Assembly (NCBI RefSeq): GCF_001625215.2
Contig: NC_030386.2
Location: forward strand, 39,402,796-39,466,795
Direction of reading: 5' to 3'
From: Daucus carota subsp. sativus
Lineage: Eukaryota; Streptophyta; Magnoliopsida; Apiales; Apiaceae
Length of the DNA: 64,000 nt
Position numbers and translations under genes: made by a program. A model generated the notes under the pieces. The model was given only the letters and a program-made list of their open reading frames with translations, ran no database searches and was not told where the DNA came from. The first letter of the stretch is position 1; each line of letters opens with the position of its first letter. Positions 1-64,000 of the stretch are shown here, in pieces.

Positions 1-2449
1 GGTGATTATGGGGCAGGGGGAGTACAAAGCTGAAAAATCGATAATGAGCTAATGACCTGGAAAGCGCCTTTACTGGCCTCAAGATCACCCAAAAGAAAGT
101 TTAGTCCCTTTCCTTTGTAGAGAACAGCAACATCATTATAATTTTTCTTGAAATCATCAAACTTGTCTGTACTGAAGTTCAAAAATAGCATTGCCTGCAG
201 CACAAAAAATGAAATTTTAAGTGAACTCTGCAATTAAGAAAACAACAAACCTCAAGATGTAACAAGTTAAACACATATGTACATAGATGTATTCACATAT
301 GTGCATGGGCTCTTGTGTGTGGCTTCGCATTTTTACCAGTTTCTCTTCTTAAGAGATTAAATAAGCATCCCCCAACTAGTTTGGCAGAAGCAGGCAACTA
401 GGTTTCATATCCATAAACCAATATTACCATATACATTACTCTTAGTGTTGAAGTATATATCCAAATGTCCGTGTGCTGTTTTACCTAAATTTTGTCCCAA
501 GATAGGAAGGTGCAAAGACTAAAGATTGCAAAACTTTATGTCATCTTACTGCAGAAAGCTGAAAATGGATGTACCTTGGCATCAGGGCTGTCAAAGAATT
601 TGACGAGGAATGGATGGTTACTTGGGTCTTGGTTGAAAAGAGTCACAGTGGGCACACCACTTTCTGCGATAAACTTCTCCATAGCATCAACATGGAAATC
701 CTGCAAGCTCAAAAGTAACGATTAGTTTTAAGAATGGGATTATACAGCTTTTATAAGTCTTCAAATTTAAGGGATTAGTGTAAAACCTGAGAATCAACAA
801 AGAGTTCATCAAATGGCTTGAGCAACCTAAGTGTTGGTTTGCTGATTGAGGAATCACCCTTGGGAATGAATTTGGCATCCACAGTGTGACCAAAGTCATA
901 GTCAGAACGCAATTTCTCAGCTAGCGCAGTGAAGTTTTCAAATTCCTCACCTGACAGGACCGGAAACAGCCCAATCTAGAACAAAACGCTCGCTTCAATT
1001 ATACCAGAATAACAGGGATGAATCAAATAAAGATAAAGATAATAACCACGAGGAGCGCTTACAAGGGTGATCTTTTTTTCATCGATAAGACTGCTGGCAT
1101 CTTCAGCAGATTTGATCTCGGCAGAGGCAGGTCCCACTTGTTTCTTCAAATAAGAAACTATGCCTTCAGCTTCACGAGGACCCTTGTATTCTTGTGACAG
1201 TTTCCCTCCATTTCTTAAAATCTTAAGAGTGGGGAAACCTTGAACACCGAATTGAGTTGCAAGCTCCTTGTTTGCTTCCTCATTTGCATCAACTTTTGCT
1301 AGAACGATCGCAGGGTCATGACTGCTCAACACTGATGCAGCTTTCTCATACTACAAATCAAACAAAAACATCAGGCAAATCATCACAAAACGTATTACAT
1401 AAATAAAAGGTGACTGCCCTTCATTCAAGATTCGAAATCATACCTCCGGGGCAAGACTTTTACAATGTCCACACCTGTAATTAAGAGAGAAAACATCAAG
1501 ATTTAACATTAATATGATTGTCAAACATAGCAGATGTTGAATCTAATCTCAACTGAACAAACCTGGTGATCAAGTGATAGTTAAAAGCAAAGTGAAAATA
1601 TAATTAAGCTGAACAAGATTTATTAGCCTACATCTCATTTATTAACCCCAAGTATTCAAAGACCAAGTAACTGAAGCTTTATCAATTAATAACAGTCGTT
1701 TTCCAAAAACAATTTTTAAATCACATCTGACCATTCTCTTAAAAAGAATTATTTACCCAAACAAAAAAAAACATAATCAAATACAACCAGCTATCTACAT
1801 AATTCTACCTAACTTTTTAGTAGTTAGTAGTACTGTATGAATTTTGAGATATCAATGGGCCCGACTAAAGGGTGTAAAAGAAAAATATATATGTTAAATT
1901 TTATTTTTTTAAAAAGGAAAAACCACATGTTCCAAAACAATTTTTTCTAAAATATCAATAAAAAAATCCAGATCTATAAACAATTAACAAATGCAAAAAA
2001 AAAAAAAACCTCGACATTAAACACACCATCATGCTATCAAAACACAATCACATAAATCACATAATTCCTCGGATTCTGGATTCGACTATAATCAAGATTA
2101 TAAGCTTTTATTCAAGAACAGAGATTGCATAAATCACATAATTCATCGGATTCTGGATTCGACTCTCGCTCATAATCAAGATTATAAGCTTTTATTCAAG
2201 AACAGATCTAAATAATCAAAACTAACAAAAATCAAACACAAGAAAAACTCACCAAGGAGCGTAGAATTCCACAACGATAAACTCATGCTTCCCGACAATC
2301 TCGCTGAAATTGGAATGATCCAGAGTCAACACATGGTCAACCACGCTCTCCTTGCTCTCCTCCTCGGCCGAGCAAATCGATCCGCTCAATAAAGCCAGGC
2401 TCATCAGCACTACAAAGCCGCTTATCACAACCCTAGACCTAGCCGCCAT
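1..2449 (-). CDS. PDIL1: Protein disulfide isomerase (PDI-like 1), 5' part; runs off left edge
   Basis: ER-lumen oxidoreductase that forms and shuffles disulfides in secretory proteins. Visible exons on the minus strand: 2449-2253, 1474-1444, 1350-1063, 975-787, 700-575 and 194-57. All have GT..AG borders and together give 323 codons; 56-1 is intron. Seen: a hydrophobic signal peptide in the first ~28 residues, then a thioredoxin a domain with the redox motif WCGHCK at about residues 66-71, split by intron 1 inside the W codon (TG|G). The b domain and the beginning of b' follow. Family members are about 500 residues with a second CGHC motif and a C-terminal KDEL-type signal; these would lie left of position 1. 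The ATG at 2449 is the only one that precedes the signal peptide. A (CA)n run lies in the 5' UTR (about 2477-2500). The family is certain; the exact paralogue (PDIL1-1 or 1-2 type) is not. Confidence 0.95.
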
Positions 2450-2551
2450 TGCTGCAAGAACTCAAGAACACACCGTGAGTGTGTGTGTTTGTGTGTGTGT
2501 TGAAGAGGAAGAGAAGTCTGTGTTCACGGGTCTGAAAGACGAGGATGTTTT

Positions 2552-2557
2552 CTTATA
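2552..2557 (-). promoter_or_regulatory. Probable TATA box of the PDI gene
   Basis: TATAAG read on the minus strand, about 105 bases upstream of the PDI start codon. It is followed by a CA/CT-rich leader, which is a usual plant core-promoter arrangement. Inferred from position only. Confidence 0.45.
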
Positions 2558-2589
2558 GGGGGAGATGTGGGATGGCGTGTCATGAGGAG

Positions 2590-2611
2590 TGACGTGGCGG
2601 GCGGTTACTGG
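2590..2611 (-). promoter_or_regulatory. UPRE/ERSE-like ER-stress element upstream of PDI
   Basis: 2590-2597 on the plus strand reads TGACGTGG, which matches the TGACGTGR unfolded-protein-response element bound by ER-stress bZIP factors. On the minus strand, 2611-2593 reads CCAGT, ten bases, then CACG. That is one mismatch from the ERSE consensus CCAAT-N10-CACG. The two overlap and lie about 35-55 bases upstream of the TATA-like box. PDI genes are classic ER-stress targets, so the match fits the gene, but binding is inferred. Confidence 0.5.
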
Positions 2612-3399
2612 CTGGGCCAGCACATGAGTTAGGATTTTGTAACGTTCGGAGGGTAGTTTGGTAATTTCGTGTGGTGTAGTTTAATTAGGGGTTTATCTCG
2701 GGTTTTAAATGAAATTATTAGGTTTATTTATGAATTTAATACGTTTCGACCCGTGTTTAAAACCAAAAATTTATCAATTTTGATTTAATAAAAAATTTTA
2801 GGTAATAAAAAATTTAAAACAAATTATTAATATTGAATATTTTTTTTAAAAATATCTGAGCATATAGATTGGTCTCTTTTTTATTTTTTATAATTAATTT
2901 TGATTTTTATAACGGAAATCATTTCCTAAACGTGTGAGCGAGGAATTGTCATAACAATTCAAAATTATATTTATATCAAAGATATTTAAGTATTAAAATT
3001 AAAATGTACTTAAAGTGGAAATTGATTTTGAAGTGTATTTATTTATATAGAAGTAGTCCAAGACTCCAAGATCTAGAACATGGGTGATATGTTAAAATTT
3101 AGAATTTTGTAGAGAGACGTGAATTGAAATGGCTTGATGTTGACTGTCCTTATTTTTGTAGTATAAATAAATAAATAAAATAAGAATTAAGAATTCTGCA
3201 AAACTAAAAGCTGGGGCCCTCTAGTTTGGTTTATGATTCTCTCTTGTAACCTCCCTATTCTGATATTTTTTAATCTAGGTTGTAAATCGTCTATGCCGAA
3301 AATGACTTCGGTTACGTACGAAGTCATTGAAACCGGATCCCAATTCCCCGCGAATGCAATATTTGACTTTCATTCGAAATTTTATAAATATTGATTTTT
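2612..3399. other. Intergenic AT-rich DNA upstream of PDI
   Basis: No convincing ORF, RNA gene or element boundary seen. The DNA is AT-rich with scattered short A/T runs. Confidence 0.6.
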
Positions 3400-3640
3400 G
3401 GGAAATCTATAAAACTACCTACCTTTTCTTTTATTGTTTTCAAAAATACTACCTTCCAGAATTATTTTTAAAAATACCTTTTCATAAAAAAAAAATTCAA
3501 AAATACTGTTTGCAACTTTTGCAACTTCATCTGCAACTCCAGGCGGCGCCAGCCGTGTTGCAACCTGATTTCAAGTTCCAGTTTTCAAATATCATTTTCG
3601 ACCTCATTTTCGGAATCGATATATATATATATATATATAT

Positions 3641-4357
3641 AGAGAGTCTTACTCTAATAGAAACCTCCTTATTCTAGAAACTAAAAACCAAGCTGGAATA
3701 TCACTAAATCCTAAAGAAAATATCACTAAATTCATAAACAACCCCATCTCCATCTCCATCTTCACCAACCCCACCTTCATCTTCACCAACCCCACCTCCA
3801 CATCCGCCACTGCCACCACCTTCGTCGTCGCCTCTTCCATAACCACCACCACCTCATTGCCGCCCGCCCCCTCCATATCCACCACCTCCATCTCCACCTC
3901 CATTATTTCTCTAACAACACAATTTCCACCTCCATCTTCACCATCCCCATCTTGGTTGCTACTTCAACCTCCTTCAGCCCTGTTCATACTTCTTTCTCCA
4001 CCTCGGCTCAACTTCAAAACGTGGCGGAGCCGCCACTATTCCGGCAACGCTCTAACCCCCTACTTCAAGCCGCCCAAACCTCCGCTACAATCATCCTTCC
4101 TCCATCTCCACCTTCACCTCCACCATCTCCACCACCGTCACCATCATCTGAATCGAAAACGTGAACAGATCTGGAGATTCAGAGCAGTTTATGTAACAAA
4201 TCTAGAGATTCTGGGCTGTTTCTGCAAGTTTTCACTAATTCTTACAACGCATATCACTAAATCCTAAAGAGAATATCACTAAATAGTACTGAGAATATCA
4301 CTAACTTGTATTGATTTCTAGTTTTCATTTTAAGAGTGGTTTCTATTTGATCATGAG

Positions 4358-4359
<2 letters not shown>
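3641..4359. mobile_element. Nested insertion X inside (TA)n, pyrimidine-rich core
   Basis: About 720 bp bounded on both sides by (TA)n. The ends are weakly inverted: CTAATAGAAACC near 3655 against CAAATAGAAACC read on the minus strand near 4340. ATATCACTAA occurs about five times near the two ends in direct orientation (about 3697-3733 and 4251-4305). The core, roughly 3738-4150, is strongly strand-asymmetric (C and T with CCA/TCC triplets on the plus strand) and so gives long proline/serine-rich open frames. I see no reason to call these genes, though a captured exon piece is possible. Confidence 0.5.

Positions 4360-4413
<54 letters not shown>
4360..4413. repeat. (TA)n microsatellite
   Basis: About 54 bases of TA dinucleotide separating the two nested insertions of the 3.4-7.8 kb block. 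Confidence 0.9.
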
Positions 4414-4417
<4 letters not shown>

Positions 4418-7039
4418 CGAGTTCTAGGGAGACTCTTCGTATTGAGAGACCTAAGAGACTCCATCTGGACCATCCGTTAGTTAGTATTTTTATACTATCT
4501 TGAATACATCTCACAATGGCAATACGGTAATTATTCGTATTAATGGAGGCAATATTTTATATTTCAAATCTCTCTTAGCTGTGTATTTATGGAAGCTATT
4601 AATATGCTTTTATGTAGCGATTTAATGATCTTTTCTGATTCGGAAAGAATATTTTGTGCATTTTTGTATAGATTGAATAATCTTCTTATTTTTGGAAATG
4701 AGATATTGTGCTCTTATTTTTGAGATTGAATTATCTTTTCAGATTTGGAAAGAATATATTTACTCAATACTATAGCTTGGATCACTTTATATAGCAAACA
4801 TGATAATATTAAAAATTAATAGAACACTTGCCAGAATAATATTAAAAGCACTCATATAAATTTCTTAAAGAACACTCATATAAATTTGTATTTGTCCTAG
4901 AAGATTATGTTATTTTCAAGAACACCTTAAGGAATCTTCTAATCAAATCTTGCCATCTTCAACCATCTTAATAAAACAAGATTTTTGAACGCGGAATTCT
5001 TTATCGCCCGTCTCAGGAACACCTTTACGAATCTTATGAAAATAATTAGTAGTGTAATATAAAAAAGGTATTAATTAGTGAGTAAAATATACTATAACGG
5101 TAACGAACGAATGAGATTTTCTACTTTAAATCAATAATACAGGATATTTTGCTGATACTACAAGTAGAACCTTATTGATATTATTATAATTTTTATTTTA
5201 ATATTAAAAAAAATTATTCTTATCAGTGACATGAACACGTTATAAAATTTTCATATAAATAAAAACGTTAAATCTTTAATAGAAACTTTTAAAAACTCTT
5301 TTCACCTTCCCGAAAACTCCAGATAAATTTTCTCACATTTTTAATAATAATAAATTTATGAAACATTAGTTTGAATCTCTATTGAAATATTTATTTATTT
5401 ATATTTTTTAACATCAATATCTAAAATTTTATAAAAATATTGACAACTTTTAATTGATGGTAAAAGACATTGTTGATTTTATTATGTATTGAAAATTATT
5501 AAAACTAGGAATTAAACTTAAATTAAACAAAAAAATTTAATTCACAACACTGCCTTCAAGAACACATTAAGGAATCTCTCAATAATATCTTCCCACCTTT
5601 CAACCACTTTTCTATTTTATTAAAAATAATACAAGAGATTTAATCATGAAATTTTCATCATGTGTTCAAGGAACACCTTGAAAAATCTTGTAAAATTAAA
5701 TTAATAATTTGATATGAAAAAAGTATAAATTAGTAAATAAAATATGGTAATAAATACAAGAGGTTTTGCAAATATTACTAGTAGAACTTTGTTGGTATCA
5801 TTGTAATTTTAATTTTTTTAAATAATAATATGTAATTGTTCTTATTACCTTCACCAACAATTTATAGAATATTTCGTATAAATATTTATGAGCAATACAA
5901 ATGTTGCTAGATCTCTTATTAGAACCTTAGTATTTGAGAACTCCATAATGAATCTCCATATTAATCACCTTAAAGAATCTCCTTAATGTAATTTTTTTTA
6001 AAAAAAACACGTATTTTTATTATATGACTACGTAACATCTTAAAGAATCTCTAAAAAAATATTTTATAATAAGATTCGTTTAAGTGTTTCACTCGCCTTA
6101 TGAGAATATTTTATAATTGTGACTACTTCACATAATAATATTTAATAATGTGGATTTAAAATTTAAGATTCTCTTAGGTGTTTCGCTATGTATCTTTATT
6201 ATAACAAATAAAAGAAGGACAATTAAATTAAAATATCAATATTTTATATTTTATATAATTTTTGTACGATACAATATATATTATGGTATATTTTAGATAA
6301 ATTTAACTTGCATATTACATTATTAATCGTTTTGATATAAAATTTATGTATTTTTCCGATCAATATTATTATTTTTCAGTTTTATACTTTTTTTTTATAT
6401 TTCTTTACATTTTCACTTATCTTATAAAAGACTTATTTTGGTGTTCAACCGTAAAAATTCATTTAAATATTATAGTATAAGCCTTAAAAAAAATTGTAGT
6501 ACAATATTCAATTATGGGTCTACTTATGAACTCAACGGAGAACATTAATCGGAACACTAATACTCTCTTTGGTGTAACTTACAGAGACATATTTTGGATT
6601 CAATGACCATCTTAAGAACACGATCACTTAACTGAACAATTTAACTTTAGTCATGTCGCATCAACTTATTAGAAAATGGAACTGAAACAAATTATAAGGT
6701 AAGTAATCAATGACATTAATGAAGATATAAACTTTGTTAAGAAAATGATATATCCAAAATCTAAACCACTTAAAGATGGTAACGTATGTTATGCAGACAA
6801 GATTTATTGCAATCTTGTTAAATATGGTAATAGAAGATTTGTGTTTAATGTGTATGTAGAAATTGTATTATTTTCATTCCACATACTATCCTTATACTGT
6901 AAATCATGTATTAATTACCAAATACTTGTTCATATTCATGACCACAAGATTGAATAATATCCGACGGTTAGATATATGGTCTCTCGGGATATATGGTCTC
7001 TCGGGTCTCTCCCTGAGCACCGGTCTCTTTTGAACCTCC

Positions 7040-7042
<3 letters not shown>
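4414..7042. mobile_element. Nested insertion Y inside (TA)n, non-coding, with internal duplication
   Basis: About 2.6 kb of very AT-rich DNA bounded by (TA)n on both sides. The left end begins GGGTCGAGTTCTAGGGAGAC. The right end read inward on the minus strand begins GGGGGAGGTTCAAAAGAGAC, so the ends are degenerate inverted repeats, with several further AGAGAC(C/T) motifs near both termini. Inside, a unit beginning TTCAAGAACAC at about 4916 recurs, diverged but collinear for roughly 380 bases, from about 5547. No coding capacity is visible; the best ORF (70 codons near 6745) has no family features. Confidence 0.5.

Positions 7043-7092
<50 letters not shown>
7043..7092. repeat. (TA)n microsatellite
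   Basis: About 50 bases of TA dinucleotide at the right junction of insertion Y with the right arm of the split Mutator-like element. Confidence 0.9.
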
Positions 7093-7095
<3 letters not shown>

Positions 7096-7776
7096 TCCGA
7101 AAATGAGGTCGAAAATGACATTTGAAAACTGGAACTTGAAATCAGGATTTGTAATTGCATATATGGTTACATATGGTTGTATTCAGTTGCATATGGTTGC
7201 ATTCAGTTGATTCTATTGTAATCTAATGGCCCCGCCAGGGGCACACCATACATCTGTTGTTACTTACAGTTTTCAGTTGCATTTAGTTGCAACTGAGGTT
7301 GCAAAAGTTGCAACTGCAGTTGCAACCTCATTTGCAACTTTTGCAACCTCATTTACAACTATATATAGTTTTCAGTTGCATTTAGTTGCAACTGAGGTTG
7401 CAAATGAAGTTGCAACTGCAGTTGCAACTTCATTTGCAACCTCATTTGCAACTTTTGCAACCTCATTTGCAACTTTTGCAACTTACAGTTTTCAGTTGAA
7501 CTAGTTGCAATTGCAGTTGCAACAGTTGCACCTTTCCATTTTTATTTGCAACTTTTGCAACCTCATTTGCAACTTTTGCAAACTCATTTGCAACTTTTGC
7601 AACCTCATTTGCAACTTTTACGGCTACGCCGCCCAAGGTTGCAAATGAGGTTGCAAAAGTTGCAAATCGTATTTTTGAATTTTTTTTTTATGAAAAGGTA
7701 TTTTTAAAAACAATGAAAAAGATGGTAGTATTTTAAAAAAAATAAGTTTACAGATGGGTATTTTTAAAAAGATCCC

Positions 7777-10156
7777 TAGATTTTTTTTGCAGCTTGTGTT
7801 CTGTGGAGGGTAAACAGGATAGAACGGAAATTTATAATCAAATCGGAGGGAATTCGGCTAGCAATAATTAGATTCGCAGATGGTAGATCAAACATCCAAG
7901 CAAAATGTAAGGAGATTTTAATAAATTTTATATAATTTATGCATTTTAATAGATTATATTTAATTTTATACGGATTCTTAATAAAAATATCACAGAATCG
8001 GTTAAAATGCACCAATCATATTTTAATGAATTTTAAATAATTACAATCAAATACCATCTTATTTTAAAATTTAATTTAAAATCTTATTGAATATCACCAA
8101 AATTTATAATATAATTTAAAATTTGATTAAATATCCATATTTTTGAAATATAGAGTTGAATATTCTAAAAATTCATAAATTAGAAAAAATTCTTTTGAAA
8201 TTTCAATTGAATACACCAGCTCGGTCACAGACAAGTGTTTGTATATCTTGGAGATGTGTGAGGGTAGAAGAATGAAAAAAGGTTGGAGTACAATTTAAGC
8301 TCACAGAACTTGAATGTTCCGGTTTTCAACGTGAATCCAAAAAGCGGGATTTCGATTCTGGGTGAGTGTTAAAATATAATCTAAAATTTAGGTTTTTTAA
8401 ATATTTTAAGATCTTAGATGAACTTGTTCTCAGCATTGTTGCCCTCCATGTTGGACATCTGATCTTAAAGTTGTGGTTTTGCTTTTAAATTTCGAGGTTG
8501 GAGATCATTTAAGGAAGGAGGAGGATGGTTTGAGCAAGGAACCAGTGATCGGATCAGGTTGCTCAAGCTCTGCGGACCATGTTGTTTAACCACTTGTCTT
8601 GAGTGGCGGTGATACGGAATCTTTGTCTTGTTGGCTGGATGCCTTCCGAATGCAAGGCAAGCAATCAGTGTGCTGGCAATTGTCCCGAATTTTGATCGGA
8701 CTAACTTGTACCAAAGAATGAGCTTCACTTACGGAATTGATCAATTCACAGACAAATCTTAAACTATACTGAATGTCGTGGTTGAGATCCAAGTAAAATG
8801 CAGTGCCATGAGGCAATTGGTTACTGTCAGCAGAAGCGTGGCGCGCCCTTTTAAATCTTGCATTCGGATATCAGGCAGCTAAATATGCGTCTTTGCTGCA
8901 TAATCTGACAGCATCGATGAAAGGTTTCTGCATTTATATATACTACATTATCTGATTTTAGTTTTTGCAGATGGTTTGAAACTGCAGAGTAGAAGTGTTA
9001 AATAGGTTTGCTTTGTGATTTGGCTCATTGGCTGGAGGATTTCATGCTAACAGTCATGCAGGCATGTGTTTGTACGTTATAAGGGCGGTCCTTAAGTTCA
9101 CGGGGCCTAGTCAACACAGGGATTGTGCGCCTATAGCCAGGGTCATCCCGAGAATTAAATAATGAACATAGTACTAGAAACCAACTGTCCAGCTGCCTAA
9201 CTATGACAAATTGGAACATCACATCCCAAACAAACAAAAAACTGCATCTTAATCTAAACCAGGCTGTTAGTATTATATTGTGTAATATGAATCCTGATCC
9301 CACTAATCCTTGTTTTAAGTATGTTCTACTTCAGTATAATACTGCTATTGGATATGATTCCAAAGTTACATGGGAAGCATCATATTGTATACAAAATCAT
9401 CACATCAACACTATCATTCGTAGATAGAACACCGCCAGCACCACACGAAACATGGCCATAAACAATGAGACCATTAGCGGTAGTAAATCTTGAATACCGA
9501 CTGATTTCGGGCCATAAATGACCTTTTTAGCGGTTGGTTATAGCCCTGTTTCTTGTAGTGGGGCGTAGGCTCAAATTAATATATGTAATTCTAATTTAAA
9601 AAAATATAAACAAACCACATTTTACGGTGCATTTTAAAGATGCACATCTCCATGTCAAGATATCGAGAACTTGAAAATCAATAAGACATGTGCGTGAATA
9701 TTTAAATTTATGTAATTGGACGAATATATAATTTTGAATAGTTGGTGGGCATGTCACAGATCATAAGCTTCCCGGGAAAACTGAAAGCTTCTACTAATAA
9801 ACAATCATCGTCATCATACCACATTCTTCTTTTGAAAACGACATTGCAATCCTGTTTGATTTCTTGTTGTTCTTTAAGTACTGTCATTCTGTTCTCTTTT
9901 GCTTTCATAAAATACCCAGTTCATTACTTGCTTCTCCTTTACAACTCTCTTGTTCATCCAACATCACCTTTATTTATGGTATTAATTTACAGAATATTAT
10001 ATGTTCTCATAATTTCTTAGACATCTCCGCCCATTTAAATCTCTCTATATATTAGCTTTTGTTGTTGCCTTGTAGTTGTTGGGTTAATATTTTGTGCTTC
10101 TTCTGCATAAGCACACATAAATATATTGAGAGATCAGAGTAGATTTGTTTGCGAAT
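7777..10156. other. Intergenic region upstream of FAAH, with an unidentified relic and a CACTA terminus
   Basis: 7777-8250 is AT-rich and featureless. About 8420-8900 is of more balanced composition and holds two overlapping minus-strand open frames (8465-8728 and 8586-8816) that look like a decayed exon; I do not recognise the protein. 9551-9560 is a CACTA-type terminus, annotated separately. The region 10046-10053 (TATATATT), about 110 bases before the FAAH ATG, may serve as TATA box. Confidence 0.5.
9470..9560 (-). mobile_element. CACTA-type transposon terminus (fragment)
   Basis: Read on the minus strand from 9560, the sequence begins CACTACAAGAAACAGGGC, the typical terminus of plant CACTA (En/Spm) elements. 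AGCGGT motifs recur inward (about 9474 and 9531), like subterminal repeats. I could not find a matching opposite end, so this is a truncated copy or a terminus whose partner has decayed. Confidence 0.5.
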
Positions 10157-13100
10157 ATGGGGTTTTGTAAAAGGGTGGTTTACAAGCCTGTTGCAGAAGT
10201 TGATGTTAGCTCCAGTAGTGATGAGGTTTATATCAGTGCCAATGTCAAGGGTATCAGCTTTCTGTTTTTCCCTTTTTCTTTGTTTTTTTATTGATGAATT
10301 TTTATTTTCAACTTTCGAGATTCCATAATTTTTTCAGAAGCAAAATACTAAGCTGCAGATCATTGGTAAATGTTTTTAATTTTAGCATCTTGTGCAAATG
10401 GATGACTTCTAATCAAATCAGACGTCGATATGAAGAAGCTACATTTTTTTAATTAAATCCGGGGATTTATTTTTCCTTGCACGGAAATTAGGACTTAATC
10501 TAGGGAATGATACTTAAAGTCTCGATTTTTCAGTCTGATGTAAACAAATTTTGTAACATATGAGCATAATGAGCATGACAAATGAAATTTTTGGGTGAAT
10601 TCACTGTGCCAGGCATGTGTATATAGCTAAGTGACTGCTAATTTAGTCTTATCATACGCGTTATTTGTGTGTTATAGCTCCTCGGATGGCTGGACTTCTT
10701 GTCAAACTGTTTGTCTGGCTCTTGGAGCTGAGGATACTCAAACCCCTGTTACTATACATGTTGAAGAGAGAAAACCAAGTGCACAAGGTACTTTCATATC
10801 TTGAGGCTGTGATAACACTGGTGCTTCGCCATTATACTGCATTGCTATAGTTTCCTGGTCATTGCTCGTTAGATACTATGTAGTATCCTGTTTTTGCTAA
10901 ACGCGGTTTAAAACATAATTCAGCCAGCCAAGTACACGTTCTACATAATTTACAGTTAAGTTAGATTGATGAAGATGATCAAATTATACTATCAGCTTAA
11001 GAATATGATATCATTACAGTATATTTATCGTGACCCGCCTTTGTTGCAGTTTGTCTCATTTGTGGAGTTGGAAGATCCCCCTCTATATGTCCCTTTGCAC
11101 CCTTATGAAGGTAAATTTTCGCTTTTAAGTTTAATGTATTAAAATGGTCTTGCACAAGCCTCTACTTGTCTCTTGATTACTAAATCTGGACTTAACTGTT
11201 GATACATTATGGTATCAGAATGAGCTAAGATGATGGATGAATTTCTTGCTTAACTAGTGATAATTCTGTAATTATAAGGTTTACATTTCATGCCAGAGCA
11301 CAGAGAACCAGAAACCAAGTATCTAGAATCCGGTCTCTCTCCTTCAGAACAAGTTCAACAGGCGACTGAATGTATAGAATTTTCAGAAAATATAGGGGAA
11401 AATGAAAAGATAAGTTTCAGGCACTGGACAATTTTGGACTATTCAAGAGCCTATTTATCTCGACAAATCACTCCCAACATGGTATGCCATTTTCTGTTAA
11501 TACTACGTAATTATATCTGAATTGTCAAGTCTTTTACTTTGACAGGAATTTTGAAGCTCTGAATCTCAGTTATTGTTTTAAGGATTTCCTGTAGTTCTGC
11601 TTGATTTTCCTTTGAAGATTTTATTGGTTTAGACTTTATACTATAGGCTCAGTTCTTCAATCTTGTTGACAAGGCGTGTTTTGGTCATTCTATAGGTTGC
11701 AGATAAATTTATAGCATCTGTCCATCAGTCAAATGATCCTGCACTTCAAATGTCATTCTTTATCAGTTGTGATGATCAAGAAATTTTACGTCAAGCTAAT
11801 GAGGCGACTCTTAGATATGAAAGAGGTATTTGCCACACTTCAATACTATATCTGCTTCAAGTAAAGGAAACACGACTCTTGTTATATAAAGAAACATTCA
11901 CATTTACTGCAAATTCTGCAGGAGAACCGCTATCAGCTCTTGATGGAGTACCATTTGCTGTCAAAGATGAAATAGATTGTATGCCTTATCCAACTACAGG
12001 TAAGTCTTGTCGTAGTTCCTGGTAAGTTGTATTTTGTTATCACCATATCTTTAATATGAAGTGGACAATGATTTGGTTAGGTGGTACAAAGTGGTTGCAC
12101 AAAGTACGACCTTGTACAGACGACGCTGACTGTGTTAAGCGCCTGAAGCTGTGCGGTGCAATTATTGTTGGAAAGACTAATATGCATGAGCTCGGGGCTG
12201 GAACAAGTGGCATAAATCCTCATTACGGGTAAGAACATGATTATTTTTGGAACTTGGCAATGCAAATACGGAATGTCTGGTTGATATCTGTTTGATATAT
12301 ATTGTTTCCCCTTTTTATTGGACTACTGAAGGGCCCCTCGAAATCCATATGATACCAATAAGATCACAGGAGGCTCTTCTAGTGGATCTGCTGCTGTAGT
12401 TTCTGCAGGATTATGCCCTGCTGCCCTTGGTGTTGATGGGGGAGGTACATAAAAAAAATTCTGTAATCTTAATTCCATGGTAACAGTCATTAATTCTATT
12501 GAGTCTCTAATTTTTAACTGGATATGAACTTAACCGAGTATTCTGCAGATGTATTATAAAGATGTCATGGTTACTGGTGTATCCGGATTGGCAATTGCTA
12601 TAAAATTGTGAGTATGATTTTACTTGTTTCCTGTCATGGTCGCAGGATCTGTCCGAATTCCTGCTTCTCTATGTGGCGTAGTGGGGCTTAAGCCAACTTT
12701 CAGTCGTGTGTCACATTCTGGGTAAGTAGCCATTTCTGCTACTGTCCTATAAAGAAGTTGCCAAGTCATGACAGGTATTCTCCGTATTCTCTTATAATAA
12801 CTTCTCATTTTCCGATTGCAGGGTCCTTCCCCTAAATTGGACAGTTGGGATGGTTGGTGTACTTGCAGGCACAGTTGAGGATGCTATGATAGTGTGAGTT
12901 CCCTAAAAATTGTTTTAACCTCTGTGACTTAAACTCTTAACAGTATGTTTAGTAAAGAAAATAGAGTAAAACATATCACAAAAGTCGATATTTGCCTTTT
13001 CCAGTTACTCAGCTATCAGCGGTCAGATCCTATCCCATCAACACGTTGAACAGAGGGTAAATCTTTTTTTTTCTCTCTCTCTTTCTGACCTTAATTTCAT

Positions 13101-14980
13101 CGTACTGAACAATGTCAGTTAAATAATTTGTTGTTGCGCAATAGCATCAATTAAGTATATACTAATTCCAGTGCTTTCTTCTGAAACTACAGCATCCAGA
13201 AGTACATCTACCACTCCTAAACTCACCAAACTGCATGCCGAAAATCAAGCTGGCAAGATATGATAAGGTCTGCAATGTTTTGTCAGATTTCTTGCGCCTC
13301 GTGTGTCTTGCTTGGTTCAGTTTAGTGTGGACTTGTGTGGCAATTGCATAAAAATAGGTCTTAAGTGTGCTGAAAGTTTGTGTGTCTGAATTGCTCTTAA
13401 CACAATGGTTTATCTTTTGTTTAATCAGTGGTTCAACGATTGTTCTTCTGACATAAAGCTTAGCTGCTCGAATGCTCTTGATCAGCTTCAGAAAATCTAT
13501 GGATGGGAGGTACATATTATCATCCAGTGGCTTTAAAACTTTCAGTTCATACTAGATCTTATCGCCTAAAATACTAGGGAGTTCCCCTATTCGTCCCTAG
13601 ATAGCATTTGCTAATGCTGAATTCTTTCAGCTGCAATAATCGGGTTCCAACTTGCTAATGGCTTTTTCTTGTGTGTGTTATAAAGACTGTAGACATAAAT
13701 GTACCCGAGATAGAGTCAATGCGCCTGGCACATTACATAACCATTGGTTCAGAGTGTAATGCTTCACTTTCTCGCTATCTGGAAAAACTGTATGTTTTTT
13801 CATGCTCCAGGTTGTTAATTAGCTTAAGAACGAGGTGATTTAGTTGACGATGATCATCTGTACACTCCTCATCAGGGATATGGATGAAGTCGGGTGGGAT
13901 GCAAGGGCAGCACTTTCTCTGTATGGTGCTTTTGACAGCAAGGAATATTTAAATGCTCAGAGAATCAGGTACTGATTCCTTGCAACCCGATTTTTTGTTT
14001 CCAATTCTACGCGCATTAAAGTGCATTATTAGGTAATGGAATCAAATCTCATCACATACCAACTATGCATCTGCAGGAACCGTCAGCTGCAGATTCACCA
14101 GAAGATATTCGATCAAGCAGATGTCATAGTTACTCCGACAACAGGGTACGTAGATCTACCTTTTAAACCTATCTACCTTCATAAAATCCAACCTTAAAAT
14201 CAGTTGATGCTGTTACAGTGTAACAGCCTACACAATACAGGATGATGCTCAGAAGACTGGCGAACTAGACTATATAAATGGCGGTATGATATGCTTCGTT
14301 AAGTACATTATTTACATAACTTCTATGATCTTGGATTTTGTTAATTATAATCTGGCTAGCCTATATATTCCAACTGCATTGAACCTAATAATCCACGGAT
14401 CATGCCAAACACTCCAAGATTTTGATTACATTGTTGTCGTTTCAGCTTCACTAGTACGCTACATGATAGCAGGAAATTTTCTGGGATTGCCTGCAGTTAC
14501 TGTTCCTGTGAGTTGCAAAATTCACTTCAGATATATAGCTCACAAGTCACGAAAAAAAAAAATCACCTCTGGACCTTGTTCTTCTTCTTCTTTTGCTTAA
14601 AAATAAATATTTGTGCACCTCAGGTTGGATACGACAGAGATGGCTTGCCTATTGGTCTTCAGATCATCGGAAAACCTTGGTCAGAAGCTTCATTGATCTA
14701 CATAGCTTACGCAGTCCAGGCAAGTCCTTTAACCATTATCATATCAATCCTTAAATAATCATGCAATTTTGATTCATGTACCAAGTATCAAAGCAAGATA
14801 TATGTGTCATTTATATTACTTGCTGATCTTTTAATATGTCGATACAGTGACTGCAGGCATAACTAACTCGATTCTTTACTTCGTTTTTAGGGATTGTGTG
14901 CAGGGGAGTACAAGAAGCCTGAAGTGTACTATGATCTGCTTTCAGGCTTGAAGAAAGGCGAAACAACACAGCAAAACTAA
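10157..14980 (+). CDS. FAAH: Fatty acid amide hydrolase (N-acylethanolamine amidohydrolase)
   Basis: Amidase-signature enzyme that hydrolyses N-acylethanolamines to fatty acid and ethanolamine at membranes. Twenty exons: 10157-10250, 10678-10787, 11050-11110, 11297-11481, 11696-11825, 11922-11999, 12081-12228, 12332-12444, 12646-12721, 12822-12893, 13005-13056, 13193-13267, 13429-13509, 13686-13789, 13876-13968, 14077-14145, 14219-14283, 14446-14507, 14624-14719 and 14891-14980. These give 617 residues, close to the Arabidopsis enzyme (about 607). Seen: a hydrophobic leucine-rich N-terminal segment (about residues 34-58), the catalytic Lys208 in AVKDE, the amidase signature GGSSSGSA (282-289) with Ser284, and Ser308 in GGGSVR. 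The Ser-Ser-Lys triad is therefore complete. Intron 19 starts with GC instead of GT. The ATG is the first one in the transcript-like leader and matches the plant FAAH N-terminal region. Confidence 0.95.
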
Positions 14981-16295
14981 TTTAGAAGCTGTTTTGGCTA
15001 TGTAAGTTTTGGACCATGGGATTTGAATCCAGTTACCGCCAAGAAGAATGGGTTTATCATGCAAACATGTACTATTATTTGAATCTCGTTCTCATTCCGG
15101 GATTCAAATCCCATGATCCAAACGAACCCATGATCTAGTCAATAATGAGGCGGATTGTAAGTACGATGATCCAATGAACTTACCATGATCCAGATGAGTT
15201 TTTCTCAGTTTTGAGTTTTTTTTGACAAATACAAGAAGATTTCATTAACTTGAATATAATACAGCCGGGATAAACGTCAACTGTCGTAATCGTCTAACAC
15301 ATGAAATTTAAAAAAAATTTGAAGTTAAAAACGAAATCAAAAACATCCCAAGCGATCCAAATTACACCAAACAGTGACATCGCAATTGGCTATATTACAT
15401 AAAACTATTGTTAACCCAATGTTTAGAAACATTCCAGTGAGATCTAAACCAGAAAGGTTTGCTCTTTTGGGATGTCAATTTTACTAGCATTGCAGTGATT
15501 GACTGACGTATGCAAGTTAATTAGACATTTTGTGGCAAAATAAAATCTATCGCTGCCGCATTTAAAAAATAAAATAATCAAAACATAGGCTATAATCAAT
15601 GATTGCTAACATGGTACCTGTAGAAAGCTCGATCATAAATATAATCACAGACTCCGTTCATCCTTAATTAGTTAAGCAGGATGATCAACTTGAAATTATA
15701 TATAAATACACAATTGTGAAATAGCAAAATATTATCATCGTAAACTATATTAATATATCTTAAATGTAAATAATAGTTATACATAGACCTAATTAGCGTA
15801 ATAATACGAAATAACAATTTTAGTAAATTAGCTTGATAGATAGTTGATTAAAATAATATAAAATTATTTAATAAAATTTACCAACCTATATTTCATATTT
15901 ATAATTTTTTTATTTAAATTATTACAAATATAATAAATTTAATTTTTTTGTAAGAAATAAATTTTTATTTACAAGTGTTTGGAGATCAGTTAAAATTAAC
16001 ACATGAAACTAAATATTTTGATCAATAAAATATGTCATTTTCATAAATATTATTTATCACGTCTTAGAATCTATAAGAATGTCTATGAAAAAGATATTAT
16101 CTAAAGTTCAAAATAAATTAATTTTATAAAACACTTATATTTGAACAATAACATTCATGTTAATAGCAATATGAATAAATTTATATAAAAATATACTAAA
16201 ATCTCATCCTCATATATTTTTAAAATTATCTAAATAATAAAATTCAATTCAATTATTAAAAATATACTTTTTTATTAAAAATATATTAAAAATCA
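14981..16295. other. Intergenic DNA downstream of FAAH
   Basis: Contains a short inverted repeat. 15011-15030 (GGACCATGGGATTTGAATCC) pairs with 15100-15119, about 70 bases apart, and could be a small MITE remnant or lie in the FAAH 3' UTR. The remainder to 16295 is AT-rich with no gene seen. Confidence 0.5.
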
Positions 16296-16698
16296 GAGGA
16301 AAGTTCTATGGAGACCGCATTTTTATCGGAGACCTCGGAGACCACGTATATTCTGCAATCAAAACACTGTAAAATACATTATTTTGTAAAATATGTTCTA
16401 CAAATATCATGTATTCATTAAAATTGTTGAAGATCATCAATGTTTAATAAGTAGATAATGCATGTTTTGCAAGTTGAACAAATGTTCTGCAAATTAAACA
16501 TATTTCATAGAACAAAACATTTTGTAATGTTCTACATGTAAAACTTATATGATATTCAAGATTTTAAATGTAATAATGATTTCGGAGAACATGATTTGTA
16601 AAATTATACGTTTTGCAATGTTTTTATGAAATATTTTACTTGCAGAACATATGTGGTCTCCAAGTCTCCAGAAAAAATGTGGTCTCCATTGAACTTAG
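16296..16698. mobile_element. MITE with GTTCTATGGAGACC-type inverted ends
   Basis: The left terminus contains GTTCTATGGAGACC and GGAGACC...GGAGACCAC. The right terminus read on the minus strand gives GTTCAATGGAGACCACAT. The inverted similarity extends for more than 45 bases. The flanks carry the same 13-mer ATATTAAAAATCA at 16283-16295 and 16699-16711, which includes the target duplication. No coding capacity. Length, ends and duplication size suit a Mutator-type MITE, but the superfamily is inferred. The GGAGAC-rich ends recall those of insertion Y at 4414-7042. Confidence 0.65.
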
Positions 16699-17057
16699 AT
16701 ATTAAAAATCATTCTCATATTTACTATTCTCCCTTATGAAAATCATAATTCGACCAGAAATCTTTGTTTCCAAATTACAACAGGAACTTCCCAAAGCAAA
16801 CAGCCAAACACCAAAATTTCCCTCTAAAAAAACACATTGGGAAATGTAACGGTGGTTGTTAGCTCCCTTTAGATAAACCCTCACTTAACCAAACAAATAC
16901 CACGACCAACTGTTCCTAACTCTCATCTTTCTCTCATCTCTCTCCTAAGTCAGAGCATCTCTCTCGTGCTCTCTCTCTCTCGTTAGAGAAAGAGAGGAGC
17001 AGCGGCATCTTACAAACCCTAGCAGGCATTAAAATACTAATTTAAATATTAATTAAA
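16699..17057 (+). promoter_or_regulatory. Promoter and 5' leader of the CBS-PB1 gene
   Basis: The MITE abuts this 360-bp stretch. A CT-rich tract at about 16918-16985 precedes the ATG at 17058 and looks like the 5' UTR; pyrimidine-rich leaders are common in plants. No clear TATA box was chosen. Confidence 0.4.
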
Positions 17058-20000
17058 ATGAGTACACAAGGTCCCCTAGGTTCTCGCCGTAACAGTCTTG
17101 TACAGAAGCGTAACCCTAAAAAATCGGCTACTCAATCGGAGAACGGCACTTCCGCGACGGCGGCGACGAATGGAAGCTTCTTGAAGCCGCCTTCTCCTGT
17201 TCACTCCACGTCGGTTTTATTCTTCTTTGTTTTTTATAATTCTGATTACTGTGTTTTAATTTAGTTTAATAGATTAATTTATTGTTTAATCACATGATAG
17301 AGCTTTGATTTTGATGATTGTTTGGTGATAGTAGTGAGAGGACGGTGAAGAAGCTGAGATTGTCGAAAGCGCTTACGATTCCCGAGGGGACTACTGTCTA
17401 TGATGCGTGTCGGAGGATGGCTGCGAGGCGGATCGATGCTGTGCTTTTGACTGATGCCAATGCTTTGCTTTCGGGAATTGTTACCGACAAGGTCTGGTGT
17501 CTACTTAAGGAATGAATTCTTTTGTTTTGTCTAGTGACTTGAGGAATAGATTTTTGGTTACTGTTAGAGCAAGTCCAATGGTGGTGCTAAAATACATATA
17601 GCTAGCTATATTATGAAATCAGAATGTGATTTTTGATGTCAATATAGAACTTATACTCCAATGATAGTTTTTAAATGGTATCAAATTATCTAAATATAGC
17701 TATATTTACTCACCCGATCTTTAAATACACTACTTTATTTGTCAACATTACTTTACATATTGATTTTCCCACTTGCATGCTCATGTGTCAATTATAGCAA
17801 CATCTATACTTGGTTCTATATTGAGCACCAAGTATAGCATTTTGCTAATTTGCATCCATGTTTAGCATCCATTGGAGTGAAGTTTTTTGCTTGGGTGCTA
17901 TATTATATATATAACACCACTTTTAGCCTAAGTTACCCGGACACGGGTATGGGTATCGGACACGGGTACAGATCCAAGAGTCAGATTCGTAGTTTTAGGA
18001 TAATTAGGATTCGTGGATGTGGATCCGGAATTAGACTCGGGTACGGGGACTTGGCACTTAAGCTCCATGCAAGTCAAACTTAATATAGCCTGATTTATGG
18101 TACATTCATAAAAATAGTGTCTATTGCACATAAATCACATATGCTGAAAATTGAAGCATAAAATCAATAGAACAACATAGAAACAAGTCATTCATGGATC
18201 TTGATCTCTATAAACAAGTTGGAACAAGACCTAAGTTTTCATTTTGACATGGGATGTTACAAGGTGAGGTGTCCGGTTGTAATAAGAAGGATCCGACACA
18301 GATCCCATACCCACACCCATGTCATGTCCGGTGGACACGGGTATAGGCACAAAAATGGAGAGTCCGGGTAACATAGCTTTTAGCACCTCCATCGGATTTG
18401 CTCTTACTAACTTTAGGAATTACTATTTGGTTTTGTTTACCAAGTGAAATTTTTTGTTTACCAACTTGAGAAATTAATTTTTGGTTTGTTTGGATTAAAA
18501 TGCTATTCTAGTTATATTAATGTAGAGAAGTGATTGTGTGGAGAATATAAGTTAATTTGTAATAAAAATCCTTGTTCCCCTAGATTCTTTGATGTTCTCC
18601 CTATCCCCCCCCCCCCTTCTGTTTTTTTGTCAGGTGTTTTTGCTTTATTGTTGGTGTAATTGATTATCGTAAATATTTTCCAATCTTTGTAGATAATAAA
18701 GCGGAAAATTACTTGTTGCATGGTTTTCCTACTCTGGTCATTAGAAGGTAGAAGGATTTAAACAAGCGTGTTCCTTTCTACTAAGAATTTAAAACATTTA
18801 AATGCAAACTCATTAATGGATGTTGTTTATCTCTAGTAGTAGTAACTAGGATTGCTTAAAGTTTTAAGTTCTTTTTCTTTGTTGTATCATAAAAGAGTGT
18901 TTCTCCGTAGGATATCGCGACCAGAGTTATTGCAGAAGATTTGAGGCCAGACCAGACAATAGTATCGAAAGTAATGACAAGAAATCCCATTTTTGTTAAT
19001 TCAGATTCATTGGCGATTGAGGCACTTCAGAAGATGGTCCAAGGTATTTTTGAATTTATGTTATCTGTTTTATTTAAAAATTCTTATTATCATTATCGAT
19101 ACTTTGAAGGGACCTAAAGAAAAGTAAAATATATGTGTGTGTCCATGTATATCTGTTCATATTAGATAAGGTAATTTGGTATATATTCTTCAAGATGTTT
19201 GTCTATTATTTTACTTGCTTTTATTTATGAAACTTTCCGTTGCAAGTGAATAACATTAGTGCAATGGAAGTGGTTGTGGTAAACACAAAACAACCAGTTA
19301 TTGGACCATTCCTTAAGGGCCAGGGTCGTGCCATCGAATTTCCTCCTATAGCAACATAAAATGTAACAAAATTGTATTTTGCACATGACAACAATAACTG
19401 GGCAAGTAGTTGATTTAATGCCAACATGTAATTCTAGCACTTCTACCCCGTCCACATTAAAATAGGTCGGGAAAAGCGCTTGCTCTATAAACTTAAACCG
19501 TGTTCCCCTCCTGAATCCTAAATTATAGTGAATTAAACTCATCAAGGTCTTATATATAGGAAAACTGTAGTCTATATTAGGTTTCTCATTGTTTTTGCGA
19601 GGAATGTTGGTGGTTGTTTTTGTCTTTCTTGATGCAAATTGTAGTCTTTTGGTATATTCTTATTCTCTGTATGTTACTGTATTTCATGTTACATCAGGTT
19701 TGTTTAGTCATTTTTATCTTTAATTCGAGAAAGATATCAGTTGCATTTTGTATTGTGCCATTTTTCACAAAACTACTCATTTGCTTTTCAACAGGAAAAT
19801 TTAGGCATCTCCCTGTTGTTGAGAATGGTGAAGTAATTGCATTGTTGGATATTACAAAATGCCTGTATGATGCCATATCTAGGATGGAGAAAGCTGCAGA
19901 GCAAGGAAGTGCTATTGCTGCAGCTGTTGAAGGAGTTGAACGACAATGGGGAAGTAACTACTCTGGTAAGCTGAATATTATATGTAATTAGAGTGCAGGA

Positions 20001-23000
20001 CACTTTAGTTATGTGATATTATAAGAGTAATCTGTCTTTTTATAATGACATGCTTGCTTTTAACTTTTAAGTGAATCACATTCATGTTGTTTTGCAATTC
20101 AATTTCACTGTAATATGTTTTCTGCCTTGAACCTAATGGCGTATTCATTTAATTTATTTTCTGGTGTTCATCCAATGTTTCAGCTCCATCTGCCTTCATA
20201 GAAACACTTAGAGAGCGGATGTTCAAGCCTTCTTTGTCAACAATCATTGCCGAAAATGCCAAGTATTCTCAACTTCCTGAAAGTATGCATCTGTCTCAAT
20301 AAACTGTTTTCTTCTCTAATTAGTGTTGCACATGTTATACTCAGGGTTGCTGTAGTATCACCATCAGATCCTGTTAATCTTGCTGCTAAAAGTATGCAGG
20401 AGTTGCGGGTTAGTTCTGTCATAGTTATGACTGGAAACAAGATCCAGGGGATACTAACGTACTGTTCTTTACTCGCAACTATCCTTCTTTTGCTTCCGGC
20501 CTTTCCCTTTTGTGCAAGCATTTTTGGGTTACTGTTACATATTTGCTTGTAATTGATATTTTATTTTTGGTTGGGATGCTGAACTGCAGTTCAAAGGACG
20601 TTCTTATGCGAGTTGTGGCTCAAAATCTCTCTCCCGAGCTGACTCACGTTGAAAAGGTTCTGATAACCATCAAAATCTGATTCTACTTTCAGCAATGCAT
20701 TTTATTTACCATAGTCAGTAGTTACAGAGCTGTCGCTCTGCTAATAAACATAATATAACAAGCGACTTAAATGTTGAAAAGGTTCTGTAGTGTAGTTACA
20801 GAGCTGACTCATGTTGAAAAGGTTCTGATAACCATCACAATCTGTATCTACTATCAGAAATGCATTTTATTTTCTGTAGTTAGTAGTTACAGAGCTGTCG
20901 CTCTATTGATAAACATAAAATAACAAGTGACTGAAAAGGTTCTGTAGTGTAGTTACAGAGCTGACTCATGTTGAAAAGGTTCTGATAACCATCACAATCT
21001 GTATCTACTATCAGAAATGCATTTTATTTTCTGTAGTTAGTAGTTACAGAGCTGTCGGCCTGTCGCTCTATTGATAAACATAAAATAACAAGTGACTGAA
21101 ATGTCAATGGATTAAAGCTAGTAGAGTGGCAGTTTTAGAGTAACTCTGACTGTCCCTCCATCGTAGGAGATCATCAAATTTGCTGCACTTCATCATTACG
21201 CCTTCCAGGCTTAAGAGCTTAATAACTTTGGACTTCAGTATGCATCTTGGGACAACTTTTTTGCAAGTAGAGTGAGTTCCACCTCTAATGACGTTGTAAA
21301 CCCAAGCTCTTTTTAGTAACATTGCTGAATGACCGGATTTTTGTAGCCAACGCCAACCCTTCGTTTCTCCTACCTGTAGGAATTTATCTTAAAGTGATGG
21401 CTGGTGGGTCACAATCATCTCAATATTTAGGCTTGCAATGGGCCTTGGAAGGCCAAATTTATTGGTCCAAAGCATCTCTATCCTGATTTCTATAGGAAGA
21501 AATCAATTGTTACAATCTGTTGCCTCGGTGCTGCAACTAAAATTTGGGGTATTCTATACATGTAACTGTGTGTAGATAATGCCTACCACTATTACTACAG
21601 ACGTCTTTCTGAAAGTATCAGAATCAAAAACTATGATATAATTATATCTACAGAATGCATCAGTATGTAAGTTTTGGACTTTTGGTTGTGATACTTTCTG
21701 GAAGGAGGGAAGATTTGGTTACCCTGATCTGTTGTTAACTACATTGTTTGTAGTCACCTACGTGTCTCAGTTTCTTTTTGGTTCTCCAGTGTAGGGAAGA
21801 TCTGGTTAACCCATTCTGTTATCAGTTACTATGTAAATCAAGTCACCCATGTGCCTCTAAAACTTTTTGGTCTATCCATGTTTTCATTGTATATCATTCT
21901 GATAAAAAAGATCCATAAATCTCAAGTTGCTTGCTGCTGAATGACTCGTTTTCATATGTTGTTTCTGTAGGTAATGACTCCCAACCCTGAATATGCTACA
22001 ATTGACACTTCCATACTTGAGGCACTGCATACAATGCATGATGGAAAATTTTTACATCTTCCTGTTGTTGACAGAGGTAAGCTTTTCTTTATAAATTCAT
22101 ATACACTGCTCGAAGCGACACCCTTGACAGCATTAATATGGCAGATGGAAGCGTTGTGGCATGTTTGGATGTTCTACAAATAACTCATGCTGCAATTTCC
22201 ATGGTAAAACTTCTGTCATCGTTGTTCATCTTTTGTGATTGTTACTTCTTGCTTTTGCATCTTGAACAAGAATATATTAATATGAGATAGGCACTTGAAT
22301 CCACACAAATATTATCATTTCTTATGCCTTCTAGAGTTCTAGTATATAAGCTAATTCTAGAACTCAAATTTATTTTGATCTTTTGCATTGTGAGTTGTTA
22401 CATATGAAATATTACTTGGCCACTAGGCCCACTACTTGTAAGGACCCAGGAGAACTGAGAATGCTTTACTGAATAAGTACACCAGACACTGCATGGGAAT
22501 GGAGCATATTATGTATGCCTCAGTATATATCTGCAATGTTTCAGGTTGAGAATGGCTCTGGTGCTGTAAATGATGCGACAAACACCGTGATGCAGAAGTT
22601 CTGGGATTCAGCACTTAACCTAGAGCCACCAGATGATTATGACACCCAGAGGTATATCATTTCTTTCTTGAATATGTAAGTGATGCAGCTTTTAAGTTAT
22701 CAACTAAGGTCTGATGTTCTTGTCAATAGCGAAATGTCTATGTCTGTATTGAACGCATCAGATGCAGTAGAACTCGGGAAGACAACATATCCATCTCTGG
22801 GTATTGGTAATTCATTTGCATTTAAATTTGAGGATCATAAGGGGCGTGTACATCGATTTAATCTTGGTGAGTCATATTATTAGTTAACATAAATTATATT
22901 TATGATTTTCTCTACCCTAATTTTATTAGTCAGTACCATTTGAGATCCACAGACCCCAATCTCTAGTTAATACATTTGGTCTCTTTGATCCTAATTGTTC

Positions 23001-24282
23001 CCCATCATTCCCCCTTCCAGTATTTTTCACCTTAGTGTGTTCTTACTACCACCCCAAGCTTCATGTAATAAATAATTATAAGCGATTGTATATGCAATAT
23101 AAAACTATGCCTGCTACAGTCTATGTCCAGCAATAATCACCCAGGCTTCAAAACTTATATTTTAGATCCACCAAACATGTCGTATACATGTCCTTTGTGC
23201 AGACATTAATTAAGAAATATAATTAATTAAAATTTCTGTTTTAATATCTTTTTTATCACATGGTAGATTGGAGCAACTGTTACATATATGTAATCTATCC
23301 TTCTCAATATATAGCTTCATAATGTGTTAAATCATTTTCTCAATTTGCTTCAGGTGCGGAAAGTTTAGATGAGCTTGTTTCATCTGTTATGCGAAGGATA
23401 GGTGTTGCTGCTGATGAGAAAAATTACCCTCAGCTTCTGGTGAGTAAGATTTTGGTGACCATGGTGTATGTAAGTGTTGAACATAAGTATCTGATTTTAA
23501 TTATAAATGTATTGCAGTACGAAGATGATGAAGGTGATAGGGTCTTGCTTACAGCAGATGGTGATCTTGTCGGTGCTGTCAGCCATGCCAGATCATTGGG
23601 ACTAAAGGTGTCAACATCTGTCTACTATAGCTTGTCTTTTTACATGTCAAACTTCCTGAGCACTTCTTAAGGGATATGCAGTAGGGCCTAATACAAATGA
23701 TAGTACAATATGAAAGTCCTTGCTGTCAAATAACACTTAACTTTTGATTGCCTAATGTCACTGGTACTTCTGAAAGTGTATCACTGCACAGGGTCCAATA
23801 TAATTGCAACGATATTGTCAAGGAATTGGAAGACAATGTTTTAATGAAAAGTTGGGTTTAATTGGTTTATTAGGACTTTCGTTCCCCTGCTTTTAATTCT
23901 TTATTCTCTGACTTGACTATATTTTCAAATCTATTAAATGGTTACATTAACTCAAGACGACTGTAGAGTGTAGAGTTTAAATCATTTTTCAAGTAAGCAT
24001 ATATATTCTTTAAAGAAGCATAGTATATTGCAAGTGTACTACTGTAGTTTGTTTGCCATTAAGGTAATCTTATACTAATTTTCTTATGTATTTCAGGTAC
24101 TAAGATTGCATCTAGATTACTCCGAGTCAAAGCAACAGAAATTTGAACAGACGAGCACAACCACAGCTCAGAGCACAGTAGAAAGAAGACGATGGGGATA
24201 TCTCGAGTCAGGGGTTTTGGCCAGTGCAGTGGTTTTGACTGGAATGGGGGTTTTGGTTTACTTGAAACGCTCCAAACAGTAA
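17058..24282 (+). CDS. CBSCBSPB: CBS domain- and PB1 domain-containing membrane-anchored protein (CBSCBSPB type)
   Basis: Plant-specific protein joining two CBS pairs, which bind adenosyl nucleotides, to a PB1 interaction domain and a C-terminal membrane anchor; its precise role is unknown. Fourteen exons: 17058-17209, 17332-17491, 18911-19043, 19795-19965, 20184-20262, 20345-20458, 20590-20656, 21971-22076, 22145-22203, 22545-22651, 22730-22866, 23354-23439, 23518-23607 and 24097-24282. They give 548 residues. Seen: a basic Ser-rich start, CBS pair 1 (about 58-178), CBS pair 2 (about 230-347, with the repeated GKF-HLPVV motif), PB1 (about 398-490, with YEDDEGDRVLLTADGDL as its acidic OPCA-like loop) and one hydrophobic helix near the end (about 520-543) followed by KRSKQ. 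Intron 2 (1.4 kb) houses nested MITEs and intron 7 carries a tandem duplication of the exon 7 donor. An intron probably also lies in the 3' UTR (about 24286-24372). Confidence 0.93.
17567..18403. mobile_element. PIF/Harbinger-like MITE in intron 2 of the CBS-PB1 gene, itself interrupted
   Basis: Termini are GAGCAAGTCCAATGG on the left and, read on the minus strand from the right, GAGCAAATCCGATGG. The flanking trinucleotide TTA at 17564-17566 and 18404-18406 is the target duplication expected of PIF/Harbinger elements. The length is unusual for a MITE because a second element sits inside it. Confidence 0.7.
17930..18375. mobile_element. Second element nested in the intronic Harbinger-like MITE
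   Basis: Inverted motif GTTACCCGGAC near 17933 and, on the opposite strand, near 18373, each adjoining GACACGGGTA-rich sequence. It lies wholly inside the 17567-18403 MITE. Exact ends and superfamily could not be fixed by eye. Confidence 0.5.
20636..21107 (+). repeat. Three tandem copies of a ~160-bp unit including the exon 7 end and splice donor
   Basis: Units start at 20636, 20801 and 20958 with GAGCTGACTCA(C/T)GTTGAAAAG followed by the GTTCTG donor. The first unit is the true end of exon 7 of the CBS-PB1 gene; the two downstream copies lie in intron 7 and are nearly identical to each other. Each copy repeats the last seven codons plus the donor and about 130 bases of intron. Confidence 0.85.
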
Positions 24283-25301
24283 AAGGTAGATATGTGCTTT
24301 TAGTGGTAAAGGCCATATTAAATTCTAAAGACATTCAACAATGAATCTGTCTACTTCGTGTTTTGTTGCAGGCAGAGTTGGTGCCTATTTGTACCGAATG
24401 AAACTATTAAGAGATGAAAGCCAAGTGCAATGAGGCTTGGATACAATACATCAGGCGAATTTGGGGGAGGGTAGTATACACCATACAATACGGGAAAATC
24501 TATCATTTTTTGTTTTTCAGTTGCCCTTTGTAATGACAAAATGGCATTAAATCGTGAGAATTTACTCCAAATAGTATTTTATATTGTGGCGCACCACCTC
24601 ATTGGCCACTATCTGATTTGTCCTGATAGATAATAAGCTATAAAAATCCTGCACACGGGGATTGCATTTTGTAGCTTTCGAGACCTCATTAAATCCTATA
24701 GCTTATCTTTATACCAATACACAATATTTCTGAGGAATGTGCATCTGCCTTGTAGTTTTTTTTAGTAAATTGTTTGTGTAGTAGTTGCTTGTTAGATTTT
24801 TAATTAATTTTACTCCATATATAAAGTTCTGTTAAAGAGGTACAGAACATTTTGATGTTGAAATGATGACAGTACAGATAAGATTTTTTTTTATTTTATA
24901 AATATCAATTTTTTTTTAAAGATTATATTTTTCTGATATTGATTTAAGGCAATATGGGAGGGTGACATGCCATGCAAGTAAAACATAGGTGGGAAAACTA
25001 AATACATCACAAACACAGATTTAAAGAACGTTTGATATCATTTCTCAAGTAACAAAAAGCAAAGGATCAGAAACACAAGCCATAATTAGCATTAACTTCT
25101 CTTATTTCCTTCCCTTTCTTCATCATCCCCCTTTCATTCCCTATTTCTCCTTTGCTCTGTTCTCCTGGAAACGAGAGAGATAGAGGGGGAAACCAGGGAA
25201 TCCTGGTTAGGAAGACGCGCACCGGAAAAAAGAAAAATCTTTCCTAGCTAGCAAAACAGGAACAAGCATACATAGAATCACGTATATATATATCATTGTC
25301 T
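24283..25301. other. CBS-PB1 3' UTR and promoter region of the NOI gene
   Basis: The first ~300 bases are probably 3' UTR with an intron (about 24286-24372, ending TTGCAG). The rest is AT-rich. A CT-rich and purine-rich leader (25090-25230) precedes the NOI start codon. No other gene seen. Confidence 0.45.
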
Positions 25302-25592
25302 ATGGCCAATAGAGGACCCGTGGCATTACCCAAATTCGGAGAATGGGATCTGAAGAACCCCGGGCAAGCAGAGTTTTCGGTTATATTTGAAAAGGCAAGG
25401 AATGCTAAAAAGGAGGGCAATCGCCATAAGTTCAACCCGGACTCTCCTGTGTTCAAGAAAGAACCTGAACAGAACCCGTTCGCAGACCAGAACGGCAAGG
25501 GACGACAAAGTACAAAGCGTCGCCGTAGCTCCTGTGCCCGAAGATGGTTTTGTTGCTGTTGCTCCGGGCCAAAACATGATGTTGAGTCTTAA
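25302..25592 (+). CDS. NOI / RIN4-like small protein with C-terminal Cys cluster
   Basis: Small protein of the nitrate-induced (NOI) family, related to the immune regulator RIN4. A single exon of 96 residues from the ATG at 25302. Seen: the RIN4 cleavage-site type motif LPKFGEWD at residues 9-16, then AEFSVIFEKARNAKK (about 23-37), the conserved NOI core. A basic stretch leads into WFCCCC (about 82-87), which resembles the acylated C-terminal cysteines that tether RIN4 and many NOI proteins to the plasma membrane. The family is typically 65-110 residues when not full RIN4, so the length is normal. A TTG codon two codons upstream is in frame but is not a likely start. The same stretch has a longer frame (25387-25698) without family features. 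I cannot exclude an unseen intron. Confidence 0.8.
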   Translation: MANRGPVALPKFGEWDLKNPGQAEFSVIFEKARNAKKEGNRHKFNPDSPVFKKEPEQNPFADQNGKGRQSTKRRRSSCARRWFCCCCSGPKHDVES

Positions 25593-27289
25593 TGAGCCAA
25601 TGCGAAGTACGATTTTACAAGCTTATTCTGTTTGTTTGTATGTCGTGATCAGCATTCAAACAATGAAGCTTGTGAGGCATTTTAATTGTTGCGCATGAGG
25701 AAACTGATAATATATATTGAGGGTCATTATATAATCTGTTTTAATGATCTTTGTTGTGTTTTGGTTATCATGGTTTCTAAATTTTGATGGAGTTGCTTAG
25801 CAGGACAATGCGATCCCCATGAAATCGAAACATTGTGCTCCATTACTTACCAGAACTATGCGATCCCCATGAAACCAAAAGTCATTCGATGACCACCTTA
25901 GCGGTTTACATGACAAAAGAGAGACAAAAAAATCACCAATATATCTGCAAAATTATAATAAAGACCAAAACAAGATCAATGGCTACTCCAGCTCTCATAT
26001 TCTACGATTACATTATCAAACTATCGCAGATACTCCTCTTGATATTAAGAGGCCGAGGGTCAAACGAGATTCGTTGTGTATTTAAATCTCTATAACCAAA
26101 CCTTATTTAAATAAAAAGGAAAAAGTGTATCAACTCTCTTAGAGGTCAAATAAGTAGGCAAGTTCCTGCATTTTTAACCTCCCTCACCACCCTAGAATCC
26201 AGAAACAACAAATCCGGGTACCAATTACTACATTCTCATTCCTCGAGACATATTAGATTAGATTTCAGATGCCCCCTAGAAAACAGGCAAGCAAGGGCAA
26301 CACAGCCTCCACAGACAACTCTTGACGTTATAGAATATCTGCAATCTTTACAAAACCTTTGACCTATGAGGACCAAACTTGGAAGGAATTTGTACAATCC
26401 AACAAGCATCATATCCAGAATTTAGAAAAGGAAAGGATCCCACTTGTCCGCCCTTAAAGCTAAAATTTGCATGAATGAACAGAGTCAAGATATCTCAAAT
26501 GAGATAAAAAAGTAAACATATCCCCAATGAATTAACTTTTACCCCAAGGGCTCTGAAGCCTTCAAGAAACTTCCAAGTCGAAAAATCCATCACATGCCAA
26601 TAGACACGACTCTAATGTGTTTTCCTTGAACATTTTCATGTTGGTTATGATTTAGATAAAGTTTGTTTCTACCTTCAGGATCTTTACCTTTAGGGAACAA
26701 TCTGATCATATAGGAACTAGGAATAATGTGTTCAAGACTGATAAACTATAATCAGCAGTGATTTTACCTTTCTGGCACTCACCGATTCTGCTTCTCAATT
26801 TAGAACATATTAACCCCCCCCCCCCCCCCCCCCCACCAAAAAAGAAAAGAAGAATACAATGATTTTTCACCATCTTACTGTAGCATATGAATTTAACTCT
26901 GCCACTTCCGGATGGAAATGTTGTAAAATTACATGTCTATTCAAAACAAAACGGTTGCCATCTTAAAGAGCTGCAGTCTGTTGAGGAACTGGTATCATTA
27001 TTAGATGTGAAAAAGATGTTCAATAAAATATTTCAAAGACAAACATAAAAGGAAACGAGAAAAACTTGATCACCCTAATGACAGAATCACAAAGTTGAGG
27101 AAATTGTACAACCATATTCTCTTTCTGCTATTTATATCCCTCTTCTATTAAAGAAACACAGTGCACTAAACTACACAATTCATTAAAATGCAAGCATGAC
27201 ACCATTTCCAAAAAATATTTAATCTTAGCAGATATAGACCTTTATTACCATGGAAAAACTGCTCTAAAAAACTCACGACCAAGAGAAAC
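25593..27289. other. Intergenic region between the NOI gene and MTV1 (convergent)
   Basis: Holds the 3' ends of two converging genes. A short imperfect repeat with TGCGATCCCCATGAAA occurs at about 25808 and 25859. A run of 21 C's lies at 26814-26834. The minus-strand MTV1 3' UTR probably occupies part of 26900-27289. No further gene seen. Confidence 0.5.
26814..26834. repeat. Poly-C tract (21 C)
   Basis: An uninterrupted run of cytosines; a shorter run of 12 lies at 18605-18616 in intron 2 of the CBS-PB1 gene. The length is a likely place for sequencing error. Confidence 0.8.
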
Positions 27290-30200
27290 TCAAATCATCC
27301 TTTTTGTATCACGGGCTGCTGCCAGATGATCCTGCACAGTGATTACAAAATGTGTTATCAGATATGCGTATAGGCAACTCATTTTGATTAGTAAGACAAA
27401 CAAGCAGATACACAGAAACAGGAAATATTGCAATAAGAACAATCTGCGCCTTCAAAAGTTGAAAGATAATACCAAGTACACTTGATGGCACTTTACAAAA
27501 TAATTACAACCACAGATGACAATTGCCTCTCTCTGAGTTGGATCTTTGCTTTTTAGTGAAATTAATTCTACAATTTGTTTCACTGTCCTTTTATCTTGTA
27601 CAAAGATTTAATATATCTTTTCGGGGTCGTTTGGTTCGCCGAGTGGTATAGGGTGGAATGAGGAATCCGGTTAAGATGGTATGAGTTTAAGGTATCATAT
27701 CTGATATCAGGTGTTTGGTTAAGTGCTGGAATTAATATATTCAATTTTTTTAAAAAATAAGTTATGAATTTATATTATTTAAAAATATTAATAAAATTAT
27801 TATTATTATTATATATTTTTGCATCATTGATTATTTTTGTATTATATTAATATTTAATTACTTCGATAGAGACAAAAAAATAAAAAATGAAACTAATTCC
27901 TATAGCTCCATCTCATACCCACCTCCCTCTTTGGGTATCAAAAACCCACACCTTGGAGTTTGAGGTATGGGTTTGAGATTTACTTTTTTGCAACCAAACA
28001 TCAGGTATGGGTTTGGAATAAACAAAACCCATACCTGATTCCAGATCCCCATGAACCAAACGATCCCTTATTTAGTTTTAAGAGAAAAACGATATGAAAG
28101 TGACAACGTTAAGGGTCCAGCTTACCGAGATAAAATCAAAAGCTCTGGTATCCTCTTTCTTTGACCCGTTCATTACAGAGGTAGAAGTCTGAACCGGAAG
28201 GCTAGAATTGAAAACATCAGGAAGAGCTGAAGAATATCCACCTCCTTGAGTTTCCAAAGCCGGACTAAAACCAGAATTTTGAGGGTGCAAGTTGCCTAGC
28301 TGCTGATAGTTAGACATTGTTGCTAGGAATTGCTGCTGAGCAAGTAAATTTCCCATGGCTCCATAATTTATCGGTTGAGAAGGAATTGCTGTATTATACA
28401 TTATGCCAGGGGACATATTATATGGCACGGTGCCAACAGGAAACATGGGATTTACATTGGTTCCAGCTATTTGAGCACCGTATGTTTTATTAAATGTATC
28501 AGTAGTGACTTGATTGCTCAGATTTGTACTGGGAACTGAAAAGATGTTTTCAGAGAGTGCATCTGAAGAAGTCCCTTGCTGCTTCACATCTTTTTCCTTT
28601 ATGAATAGACCAGACATCAAGTCATTAACATCTTTTTTGTTATTTACTTGTTCAGCAGAGGTCTCCAAGTTGGAACCAAATATATCAAATAGCTCAGCTC
28701 CATTTTGATTAGGTGTCATATTAACTCCAACAGTACCAGAATTACCGGTAGTCATTCCAGAAAAGATGTCGTCCACATGTTCTTTCTCATTATTGGTGTG
28801 AAATGAGACATCTGCAAAAGGGTCATCATCTTTCTTCTGCTCACTGGTGCTCACAGCAGTACTTGGACCATCTCCAAACAGATCAACTATAGGAGTGGCA
28901 GGTGTTGCCAGTGCTTCAATGCTTTGATGCATCGGTGGACCATCTGAATCAGCGGTGTCAATTAAATCTGGCATCTGAATGGCAGCTGTCTCAACCTTCA
29001 ATTGCTTTTCTGGATTACCGACTGTATTGCCAGTTTGTTCTCCTTCCAGAAGTCCTAAGACCTATGCACAAACAATCTCTTAGATAAGAATGAACCTTTT
29101 TGCATATACATGTTTTGTGATATGTTTAAAGTCACTACAATGCGCTGATGTGAGATGTCCAGACTAATATGAGGTCTAACAAGATAGACTCGATGAAAAT
29201 GCGAAGAACACCGAAGGAGAAAATTATTGGGAAGAACAAAAAACTGAGGCTTCCTTTTTTTTCAAGAAAGCAACTATGCTGATATAGAACTTTTGAAAGA
29301 TGCACAAGTTCTCATAAAATTAGGTGGAACAAAATGATATTAGTCACTTTATTTATATCTAAACTGGGTTCAGTAAATAAGTTTAAACTGCTTTAGTTAA
29401 GACTTGCGTAACTGCTTAGTAATCCAACCCAAGTTTAGCGAACACTAGTCATTATATCATTTTACCCAATTAGAACTAGTAAGAAGCAACCATTAATATC
29501 TAGGGACATCCTAAAAACGAAATTTAAAAATAATTGTATCATGTCACTGAGAAAATTACTCCTTTTTACGCCAAGTAAAATTACTTTTTAAATAAATGCT
29601 GAACATATAATCACAACAATAGTTGCTCCTCGTGACGGAGAAGCAAAGAATACAAGGGATTGGTAAGACTTACCTTGCTTGCTTTTTCCCTCAGAGAAGC
29701 CTGGGGTGATTCACAACATTTCACCACAACATCCTTGTTGTCACTGAAATAAAATGCAACAACAGAAAAATTTTCATCCTCTTTTTTCCTCAATATAGCA
29801 TCAAGTACACATACAGCTCTCACACGAACCTGAAACAAGTCACAAATTTAATAAAGGACTAAGTAAAGGATTTCATTATACTCTTTTTAATTTGTCTACA
29901 GTCTAGCTACACACAAGTCTAGCTATACACAGGTCATCAGACATGTGCGTGCAGAAAATCCTGATCAATCAAGATAGTCAGGTATTGCCCACAAATTTGC
30001 TATGTGTGATATACATTTGTTAAGTAAAGGGGTACATGCCTGCCAAGAATGTGATTGAAGCTTTGTTTCAAGGGCATAACAAAGAGCCAGTGGATCCAGT
30101 TTTGAGGCTTGTACGAGAAAAAGATGGAGGGCATCTCTCGTGGGTTGTAAACGAACACCACCAGATGTTACAATGGTCTCCAATAACCTCTCCTCACGAG

Positions 30201-32148
30201 TCTTGCTTTCAGAATGACTTGAGCTAGAGCTACTATTGGCTGTATCCACAGTTTTGAGATCTTGGGCCCATGTTCCACCAGATATGTTGTGAGATAACCG
30301 AGAACCAGGCTGAGTGTCAGTCCGATGTTCATCAGCCTCATAACGGTCCGAGTAATCAGTTTCATTAGTCAATGACCTTCGAAGATTCGGACTGCGATAG
30401 CTACCAGTTTCATTTCGTTTATGCGCAGGAGCTTGCGATAAGCTATTCAAGCCTTGCTTTATCGTCGCACTTCCAATATTAACCACTTCACTTAAGAAGG
30501 ACTTCTTATCTTCCGATGGCATTTCATAGTTGGTGCTACCAAACCCTTGGATCCGTTGAGTTAGATCATCACTAGGTGCTGGTTTATTATCATCAGTCGA
30601 GAACATGGCTGATAAAGCTTCCTGAGCTGTGGCACGGACAGACTTATTTAATGCATCTCCCTTCAAAGGATCTGGCTGACCTTTATAGTGAATCAACTGG
30701 CGTATGGCCACTGAATTTCTTTGCAATTCCCTCCTAAACTCCACCCCAGACTTTCCCACAGAATATTTAATAAGCCTCAATGCCTGCACACAAGTTATAT
30801 ACATAATTAAGTGTATATTTGTGAAAAGCATCAGCTACTAGTTTGACCCACCTGCCTAGCTCTAGTACTTTAGACCCAATCAATCAATATGTACCTTCCT
30901 TGAAAGAAGGTATCTCTTCCACAAGATTAAGGCTCTATAACTTTTATGTATGGATATGATAGCATTAGTAGAGGTTAAAAAATAAACTAGAAAGTTATTT
31001 CAATTTTACATGAAGGACATTTCCCAAATTTGGCAGTTTCAACTATTTCAAGGTTTAATACTTTAATGTGATTCACAACTAGCAAAAGAGGAGAATTTTA
31101 AGTTAAATTGAATGAATCCTAATAGAACTTTGGAAGGCTGTGTTTAATCATTATCATCTAAAAGTTGACCATGATATGTAGCAAAATAATAGATGTCCAC
31201 GAGAACAGTTCTTAATTTTATTAAAGTTCAATCGCTTCGTTTTTTTGATTTCAGCCCTTCATCTTTATTTAAAACACAGAGCAACAAAATGAACAACGTT
31301 ACAATCACTACTAGTATAAGATCCTTCCCTCCTTCCCCATATGTATATTGTTAACATAAATTGTCACGGAGACCAGTGCCAAGAACATTCCTTTAGTATG
31401 AATTTCATAAACACGGCAGCTAATAAGATGAATCCAACATACACTAATGTCATTCATGCATACACCATCAAAGTGAACTTCAACTATCCACTTCAAAGAT
31501 TAAAACTTCATCAGTACAAGACTTAATAACATTATTTTCCAAGTCCAAGATAACCCACAAGTCGAAACATCACAAAGCCCAGCAGTACCATAAATCACAT
31601 TACTTTACACTTAAACACAATACTACAAAAATTCAAACACGCTTATCAAATCCTCATACAACCAGAAAAGACCCCAAATTTATGACCAACTAGTTCAATT
31701 AAAAAACTTCACATGAACAATTACATAATCAAGATAACCAACATACAAGAACAGCAAATTCTTCACAAATTTAACCACGCCTATAACTCTTCCTAAAACC
31801 CAAAAAGACCCCAAATTTATCATCAATCACCTCAACCAAAAAACCCAAATCAACAATCCCACAATCAACCTACCCACCACAAAAGAACACAAAAACAACT
31901 AGATCCAATTCAACAAAACTATATACTTTTATCATCCATACCTTTTGTTTGACAATTGGGCTCTTATGGTCAAGTCTCTTGAACACAAACTCAGCAATCT
32001 CCTTCACAATACCCACATGAGAAGATCTAAGCAGTTCACAAATCTCATCAAGCTTATACACAGGGGTCACTTTATCTTCATCAGAAGTGGCTGTGTCTAT
32101 CATTCTTGATCTCCAGTATGATTCAACTGCTCTCCTGCTCTGATCCAT
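27290..32148 (-). CDS. MTV1: MTV1-type ENTH/VHS trafficking protein
   Basis: Clathrin-associated adaptor-like protein of the trans-Golgi network that promotes transport to the vacuole (MODIFIED TRANSPORT TO THE VACUOLE 1 family, counterpart of animal tepsin). Five exons on the minus strand: 32148-31942, 30783-30040, 29829-29674, 29061-28126 and 27331-27290. They give 694 residues, close to the Arabidopsis protein. Seen: an N-terminal ENTH/VHS domain (about 1-130, beginning MDQSRRAVESYWRSRMID), a Ser-rich linker, and a second helical domain spanning exons 2 and 3 (about 265-380, ending SLREKASKVLGLLEGE). The tail is acidic then Gln/Asn/Pro-rich and disordered with DPFAD, DIFSG and GLF motifs, and ends RDTKRMI. 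Intron 2 begins with GC (CAG|GCATGT); no GT donor there keeps the frame. Intron 4 contains a MITE. Confidence 0.93.
27623..28067. mobile_element. MITE in intron 4 of MTV1
   Basis: Left terminus GGGGTCGTTTGGTTCG; right terminus on the minus strand GGGATCGTTTGGTTCAT. The body contains GGTATGGGTTT-type repeats in both orientations. The GTTTGGTT ends are typical of hAT- or Harbinger-type MITEs; I could not settle a target duplication. Confidence 0.6.
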
Positions 32149-32759
32149 GCTTTTTCTTGATTTTAATTTCTGGGTTTTGAGATATTGGTTCTGTGGATTA
32201 AATTCGAGGTGGTGATTGATTGAATTTTTGGAAGGGATTGATGGGAAGGAAGAATTGGAGTTTTTGAGGATCAAGAAAAGCCTTCTTGGATGAACTTGCT
32301 TGAGCTTGTTTTTTATTACTTTGATTTTTGTTTTCTTATGTGTACCGATGTATATGGTATAGCATAAATACAATATAAATTTTAAAAATTTGTGATAGAT
32401 TTTTCAAAAATAAAATAAAATTGTGATAGATTAAAATAAAAATTTAATAATAAAAAAATAAGTAGTATGATTAATAAATAACCTTTTTGTATTTTATACC
32501 CAAAAATATCAAATTGTTCGACATTTCTATCTTATAAATCAAACATGATGGATAAAACTCGTAAAAAGAATTGATAAATAATAAATTATTGATAAATTAG
32601 ATTTATATATCTGTGATCAAAGTTAAACCGAATAAGCTGATTGGTATTTATTATATTTTAATAAATTAATAATAATTAAAAAAAAAAAATTCAAACTATT
32701 TAAATTCCACGCCTATTATCTTGTGGAACTGATGATTAATTTCTAAAATTGAGCTGTAA
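32149..32759. other. MTV1 5' region and AT-rich spacer
   Basis: The minus-strand leader of MTV1 extends upward from 32148. A TATA-like TTTATATTG on the minus strand is near 32370. Beyond that the DNA is AT-rich up to the Helitron. No gene seen. Confidence 0.45.
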
Positions 32760-33952
32760 TCAATATACTTATATAAAGGAGAAGCGAGGGGCGTGTAGGT
32801 GGCGCCTCTCACATCGCTTCGTTCTATTTTTCTAATTTTTTGGAATTTTCGGATGAAAAATATCAAAAATTATAACTACCTTTCTTAGTTTCAGGTATAT
32901 TAGAAGCAAGTTTCAGAATCTGATTTTGTTTCAGATTATTTATGGAATATAGTAGCTTGAAAGTTTTAATTTGATTTTGTTTCAAATTATTTAATTATGG
33001 GAAAGACAGATTATTTATGGAATATAGTAGCTTGAAAATTTTAATCTGATTTTATTTCAAATTATTTAATTATGGGAAATAGTAGCACACAAGTCTCTTT
33101 GCACTTATAAATACTCCTGTAGATTGTAGAGTTTTGGATAATCTAAACACAACCTCCTCTCAATCAATTCCACAAACCTACCTTAGTTCTCTTGCTCGAT
33201 TTTTGGACGTGTAGGTGTCGTTCTTATTCAACGATAAGTGAAGGTTGTCTATACATTATTAAAAAAATAAAGGTTGTTGCAAGCAAAGGTAATTATATAT
33301 CGTTATGTTGGAGTCGACAAATCCAAACACGGGTAAAGAATATAGTCTTTGACATGATCTTGATGGTTGATGGTTGTATAATATTTGTTTTGTTCATCGG
33401 ACATGTTTGTTGTTGTTAATTTTGATATGATTTACTTTGTATACAAGGAAAAAATTATTCATGCATTATCTGTTTGCTCCGTTCAAGAAACTTTTAAGTA
33501 AAGGTTGTTTATACAGTATTAAAAAATAAAGGTTGTTAGAAGCAAGGGTAGTAGTTATAGACCGTTATCTCACAGATTTAAGTTAGATGTTTTTGTGCAC
33601 AATCAATCCAAAAAAATTGGAGGAAAGTGACAATGTAAAAACATGATTATTTTTCAAAAAAAAAAACAAATAAAATTAAGATTCGTCATGCTTTAAATTG
33701 TTAATTACGTATATAAATTTATTTTCGTTATTTCACAATGAATTATAGTCCAATTTTGCAATTTTATATATTAGTATTGGTATTAAATCAAGATTTTTAT
33801 AATATAAATTTATTTTATCCTACAAATATTAATTTTGAAATATTAATATAATTTTTATAGACAGCCATAAAATTATTTTATTTTACAAATATTAATATTG
33901 AATCGTTAATATAATTTTTATAGCCCGCCGCAACGCGCGGTTTCTCAACTAG
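32760..33952 (+). mobile_element. Non-autonomous Helitron, copy 1
   Basis: Begins TCAATATACTTATATAAAGG after an A and ends CTAG before a T, the A|TC...CTAG|T insertion signature of Helitrons. About ten bases before the CTAG is a GC-rich hairpin, GCCCGCCGCAACGCGCGG, with stem CCGC/GCGG. The 1.2-kb body has no Rep/helicase. It contains an internal duplication of about 66 bases (about 32930-33075). A near-copy lies inverted at 41628-42841, with matching 5' end, body, hairpin and 3' end. Confidence 0.88.
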
Positions 33953-34450
33953 TTTCTTTAAAGCCTTAAAAATTTTATGAATACACTAATCATTTTTTAA
34001 GTTATTAATAAAATTTAATAATTAAATTGAGACTGTTTTATTTTTTATAAGCAATTATTTTGATACTCTTAAACTGATTTTAGTAATAATTTCTTCATTA
34101 TGATGAGTTTTTATGAAATTCCATTATTAAATTTCAGCTAATATAATTAAATATAAAAAGTACAAAGTCCAAAAGGAACTCAAAAAACAGGTACACTTTA
34201 ATTTAAATTTCAGTGAATAAATCAATTTTTTTATAAAAATTCTAGTTAACACCTGAAAACCAAAGTAAAGTAAAATTCTGGCAAAAAACAAGAAACATTA
34301 AACAACTTCCAATTAATATTCTCCACTACCCGTCCACAACAACCAGGCCCAAAATAAGTGCATTGGCCTATCAGCCCGTCCACCACAAACAGGCCCAAAT
34401 AAGTTCACTGGGCCTATCGGCCGGTCCTTTCATATATATACACACACAAT
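33953..34450. other. Spacer and upstream promoter of FBX1
   Basis: AT-rich to about 34320. Then repeated GGCCCA/TGGGCC site II-type motifs (for example 34346-34351, 34392-34397 and 34409-34414) and a TATA-like CATATATATACAC at 34431. Similar TGGGCC repeats precede FBX4. Confidence 0.5.
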
Positions 34451-34535
34451 TTGAGAGGGAAAACAAAGAGTCTTTGGAGCGCTTTTTCACTATCTTGTCA
34501 AGCACACCAACTGAAAGAAGAGAACTACAAGCTTG
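34451..34535 (+). promoter_or_regulatory. Conserved 5' leader of FBX1, shared with FBX4
   Basis: This 85-base leader, beginning TTGAGAGGGAAAACAAAGAG, is nearly identical and of equal length to 47108-47192 before the FBX4 ATG. The other F-box units in the window have unrelated leaders. Confidence 0.75.
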
Positions 34536-37500
34536 ATGTCGAAGCTTATTTCTTGTCATTCCGATCCCAATACGGCGTCGTTGGCTCCAAGGTTCAACTC
34601 GATCTTATTCATTTTTAGATTATTATGTGGTTATATTGTTGTTAACGGAGATCTAAAAACTAGTGTAGCACATGCAAGTGTTTACAAAACTAGGGTTTCT
34701 TGGATCCGTGCATTGTAGTTTTTTAATAATATAATAAATCAAAGTGAAAATTATGGTCTTAATGTTATGAAACCTGTTATGACTTGCAATAGAGAAAATC
34801 TTTACACGAAAACTGCTCGGACGGATCTAGCACACAAATGTTAGGGGGCACCAAGCAAATTTTCAAAAAATACCTATATATTTCTAAATTTTTTGGGGTA
34901 ATACCTATATATTTCTAAATTTTTTGGGGTCACTTTTATAATTTTAAAAAATTAAGCCAGTGCCTCTTCCTAGATCAGCCCTCTCCGTATGTCCCAAATT
35001 AGTGGTCATTTGAAATATTTATGCACGTATTTTAAGATGTTAGAAAATATTTATGCTACTTAATATTATTTTTTTGTCAATAAAATATATAAATAGTAAA
35101 TTTACTAAAATAGAAAACGGAAAATAATTTTAAAATATGTAAAATCATATTGACATTATTCGCTTCACTGATTTTAGTGTAGATTATTGTGTAATTTATG
35201 GTATGTCAAAAGACTTAAAAGTAATGTTGGTTAAAATTTTGAATTTCAGTGCTTTTGTTGATGGAATTTGTTGGCCTTTAAAGTCTATATACTTTAATCA
35301 GATTTTAGCGGTTTTTCTTGTAATATATACATATATATTTTTTGTTTTAGTTGAAAGTAATTTGATCACTTATCTTTTGTCAACTCATGAATTACTTTTA
35401 TAATGTTTTTGACACTTTGACCATTAATTGGTACAACTCATGTGATATAAAATATGTCGGTTCGAGTCTAACATATGCATTTTGATTTTGATTTTGATAT
35501 TTCTTATGATTATAATGATAATTTATTTTAGTTTTCAGCTGTAAGCATTGTTTTAAAAATTGGTGATTAATCATAATTATCTAATTAATCATCCGATGAT
35601 TAATTGTTATTTCGTGTTTCACCTTTAAATCCGATTCGCTCTTTTTATGAAATTAGTTGTAAGTGATAATTTACATACATAATTTACTTTAGCTTGTTTA
35701 TGTTCAATTAGTAATTAGTTTTCTTATAAAAATCGGTGATTAATCACAATTATCCAATTAATCATCCAATGATTAATTGTTATTTCGTGTTTCACCTTTA
35801 AATCTGATTCGCACTTTTTATGAAATCAGTTGTAAGTGATAATTTGCCAACATAATTTACTTTAGCTTGTTTATGTTCAATTAGGAATTAGTTTTCTTAT
35901 AATTTATTCGTCATCTAACAGACAGAGACAGGCCTAAAAGGTTTTTGAATAACAATATGCGATGTGGATACAGAGTTTTAGCCATTTGATATAGGCCAAA
36001 GCTTAGAAATAGAAACATGTAATGCTAAATCAAGTTTTGTTGTGTTGGAGATTATTTTTGTCAGAACTTGTACTGATAAATTATCTAATTTGCTTACTAC
36101 AAATTTGTGAGTTGTGATGATATTAAAGTTACCATTTTAGTACCTGTTCCATGGTGTTCTGTTTCGAAGACAAGTCAGTGTACTTAAAACAAGTATCAAA
36201 ATTGATTCTTGGAGTCATTATGTAGTTTTGATTCTGCTTGCTAATTTGGTTGGTGATTCGGTATTGATATGCAACTGACGTTTACTTGTCTAACTTGTCA
36301 ATGAACCGGATCACAAAGGACGGATGTGACTGTCTACTTTGCAGAAAGTCTTATTGCTGAATTCTTGTGCCGCCTTCCGGTGAAGATTCTGTTGCGTTGC
36401 AGATGTGTATCCAAACTATGGTGCTCTCTTATTGATAGTCCAAGTTTTGTTAAAAAACATCTTAAGAGATCCATTGAATGCAGAATGGGTACTGGTGTTA
36501 TCATTCGAGAATGCATTTCTTACTCGGTGGATTTTGATTCTCTGGATAATGGCTCTGCTATAGAAATTGATGAACCATTGAAGACCCTTCTCTGCGAGAC
36601 TGGATCTGTGGGTACGTGCAATGGCTTACTCTGCGTGTTTAATATGATGGGAGATATGTTCTTATGGAACCCGGCAACCAAAAAGTGCAGAAAGTTACCT
36701 ACTGCACCAGCTGATTTTCGTAGTGTTTTTAATTTCAGCTGGTCTTCCCTTTCTGGCTTTGGGTTTGATGTTGTTAATGATGACTACAAGGTTCTGAGAA
36801 TCCTTCGGCCTGATGATCCATTTTTGTCTGGATCCAAGGTCGTTGTTTACAGCCTAAAAACTAACTCATGGAAACGACTCCAAGACATTCCTGTTCAGTA
36901 CCAACTTAATGCATCATGGGGTAACTATCTAGGCGGGGCTCTGCACTGGATTATGGTAAAGACTCGGGATGTAGAAAGCTTCTTCCCATCAATTCTTGCT
37001 TTTGATCTGGGAGTTGAAAATTGTAGGGAGATTCCAATGCCCCACAAGAATGGTAAGGAGATGAGTCTAGTTATCTTTGAAGAATCCCTTTGCGTTCTTG
37101 AATTCCACCTTGATATTCATGTAGATGTGTGGGTGATGACTGATTATGGGGTGGAAAATTCTTGGTGCAAGCTATTTTCAGTAGAACAACCTAAAGTAAG
37201 TGAATCTTGTATGACTTTTAAGCCTCTCGCTTATTCTAAGAGTCAGAGGGATGTTCTTGTACAAGTGAACACTGAGAAGCTTATTTGGTATAACCTTGAA
37301 AAGAAGGAAGTGAGGACTGTTAAGATTGCTAATATACCAGATGTCTTTGATGTGGAAGTCTTCACTGAGAGCCTTGTTTCACTTGACTATAATTCCAGTA
37401 CTGATGGGAAGCAGGCACAGAAGCAACCAAAACAGAAGAATAAACAACAAAAGATGAAGGAGAGGTAAACAAATCTCATATCCATCTTATCAAGTGTTTC

Positions 37501-37632
37501 GTGATTATAATTTAGCAAAATGATGATTTATTGGATATTCTTAATTTGTAATATAAAATTTCTGGAGCTTTGATCTTTTATATTGTTTGCAGGGACAATT
37601 ATCTTTCGAAAGGATTCAAGTTAGTGTTATAA
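34536..37632 (+). CDS. F-box/FBA protein, tandem unit 1 (CPR1-like); weak acceptor at intron 1
   Basis: Substrate-recognition subunit of an SCF ubiquitin ligase by family. Model: exon 1 34536-34591 (MSKLISCHSDPNTASLAP), exon 2 36319-37464 (F-box about residues 26-67, then the F-box-associated domain with FLWNPAT, YKVLR, ALHWI, ILAFDLGVE and WYNL motifs), exon 3 37593-37632 (DNYLSKGFKLVL). It gives 413 residues. The large exon has no ATG before the F-box; its open frame starts only at a GTG, so the mini-exon must supply the start. The TTAG acceptor used by the sister genes is changed to TTGT here; the nearest in-frame substitute is CACAAAG|G at 36318/36319, which lacks a good pyrimidine tract. 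The gene may be poorly spliced or a young pseudogene. Confidence 0.75.
35556..35904 (+). repeat. Tandem duplication (period 172 bp) in intron 1 of FBX1
   Basis: Two adjacent copies, aligned at 35561 (TTGGTGATTAATCA) and 35733 (TCGGTGATTAATCA), differ at only a handful of positions. Confidence 0.85.
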
Positions 37633-38693
37633 GACACTAACAATCAAGCATGAAGAGAAAACAAGGTAATAAGGCTCGTTCATCATCTTGCATTTGTCTT
37701 TGTTAATCATTCTGTCAATTTTTTTTTTGTTATTCTAAGTGAGACATGCAACTTACTTACGAATGCTAATTGTCTAAGCAACAGAAGTTCTAAATTAACA
37801 GTTTTTGGCCAGGTTTGAATGCAAGGTTTCCGAATTGCCTGTTTTTTATACTGAATGTTTTTGGTAGACTATATATTGGACATAATCTATGTTTGTTTCA
37901 GATATGCTAGCAGTTGTGCAATTTGATCAATGCCATGATCGACGATTCACTTGGCAGTTGCAATTCATTTCAATGCTATACTATTGGATTCGGATTTTCC
38001 AATGTGTGTCTTTATGAGCGCACAAATTTTATTATGCTCTAATCTCACAAATAATAATGATTAGCTATCATGCCCAAAAATTTCTAATAATCAATTTTCC
38101 ATCCAACTAAAAACTACCTAACTAAAAATTAATTGTTAGTCGGACACACCAAAAAACTTAGATTTCAAATATTGTTTTTGAATTCTACTGCTTAACATAT
38201 ATTAATGCCGTTATGTATGACTTATTTGAATTATTTGACTAACTTAAAAAATATTTATTATTTATAAATGAAAAATTAATTACAAGTAATAAGTAGTTTT
38301 TATTTTAAATATGTGGATAATTTCTTGGTGTTTGCAATTTATTAGGTGTAAATTATAAGAAATATTCTCTGTTCTTAAATATTTTGTTTTGATTTCTTTA
38401 CATTTATATATAGAAGTATATTCACTACAGAGTAGATATAAATATTTTTTTTGAATGAAAATATTATCAATAATTTTATTAAAAATAATTTCAAAATAAT
38501 ATTTTTAATTAAGGCTCAAAACACATAATAAGAAGTTAAAAGTCAAAAATTAAAAATCAAAATAATAATTTTTAAAAATTATGAAATTTATTGCACTGGA
38601 ACGTCATTAATTAATTAGTTAATTAACTAGAAAAATCCTACTATAAAATCTCTGTCCCCTTTTCACTCTCAAAGCAGAAGAAGAAGGAAATAT
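37633..38693. other. Spacer between FBX1 and FBX2
   Basis: FBX1 3' UTR followed by AT-rich DNA. TATAAA at 38642-38647, about 50 bases before the FBX2 start, is the likely TATA box of FBX2. Nothing else seen. Confidence 0.5.
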
Positions 38694-40584
38694 ATGATGA
38701 TGTCGAAGCTCCGTCCTTCCCGTTGTGATGGCAGCTGGTCATCTACTTCCAGGTTTTACACTATAAATCACTGCACTTGCGAGTTTCACTTTTACCTAGG
38801 GTTATTTTTATGAAAGTTTTTACCTAGGGTTTTGTGCAAGTTCTTATTTAGGGTTTTATATTGTATGTGTTGAATATTTAGATTGTTGTGTGTTGTAGCT
38901 TTGGTAAATGTAGATCAGAAAGTTTTTTACATGAATCTCTGAACATATTTAATTTTTACTTGCACGAATAATAATATGAACCCGTGTGCACATAAATTAA
39001 ATTAGTCATCTGTTTGTCACGTCATTTGGGGGAAAAAATCGGGAACAGAATTTGGGGAGCATTACTTTTGTCGTAATAGTAAACTGTAATTGATTGACAG
39101 TTTACCTGTTTAATTTAGCAGAGGACCAATAACAAATGCTGAATGTGACCCCAATAGTAAACTGTAATTGATTAGCAATTTACTTGTTTAATTTAGCAGT
39201 GCACCTCACCAATCACAAATGCTCAATGTGACCCCCTACCTGACCGAAGATCTGCTTTCTCAAATTTTGGATCGCCTTCCGGTGAAGACTCTATTGCAAT
39301 GTAGATGTGTATGTAAACCATGGTGTTCTCTCATCGATAGTCCGTGTTTTGTCAAAGCACATCTCAAGAGATCCAATGAATGCAATGCTGATACTAGTCT
39401 TCTTATTAGAGGTTTTGTTATCTGTTCGGTGGATTTTGAGGATCAATATAATGCTACTGCTAAAGAAATTGATGAACCGTTGAAATCTCTTCTCTATGGT
39501 ACTGGACTTGTGGGTACATGTGATGGCTTACTCTGCTTGTATAATCAGAAGCCAGACATTTTCTTATGGAACCCGGCAACAAGAAAGTGCAAAAAGTTGC
39601 CTGCGGCGCCAACTGGTTTCCGTTGTCCTTTTGACTACGACCGGTCTTCACAGTTGTGTGGCTTTGGGTATGATGTTGTTAATGATGACTACAAGGTTCT
39701 GAGAATGTTTCAGCCTGGTGGTAGTGATTTGTCTGGCTCGAAGGTCACAATATACGGTTTAAAAACTAACTCATGGAAACGGCTTGAAAATATTCCTAGT
39801 CACTTCGAGCTTATCGAAGCATGGGGGGTGTTTATGTGTGGAGCTCTGCACTGGGTTACATTCAAGACTCTAGAAAGCTGTTTTGTAATTCTTGCTTTTG
39901 ATCTTGGGGTTGAAACTTACAGGGAGGTTCCATTCCCTAATCTCGAGAATAAGAATCCTGATCAGTTTACTCTAACTATCTTTGAGGAATCCCTTTGCAT
40001 GCTTTACTATGACCCTTTTATTCATATTGATCTATGGGTGATGAATGACTACGGGATTGGAAATTCGTGGTGCAAGCTATTTACACTGGAACACCCAAAA
40101 GTAATAAGATCTGGTATGGATGTTAGGCCAATCGTTTATTCAAAGAGCCGGAGGGATGTTCTTTGGGAATCGGACAACAAGGTGATATGGTATAACCTTG
40201 AAAATAAGAAAGTGAAGACCCTTAAGATTGCTAATCTCCCAGACGAGTTTAATTTAAGTGTGTACAAGGAGAGTCTTGTTTCACCCGAGTTTGGTTTTAG
40301 TTGTGATGGGCAGCATCTACCGAAGCAACATGAAAAGAAGAAGAAACAGCGACAAGCGCAAAAGAAGAGGTAATCAAATTTCTTTAATTATACATGTATC
40401 TTTATCTGCTTGCTTTTAATTTTATACCTTGGTATATTAAAAATGTGTTTTGGATCTTCATCTCCAGTTCAAGAACTAGTTGTTGTATCTTTGTCTAGTG
40501 ACCAGTTTAGAAGTACTAACCATTTTGCAAATTTTGGTTTTTAGGGACAATTTCCTTGCAAAGGGATTCAAGCTGGTGTTATGA
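38694..40584 (+). CDS. F-box/FBA protein, tandem unit 2 (CPR1-like)
   Basis: SCF-type F-box protein. Exon 1 38694-38752 starts with three consecutive ATGs then TCGAAGCTC (MMMSKLRPSRCDGSWSSTS). Exon 2 39200-40369 carries the F-box (about residues 33-75: YLTEDLLSQILDRLPVKTLL, then CVCKPWCSLIDSPCFV) and the FBA domain. Exon 3 40545-40584 encodes DNFLAKGFKLVL. Total 422 residues. The exon 2 acceptor is a tandem TAGCAG: use of the first AG (exon from 39197) adds one serine without changing frame. The C-terminal part before the tail is a Lys/Gln-rich basic stretch, as in all units. An internal ATG at 39219 would give a protein that still keeps the F-box, so it is an alternative start. Confidence 0.85.
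39195..39199 (+). promoter_or_regulatory. NAGNAG tandem splice acceptor of FBX2
   Basis: TAGCAG offers two AG acceptors three bases apart. Both keep the reading frame (Ser-Ser-Ala versus Ser-Ala). The sister gene FBX3 has only the first AG at the equivalent place. Confidence 0.6.
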
Positions 40585-41182
40585 GACAGAACTGCACGCG
40601 TAATTAGGAAGTTAGAGATAATTAAAGAAGGTACTACAGCTAGTTGATTGATCTTTGATTTTCTATGTTACTTGAAGAGTTACATTTGTTGTAATCACAA
40701 GTAAGTTTTGAGGAGTTCCAAAAAAAATGTTTCAGGTTTCTGAATGTTTTGCACAGAGGAGACAATATGCCGGGAAGATGAAAATGGTGCTGGAATTGCC
40801 CATCTTAGATTACAAATGTTTTTGGTGAACTACCTAAGCATGAATAACATTTTCACTATATTATCTCTGCATCTCTATTTTTGAAATGCTGGCAGTTGCG
40901 GTAGTTCATGTAATCAGAATTATGCAAGTTTTTAAGAAAAATATGACATTTCAAGTCAAAATCATTTTATAAAAATTTATGATTTTTATCTAACGTTTCG
41001 GAAAATTTCAGACAAAAAAGTGTACCCTCAATTGGATATCTCTCAACTTCTGTATTTTTAAGAATTTTATTACACATTTAAAATATTATTTTTAAAACTT
41101 TTTATGTATAAAATTATTAATGTTCTATTTTTGTTCATATAAAAAATTAAAATAAATATTTAAATATATACTCAAAACACTT
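40585..41182. other. FBX2 3' region
   Basis: 3' UTR and AT-rich spacer up to the hAT-like MITE. Nothing else seen. Confidence 0.5.
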
Positions 41183-43059
41183 TAGGGATGGGCACGGGGC
41201 ACTTCGGGGTCGGGGAGTGCTACCCCGCCTCCGATCCCCGAATCCAATACCCGATCCTGTTCCGAACCCCGAACGGAAATTCTTTTCTTCCCCGATCCCC
41301 GCCCCGAACGGGAAACGGGGATCCCCGCGGGGATTTAGAGAATTTTATTTTTTAACGAAAAATAATAACTTTATAGTATATAATATATTTTTTAATAAAA
41401 AAAACCACTAACTCCTAATATACTAATAAAATGATACTATCACATATTTTCAACATCAAATCATATAATATAAATAAACGACGATTCTACAATTATAAAT
41501 ATATTATATTATAATAAAATTATAATCGATCAATAAAAATGGATATTATTTTTTATTTTTAATAACTTTATAAAAGGTATCTATTTTTTTTTTTGAAACA
41601 TAAAAGGTATCTATTTTTAATAATATACTAGTTGAGAAGCCGCGCGTTGCGGCGGTCTATAAAAATTATATTAATGATTCAATATTAGTATTTGTAGAAT
41701 AAAATAATTTTGTGGTTGTCTATAAAAAATATATTAATGTTGTAAAATTAATATTTGTAGGATAAAGTAAATTTATATTATAAAAATCTTGATGTAATAC
41801 CAATACTAATATATAAAATTGCAAAATTGGTCTATAATTCATGGTGAAAAAATGAAAATAAATTTGTACACGTAATTAATAATTTAAAGTTTGATAAAAA
41901 AACAATTTAAAGCATGACGAATCTTAATTTCTTTTGTTTTTTTTTTGAAAAGCAGTCGTGTTCTTACATTGTCATATTCCTCCAATTTTTTTGGATTGAT
42001 TGTGCACAAAAACATCTAATTTAAATATGTGAGATAGAAGTCTATAACTACCCTCTTAAAAGTTGTTTGAACGGAGCAAACAGATATTGCATAAATAATG
42101 TTTTCCTGTATACAAAGTAAATCATATAAAAATTAACAACAAACATGTCCGATGAACAAAACAAATATTATAAAAGAATAGCCAACAAACATACATCACT
42201 AATAGTCAATTTATTGATATCAAACGTCAATATCATGTCAAGACTGTATTCTTTTCCCGTGTTTGGATTTGTCGACTCCAATATAACGGTCTATATAACT
42301 ACCTTTGCTTGCAACAACCTTTATTTTTTTTATACTGTATAAACAGCCTTCACTTATCGTTACAGAAGAACGGCACCTCCGAGTTAGAAATCGAGCAAGA
42401 GAACTATCACGAGAGAGAGGTAGGTTTGTGGTATTGAGAGAGAGGAAGTCGTGTTTAGATGATCTAAAACCCTACAATCTATAGGGGTATTTATAGGTGC
42501 AGAGAGACTTGTAAGCTACTCTTTCCCATAATTAAATAATCTGAAACAAAATCAGATTAAAACTTTCAAACTACTATATTCCATAAATAATCTGTCTTTT
42601 CCATAATTAAATAATCTGAAACAAAATCAAATTAAAACTTTCAAGCTACTATATTCCATAAATAATCTGAATCAAAATCAGATTCTGAAACTTGCTTCTA
42701 ATATACCAGAAACTAATAAAGGTAGTTCTATTTTTTGGTATTTTTTATCCGAAAATTCCAAAAAATTAGAAAAATAGAACGGAGCGATGTGAGAGGCGCC
42801 ACCTACACGCCCCTCGCTTCTCCTTTATATAAGTATATTGATTTAGTATAATATATATAAATATATTATTATTTATGTATATATACCATCGGGGATCGAG
42901 GCGCGTATACACTAATCCCCGCCCCGCTCCGATCCCCGAATTTTTTATAAAACTTTCCCTGATCCCCGCCCCACTCCCGAAAAAATCTCCGAATTCCCGA
43001 CCCGAACGGGGCGAGGATTGGATCGGGGTCGAGCGGGGCCGAGAGAATGCCCATCCCTA
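41183..43059. mobile_element. hAT-like MITE interrupted by Helitron copy 2
   Basis: Outer ends TAGGGATGGGCA at 41183 and TGCCCATCCCTA ending at 43059 are perfect 12-base inverted repeats. They are followed inward by GC-rich CGGGG/CCCCG repeats that are also inverted (41195-41330 against 42885-43045). AACACTT flanks both sides (41176-41182 and 43061-43067), as in an approximately 8-bp hAT target duplication. Without the Helitron the element would be about 660 bp. The GC-rich ends stand out sharply from the AT-rich surroundings. Confidence 0.72.
41628..42841 (-). mobile_element. Non-autonomous Helitron, copy 2 (inverted, nested)
   Basis: On the minus strand it begins TCAATATACTTATATAAAGG after A (42841) and ends with the CCGCCGCAACGCGCGG hairpin and CTAG before T (41628). 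It is the same family and nearly the same length (1214 bp) as 32760-33952, with the same internal duplication. It lies inside the hAT-like MITE, so it inserted later than that element. Confidence 0.88.
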
Positions 43060-43842
43060 CAACACTTGAAATACTAACATATTTAAATAGAGTTAGTACT
43101 TATTATCAAGTATCGATCGAAATTTTAAAAAGAATAAATAATCTATAATATTTAATAAATTATATATTATTTTAATCGGAGCCAACAGATTCTCAAGATC
43201 TAATAAATGATGGTGAAATTTCAAAAATTAAAATAAATTGAATAATATAAAATTGAATTAAACACATCATAATTTTTTTAAAAAATATAAACTTTAATTA
43301 AATACAACTTTACATTACTTTTAAATATAAATTCAATTTACTTGAAATTCATGAATAAAAATACATTTTTCTAATCTCTGCACCCAAAAAACACCCACTA
43401 ATGACTTATTTTTACCTGAGGAGTTGGGGTGAATAAAAAAGCCATCAACATATTTATTACTCTATTACCTCACCAATCAAAATTGGAAAATGCTAGAGAC
43501 CCCAAAAAATTGTCCCAAATTTTTTTTTTCCAAATGATGTGTCCAAATCTGATTCGCTGAATTCACTCCCATAATAATGAGACCCCCTGCAGATTTATCA
43601 ATCACCCAATCATAACTAGCCACTTGTTTACCACATCATTTGATAAAAATTTTTGGGAATTTTTTTTAGGGTCTCTAGCATTGTCCATCAAAATTTATTA
43701 TGAAAAGTTAATGATTATTGCTGTCGTGCATCCCATGAAAATATCCCGATAGTCTTTTCCTTTAATCAAGGGCAGATCAACGGTCACCTGGAGATGCAGA
43801 TTATATAAAGATTCACATTTCTTGAAACTAGATTAGTTAATC
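43060..43842. other. FBX3 upstream region
   Basis: AT-rich, with one small MITE (43485-43686). TATATAAA at 43802-43809 lies about 35 bases before the FBX3 ATG and is the likely TATA box. Confidence 0.5.
43485..43686. mobile_element. 202-bp MITE with 17-bp inverted ends and 9-bp target duplication
   Basis: Left end GGAAAATGCTAGAGACC; right end on the minus strand GGACAATGCTAGAGACC (16 of 17 match). ATCAAAATT is repeated exactly on both sides (43476-43484 and 43687-43695). The 9-bp duplication suggests a Mutator-type MITE. It sits about 160 bases upstream of the FBX3 start codon, in its promoter region. Confidence 0.85.
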
Positions 43843-45643
43843 ATGTCGAAGCTTCTTTCTTCTCATTCCGATGCTTACACGACGTCGTTGTCAACTTCCA
43901 GGTTTCATCTCTTTCTTATTCCTCTAACCCCACTGTACTGTCAGTCTGTCACATTATTATTATCGTAATCGTTTTTTTAAGGAATCGTAAGTTTTTACCT
44001 AGGGTTTTGTGACAATTTTTACCGACGGTAATTAGGGCTTTGGGCAAGCTCTTAACTAGGGTTTTGTGCTATTTTTTACCCAGGGTAATTAGGGTTTTGG
44101 GCAATTTTGTAACTAGGGTTTTGAGGTGTGTGTTGAATAAATGGATTAATGTGTGTTCTGGCATCTGCTAAAATTGATTAACATGAATCATAATTTTACT
44201 AATTTGTCGTTATATTACATTTCGTTTTCGAAATTTTGATGAAGATAATAGGAAATTGTAATTGATTGACAATTTACTTGTTTAATTTAGCAATGGATCA
44301 CCTCACCGAACACAAATGCTGAATGTGACCCCGTACCTGACGGACGATCTGCTTTCTCAAATTTTGGATCGCCTTCCGGTCAAGACTCTGTTGCAATGTA
44401 GATGTGTTTGTAAACCATGGTGTTCTCTCATTGATAGTCCGCGTTTTGTCAAATTACATCTCAAGAGGTCCGCTGAATGCAACAAAAATAGGAGTGTTGT
44501 TATTCGAGGTTTTTATGCTTACTTGGCGGATTTTGATTCTCTGGAAGACAATTCTACTGCTGTAATAATTGATGAACCACTTAGGAGTGTTCTCCGCGGT
44601 ACTGGACTTGTGGGTTCGTGCAATGGCTTACTCTGCTTGTATCAACAGAAGATGGATATTTTCATTTGGAACCCTGCAATGAGAAAGTGCAAGCAGTTAC
44701 CTACAGCACCAGCTGATTTTGTTTGTCCTTTCAGCGTTGATCCGTTTTTCCTACGTGGCTTTGGGTATGATGCTGTTAATGATGATTACAAGGTCCTGAG
44801 AATTCTTCATCCTGATGGTCGTGAGGCAGGCTCGAAGGTTATAGTTTACAGCCTAAAAAGTGACTCATGGAAAAGGCTTCCAGATATTTCTTATCCCTAC
44901 CAAATAGTTCGAGATTTGGGTATGTTTCTGGGTGGAGCTCTGCATTGGATTGCAGTTACGACTCTGGGTGTTGAAATCTGCCTAATAATTCTTGCTTTTG
45001 ATCTTGGTGTTGAAAATTATAAGGAGATCCCATTACCTAATCTTCGATTCAAGAAATCTAATAAGTTGAATCTATGTACCTTTGCGGATTCCCTTTGTGT
45101 GCTCCTACTCGAAGCTGACATTCGTATAGACGTATGGTTGATGAATAATTATGGGGATGGAAATTCGTGGTGCAAGCTATTTTCACTAGAGCACACACAG
45201 TTAGTTAGTCCTTCTCTGTCTGTTAGGCCACTTGCTTTTTCAAAAAGTCGCAGGGATGTTCTTGTAGAAGTGAGTGACAAGAAGGTAATATGGTATAACC
45301 TTGACAGGAAGAATTTAAGGACGGTTAAGATTGCTAATATGCCAGCTGTGTTTCATGATATGGAAGTCTACACTGAAAGTCTTGTTCCACCTGACTACTT
45401 TTTAAGTTGCAATGGGAAGCAGCCAGAAGAAGAAAAGAAACAGAAGCGTCAACAAAAGAGGAATGAGAGGTAAACAAATTAATCCCTCTTGTCTTCCTTA
45501 TCTAGGTTCTTGTACTGTATAACAAAATTATGATATGTTGGATCTTCATATTTAACTTGACTAGAAGTAATGTCGGCTTGAATTTCATATGTTGTTTGCG
45601 CAGGGACAGATTCCTTTCTAAGGGCTTTAAGTTGGTGTTGTGA
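43843..45643 (+). CDS. F-box/FBA protein, tandem unit 3 (CPR1-like)
   Basis: Exon 1 43843-43901 (MSKLLSSHSDAYTTSLSTS), exon 2 44291-45469 (F-box starting YLTDDLLSQILDRLPVKTLL, then the FBA domain with FIWNPAM, YKVLRIL, ALHWI, ILAFDLGVENYKEIPLP and WYNL), exon 3 45604-45643 (DRFLSKGFKLVL). It gives 425 residues. The first and last codons of exon 2 are both split after two bases (phase 2). An internal ATG at 44316 is in frame and keeps the whole F-box, so translation from exon 2 alone is possible. Closest in the window to unit 2 in the N-terminal part (MLNVTPYLT(E/D)DLLSQILDR). By family it should bind SKP1 through the F-box and a target through the FBA domain. Confidence 0.87.
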
Positions 45644-45749
45644 GAAACTAGCAGTTAAGAAAAGAAGAAAATGGAAGGTAATGCAGCTCGTTAATTATTA
45701 TGCAGATAATAATACAGAGGGATTTTGACGGCTTGCCGGCATGCTTTTT

Positions 45750-46480
45750 CTTGTGTTTATTATTTAAGTAAATACTTGCTCTATGTTCACAGGTATTTTT
45801 GCATGGAGGAGTTGATATATTCGCATGGCGGTTGATCTACTATATATTAGTTCTCTTCTCTTGGTTTAGTTTGTGTTTTTTGTGAAACGTGGTGGTATTT
45901 CTTTGATATTAATATACGATGGATTATCCAGAGATTTTATGAATCTCTTTTAAATATGGTGTTTTCTTTTATTTTTGTCCAAATTTTGGAGTTTTTATTG
46001 AATCAATCTTTTCAAAAATAACTCAGATATGACAATAAAAACTTTCTAATCACATGTATTGGAGCATGGAATACTTTTATGGGTGGAGTTCAGCACTAGA
46101 GTCTAGATTATGTACTGTTCATGTTCATGCTTTTCTTGTAGTGTTTCTATATTATTTAAGTAAATAATTACTCTCTTGTTCACAGGTATTTTTGCATGGA
46201 GGAGATGATATGTTCTGATGTTCACATGGCGGTTGATCTACTATATATTAGTTCTTTTCTCTTGGTTTAGTTTGTGTTTTTTGTGAAACGCGGTGGTATT
46301 TGTTTGATATTAATTTATGATGGATTATCCGGAGATTTTATGAATCTCTTTAAAATATGGTGTTTTCTTTTATTTTTGTCCAAATTTCAGAGTTTTTGTT
46401 GAATCAAACTTTTCAAAATTAACTGTGACATGACAATAAAAACTTTCTAATCACATGTATTCGAGCATGGAATACTTTCT
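45750..46480 (+). repeat. Tandem duplication (~390-400 bp period) downstream of FBX3
   Basis: The sequence from about 45750 (TTATTTAAGTAAATA, then AGGTATTTTTGCATGGAGGA at 45791) recurs from about 46140 (AGGTATTTTTGCATGGAGGA at 46194). Similarity runs some 330 bases to about 46480 with small indels. It lies in or beyond the FBX3 3' UTR. Confidence 0.8.
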
Positions 46481-46514
46481 ATGTCCATTGATGGCCATGG
46501 ATCTTTTGATCGGC

Positions 46515-46610
46515 CATCATCTTCCCAGCTGTTGGATGTATAAAATTGTAGTTGGAAAGCACATCATCTTCCCAGCTGTTGGATGTATAAAATTGTAGCT
46601 GGAAAGCAAT
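46515..46610 (+). repeat. Short tandem repeat, 47-bp unit, two copies
   Basis: CATCATCTTCCCAGCTGTTG at 46515 repeats at 46562 with one main difference (GTAGTTGG against GTAGCTGG). Further AGCTGGAAAGCAAT motifs follow. Confidence 0.75.
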
Positions 46611-47107
46611 CTCTCTTCTGGCTATAATTTTTAGCTGGAAAGCAATTCCCATCCAGCTAAAAATAAAACTGGATAGGAAAGACTTTTTTTTTTATTCTTG
46701 ACCATTTGGCATTTGATCCAACAATCAGAAAACTTATTATTATTGAATACACATAATTTATTAGAACAAATTTTCGGCTTATTTAATTATATAAAAGAAT
46801 CAGTAAAATTCAGTTAAATTTGTGTCTATTTAATCAAGAAAAAAAAATCAAGATTGCATATGTAATTACAAAGAAAATTTAAAGGAACTCAAACATATGA
46901 TAAGAGGCTTATTTATGAGTAATAAGAACGTGATTTTCAGCAAATTTTCCTATATATTACTTATTATTTTATTTTAGTAATAATTTTATAAAACAAAAAT
47001 CGTAAAGTGAAACAAATTGAAGAAATAAAAAGTACATTGGGCCAAAATAAGTGCATTGGGCCAAATAAGTGCATTGGCCCACTCAGTTGTTTATTTATTT
47101 ATACATT

Positions 47108-47192
47108 TTGAGAGGGAAAACAAAGAGTCTTTGGAGCGCTTTTTCACTATCTTGTCAAGCACACCAACTGAGAGAAGAGAACTACAGGCATT
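47108..47192 (+). promoter_or_regulatory. Conserved 5' leader of FBX4, shared with FBX1
   Basis: 85 bases nearly identical to 34451-34535, ending directly at the ATG in both genes. TGGGCC motifs and a TATA-like TTATTTATACA (about 47092-47103) precede it. Confidence 0.75.
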
Positions 47193-49639
47193 ATGTCCAA
47201 GCTAATCTCTTGTCATTCCGATCCCAATACGTCGTCGTCTTCTTCAAGGTTCAGATCAAATCTTATCATTCACCGAATTTTATGATTTTTGTTATTGTGT
47301 GGTGAATGTTTATATTATAGTTTGTTTGTAGCATCTGGTAATCGTGGATCCGATGCTTGTGTACTATAATTCTATAAATAACTGCTCGTGGAAGTTTTTT
47401 TTACCTAGGGTTTCATGTATTGTTACGCCAAAAATCCGTTACTATATATAGTAAAATCTCGATAAATTAATATAGCTACTCCCGCTGTCCCATGGATTGT
47501 TAACTCGAGGACTGAGGCTTGACGCACAGATATCTATAAAATTTTACAAATTATTTTAAAATTTTCTTCTTAATGAAAATTTAATGTTTAAATATCTGTG
47601 CAGAAAAGGAAAATCTTAAAATTAAATTATGAAAACAATGCAAAAAAAACTGGGAAAAAAATGAGAGGGAGGGAGGGAGAATTATTAAAAATCTAGACGT
47701 TCATGGACTAAAGCCTGGTTCGGAAATTAGAGTTAAAAATAATTAAATCAACCTCGGTCCAGCCAAGAAGTTAATTTGAAAAAATGTGAGAGTAAAGACC
47801 AAAAGATGGATATGTTATTAGAATCGTCAATATATTATAATCTCAGTTTAAAATTGTGATTTTGCCAAACACGATTTCGAAAATGAACCACCAGGCACAA
47901 TTTTACGTGTGCTCCGAAGACTTTAGCTGTTTTAGTTGGATGTTAATTTGGTAAAATCTTGAGACTGTGTTATATATTTTGATTGCTAATTATTTGTGAA
48001 CTGTGATGATAGTAATGTACTAATGTTATCAGTATAGTATATATTTCCTTGCTCTCTAACTTTTTAAAGCCAGGTCGATTCGTTTAAGAGGACTATCTTA
48101 AAAAAAATTTGTGATAGTTTTTTTTTGAGTACTTCGCAGACAATGTGGAATCATATATATACTTCTGTCTGTTATGACTGGTAGTATTGTATTATTGTTT
48201 TTGCTTACTGATCTGGTTCTCATTTGTGAAACATTATAGTTTTAAATATTTAAAATGCAACTGATATTGACGTTAAACCTGTTTACCTTAGTGATGGAAC
48301 TCTTCCCCAAAAGCTGAGCGTGAGCGCCACAGAGCATCTGATTACTGAAATCTTATGTCGTCTTCCAGTTAAGAACCTGCTGCGTTTTAGATGTGTATCT
48401 AAACCATGGTGTTCGCTTATTGATAGCCCACGTTTTGTCAAAGCACATCTGAAAAGATCCATTGAATGCAAAGCCAAACCTGGGATCATTATTAAAAGTT
48501 TCGTTTCTTACTCGGTGGACTATGATTCCCTAGGTCGTTCCACTACTGCTATTGAAATTGATGAACCATTAAAGACTTATCTCCATGCTACTGGGGATGT
48601 GGGTTCATGCAACGGCTTACACTGCTTGTATAATCTACAGACTGACCTTTTCTTATGGAACCCGGCGATGAGAAAGTGCAGGAAGTTACCTTCTGCACCA
48701 GCTGATTTTCTTCGTCCTTTTGAGTTTGACAAGTCTTCCCTCTGTGGCTTTGGTTATGATGCTGCGAATGATGATTACAAGGTTCTGAGAATTGTCCAGC
48801 CTGACGGTCATGACTTGTGTGGCTCTAAGGCCTCAATTTATAGCCTTAAAACTAACTCATGGAGACGACTTAAAAATATTTCTGGTCATTTCCAATTTTG
48901 GGGAGCATGGGGTATATTTATAGGTGGAGCTCTGCACTGGATTACAGTTACGCCTCTGGGCTCCCCATCAATTCTTGCTTTTGATCTTGGGGTTGAAAAC
49001 TATAGGGAGGTTCCGATGCCTAGACTTCAGAACAACTATTGTAAAAACATGAATATAGTTGTCTTTGAAGAATCCCTTTGCATGCTTGAGTATCACCCTT
49101 TTATTCGGATAGATGTCTGGGTGATGAAGGAATATGGGGTGGGGAATTCTTGGTGCAAGCTATTTTCGGTGGAACAGCCAAAAGTAACCAGATGCTGTAT
49201 GTCTATTACGCCTATCTTTTATTCAAAGAACCGTAAGGATGTTCTTTTAGAAGTGGATAGCAAGAAGTTGATGTGGTATAACCTTAAAAAGAAGAGAGCC
49301 AGGACTGTTAAGATTTCTAATCTCCCGGAAATTTTTGATTTGGAAGTCTACACTGAGAGTCTTGTTTCACCTGACTATAATATTAGTTGTGGCGGGCCGC
49401 AGGTGCCGAGCCAACCACAAGAGAAGAAAAAAAAGCAGCAACAGAGGAATGAGAGGTAAGTGATCTCCTATTTCTGTCACGTATCAAGACGTTGATTGAT
49501 TAGTATTCATATAATCGATTTTGATTAATACTTTGATTCAATCACATGAGTAACCTAGAAGGATTATGTTAGCAAATTTTGGATTGTTGCTTTTTGTAGG
49601 GACGAATTCCTTTCAAAGGGATTCAAATTAGTCTTATGA
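47193..49639 (+). CDS. F-box/FBA protein, tandem unit 4 (CPR1-like)
   Basis: Exon 1 47193-47248 (MSKLISCHSDPNTSSSSS), exon 2 48292-49455, exon 3 49600-49639 (DEFLSKGFKLVL). It gives 419 residues. The F-box begins TEHLITEILCRLPVKNLLRF at about residue 30; the FBA domain follows with FLWNPAM, YKVLRIV, ALHWITVTPLGSPSILAFDL and WYNL. The large exon has no ATG upstream of or within the F-box (its frame starts at a GTG), so the start must come from the mini-exon. Exon 2 and the second half of intron 1 are nearly identical to the first module of the next gene (recent duplication, about 47792-49480 against 51899-53590). The basic KKKKQQQRNER stretch precedes the tail. Confidence 0.88.
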
Positions 49640-51200
49640 GACGCTGGCTATTAGCAATAACAGGAGATTAAGGTAACTTAACTTTCTTTCTGCAATGGTG
49701 TGTGTGTGTGTAAAGTGTGTTAAAAAAATGTTTAAGGTTGATTCTATGGTTTTTGCACAGAGGAGACAATGTGGTGGAAAGAAGATTGGAATCTCTCGTC
49801 TAAATTTCAATGTTTTCCGATGAACTAATATGCATATGTAATTATCTTCTCCCAGTGAACTCTATTTTCTTTGGATATGTTGGCACTTGGTAGTTAATGC
49901 TTATGCATAGTACTGGTTTTGTTGGTTTAAATGCCAAATGTTGGTCTACAATACTTGTTTTGTTGGTTTAATTTATGTTTTGCTATGTTAATATGTGGAG
50001 ATTATCTGGTTCTATTAAGGTCTTCTGTTCAAGTGTTCTGGTTTAATATATGTTTTGCTATATCAGTACTGGACAGTATAAAATTTAGCATTACAAGTGA
50101 ATGATACTTCTCTGGATCCCCACAACACGATTTCTTCAACATATTGCATTGATTCTGGCAGTTCCTTGTAATCCTTAGTAAAAGGATTGTAAATATACTC
50201 AACATCCTTGTACAAGGAATCTCATACAGAGTTATCCATTTAAAGAACCTACAAACTGAACTCTGGCATTGAAGCGGTACATTAACAAAGACTACACAAA
50301 GCTCGTTTCGAATAGAAAAACCAAAATATGCAATTTAACTGTATAATTGTGCAAAAGCTCGCGTATCGATTTGCACGTATTACTTCACTTAGATGGCATA
50401 CGAAGGAGTTCTTTCAAAAAAAAAAAATGATAGCATGCGAAAGAGAAAGACAACTAAATCCCTCGGATAAAATATTATCTGCCATTCCTTGAACCAGAAG
50501 AATAACATACTATACAGTATACACTATTAATCAAGTTTTATCTGAACTTATTTGAATTGAATAATTTTTGAAATGAGTCTAGGCCAGCTGAGTTTTATAA
50601 CCCAGCCGATGATGATGTTCAAGATTGACTCATTAATAAACAACCTGAATCCAAGTCAAACATTAATTTGTTCATGAATTATATTTGTTTTTTAAATAAA
50701 GTTATTCAAAATTTAATATTTATAATTTTTTTTTTAACGTCAATATTTTTTTTTCTAAGTGAAAAACTATATGATAATATATTGAAATTTCATACATTAT
50801 TGAAAAATCTATTATGTTAGCAGTTTGAGATTTAATTTTTATAATATTTATTTATATCATGATGTAGTACGACTGTACGAGTAAGAAAGCTTCGAATGTT
50901 GTAGACGAGAGAAATTTTAATATTAAATTTCTTAAAAATAATTTTACGAATAACAAAAAAATATATTATCAAATTGAAAAATATAACCCCAGTCTCCACA
51001 AACAGTTACTTCCTTTGTGCCCGGAGGATAGTTTTTAATTTAAAATTTAAAACCCCATACGTTACGCTTACGCCGCGGTAAGATGATGAAAAGAACTGAA
51101 TAACGGTACGATAGGGTTTGTTTTGCAGGATATATAAGCAAACTTATAGTGTAAGTCTGTGACTGTGCGAGATCATAAACTCAAAGAGTAACAAACAAGG
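49640..51200. other. FBX4 3' region and spacer before the fused F-box gene
   Basis: 3' UTR with a short TG run (about 49697-49712), then AT-rich DNA without genes. TATATAAG at 51131-51138, about 65 bases before the next ATG, is the likely TATA box. Confidence 0.5.
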
Positions 51201-54200
51201 ATGATGTCGAAGCTTGTTTTTTGTCATTCCGACGCCAATACGTCGTCGTCTGCTACCCGGTTCTACTTTCATTTATTTTTTACTTTCGTTGATGTTGTTT
51301 TTGTTGAATATTTCGATATTATGGATTTTTTGCTGGTTGATCTTGATTTATGAGGTGTGTAGTACGTTATACGAGTCTCCAAATATTATGACATATATGT
51401 TTGTTGCGGATCTGGAGCGCATAATAATTATAAGAAAAATTAACGGTACCGTCTACTTGTTTCGTATGTTATGTTTGTTGCAGATCTGTAGTGAAGAAAA
51501 ATATTAATATGTGATGTAATATATCATATGTTTGTCTCGGATCTGAAGAAAAAATTAACAATATTCAGAAGTCGCATTTATTTCGATATGTCATATGCTA
51601 TAATATATTGACTAGCGGTAGATAAGCGAATCCGTGTAAATTAGATTTTTTGTTATCAATCCCACGTCTTATGTCATACGTTTGTTGTGCATCTATCATG
51701 AATATGATTAATAATATTAATATGTGTTACGGAATCTCATATGTTTGTTTCGGATTTGGGCTAATGATAATACGTGGTACGAAAAGTCATATGAGTACAT
51801 AATATGATTATAGAGTACTACATTGATGGTTGTTGACTTGTTGTGGTTTGTACATGGTTTTGCCCTTCATATTTATTGGAAATAAGTTGCTATAGTTTGT
51901 AAAGTCCAAAAGATGGATATGTTATTAGAATCGTCAATATATTATAATCTCAGTTTAGAATTGTGATTTTGCCAAACACGATTTCAAAAATGAACAACCA
52001 GGCACAATTTTATGTGTGCTCGGAAGACTTTAGCTGTTTTAGTTGGATGTTAATTTTGTAAAATCTTGAGACTATGTTATATATTTATTTGCTAATTATT
52101 TGTGAACTGTGATGATAGTAATGTACTAATGTTATCAGTATAGTATATGTTTCCTTGCTCTTTAACTTTTTAAAGCCAGGTTGATTCGTTCAAGAGGACT
52201 ATCTTTAAGGATTTTTGTGATAGTTAGCTTTTTTTGAGTACCTCACAGACAATGTCGAATCATATATATACTTCTGTCGGTTGTGACTGGTAGTATTGTA
52301 TTATTGTTTTCGCTTACTGATCTGGTTCTCATTTGTGAAACATTATAGTATTAAAAATTTAAAATGCAACTGACATTGATGTTAAAACTGTTTAATTTAG
52401 TGATGGACCTCATCCGCAAAAGCTGAGCGTAAGCGACACAGAGCATCTGATTACTGAAATCTTATGTCGTCTTCCGGTTAAGAATCTTCTGCGTTTTAGA
52501 TGTGTATCTAAACCTTGGTGTTCGCTTATTGATAGCCCACGTTTTGTCAAAGCACATCTGAAGAGATCCATTGAATGCAAAGCTAAACCTGGGATCATTA
52601 TTAATAGTTTCGTTTCTTACTCGGTGGACTATGATTCCCTAGGTCATGCCACTACTGCTATAGAAATTGATGAACCATTAAAGACTTATCTCCATGCTAC
52701 TGGGGATGTGGGTTCATGCAACGGCTTACACTGCTTGTATAATATACAAACTGACCTTTTCTTATGGAACCCGGCAATGAGAAAGTGCAGGAAGTTACCT
52801 TCTGCACCAGCTGATTTTCTTCGTCCTTTTGAGTTTGACAAGTCTTCCCTCTGTGGCTTTGGTTACGATGCTGCGAATGATGATTACAAGGTTCTGAGAA
52901 TTGTCCAGCCTGACGGTCATGACTTGTGTGGCTCTAAGGCCACAATGTATAGCCTTAAAGCTAACTCATGGAGACGACTTCAAAATATTTCTGGTTATTT
53001 CCAATTTTGGGGAGCATGGGGTATATTTATAGGTGGAGCTCTGCATTGGATTACAGTTACGCCTCTGGGCTCCCCATCAATTCTTGCTTTTGATCTTGGG
53101 GTTGAAAACTATAGGGAGGTTCTGATGCCTAGACTTCAGAACAACTATTGTGAAAACTTGAATATGGTTATCTTTGCAGATTCACTTTGCATGCTTGAGT
53201 ATCACCCTCTTATTCGGATAGATGTCTGGGTGATGAAGGAGTATGGGGTGGGGAATTCTTGGTGCAAGCTATTTTCAGTGGAACAGCCAAAAGTAACCAG
53301 ATGCTGTATGTCTATCACGCCTATCTTTTATTCAAAGAACCGTAAGGATGTTCTTTTAGAAGTGGATAGCAAGAAGTTGATGTGGTATAACCTTAAAAAG
53401 AAGAGAGCCAGAACTGTTAAGATTACTAATCTGCCGGAAATTTTTGATTTGGAAGTCTACACTGAGAGTCTTGTTTCACCTGACTATAATATTAGTTGCG
53501 GCGGGACACAGGTGCTGAGCCGACCACAAGAGAAGAAAAAACAGCAGCAGCAGAGGAATAAGAGGTAAGCGTTCTCCCATTTTTATCACATATCAAGATG
53601 TTAAATGATTAGTTCTCATATAATCGAGTTTCACTAATTCGTTTATTTGCTTATGTTATGTTTTTTTTGCTTTCCTTACTAATTTGTTTTCTTAAATTGT
53701 GATTAATGATTAATGATGATATTAAAATGTATATGACGTTTCATGTTCAACTTAGGGATGGACCTCAATCACAAAGGCTGAATGTGACTCCCTACCTGAC
53801 GGAATTTCTGGTTTCTGAAATCTTATCTCGTCTTCCAGTAAAGACCCTGTTGCAATATAGATGTGTATCTAAACCCTGGTGCTCTCTTATTGATAGTCCA
53901 CGCTTTGTCAAGACCCATCTTAAGCGATCTATTGAACACAACACCAATACTGGTCTTATAATTAGAGGTGACAATTTCCACCTGGTGGATTTTGATTGTC
54001 TTGAACAAGCCACTCCCGTTGAAATTGACGATCCGTTGAGGATACGTCTCTATGGTTGTTCAATCGTGAGTAATATCGATGGATTACATTGTTTGTATAA
54101 TCCAAAACCAGACATATTCATATGGAACCCGGCAACCAGAAAGTGCAGACACTTGCCTGATGCACCAGCTGATTTTAATCGTCCTTTCGGCTTTGGTGGG

Positions 54201-55110
54201 ACTTCCCTTTGTGGTTTTGGGTATGATGCTGTTAATGATGACTACAAGGTTATGAGAATTCGGACCGATGATCATGGTTTGGCTGGCTCTAAGGTCATTG
54301 TTTATGGACTAAAAACTCACTCATGGAAACGCCTTAAAAACATTCCTTATCAGTTCCAGCATTTTGGAGTATGGGGTATGTTTATGGGTGGAGCTCTGCA
54401 CTGGATTACAATTAAGAGTGGGGGATGCCCATCAATTCTTGCTGTCGATCTTGGGGTTGAAAATCAGAGGGAGATTCCATTGCCTAGACTTCAGACTAAG
54501 AATGTGAATCAACTAAGTATAATTACATTCGAAAAATCCCTTTGCATACTTGAATACTTGTTTGGTGTTCGTCTAAATGTATGGGTTATGAAAGATTACG
54601 GGGTGGGAAATTCTTGGTGCAAGTTATTCTCGGTGGACCAACCAAAAGTAATTAGATCTTTCGTGTCCATTACACCTCTTGCTTTTTCAAAGAGTCGTAA
54701 GGATGTTCTGCTAGAAGTAGACAATAAGAAAGTGATGTGGTACGACCTTAAAAAGAAGAAAGTTAAGACTGCTAAGATTGCTAATTTACCAAGTATATTT
54801 GATTTGGAAGTCTACACTCAGAGTCTTGTTCCGCTCGACTATAATATGACTTCTGATGAGAAGCAACTGCAGAAGCAACCAAAGGAGAAAAAAATACAGC
54901 AGCAAGTGCAAAAGAGGGATGTGAGGTAAGCAAATGCCTTATGCGTCTTATCTAGTCTTTTAACCATCTTTATTCTCATTTGCAAATTAGTTGTGGGATC
55001 TTTATCTTTATTGCATGACCAGCCGGAAGTATTATAATGCTTGCTGAAATTTTCATGTTGCTGTTTGCAGGGACAAATTTCTTTCAACGGGATTCAAGTT
55101 GGTATTATGA
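51201..55110 (+). CDS. Predicted double F-box/FBA fusion protein (tandem units 5 and 6)
   Basis: Exon 1 51201-51259 (MMSKLVFCHSDANTSSSAT), exon 2 52401-53564 (module 1: F-box and FBA, basic end QQQQRNK), exon 3 53756-54925 (module 2: DGPQSQRLNVTPYLTEFLVS F-box plus FBA) and exon 4 55071-55110 (DKFLSTGFKLVL). All junctions are in frame; the product would be 810 residues with F-boxes near residues 35-75 and 418-460. Between modules there is only a 191-base intron (53565-53755). Its start resembles the tail intron of FBX4 and its end resembles intron 1 of the family, and neither a tail exon for module 1 nor a first exon for module 2 is present. Module 1 lacks any ATG before its F-box, so it depends on exon 1. 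The single transcript is inferred from splice signals and frame; module 2 might instead be expressed on its own. Confidence 0.7.
53706..55110 (+). CDS. Alternative: F-box/FBA unit 6 as a separate gene
   Basis: If module 2 of the fused locus is transcribed alone, an ATG at 53706 opens a frame that reads through the 53755/53756 acceptor into DGPQSQRLNVTPYL and on to 54925, joined to 55071-55110. The product would have about 420 residues with an N-terminus (MINDDIKMYMTFHVQL) unlike the MSKL start of the other units. There is no recognisable promoter in the 140 bases between this ATG and the end of module 1, so I prefer the fusion model. Confidence 0.35.
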
Positions 55111-55799
55111 GCTGTTAGCGATTCGGGAGTTAAGAATAAAGATGGTACTATAGTTCCTTTTTTGTCCTGTGTTTTCCTTTTTAGCCGAAGTGACAATTAT
55201 ATTTCATTACTTGTGATTGCATTTAAGTTCTGTAAAATTGTTACAGGTGAAGGTTTATAATTTGAAGGGTTTTACATGGGGGAGAGCAAAGCCAATATGC
55301 CAGAAAGAAGATTGCTGTTGGAATTGCTTGTCGTGGATTACAAATGTTTTTGATGATCTAGCCTGCATGTATAATATCTTCACCCGATAATTTAACTGCT
55401 TTTCTTTTGCAGTCTACGGAACTCGTGTTGCTGGTTGAGACTTTAAGATTTTAATGTATTGAAATGTTGGGATTTATTTGGCAGTATATTAAGGTTGATT
55501 TTCAAGTGTCTTTTTGTTAAAATTTCTGCTTTTGATTGTTTTTGCTTTTACTGTGAAGTGAAGATTATTTGTGGGTTCTTAATTGTTCTGATTTTTCTAT
55601 GAAAATATTCATGTTAAAAAATTTGAAACCATAGACTGTTGAGTTTAACAGATCAACAATGGGGGCACGAGTGTTCATATTTCCCCTACTAATTGACATT
55701 TATGATCATCTCTCTCACCGCAATGATCTAAGTTTATGGTTTCAGACTTTCAGCCATGATAGGCATTTATCAAGTTTGCCCTTGACAATAGACATAGTG
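55111..55799. other. 3' region of the fused F-box gene
   Basis: Probable 3' UTR and spacer; no gene seen. Confidence 0.5.
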
Positions 55800-56447
55800 G
55801 GCGTTTGGGAACATAACTTCTGGGCTTAAAAGCCCAGAAGTCTGCTTCTTCTTTTTTCACTCCCGTTTGGCAAATCAAATGAAGCGCTTATATTAACGGA
55901 AAGAAGCTCAATAAATAAGCTAGAAAACATAACTTCTTTTGGAGACTTGGCTTCTGCTTTTTTTTTCTCTGTGACCCACCCCATGTCCAGTGATGCAAGG
56001 ATCAATTGATATGTTCCGACTTCCGCGTAATATTTTTTTCTCCATTCAGCACATAATATTTTGATATGATTTCCTTGCATTTTGTACCATCTCTCATGTG
56101 TTGTTGCAAATGAAAAGAATATTTTCATTTTTGCTTACATTCGTTGTTCTGTGATTCAATGTTATGATAAAGTTTGATATTTGTAAAATATTTCATGTAT
56201 TATCAATAAAAGATCTTTTATTATTATTATTTATATTTTAAAAGAGGCAAATTATTATATTATAAAATTATAAAATTCCAAAACTATATCAACTTATAAG
56301 TTAAGTTATCCAAACACCTAAAAAACTTATAAGTTACAGTATCCAAACACTTACAGTAGCTTATAAGTTCAAACCAAATTCTCAATTTTAATCCACTTCT
56401 TTATTTTAAGCAACAAGTCACTTTTTTTAAGCTCAGCCAAACGCCCC
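55800..56447. mobile_element. hAT-like MITE
   Basis: Left end GGCGTTTGGGAACA; right end on the minus strand GGGGCGTTTGGCTGA. The flanks share CATAGTG (55793-55799 and 56448-56454), consistent with a 7-8 bp target duplication. Internal motifs such as AACTTATAAGTT are repeated and inverted. The minus-strand open frame inside has no protein features. Confidence 0.7.
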
Positions 56448-57099
56448 CATAGTGCCTGCAATTTAGACTTCAAATTACATGTATGTCAGATGTTGCCGCA
56501 GTAGTTCAGGTAGGTGGTATTTAGCCGCTTCTGGGCAGAATTTTTAAATTAATTTTAAACTTATAAATCAATACGAGAAGTTGAGAATTTTATTTTATTT
56601 TATTTTTTATTTATTTATTTTTATTTTTGAAATTTGAGTTTACAACCATATACAGTATCATTCTGAAGGATAATTTATTATATTTTTAATTTTATACTAA
56701 TTTATAAACATCAAGTTAATTATCACAAACACATAAAATAAACTACTTTCATTTATAAATAACTCCATTTATAAGTATTAATTTTTTTAAAAAAATAAGT
56801 CAAAACAGCTTCTATAATTTTTTTAGATTTTAAGTATGTTTGATTTTTGTTATTATTATTTCTTCATAACTTTCTTATTAATAAAATAAATAATTTATAT
56901 TGTTAAAATACATATAGAGTTTTTATTGTATTTTATAGTCTAAAATTTATAATGAATATATCATGTTTGTAATTTATCAAACATTTAAAATTTGAATGTC
57001 GTATAATCATAATTTATATTAAAATGAATTGTTATAATTATTATAAAATCGAAACATACTCAAACTAATTAAAATAATAAATATTTGAGAAAAGAAAAA
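56448..57099. other. AT-rich spacer
   Basis: Very AT-rich, with no ORF or element ends recognised, up to the Mutator-like element. Confidence 0.5.
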
Positions 57100-57944
57100 G
57101 GGATCTTTTTAAAAATACCCATCTGTAAAATTATTTTTTTAAAAATACTACCATCTTTTTCATTGTTTTTAAAAATACCTTTTCATAAATTTTTTTTTTC
57201 AAAAATACGATTTGCAACTTTTGCAACCTCATTTGCAACCTTGGGCGGCGCAGCCGTAAAAGTTGCAAATGAGGTTGCAAAAGTTGCAAATAAAAATGGA
57301 AAGTTGCAACTAGTTCAACTGAAAACTATAAGTTGCAAATGAGGTCGCAAAAGTTGCAAATGAGGTTGCAACTGCAGTTGCAACTTTTGCAACTGCAGTT
57401 GCAACTTCATTTGCAACCTAGTTGCAACTAAATGCAACTGAAAACTATATATAGTTGTAAATGAGGTTGCAAAAGTTGCAAATGATGCAAATGAGGTTGC
57501 AACTGCAGTTGCAACTTTTGCAACCTCAGTTGCAACTAAATGCAACTGAAAACTGTAAGTAACAACAGATGTATGGTGTGCCCCTGGCGGGGCCATTAGA
57601 TTACAATAGAATCAACTGAATGCAACCATATGCAACTGAATACAACCATATGCAACCATATATGCAATTACAAATCCTGATTTCAAGTTCCAGTTTTCAA
57701 ATGTTATTTTCGACCTCATTTTCGGGATCGATATATATATATATATATAAATGAGGTCGAAAATGACATTTTAAAACTGGAACTTAAAATCAGGTTGCAA
57801 CACGGCTGGCGCCGCCTGTAGTTGCAAATGAGGTTGCAAAAGTTGCAAACAGTATTTTTGAATTTTTTTTTTATGAAAATGTATTTTTAAAATAGTATTT
57901 TTGAAAACAATAAAAGAAAAGGTAGGTAGTTTTGTAGATTTCCC
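57100..57944. mobile_element. Compact Mutator-like MITE with GCAAC repeats and central (TA)n palindrome
   Basis: Unsplit copy (845 bp) of the family at 3400-7776, in opposite orientation. Ends GGGATCTTTTT and GATTTCCC; terminal inverted arms of about 150-160 bases. The 9-mers AAAGAAAAA (57091-57099) and AAAGAAGAA (57945-57953) fit a 9-bp target duplication. The interior is built of TTGCAACTTTTGCAACCTC-type repeats in both orientations and a palindrome (CGACCTCATTT...AAATGAGGTCG) around (TA)n at 57731-57750. It ends about 545 bases upstream of the CDPK start codon. Confidence 0.75.
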
Positions 57945-58488
57945 AAAGAAGAATACATGAATAATTTAGAAAAACTAAAATATATATAAATAAAAGCTTT
58001 CAGACAATAATTTATGGTGTACCAACAGAAAATCTAAAAAAACACAAAACATAAGAAGACAGGCCACAAGGAATCCGAGAAAATTTAGAGCGACAAAATC
58101 TGGGGAGAGAATAGGAAGATCTGAGTGATATTTGATGGAGTATACTAGTGTGAAACAGCGATGAAAAAAAAATGATTTTTATTTTTAATTCTTGATTTCT
58201 TGAGTCATTCACTAGTTTCTTCTTATCTCTTACCCTAAATTTCAGGGAAAGATTGATCTTTTATTACATAGACTTGATTTTCTTGACTGTTTCTTCTCAT
58301 CTCTGACCCTGGGGAGTAGAAAAGGAATGATCTCTATTACCATATATTCTTCAGTTTAATCTTATTGATTCATTCAAGTCACAGAGAGGGGGGGAGAGAG
58401 ATTCTTAATTCATTCATCAAGTGAGAAAGAGAGAGGGGAGAGATTCTTGGCTTCATTCGTCAGGGGAGGGAGAGAGAGGGAGAGAGAG
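57945..58488 (+). promoter_or_regulatory. CDPK promoter region and GA-rich 5' leader
   Basis: No clear TATA box chosen. 58384-58488 is strongly GA-rich (GAGAGAGA runs) and is probably the 5' UTR. The in-frame TTG region before 58489 is not a likely start. Confidence 0.4.
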
Positions 58489-62659
<4,171 letters not shown>

Positions 62660-63990
62660 AAACCTCATTATCCGGAGTCCGACTGATTCTCCTGTTTTAT
62701 GAACTCAATGCAAAACGTTTACATATATGTTGCATTACGACTTCATTTTCTTGATATAAAGATTCGTAGTCTGTTTGGTAGTAGTGCTGACAAACACCTT
62801 ACCTATCAGTGAAATGTGAAAATTACACAAGGCAAAGCCAAAACCTTTTTTTGTTTATCTTTTCTCTGGTGATTCGAGTGGTTGTGGGAAACTTGCTACC
62901 AGGATCTGGCTGTGTACTGTTTTAATTTCCGTTTCATGTGTAGCAAACTACCAGAATCTGTGTTAAGTACTTTTTAAAGAAAAATTTAACAAACTTTTTC
63001 ATACCTAGCATTTCCCGTAAAACAAATGGGCGAGACGTTGGGAGTATTTGTTATATACTCCATCAAGACCATGATTGGACGGGGCGGATGGAATATTTGT
63101 TATATACCGGAAATAATGTATGATGGGATTGAGCATTCGGTTGGTTTGGTTCAAAATCGGATTGAATCGGATAGACTGATAATTGAACTTTTATTTTTCT
63201 GGAATGAAATTTCATTATGAACCGAAAAATACTGAATCGAAAAAAATCAGTTCGGTTCGTTTAAAAGAACCGAAATTATCTTAAAAATAAAATTTTATAT
63301 TACAAATAAAGCTAAAATTTATGATTTTATTTTGAAAAATAATATTAATTAATCACCACCACTTCTTCAAAGATATATATAATTAAATTAACAAATTAAA
63401 AATTATAATCATAAAATATAAGATATATATCAAATATATATATATAACATAAATATAAATTAATATTATATATTGTTTGGACTATTCAGTCTGAACCGAA
63501 ATATTATTATTTACAGACGAAACTAAGCCGAATTTTATTTCAGGCTATTTGGTCTAGGCCTTTTTTTTAGAAAATTAGGATCAAAGTGAAGTTTATGACA
63601 CATTTCGTTTCGATTTTTCGGGTCTAATTCGATTTTGCTCATTACAATGTCGATCAGAGCTGGAATTCAAGAAATGCATGATCATATTGTCAGTAATGTT
63701 TTAGCCACTAATAAAAACTATACTGGATATATCAAATAATTCGCATAAAAAACCTTAAATTTTCGATCTATTACTAATAAAGGAATTAGAATTAATTGAA
63801 AAGAATATACACCAAAATATACTAACAAAACAAATGTTTATTTACATCTCAAGAAAACACGGTTTCATACCTCGAATTCAAAAATCTGGTACACGTGGCG
63901 TAATGTGATTGGAACAACTTCACCATGCTCTCTCTAACTTATTTCTTTCAATCTCTCTCTCAGTTAGGGTTCAAGCTTAAATCAGATCGC
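62660..63990. other. CDPK 3' region and intergenic DNA
   Basis: 62660-62980 is probable 3' UTR. About 63129-63645 may be a degraded hAT-like element: GAGCATTCGGTTGG near its left end and, on the minus strand, GAGCAAAATCG near its right end, with many AACCGAA/TTCGGTT motifs inside. 63892-63897 is a G-box (CACGTG) in ACACGTGGC context, an ABRE-like site, about 100 bases before a possible gene start at 63992. Confidence 0.4.
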
Positions 63991-63991
63991 C

Positions 63992-64000
63992 ATGACGCCG
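63992..64000 (+). CDS. Possible start of a further gene cut by the window edge
   Basis: ATGACGCCG at the very end of the window, preceded by a CT-rich leader (about 63923-63962) and a G-box/ABRE-like ACACGTGGC at 63891-63899. Three codons cannot identify a product; the call rests only on the promoter-like context. Confidence 0.2.

Follow-up and report, generated by a model that had tools for sequence, protein, structure and literature searches.

A two-module F-box gene in a carrot receptor array and its possible origin by placement of a neighbour's exon within an intron

Six related main exons lie on the plus strand of the 64-kb window (the whole stretch of DNA that was analysed), starting at about 36.3, 39.2, 44.3, 48.3, 52.4 and 53.8 kb, and in all six the aligned 385-386 codons are open. 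We call the first four units 1 to 4 and the last two modules 1 and 2. The main exons of units 1, 2 and 3 are contained in the plus-strand open frames 36305-37464, 39192-40369 and 44286-45469, as defined by profile matches and alignment; unit 4, a single-module sibling on the plus strand at 47193-49455, consists of an exon 1 (47193-47248) and a main exon (48292-49455). In unit 1 (36280-36330) there is no AG at the place of the siblings' intron 1 acceptor, and an AG slightly further in preserves the phase. In unit 2 (39074-39215), 39074-39128 and 39153-39210 each align with unit 3 at 44246-44307 (87%), an apparent duplication of the end of intron 1 and the start of exon 2 that possibly provides a decoy acceptor.

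Modules 1 and 2 belong to one fused gene at 51201-55110, also on the plus strand, in which one small first exon is followed by module 1, module 2 and one tail exon. The coding part of its exon 1 (51201-51259), recognised by alignment to exon 1 of units 1, 2, 3 and 4, begins MMSKLVFCHSDANTSSSAT, and the ATG at 51204 lines up in register with those of the siblings. Intron 1 (51260-52400) lacks alignment to unit 4 over 51333-51898; over 51899-52400 it shares 94% identity with intron 1 of unit 4. The module 1 exon (52401-53564), bearing an F-box and an FBA-type F_box_assoc_1 domain, has no stop and is 95.9% identical to unit 4 with no indels between them; a hybrid intron of 191 bases (53565-53755) separates it from the module 2 exon (53756-54925), which bears an F-box and F_box_assoc_1/FBA_1 and shares 61% amino-acid identity with module 1. 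The tail intron of module 2's gene spans 54926-55070, and the coding part of the tail exon (55071-55110), read from the spliced frame, ends DKFLSTGFKLVL and then a stop. Module 1 is without a tail exon of its own, and a sensitive BLAST of the region against the window found no family-type exon 1 belonging to module 2.

The first-pass annotation of this DNA had claimed that a module 1 donor is followed directly by the acceptor of module 2, and both borders are present: module 1 ends ..AATAAGAG before GTAAGC at 53564/53565; 191 bases on, at 53755/53756, comes the following border of family type, between ..TTCAACTTAG and GGATGGACC. Its claim that neither a first exon nor a tail exon lies between them stands too; exon-1-like sequence, sought by sensitive BLAST against the window, occurs at 51178-51332 only and not in the 191-base interval, and no tail exon was seen there. 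Joining 51201-51259, 52401-53564, 53756-54925 and 55071-55110 gives a predicted protein of 810 residues and 92.7 kDa, with both modules within one open frame via splice-type borders and a K/Q-rich linker between them.

Profile matches agree with the two F-boxes and two FBA-type domains that had been ascribed to this predicted translation. The F-box profile PF00646 scores 38.3 and 32.4 bits in modules 1 and 2 (cut-off 20.5), and F_box_assoc_1 (TIGR01640) scores 114.3 and 97.9 bits (cut-off 37.9), covering positions 2-231 of 232; Pfam FBA_1 is above its cut-off in module 2 only, and not in module 1. F_box_assoc_1 was found in all six main exons of the array and the Pfam F-box in all five that were scanned for it, every one except unit 1. 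A search of solved structures returned three weak F-box matches (E 0.49 to 0.79). Judged by these profiles, both modules carry the F-box that marks SCF substrate receptors and the domain that marks the FBA subfamily.

The small 5′ exon (MSKL..) ends in phase 2 in all five genes that have it (units 1-4 and the fused gene), and the main exon has the 3′ end AG/GTAA in six of six. Since main exons are thus phase 2 at both ends, any joining or skipping of a main exon is in frame. The junction between the modules does keep the frame, as the first-pass annotation had pointed out, but with an exon of this symmetry we reject the kept frame as special evidence of fusion. Skipping of module 2 is predicted to give 420 amino acids and skipping of module 1 to give 422, both in frame; retention of the 191-base intron leads to a stop at 53566-53568 and a product of 408 amino acids. 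The open frame of module 2 extends upstream to an ATG at 53706. The phase-2 donor of exon 1 in the fused gene, CCCG/GTTCTA, is without the A at -2 that is present in four of four siblings, and for this reason the use of exon 1 may be weak.

The interval between the modules is U-rich and has GT-AG ends. At 47% U and 26% GC it resembles the five tail introns of the family (41-46% U, 25-35% GC), unlike the two exons measured, which have 42 and 41% GC. Its first 83 bases match the tail intron of unit 4 at 66 of 83 positions, a likeness equalled by none of 1000 mononucleotide shuffles; with the remaining four tail introns they show no match, since between 273 and 999 of 1000 shuffles did as well. 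A DNA search of the genome with 53520-53800 returned only the query itself and unit 4. The 3′ part shows a weak likeness to the ends of the family's first introns, with 1, 4, 24, 73 and 121 of 1000 shuffles as good in the five comparisons, and in BLAST of module 2 against module 1 or unit 4 the alignments run from the exon back to 53657-53659. Thus the proposal that this is a hybrid, starting as a tail intron and ending as an intron 1, is upheld for its start and weakly supported for its end.

The likeness to unit 4 is not confined to the exon. The segment 51899-53647 is 94% identical to unit 4 at 47792-49538, with sharp ends that both lie inside introns; the right end falls inside unit 4's tail intron, after which module 2, an old relative, follows. 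We take unit 4 to be, on this alignment, the source or sister of module 1. No target-site repeat was seen by eye at the ends of the copy, and a transposon-type insertion was set aside. Left of 51899 the only part of the fused gene that aligns with unit 4 is 51184-51332 (exon 1 and its edges), at 70%; neither the rest of the promoter side nor the left of intron 1 aligns with unit 4. This absence is meaningful because units 1 and 4, a far older pair (dS of about 0.58 between their main exons, against 0.09 for module 1 and unit 4), still align in the promoter side, exon 1 and the start of intron 1 over 294 bases at 76%, and align again within the 3′ half of intron 1. The 5′ part of unit 4, since it aligns with that of unit 1, looks native.

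The two trees disagree with each other. Module 1 groups with unit 4 in the main-exon tree (ultrafast bootstrap 100), in which the place of module 2 has a support of 43; a tree of the exon 1 region, built from five short sequences, puts units 1 and 4 together to the exclusion of the fused gene, with a support of 75. Identity across the exon 1 region is 0.75 between units 1 and 4, 0.71 between unit 1 and the fused gene and 0.63 between unit 4 and the fused gene. The corresponding counts for coding exon 1 (48/56, 46/56 and 45/56) say little on descent by themselves. A simple fusion by one deletion requires the 5′ part to descend together with module 1, which is not what alignment, exon 1 and trees indicate, though module 1 may have been converted, or the 5′ part replaced, at a later time; by these sequence comparisons the 5′ part of the fused gene differs in descent from module 1. 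We infer by exclusion, module 2 having no other exon 1, that this 5′ part was once in module 2's gene. The simplest reading is that one old gene accounts for the promoter side, exon 1, the left of intron 1, module 2 and the tail, along with the end of the hybrid intron, and that the unit 4 segment came to sit in this gene's intron 1.

Divergence from unit 4 is uneven along the copy. Right of 53499 it amounts to 25/149 (16.8%), as against 70/1596 (4.4%) elsewhere in the copy, and none of 500 permutations gave a change-point as strong as that at 53499. Introns compared with introns show the same (17/83 in the tail-intron part and 30/496 in intron 1; Fisher 7e-5). We read this as most of module 1 having later been converted by unit 4. 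If such conversion occurred, a divergence of 4 to 6% would understate the age of the arrangement, because most of module 1 would have been refreshed.

The coding sequence of module 1 shows moderate purifying selection, which is moderate evidence that the module is still functional, although conversion can contribute to the signal. Between module 1 and unit 4, dN is 0.029, dS 0.094 and dN/dS 0.31. With changes polarised by the other units, 12 synonymous and 15 nonsynonymous changes fall on the module 1 branch, 6 and 9 on the unit 4 branch, and 6 could not be assigned; no difference between the branches is seen (Fisher 1.0). By a plain site count the neutral chance is 0.006 for module 1 and 0.08 for unit 4. 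For module 1, the probability of at most 15 nonsynonymous changes in 27 is 0.0096, 0.026, 0.036 and 0.057 at transition weights of 1, 2, 2.6 and 4, of which 2.6 is near the value from the intron (17 transitions, 13 transversions). Across 1164 exon bases no indel separates module 1 from unit 4, as against 3 across about 500 bases of intron. Module 1 could, however, have been kept whole by conversion from unit 4, with no selection acting on the fusion. For module 2, dN/dS (NG86) to the other five main exons is 0.31 to 0.45, and for the other pairs 0.31 to 0.52.

We searched one genome assembly (441 Mb, 11 contigs). A protein search with module 2 gave at least 72 matches at E 1e-20 or better, a lower bound from 107 scored of 727 candidates; matches to module 2 reach at least 58% in the six local exons and no more than 46% in the other 66, and no unfused copy or better donor was found beyond the array among these matches. 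Modules 1 and 2, 213 bases apart, are the closest pair among them, and the next closest, at 929 bases, includes a partial match with a stop. A DNA search with 50650-51895 recovered the query itself and at least 41 partial matches (40 of 115 candidates scored), all inside 50679-50863; the siblings' exon 1 is absent among the matches listed. This stretch upstream of the fused gene, 74-85% identical to at least 41 places in the genome, is a dispersed, MITE-like repeat.

A survey of 30 related loci (L003-L032), limited by strand (plus) and a motif filter, led to the inspection of 16, of which 6 are local; the other 14 comprise 12 on the minus strand and 2 below the motif filter. Among the 10 non-local loci inspected, 7 (L009, L011, L012, L014, L015, L019 and L025) have, within one exon, a Met immediately ahead of the F-box and an AG/GT at the exon's end, and 3 are without this combination. 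Within this partial survey the small 5′ exon looks like a novelty of the array, one that would have rendered the main exon internal and symmetric.

We propose that a unit-4-type segment (the end of intron 1, the main exon and the start of the tail intron) was placed within intron 1 of module 2's gene, either in one step or in two, the first a tandem duplication whose ends lay in the first introns of the two genes and the second a deletion of the spacer. The copied exon, phase 2 at both ends, could have been spliced without breaking the frame, and gene conversion with unit 4 would later have refreshed most of the copy. The product would be an SCF substrate receptor whose two halves, joined by the K/Q-rich linker, each have a SKP1-binding head and an FBA-type domain; such a protein might also act as a bridge, as the first-pass annotation suggested. 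If one main exon were skipped, the same promoter could yield receptors with a single module, 420 or 422 residues long. We consider it somewhat probable that this is a two-module gene of such an origin, most of the copy having been converted, that would make a double-headed receptor and, by exon skipping, single-module ones. A bolder version, in which the locus encodes a working two-headed SCF receptor, or three receptors by exon choice, with the neighbour's exon kept by selection after it was copied into the intron and the array primed for this by the small 5′ exon, seems to us improbable as a whole.

The origin offered by the first-pass annotation was a deletion or unequal crossing-over, between a tail intron and an intron 1, that fused adjacent genes for module 1 and module 2. 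With later conversion of module 1 by unit 4 added, this is a possible if doubtful course of events, and the conversion reading leaves room for it, module 1 then being unit 4's older sister. The ends of the intron are compatible with it, starting tail-intron-like and ending weakly intron-1-like; the 16.8% divergence right of 53499 is as expected for an older sister; and the divergence of coding exon 1 from unit 4 (11/56) is of the same order. It has to account, however, for a 5′ part that is unlike unit 4 despite a main exon 95.9% identical: outside 51184-51332 the promoter side and left intron 1 do not align with unit 4 where those of unit 1 align over 294 bases, and in the exon 1 region tree (support 75) units 1 and 4 group without the fused gene. 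Another event would, moreover, be needed for the copy to break off so abruptly on its left, at 51899. Because of this 5′ evidence we hold a deletion to be less likely than insertion into the intron.

Two other accounts concern what the locus makes. The modules might rarely or never meet in one mRNA, with splicing picking one or the other of two symmetric exons, flanked by an exon 1 and a tail exon in common, to make two receptors with different targets; that the combinations of 810, 420 and 422 amino acids are all in frame is compatible with this, but 191 bases are long enough for ordinary splicing, and we think such a choice of exons rather unlikely. It is likewise unlikely, in our view, that the locus is decaying or holds two independent units, with module 1 read alone up to the stop at 53566-53568 and module 2 either unread or read from the ATG at 53706. 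The upward reach of module 2's frame to that ATG, the 408-residue module 1 protein that intron retention would give and an exon 1 donor weaker than those of the siblings all suit this account. Against it stand the lack of a family-type exon 1 in the 191 bases, two intact frames of 1164 and 1170 bases and a module 1 branch with fewer nonsynonymous changes than neutral expectation.

Plant F-box families turn over fast, and their members normally have one F-box and one receptor domain. It was fair to call a double F-box unusual, as had been done, although a soybean precedent is in print: GmFBX505 is named as having two F-box motifs where 725 soybean F-box proteins are aligned (PMC5412402). What it shares with the carrot gene is a pair of F-box motifs in a plant protein; the passage in question is silent on whether it has two receptor domains and on its origin (PMC5412402). 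Some baculovirus Lef-7 proteins have three F-box domains, putative in the paper's own words (PMC6105029); they too have more than one F-box, but are viral, a different protein, and their domains are putative. The phrases "two F-box domains", "more than one F-box" and "F-box repeats" occur in PMC9859564, PMC5029927 and PMC5995976 respectively. Among the matches listed for double, tandem or multiple F-boxes and fusions, in literature from which most subscription papers are absent, none described a double F-box/FBA gene whose origin had been worked out. Multiple F-boxes in one protein are so already a known kind, given GmFBX505 and Lef-7, and this locus is a resolved variant of it.

The fused gene resembles the plant F-box/FBA (TIGR01640) receptors of tandem arrays in that, by profile, both of its modules are full members of the family, and clustering of FBA-type genes is also described (GmFBX377-380 within 18 kb in soybean; PMC5412402). 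Those receptors have one module per frame, whereas the carrot fused gene has two, plus an extra small 5′ exon. The locus also recalls the shuffling of symmetric exons. In that process, a phase-symmetric exon added inside an intron preserves the frame. The frame would be preserved alike at this locus, where the unit moved is the whole F-box and receptor exon of a neighbouring paralogue; bivalent or splice-selectable receptors could arise in a simple way by the copying of a symmetric whole-receptor exon into a neighbour's intron.

Several other features of the window were noted. Two local repeats, each in two copies, 173 and 261 bases long and 92-93% identical, lie at 35548-35893 and 45817-46478, and 57200-57860 consists of low-complexity repeats of TTGCAACT-like words. 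Just after the array, at 58369-62659 on the plus strand, a protein kinase gene (by Pfam) continues into exons that are EF-hand-like by eye, and is probably a calcium-dependent protein kinase.
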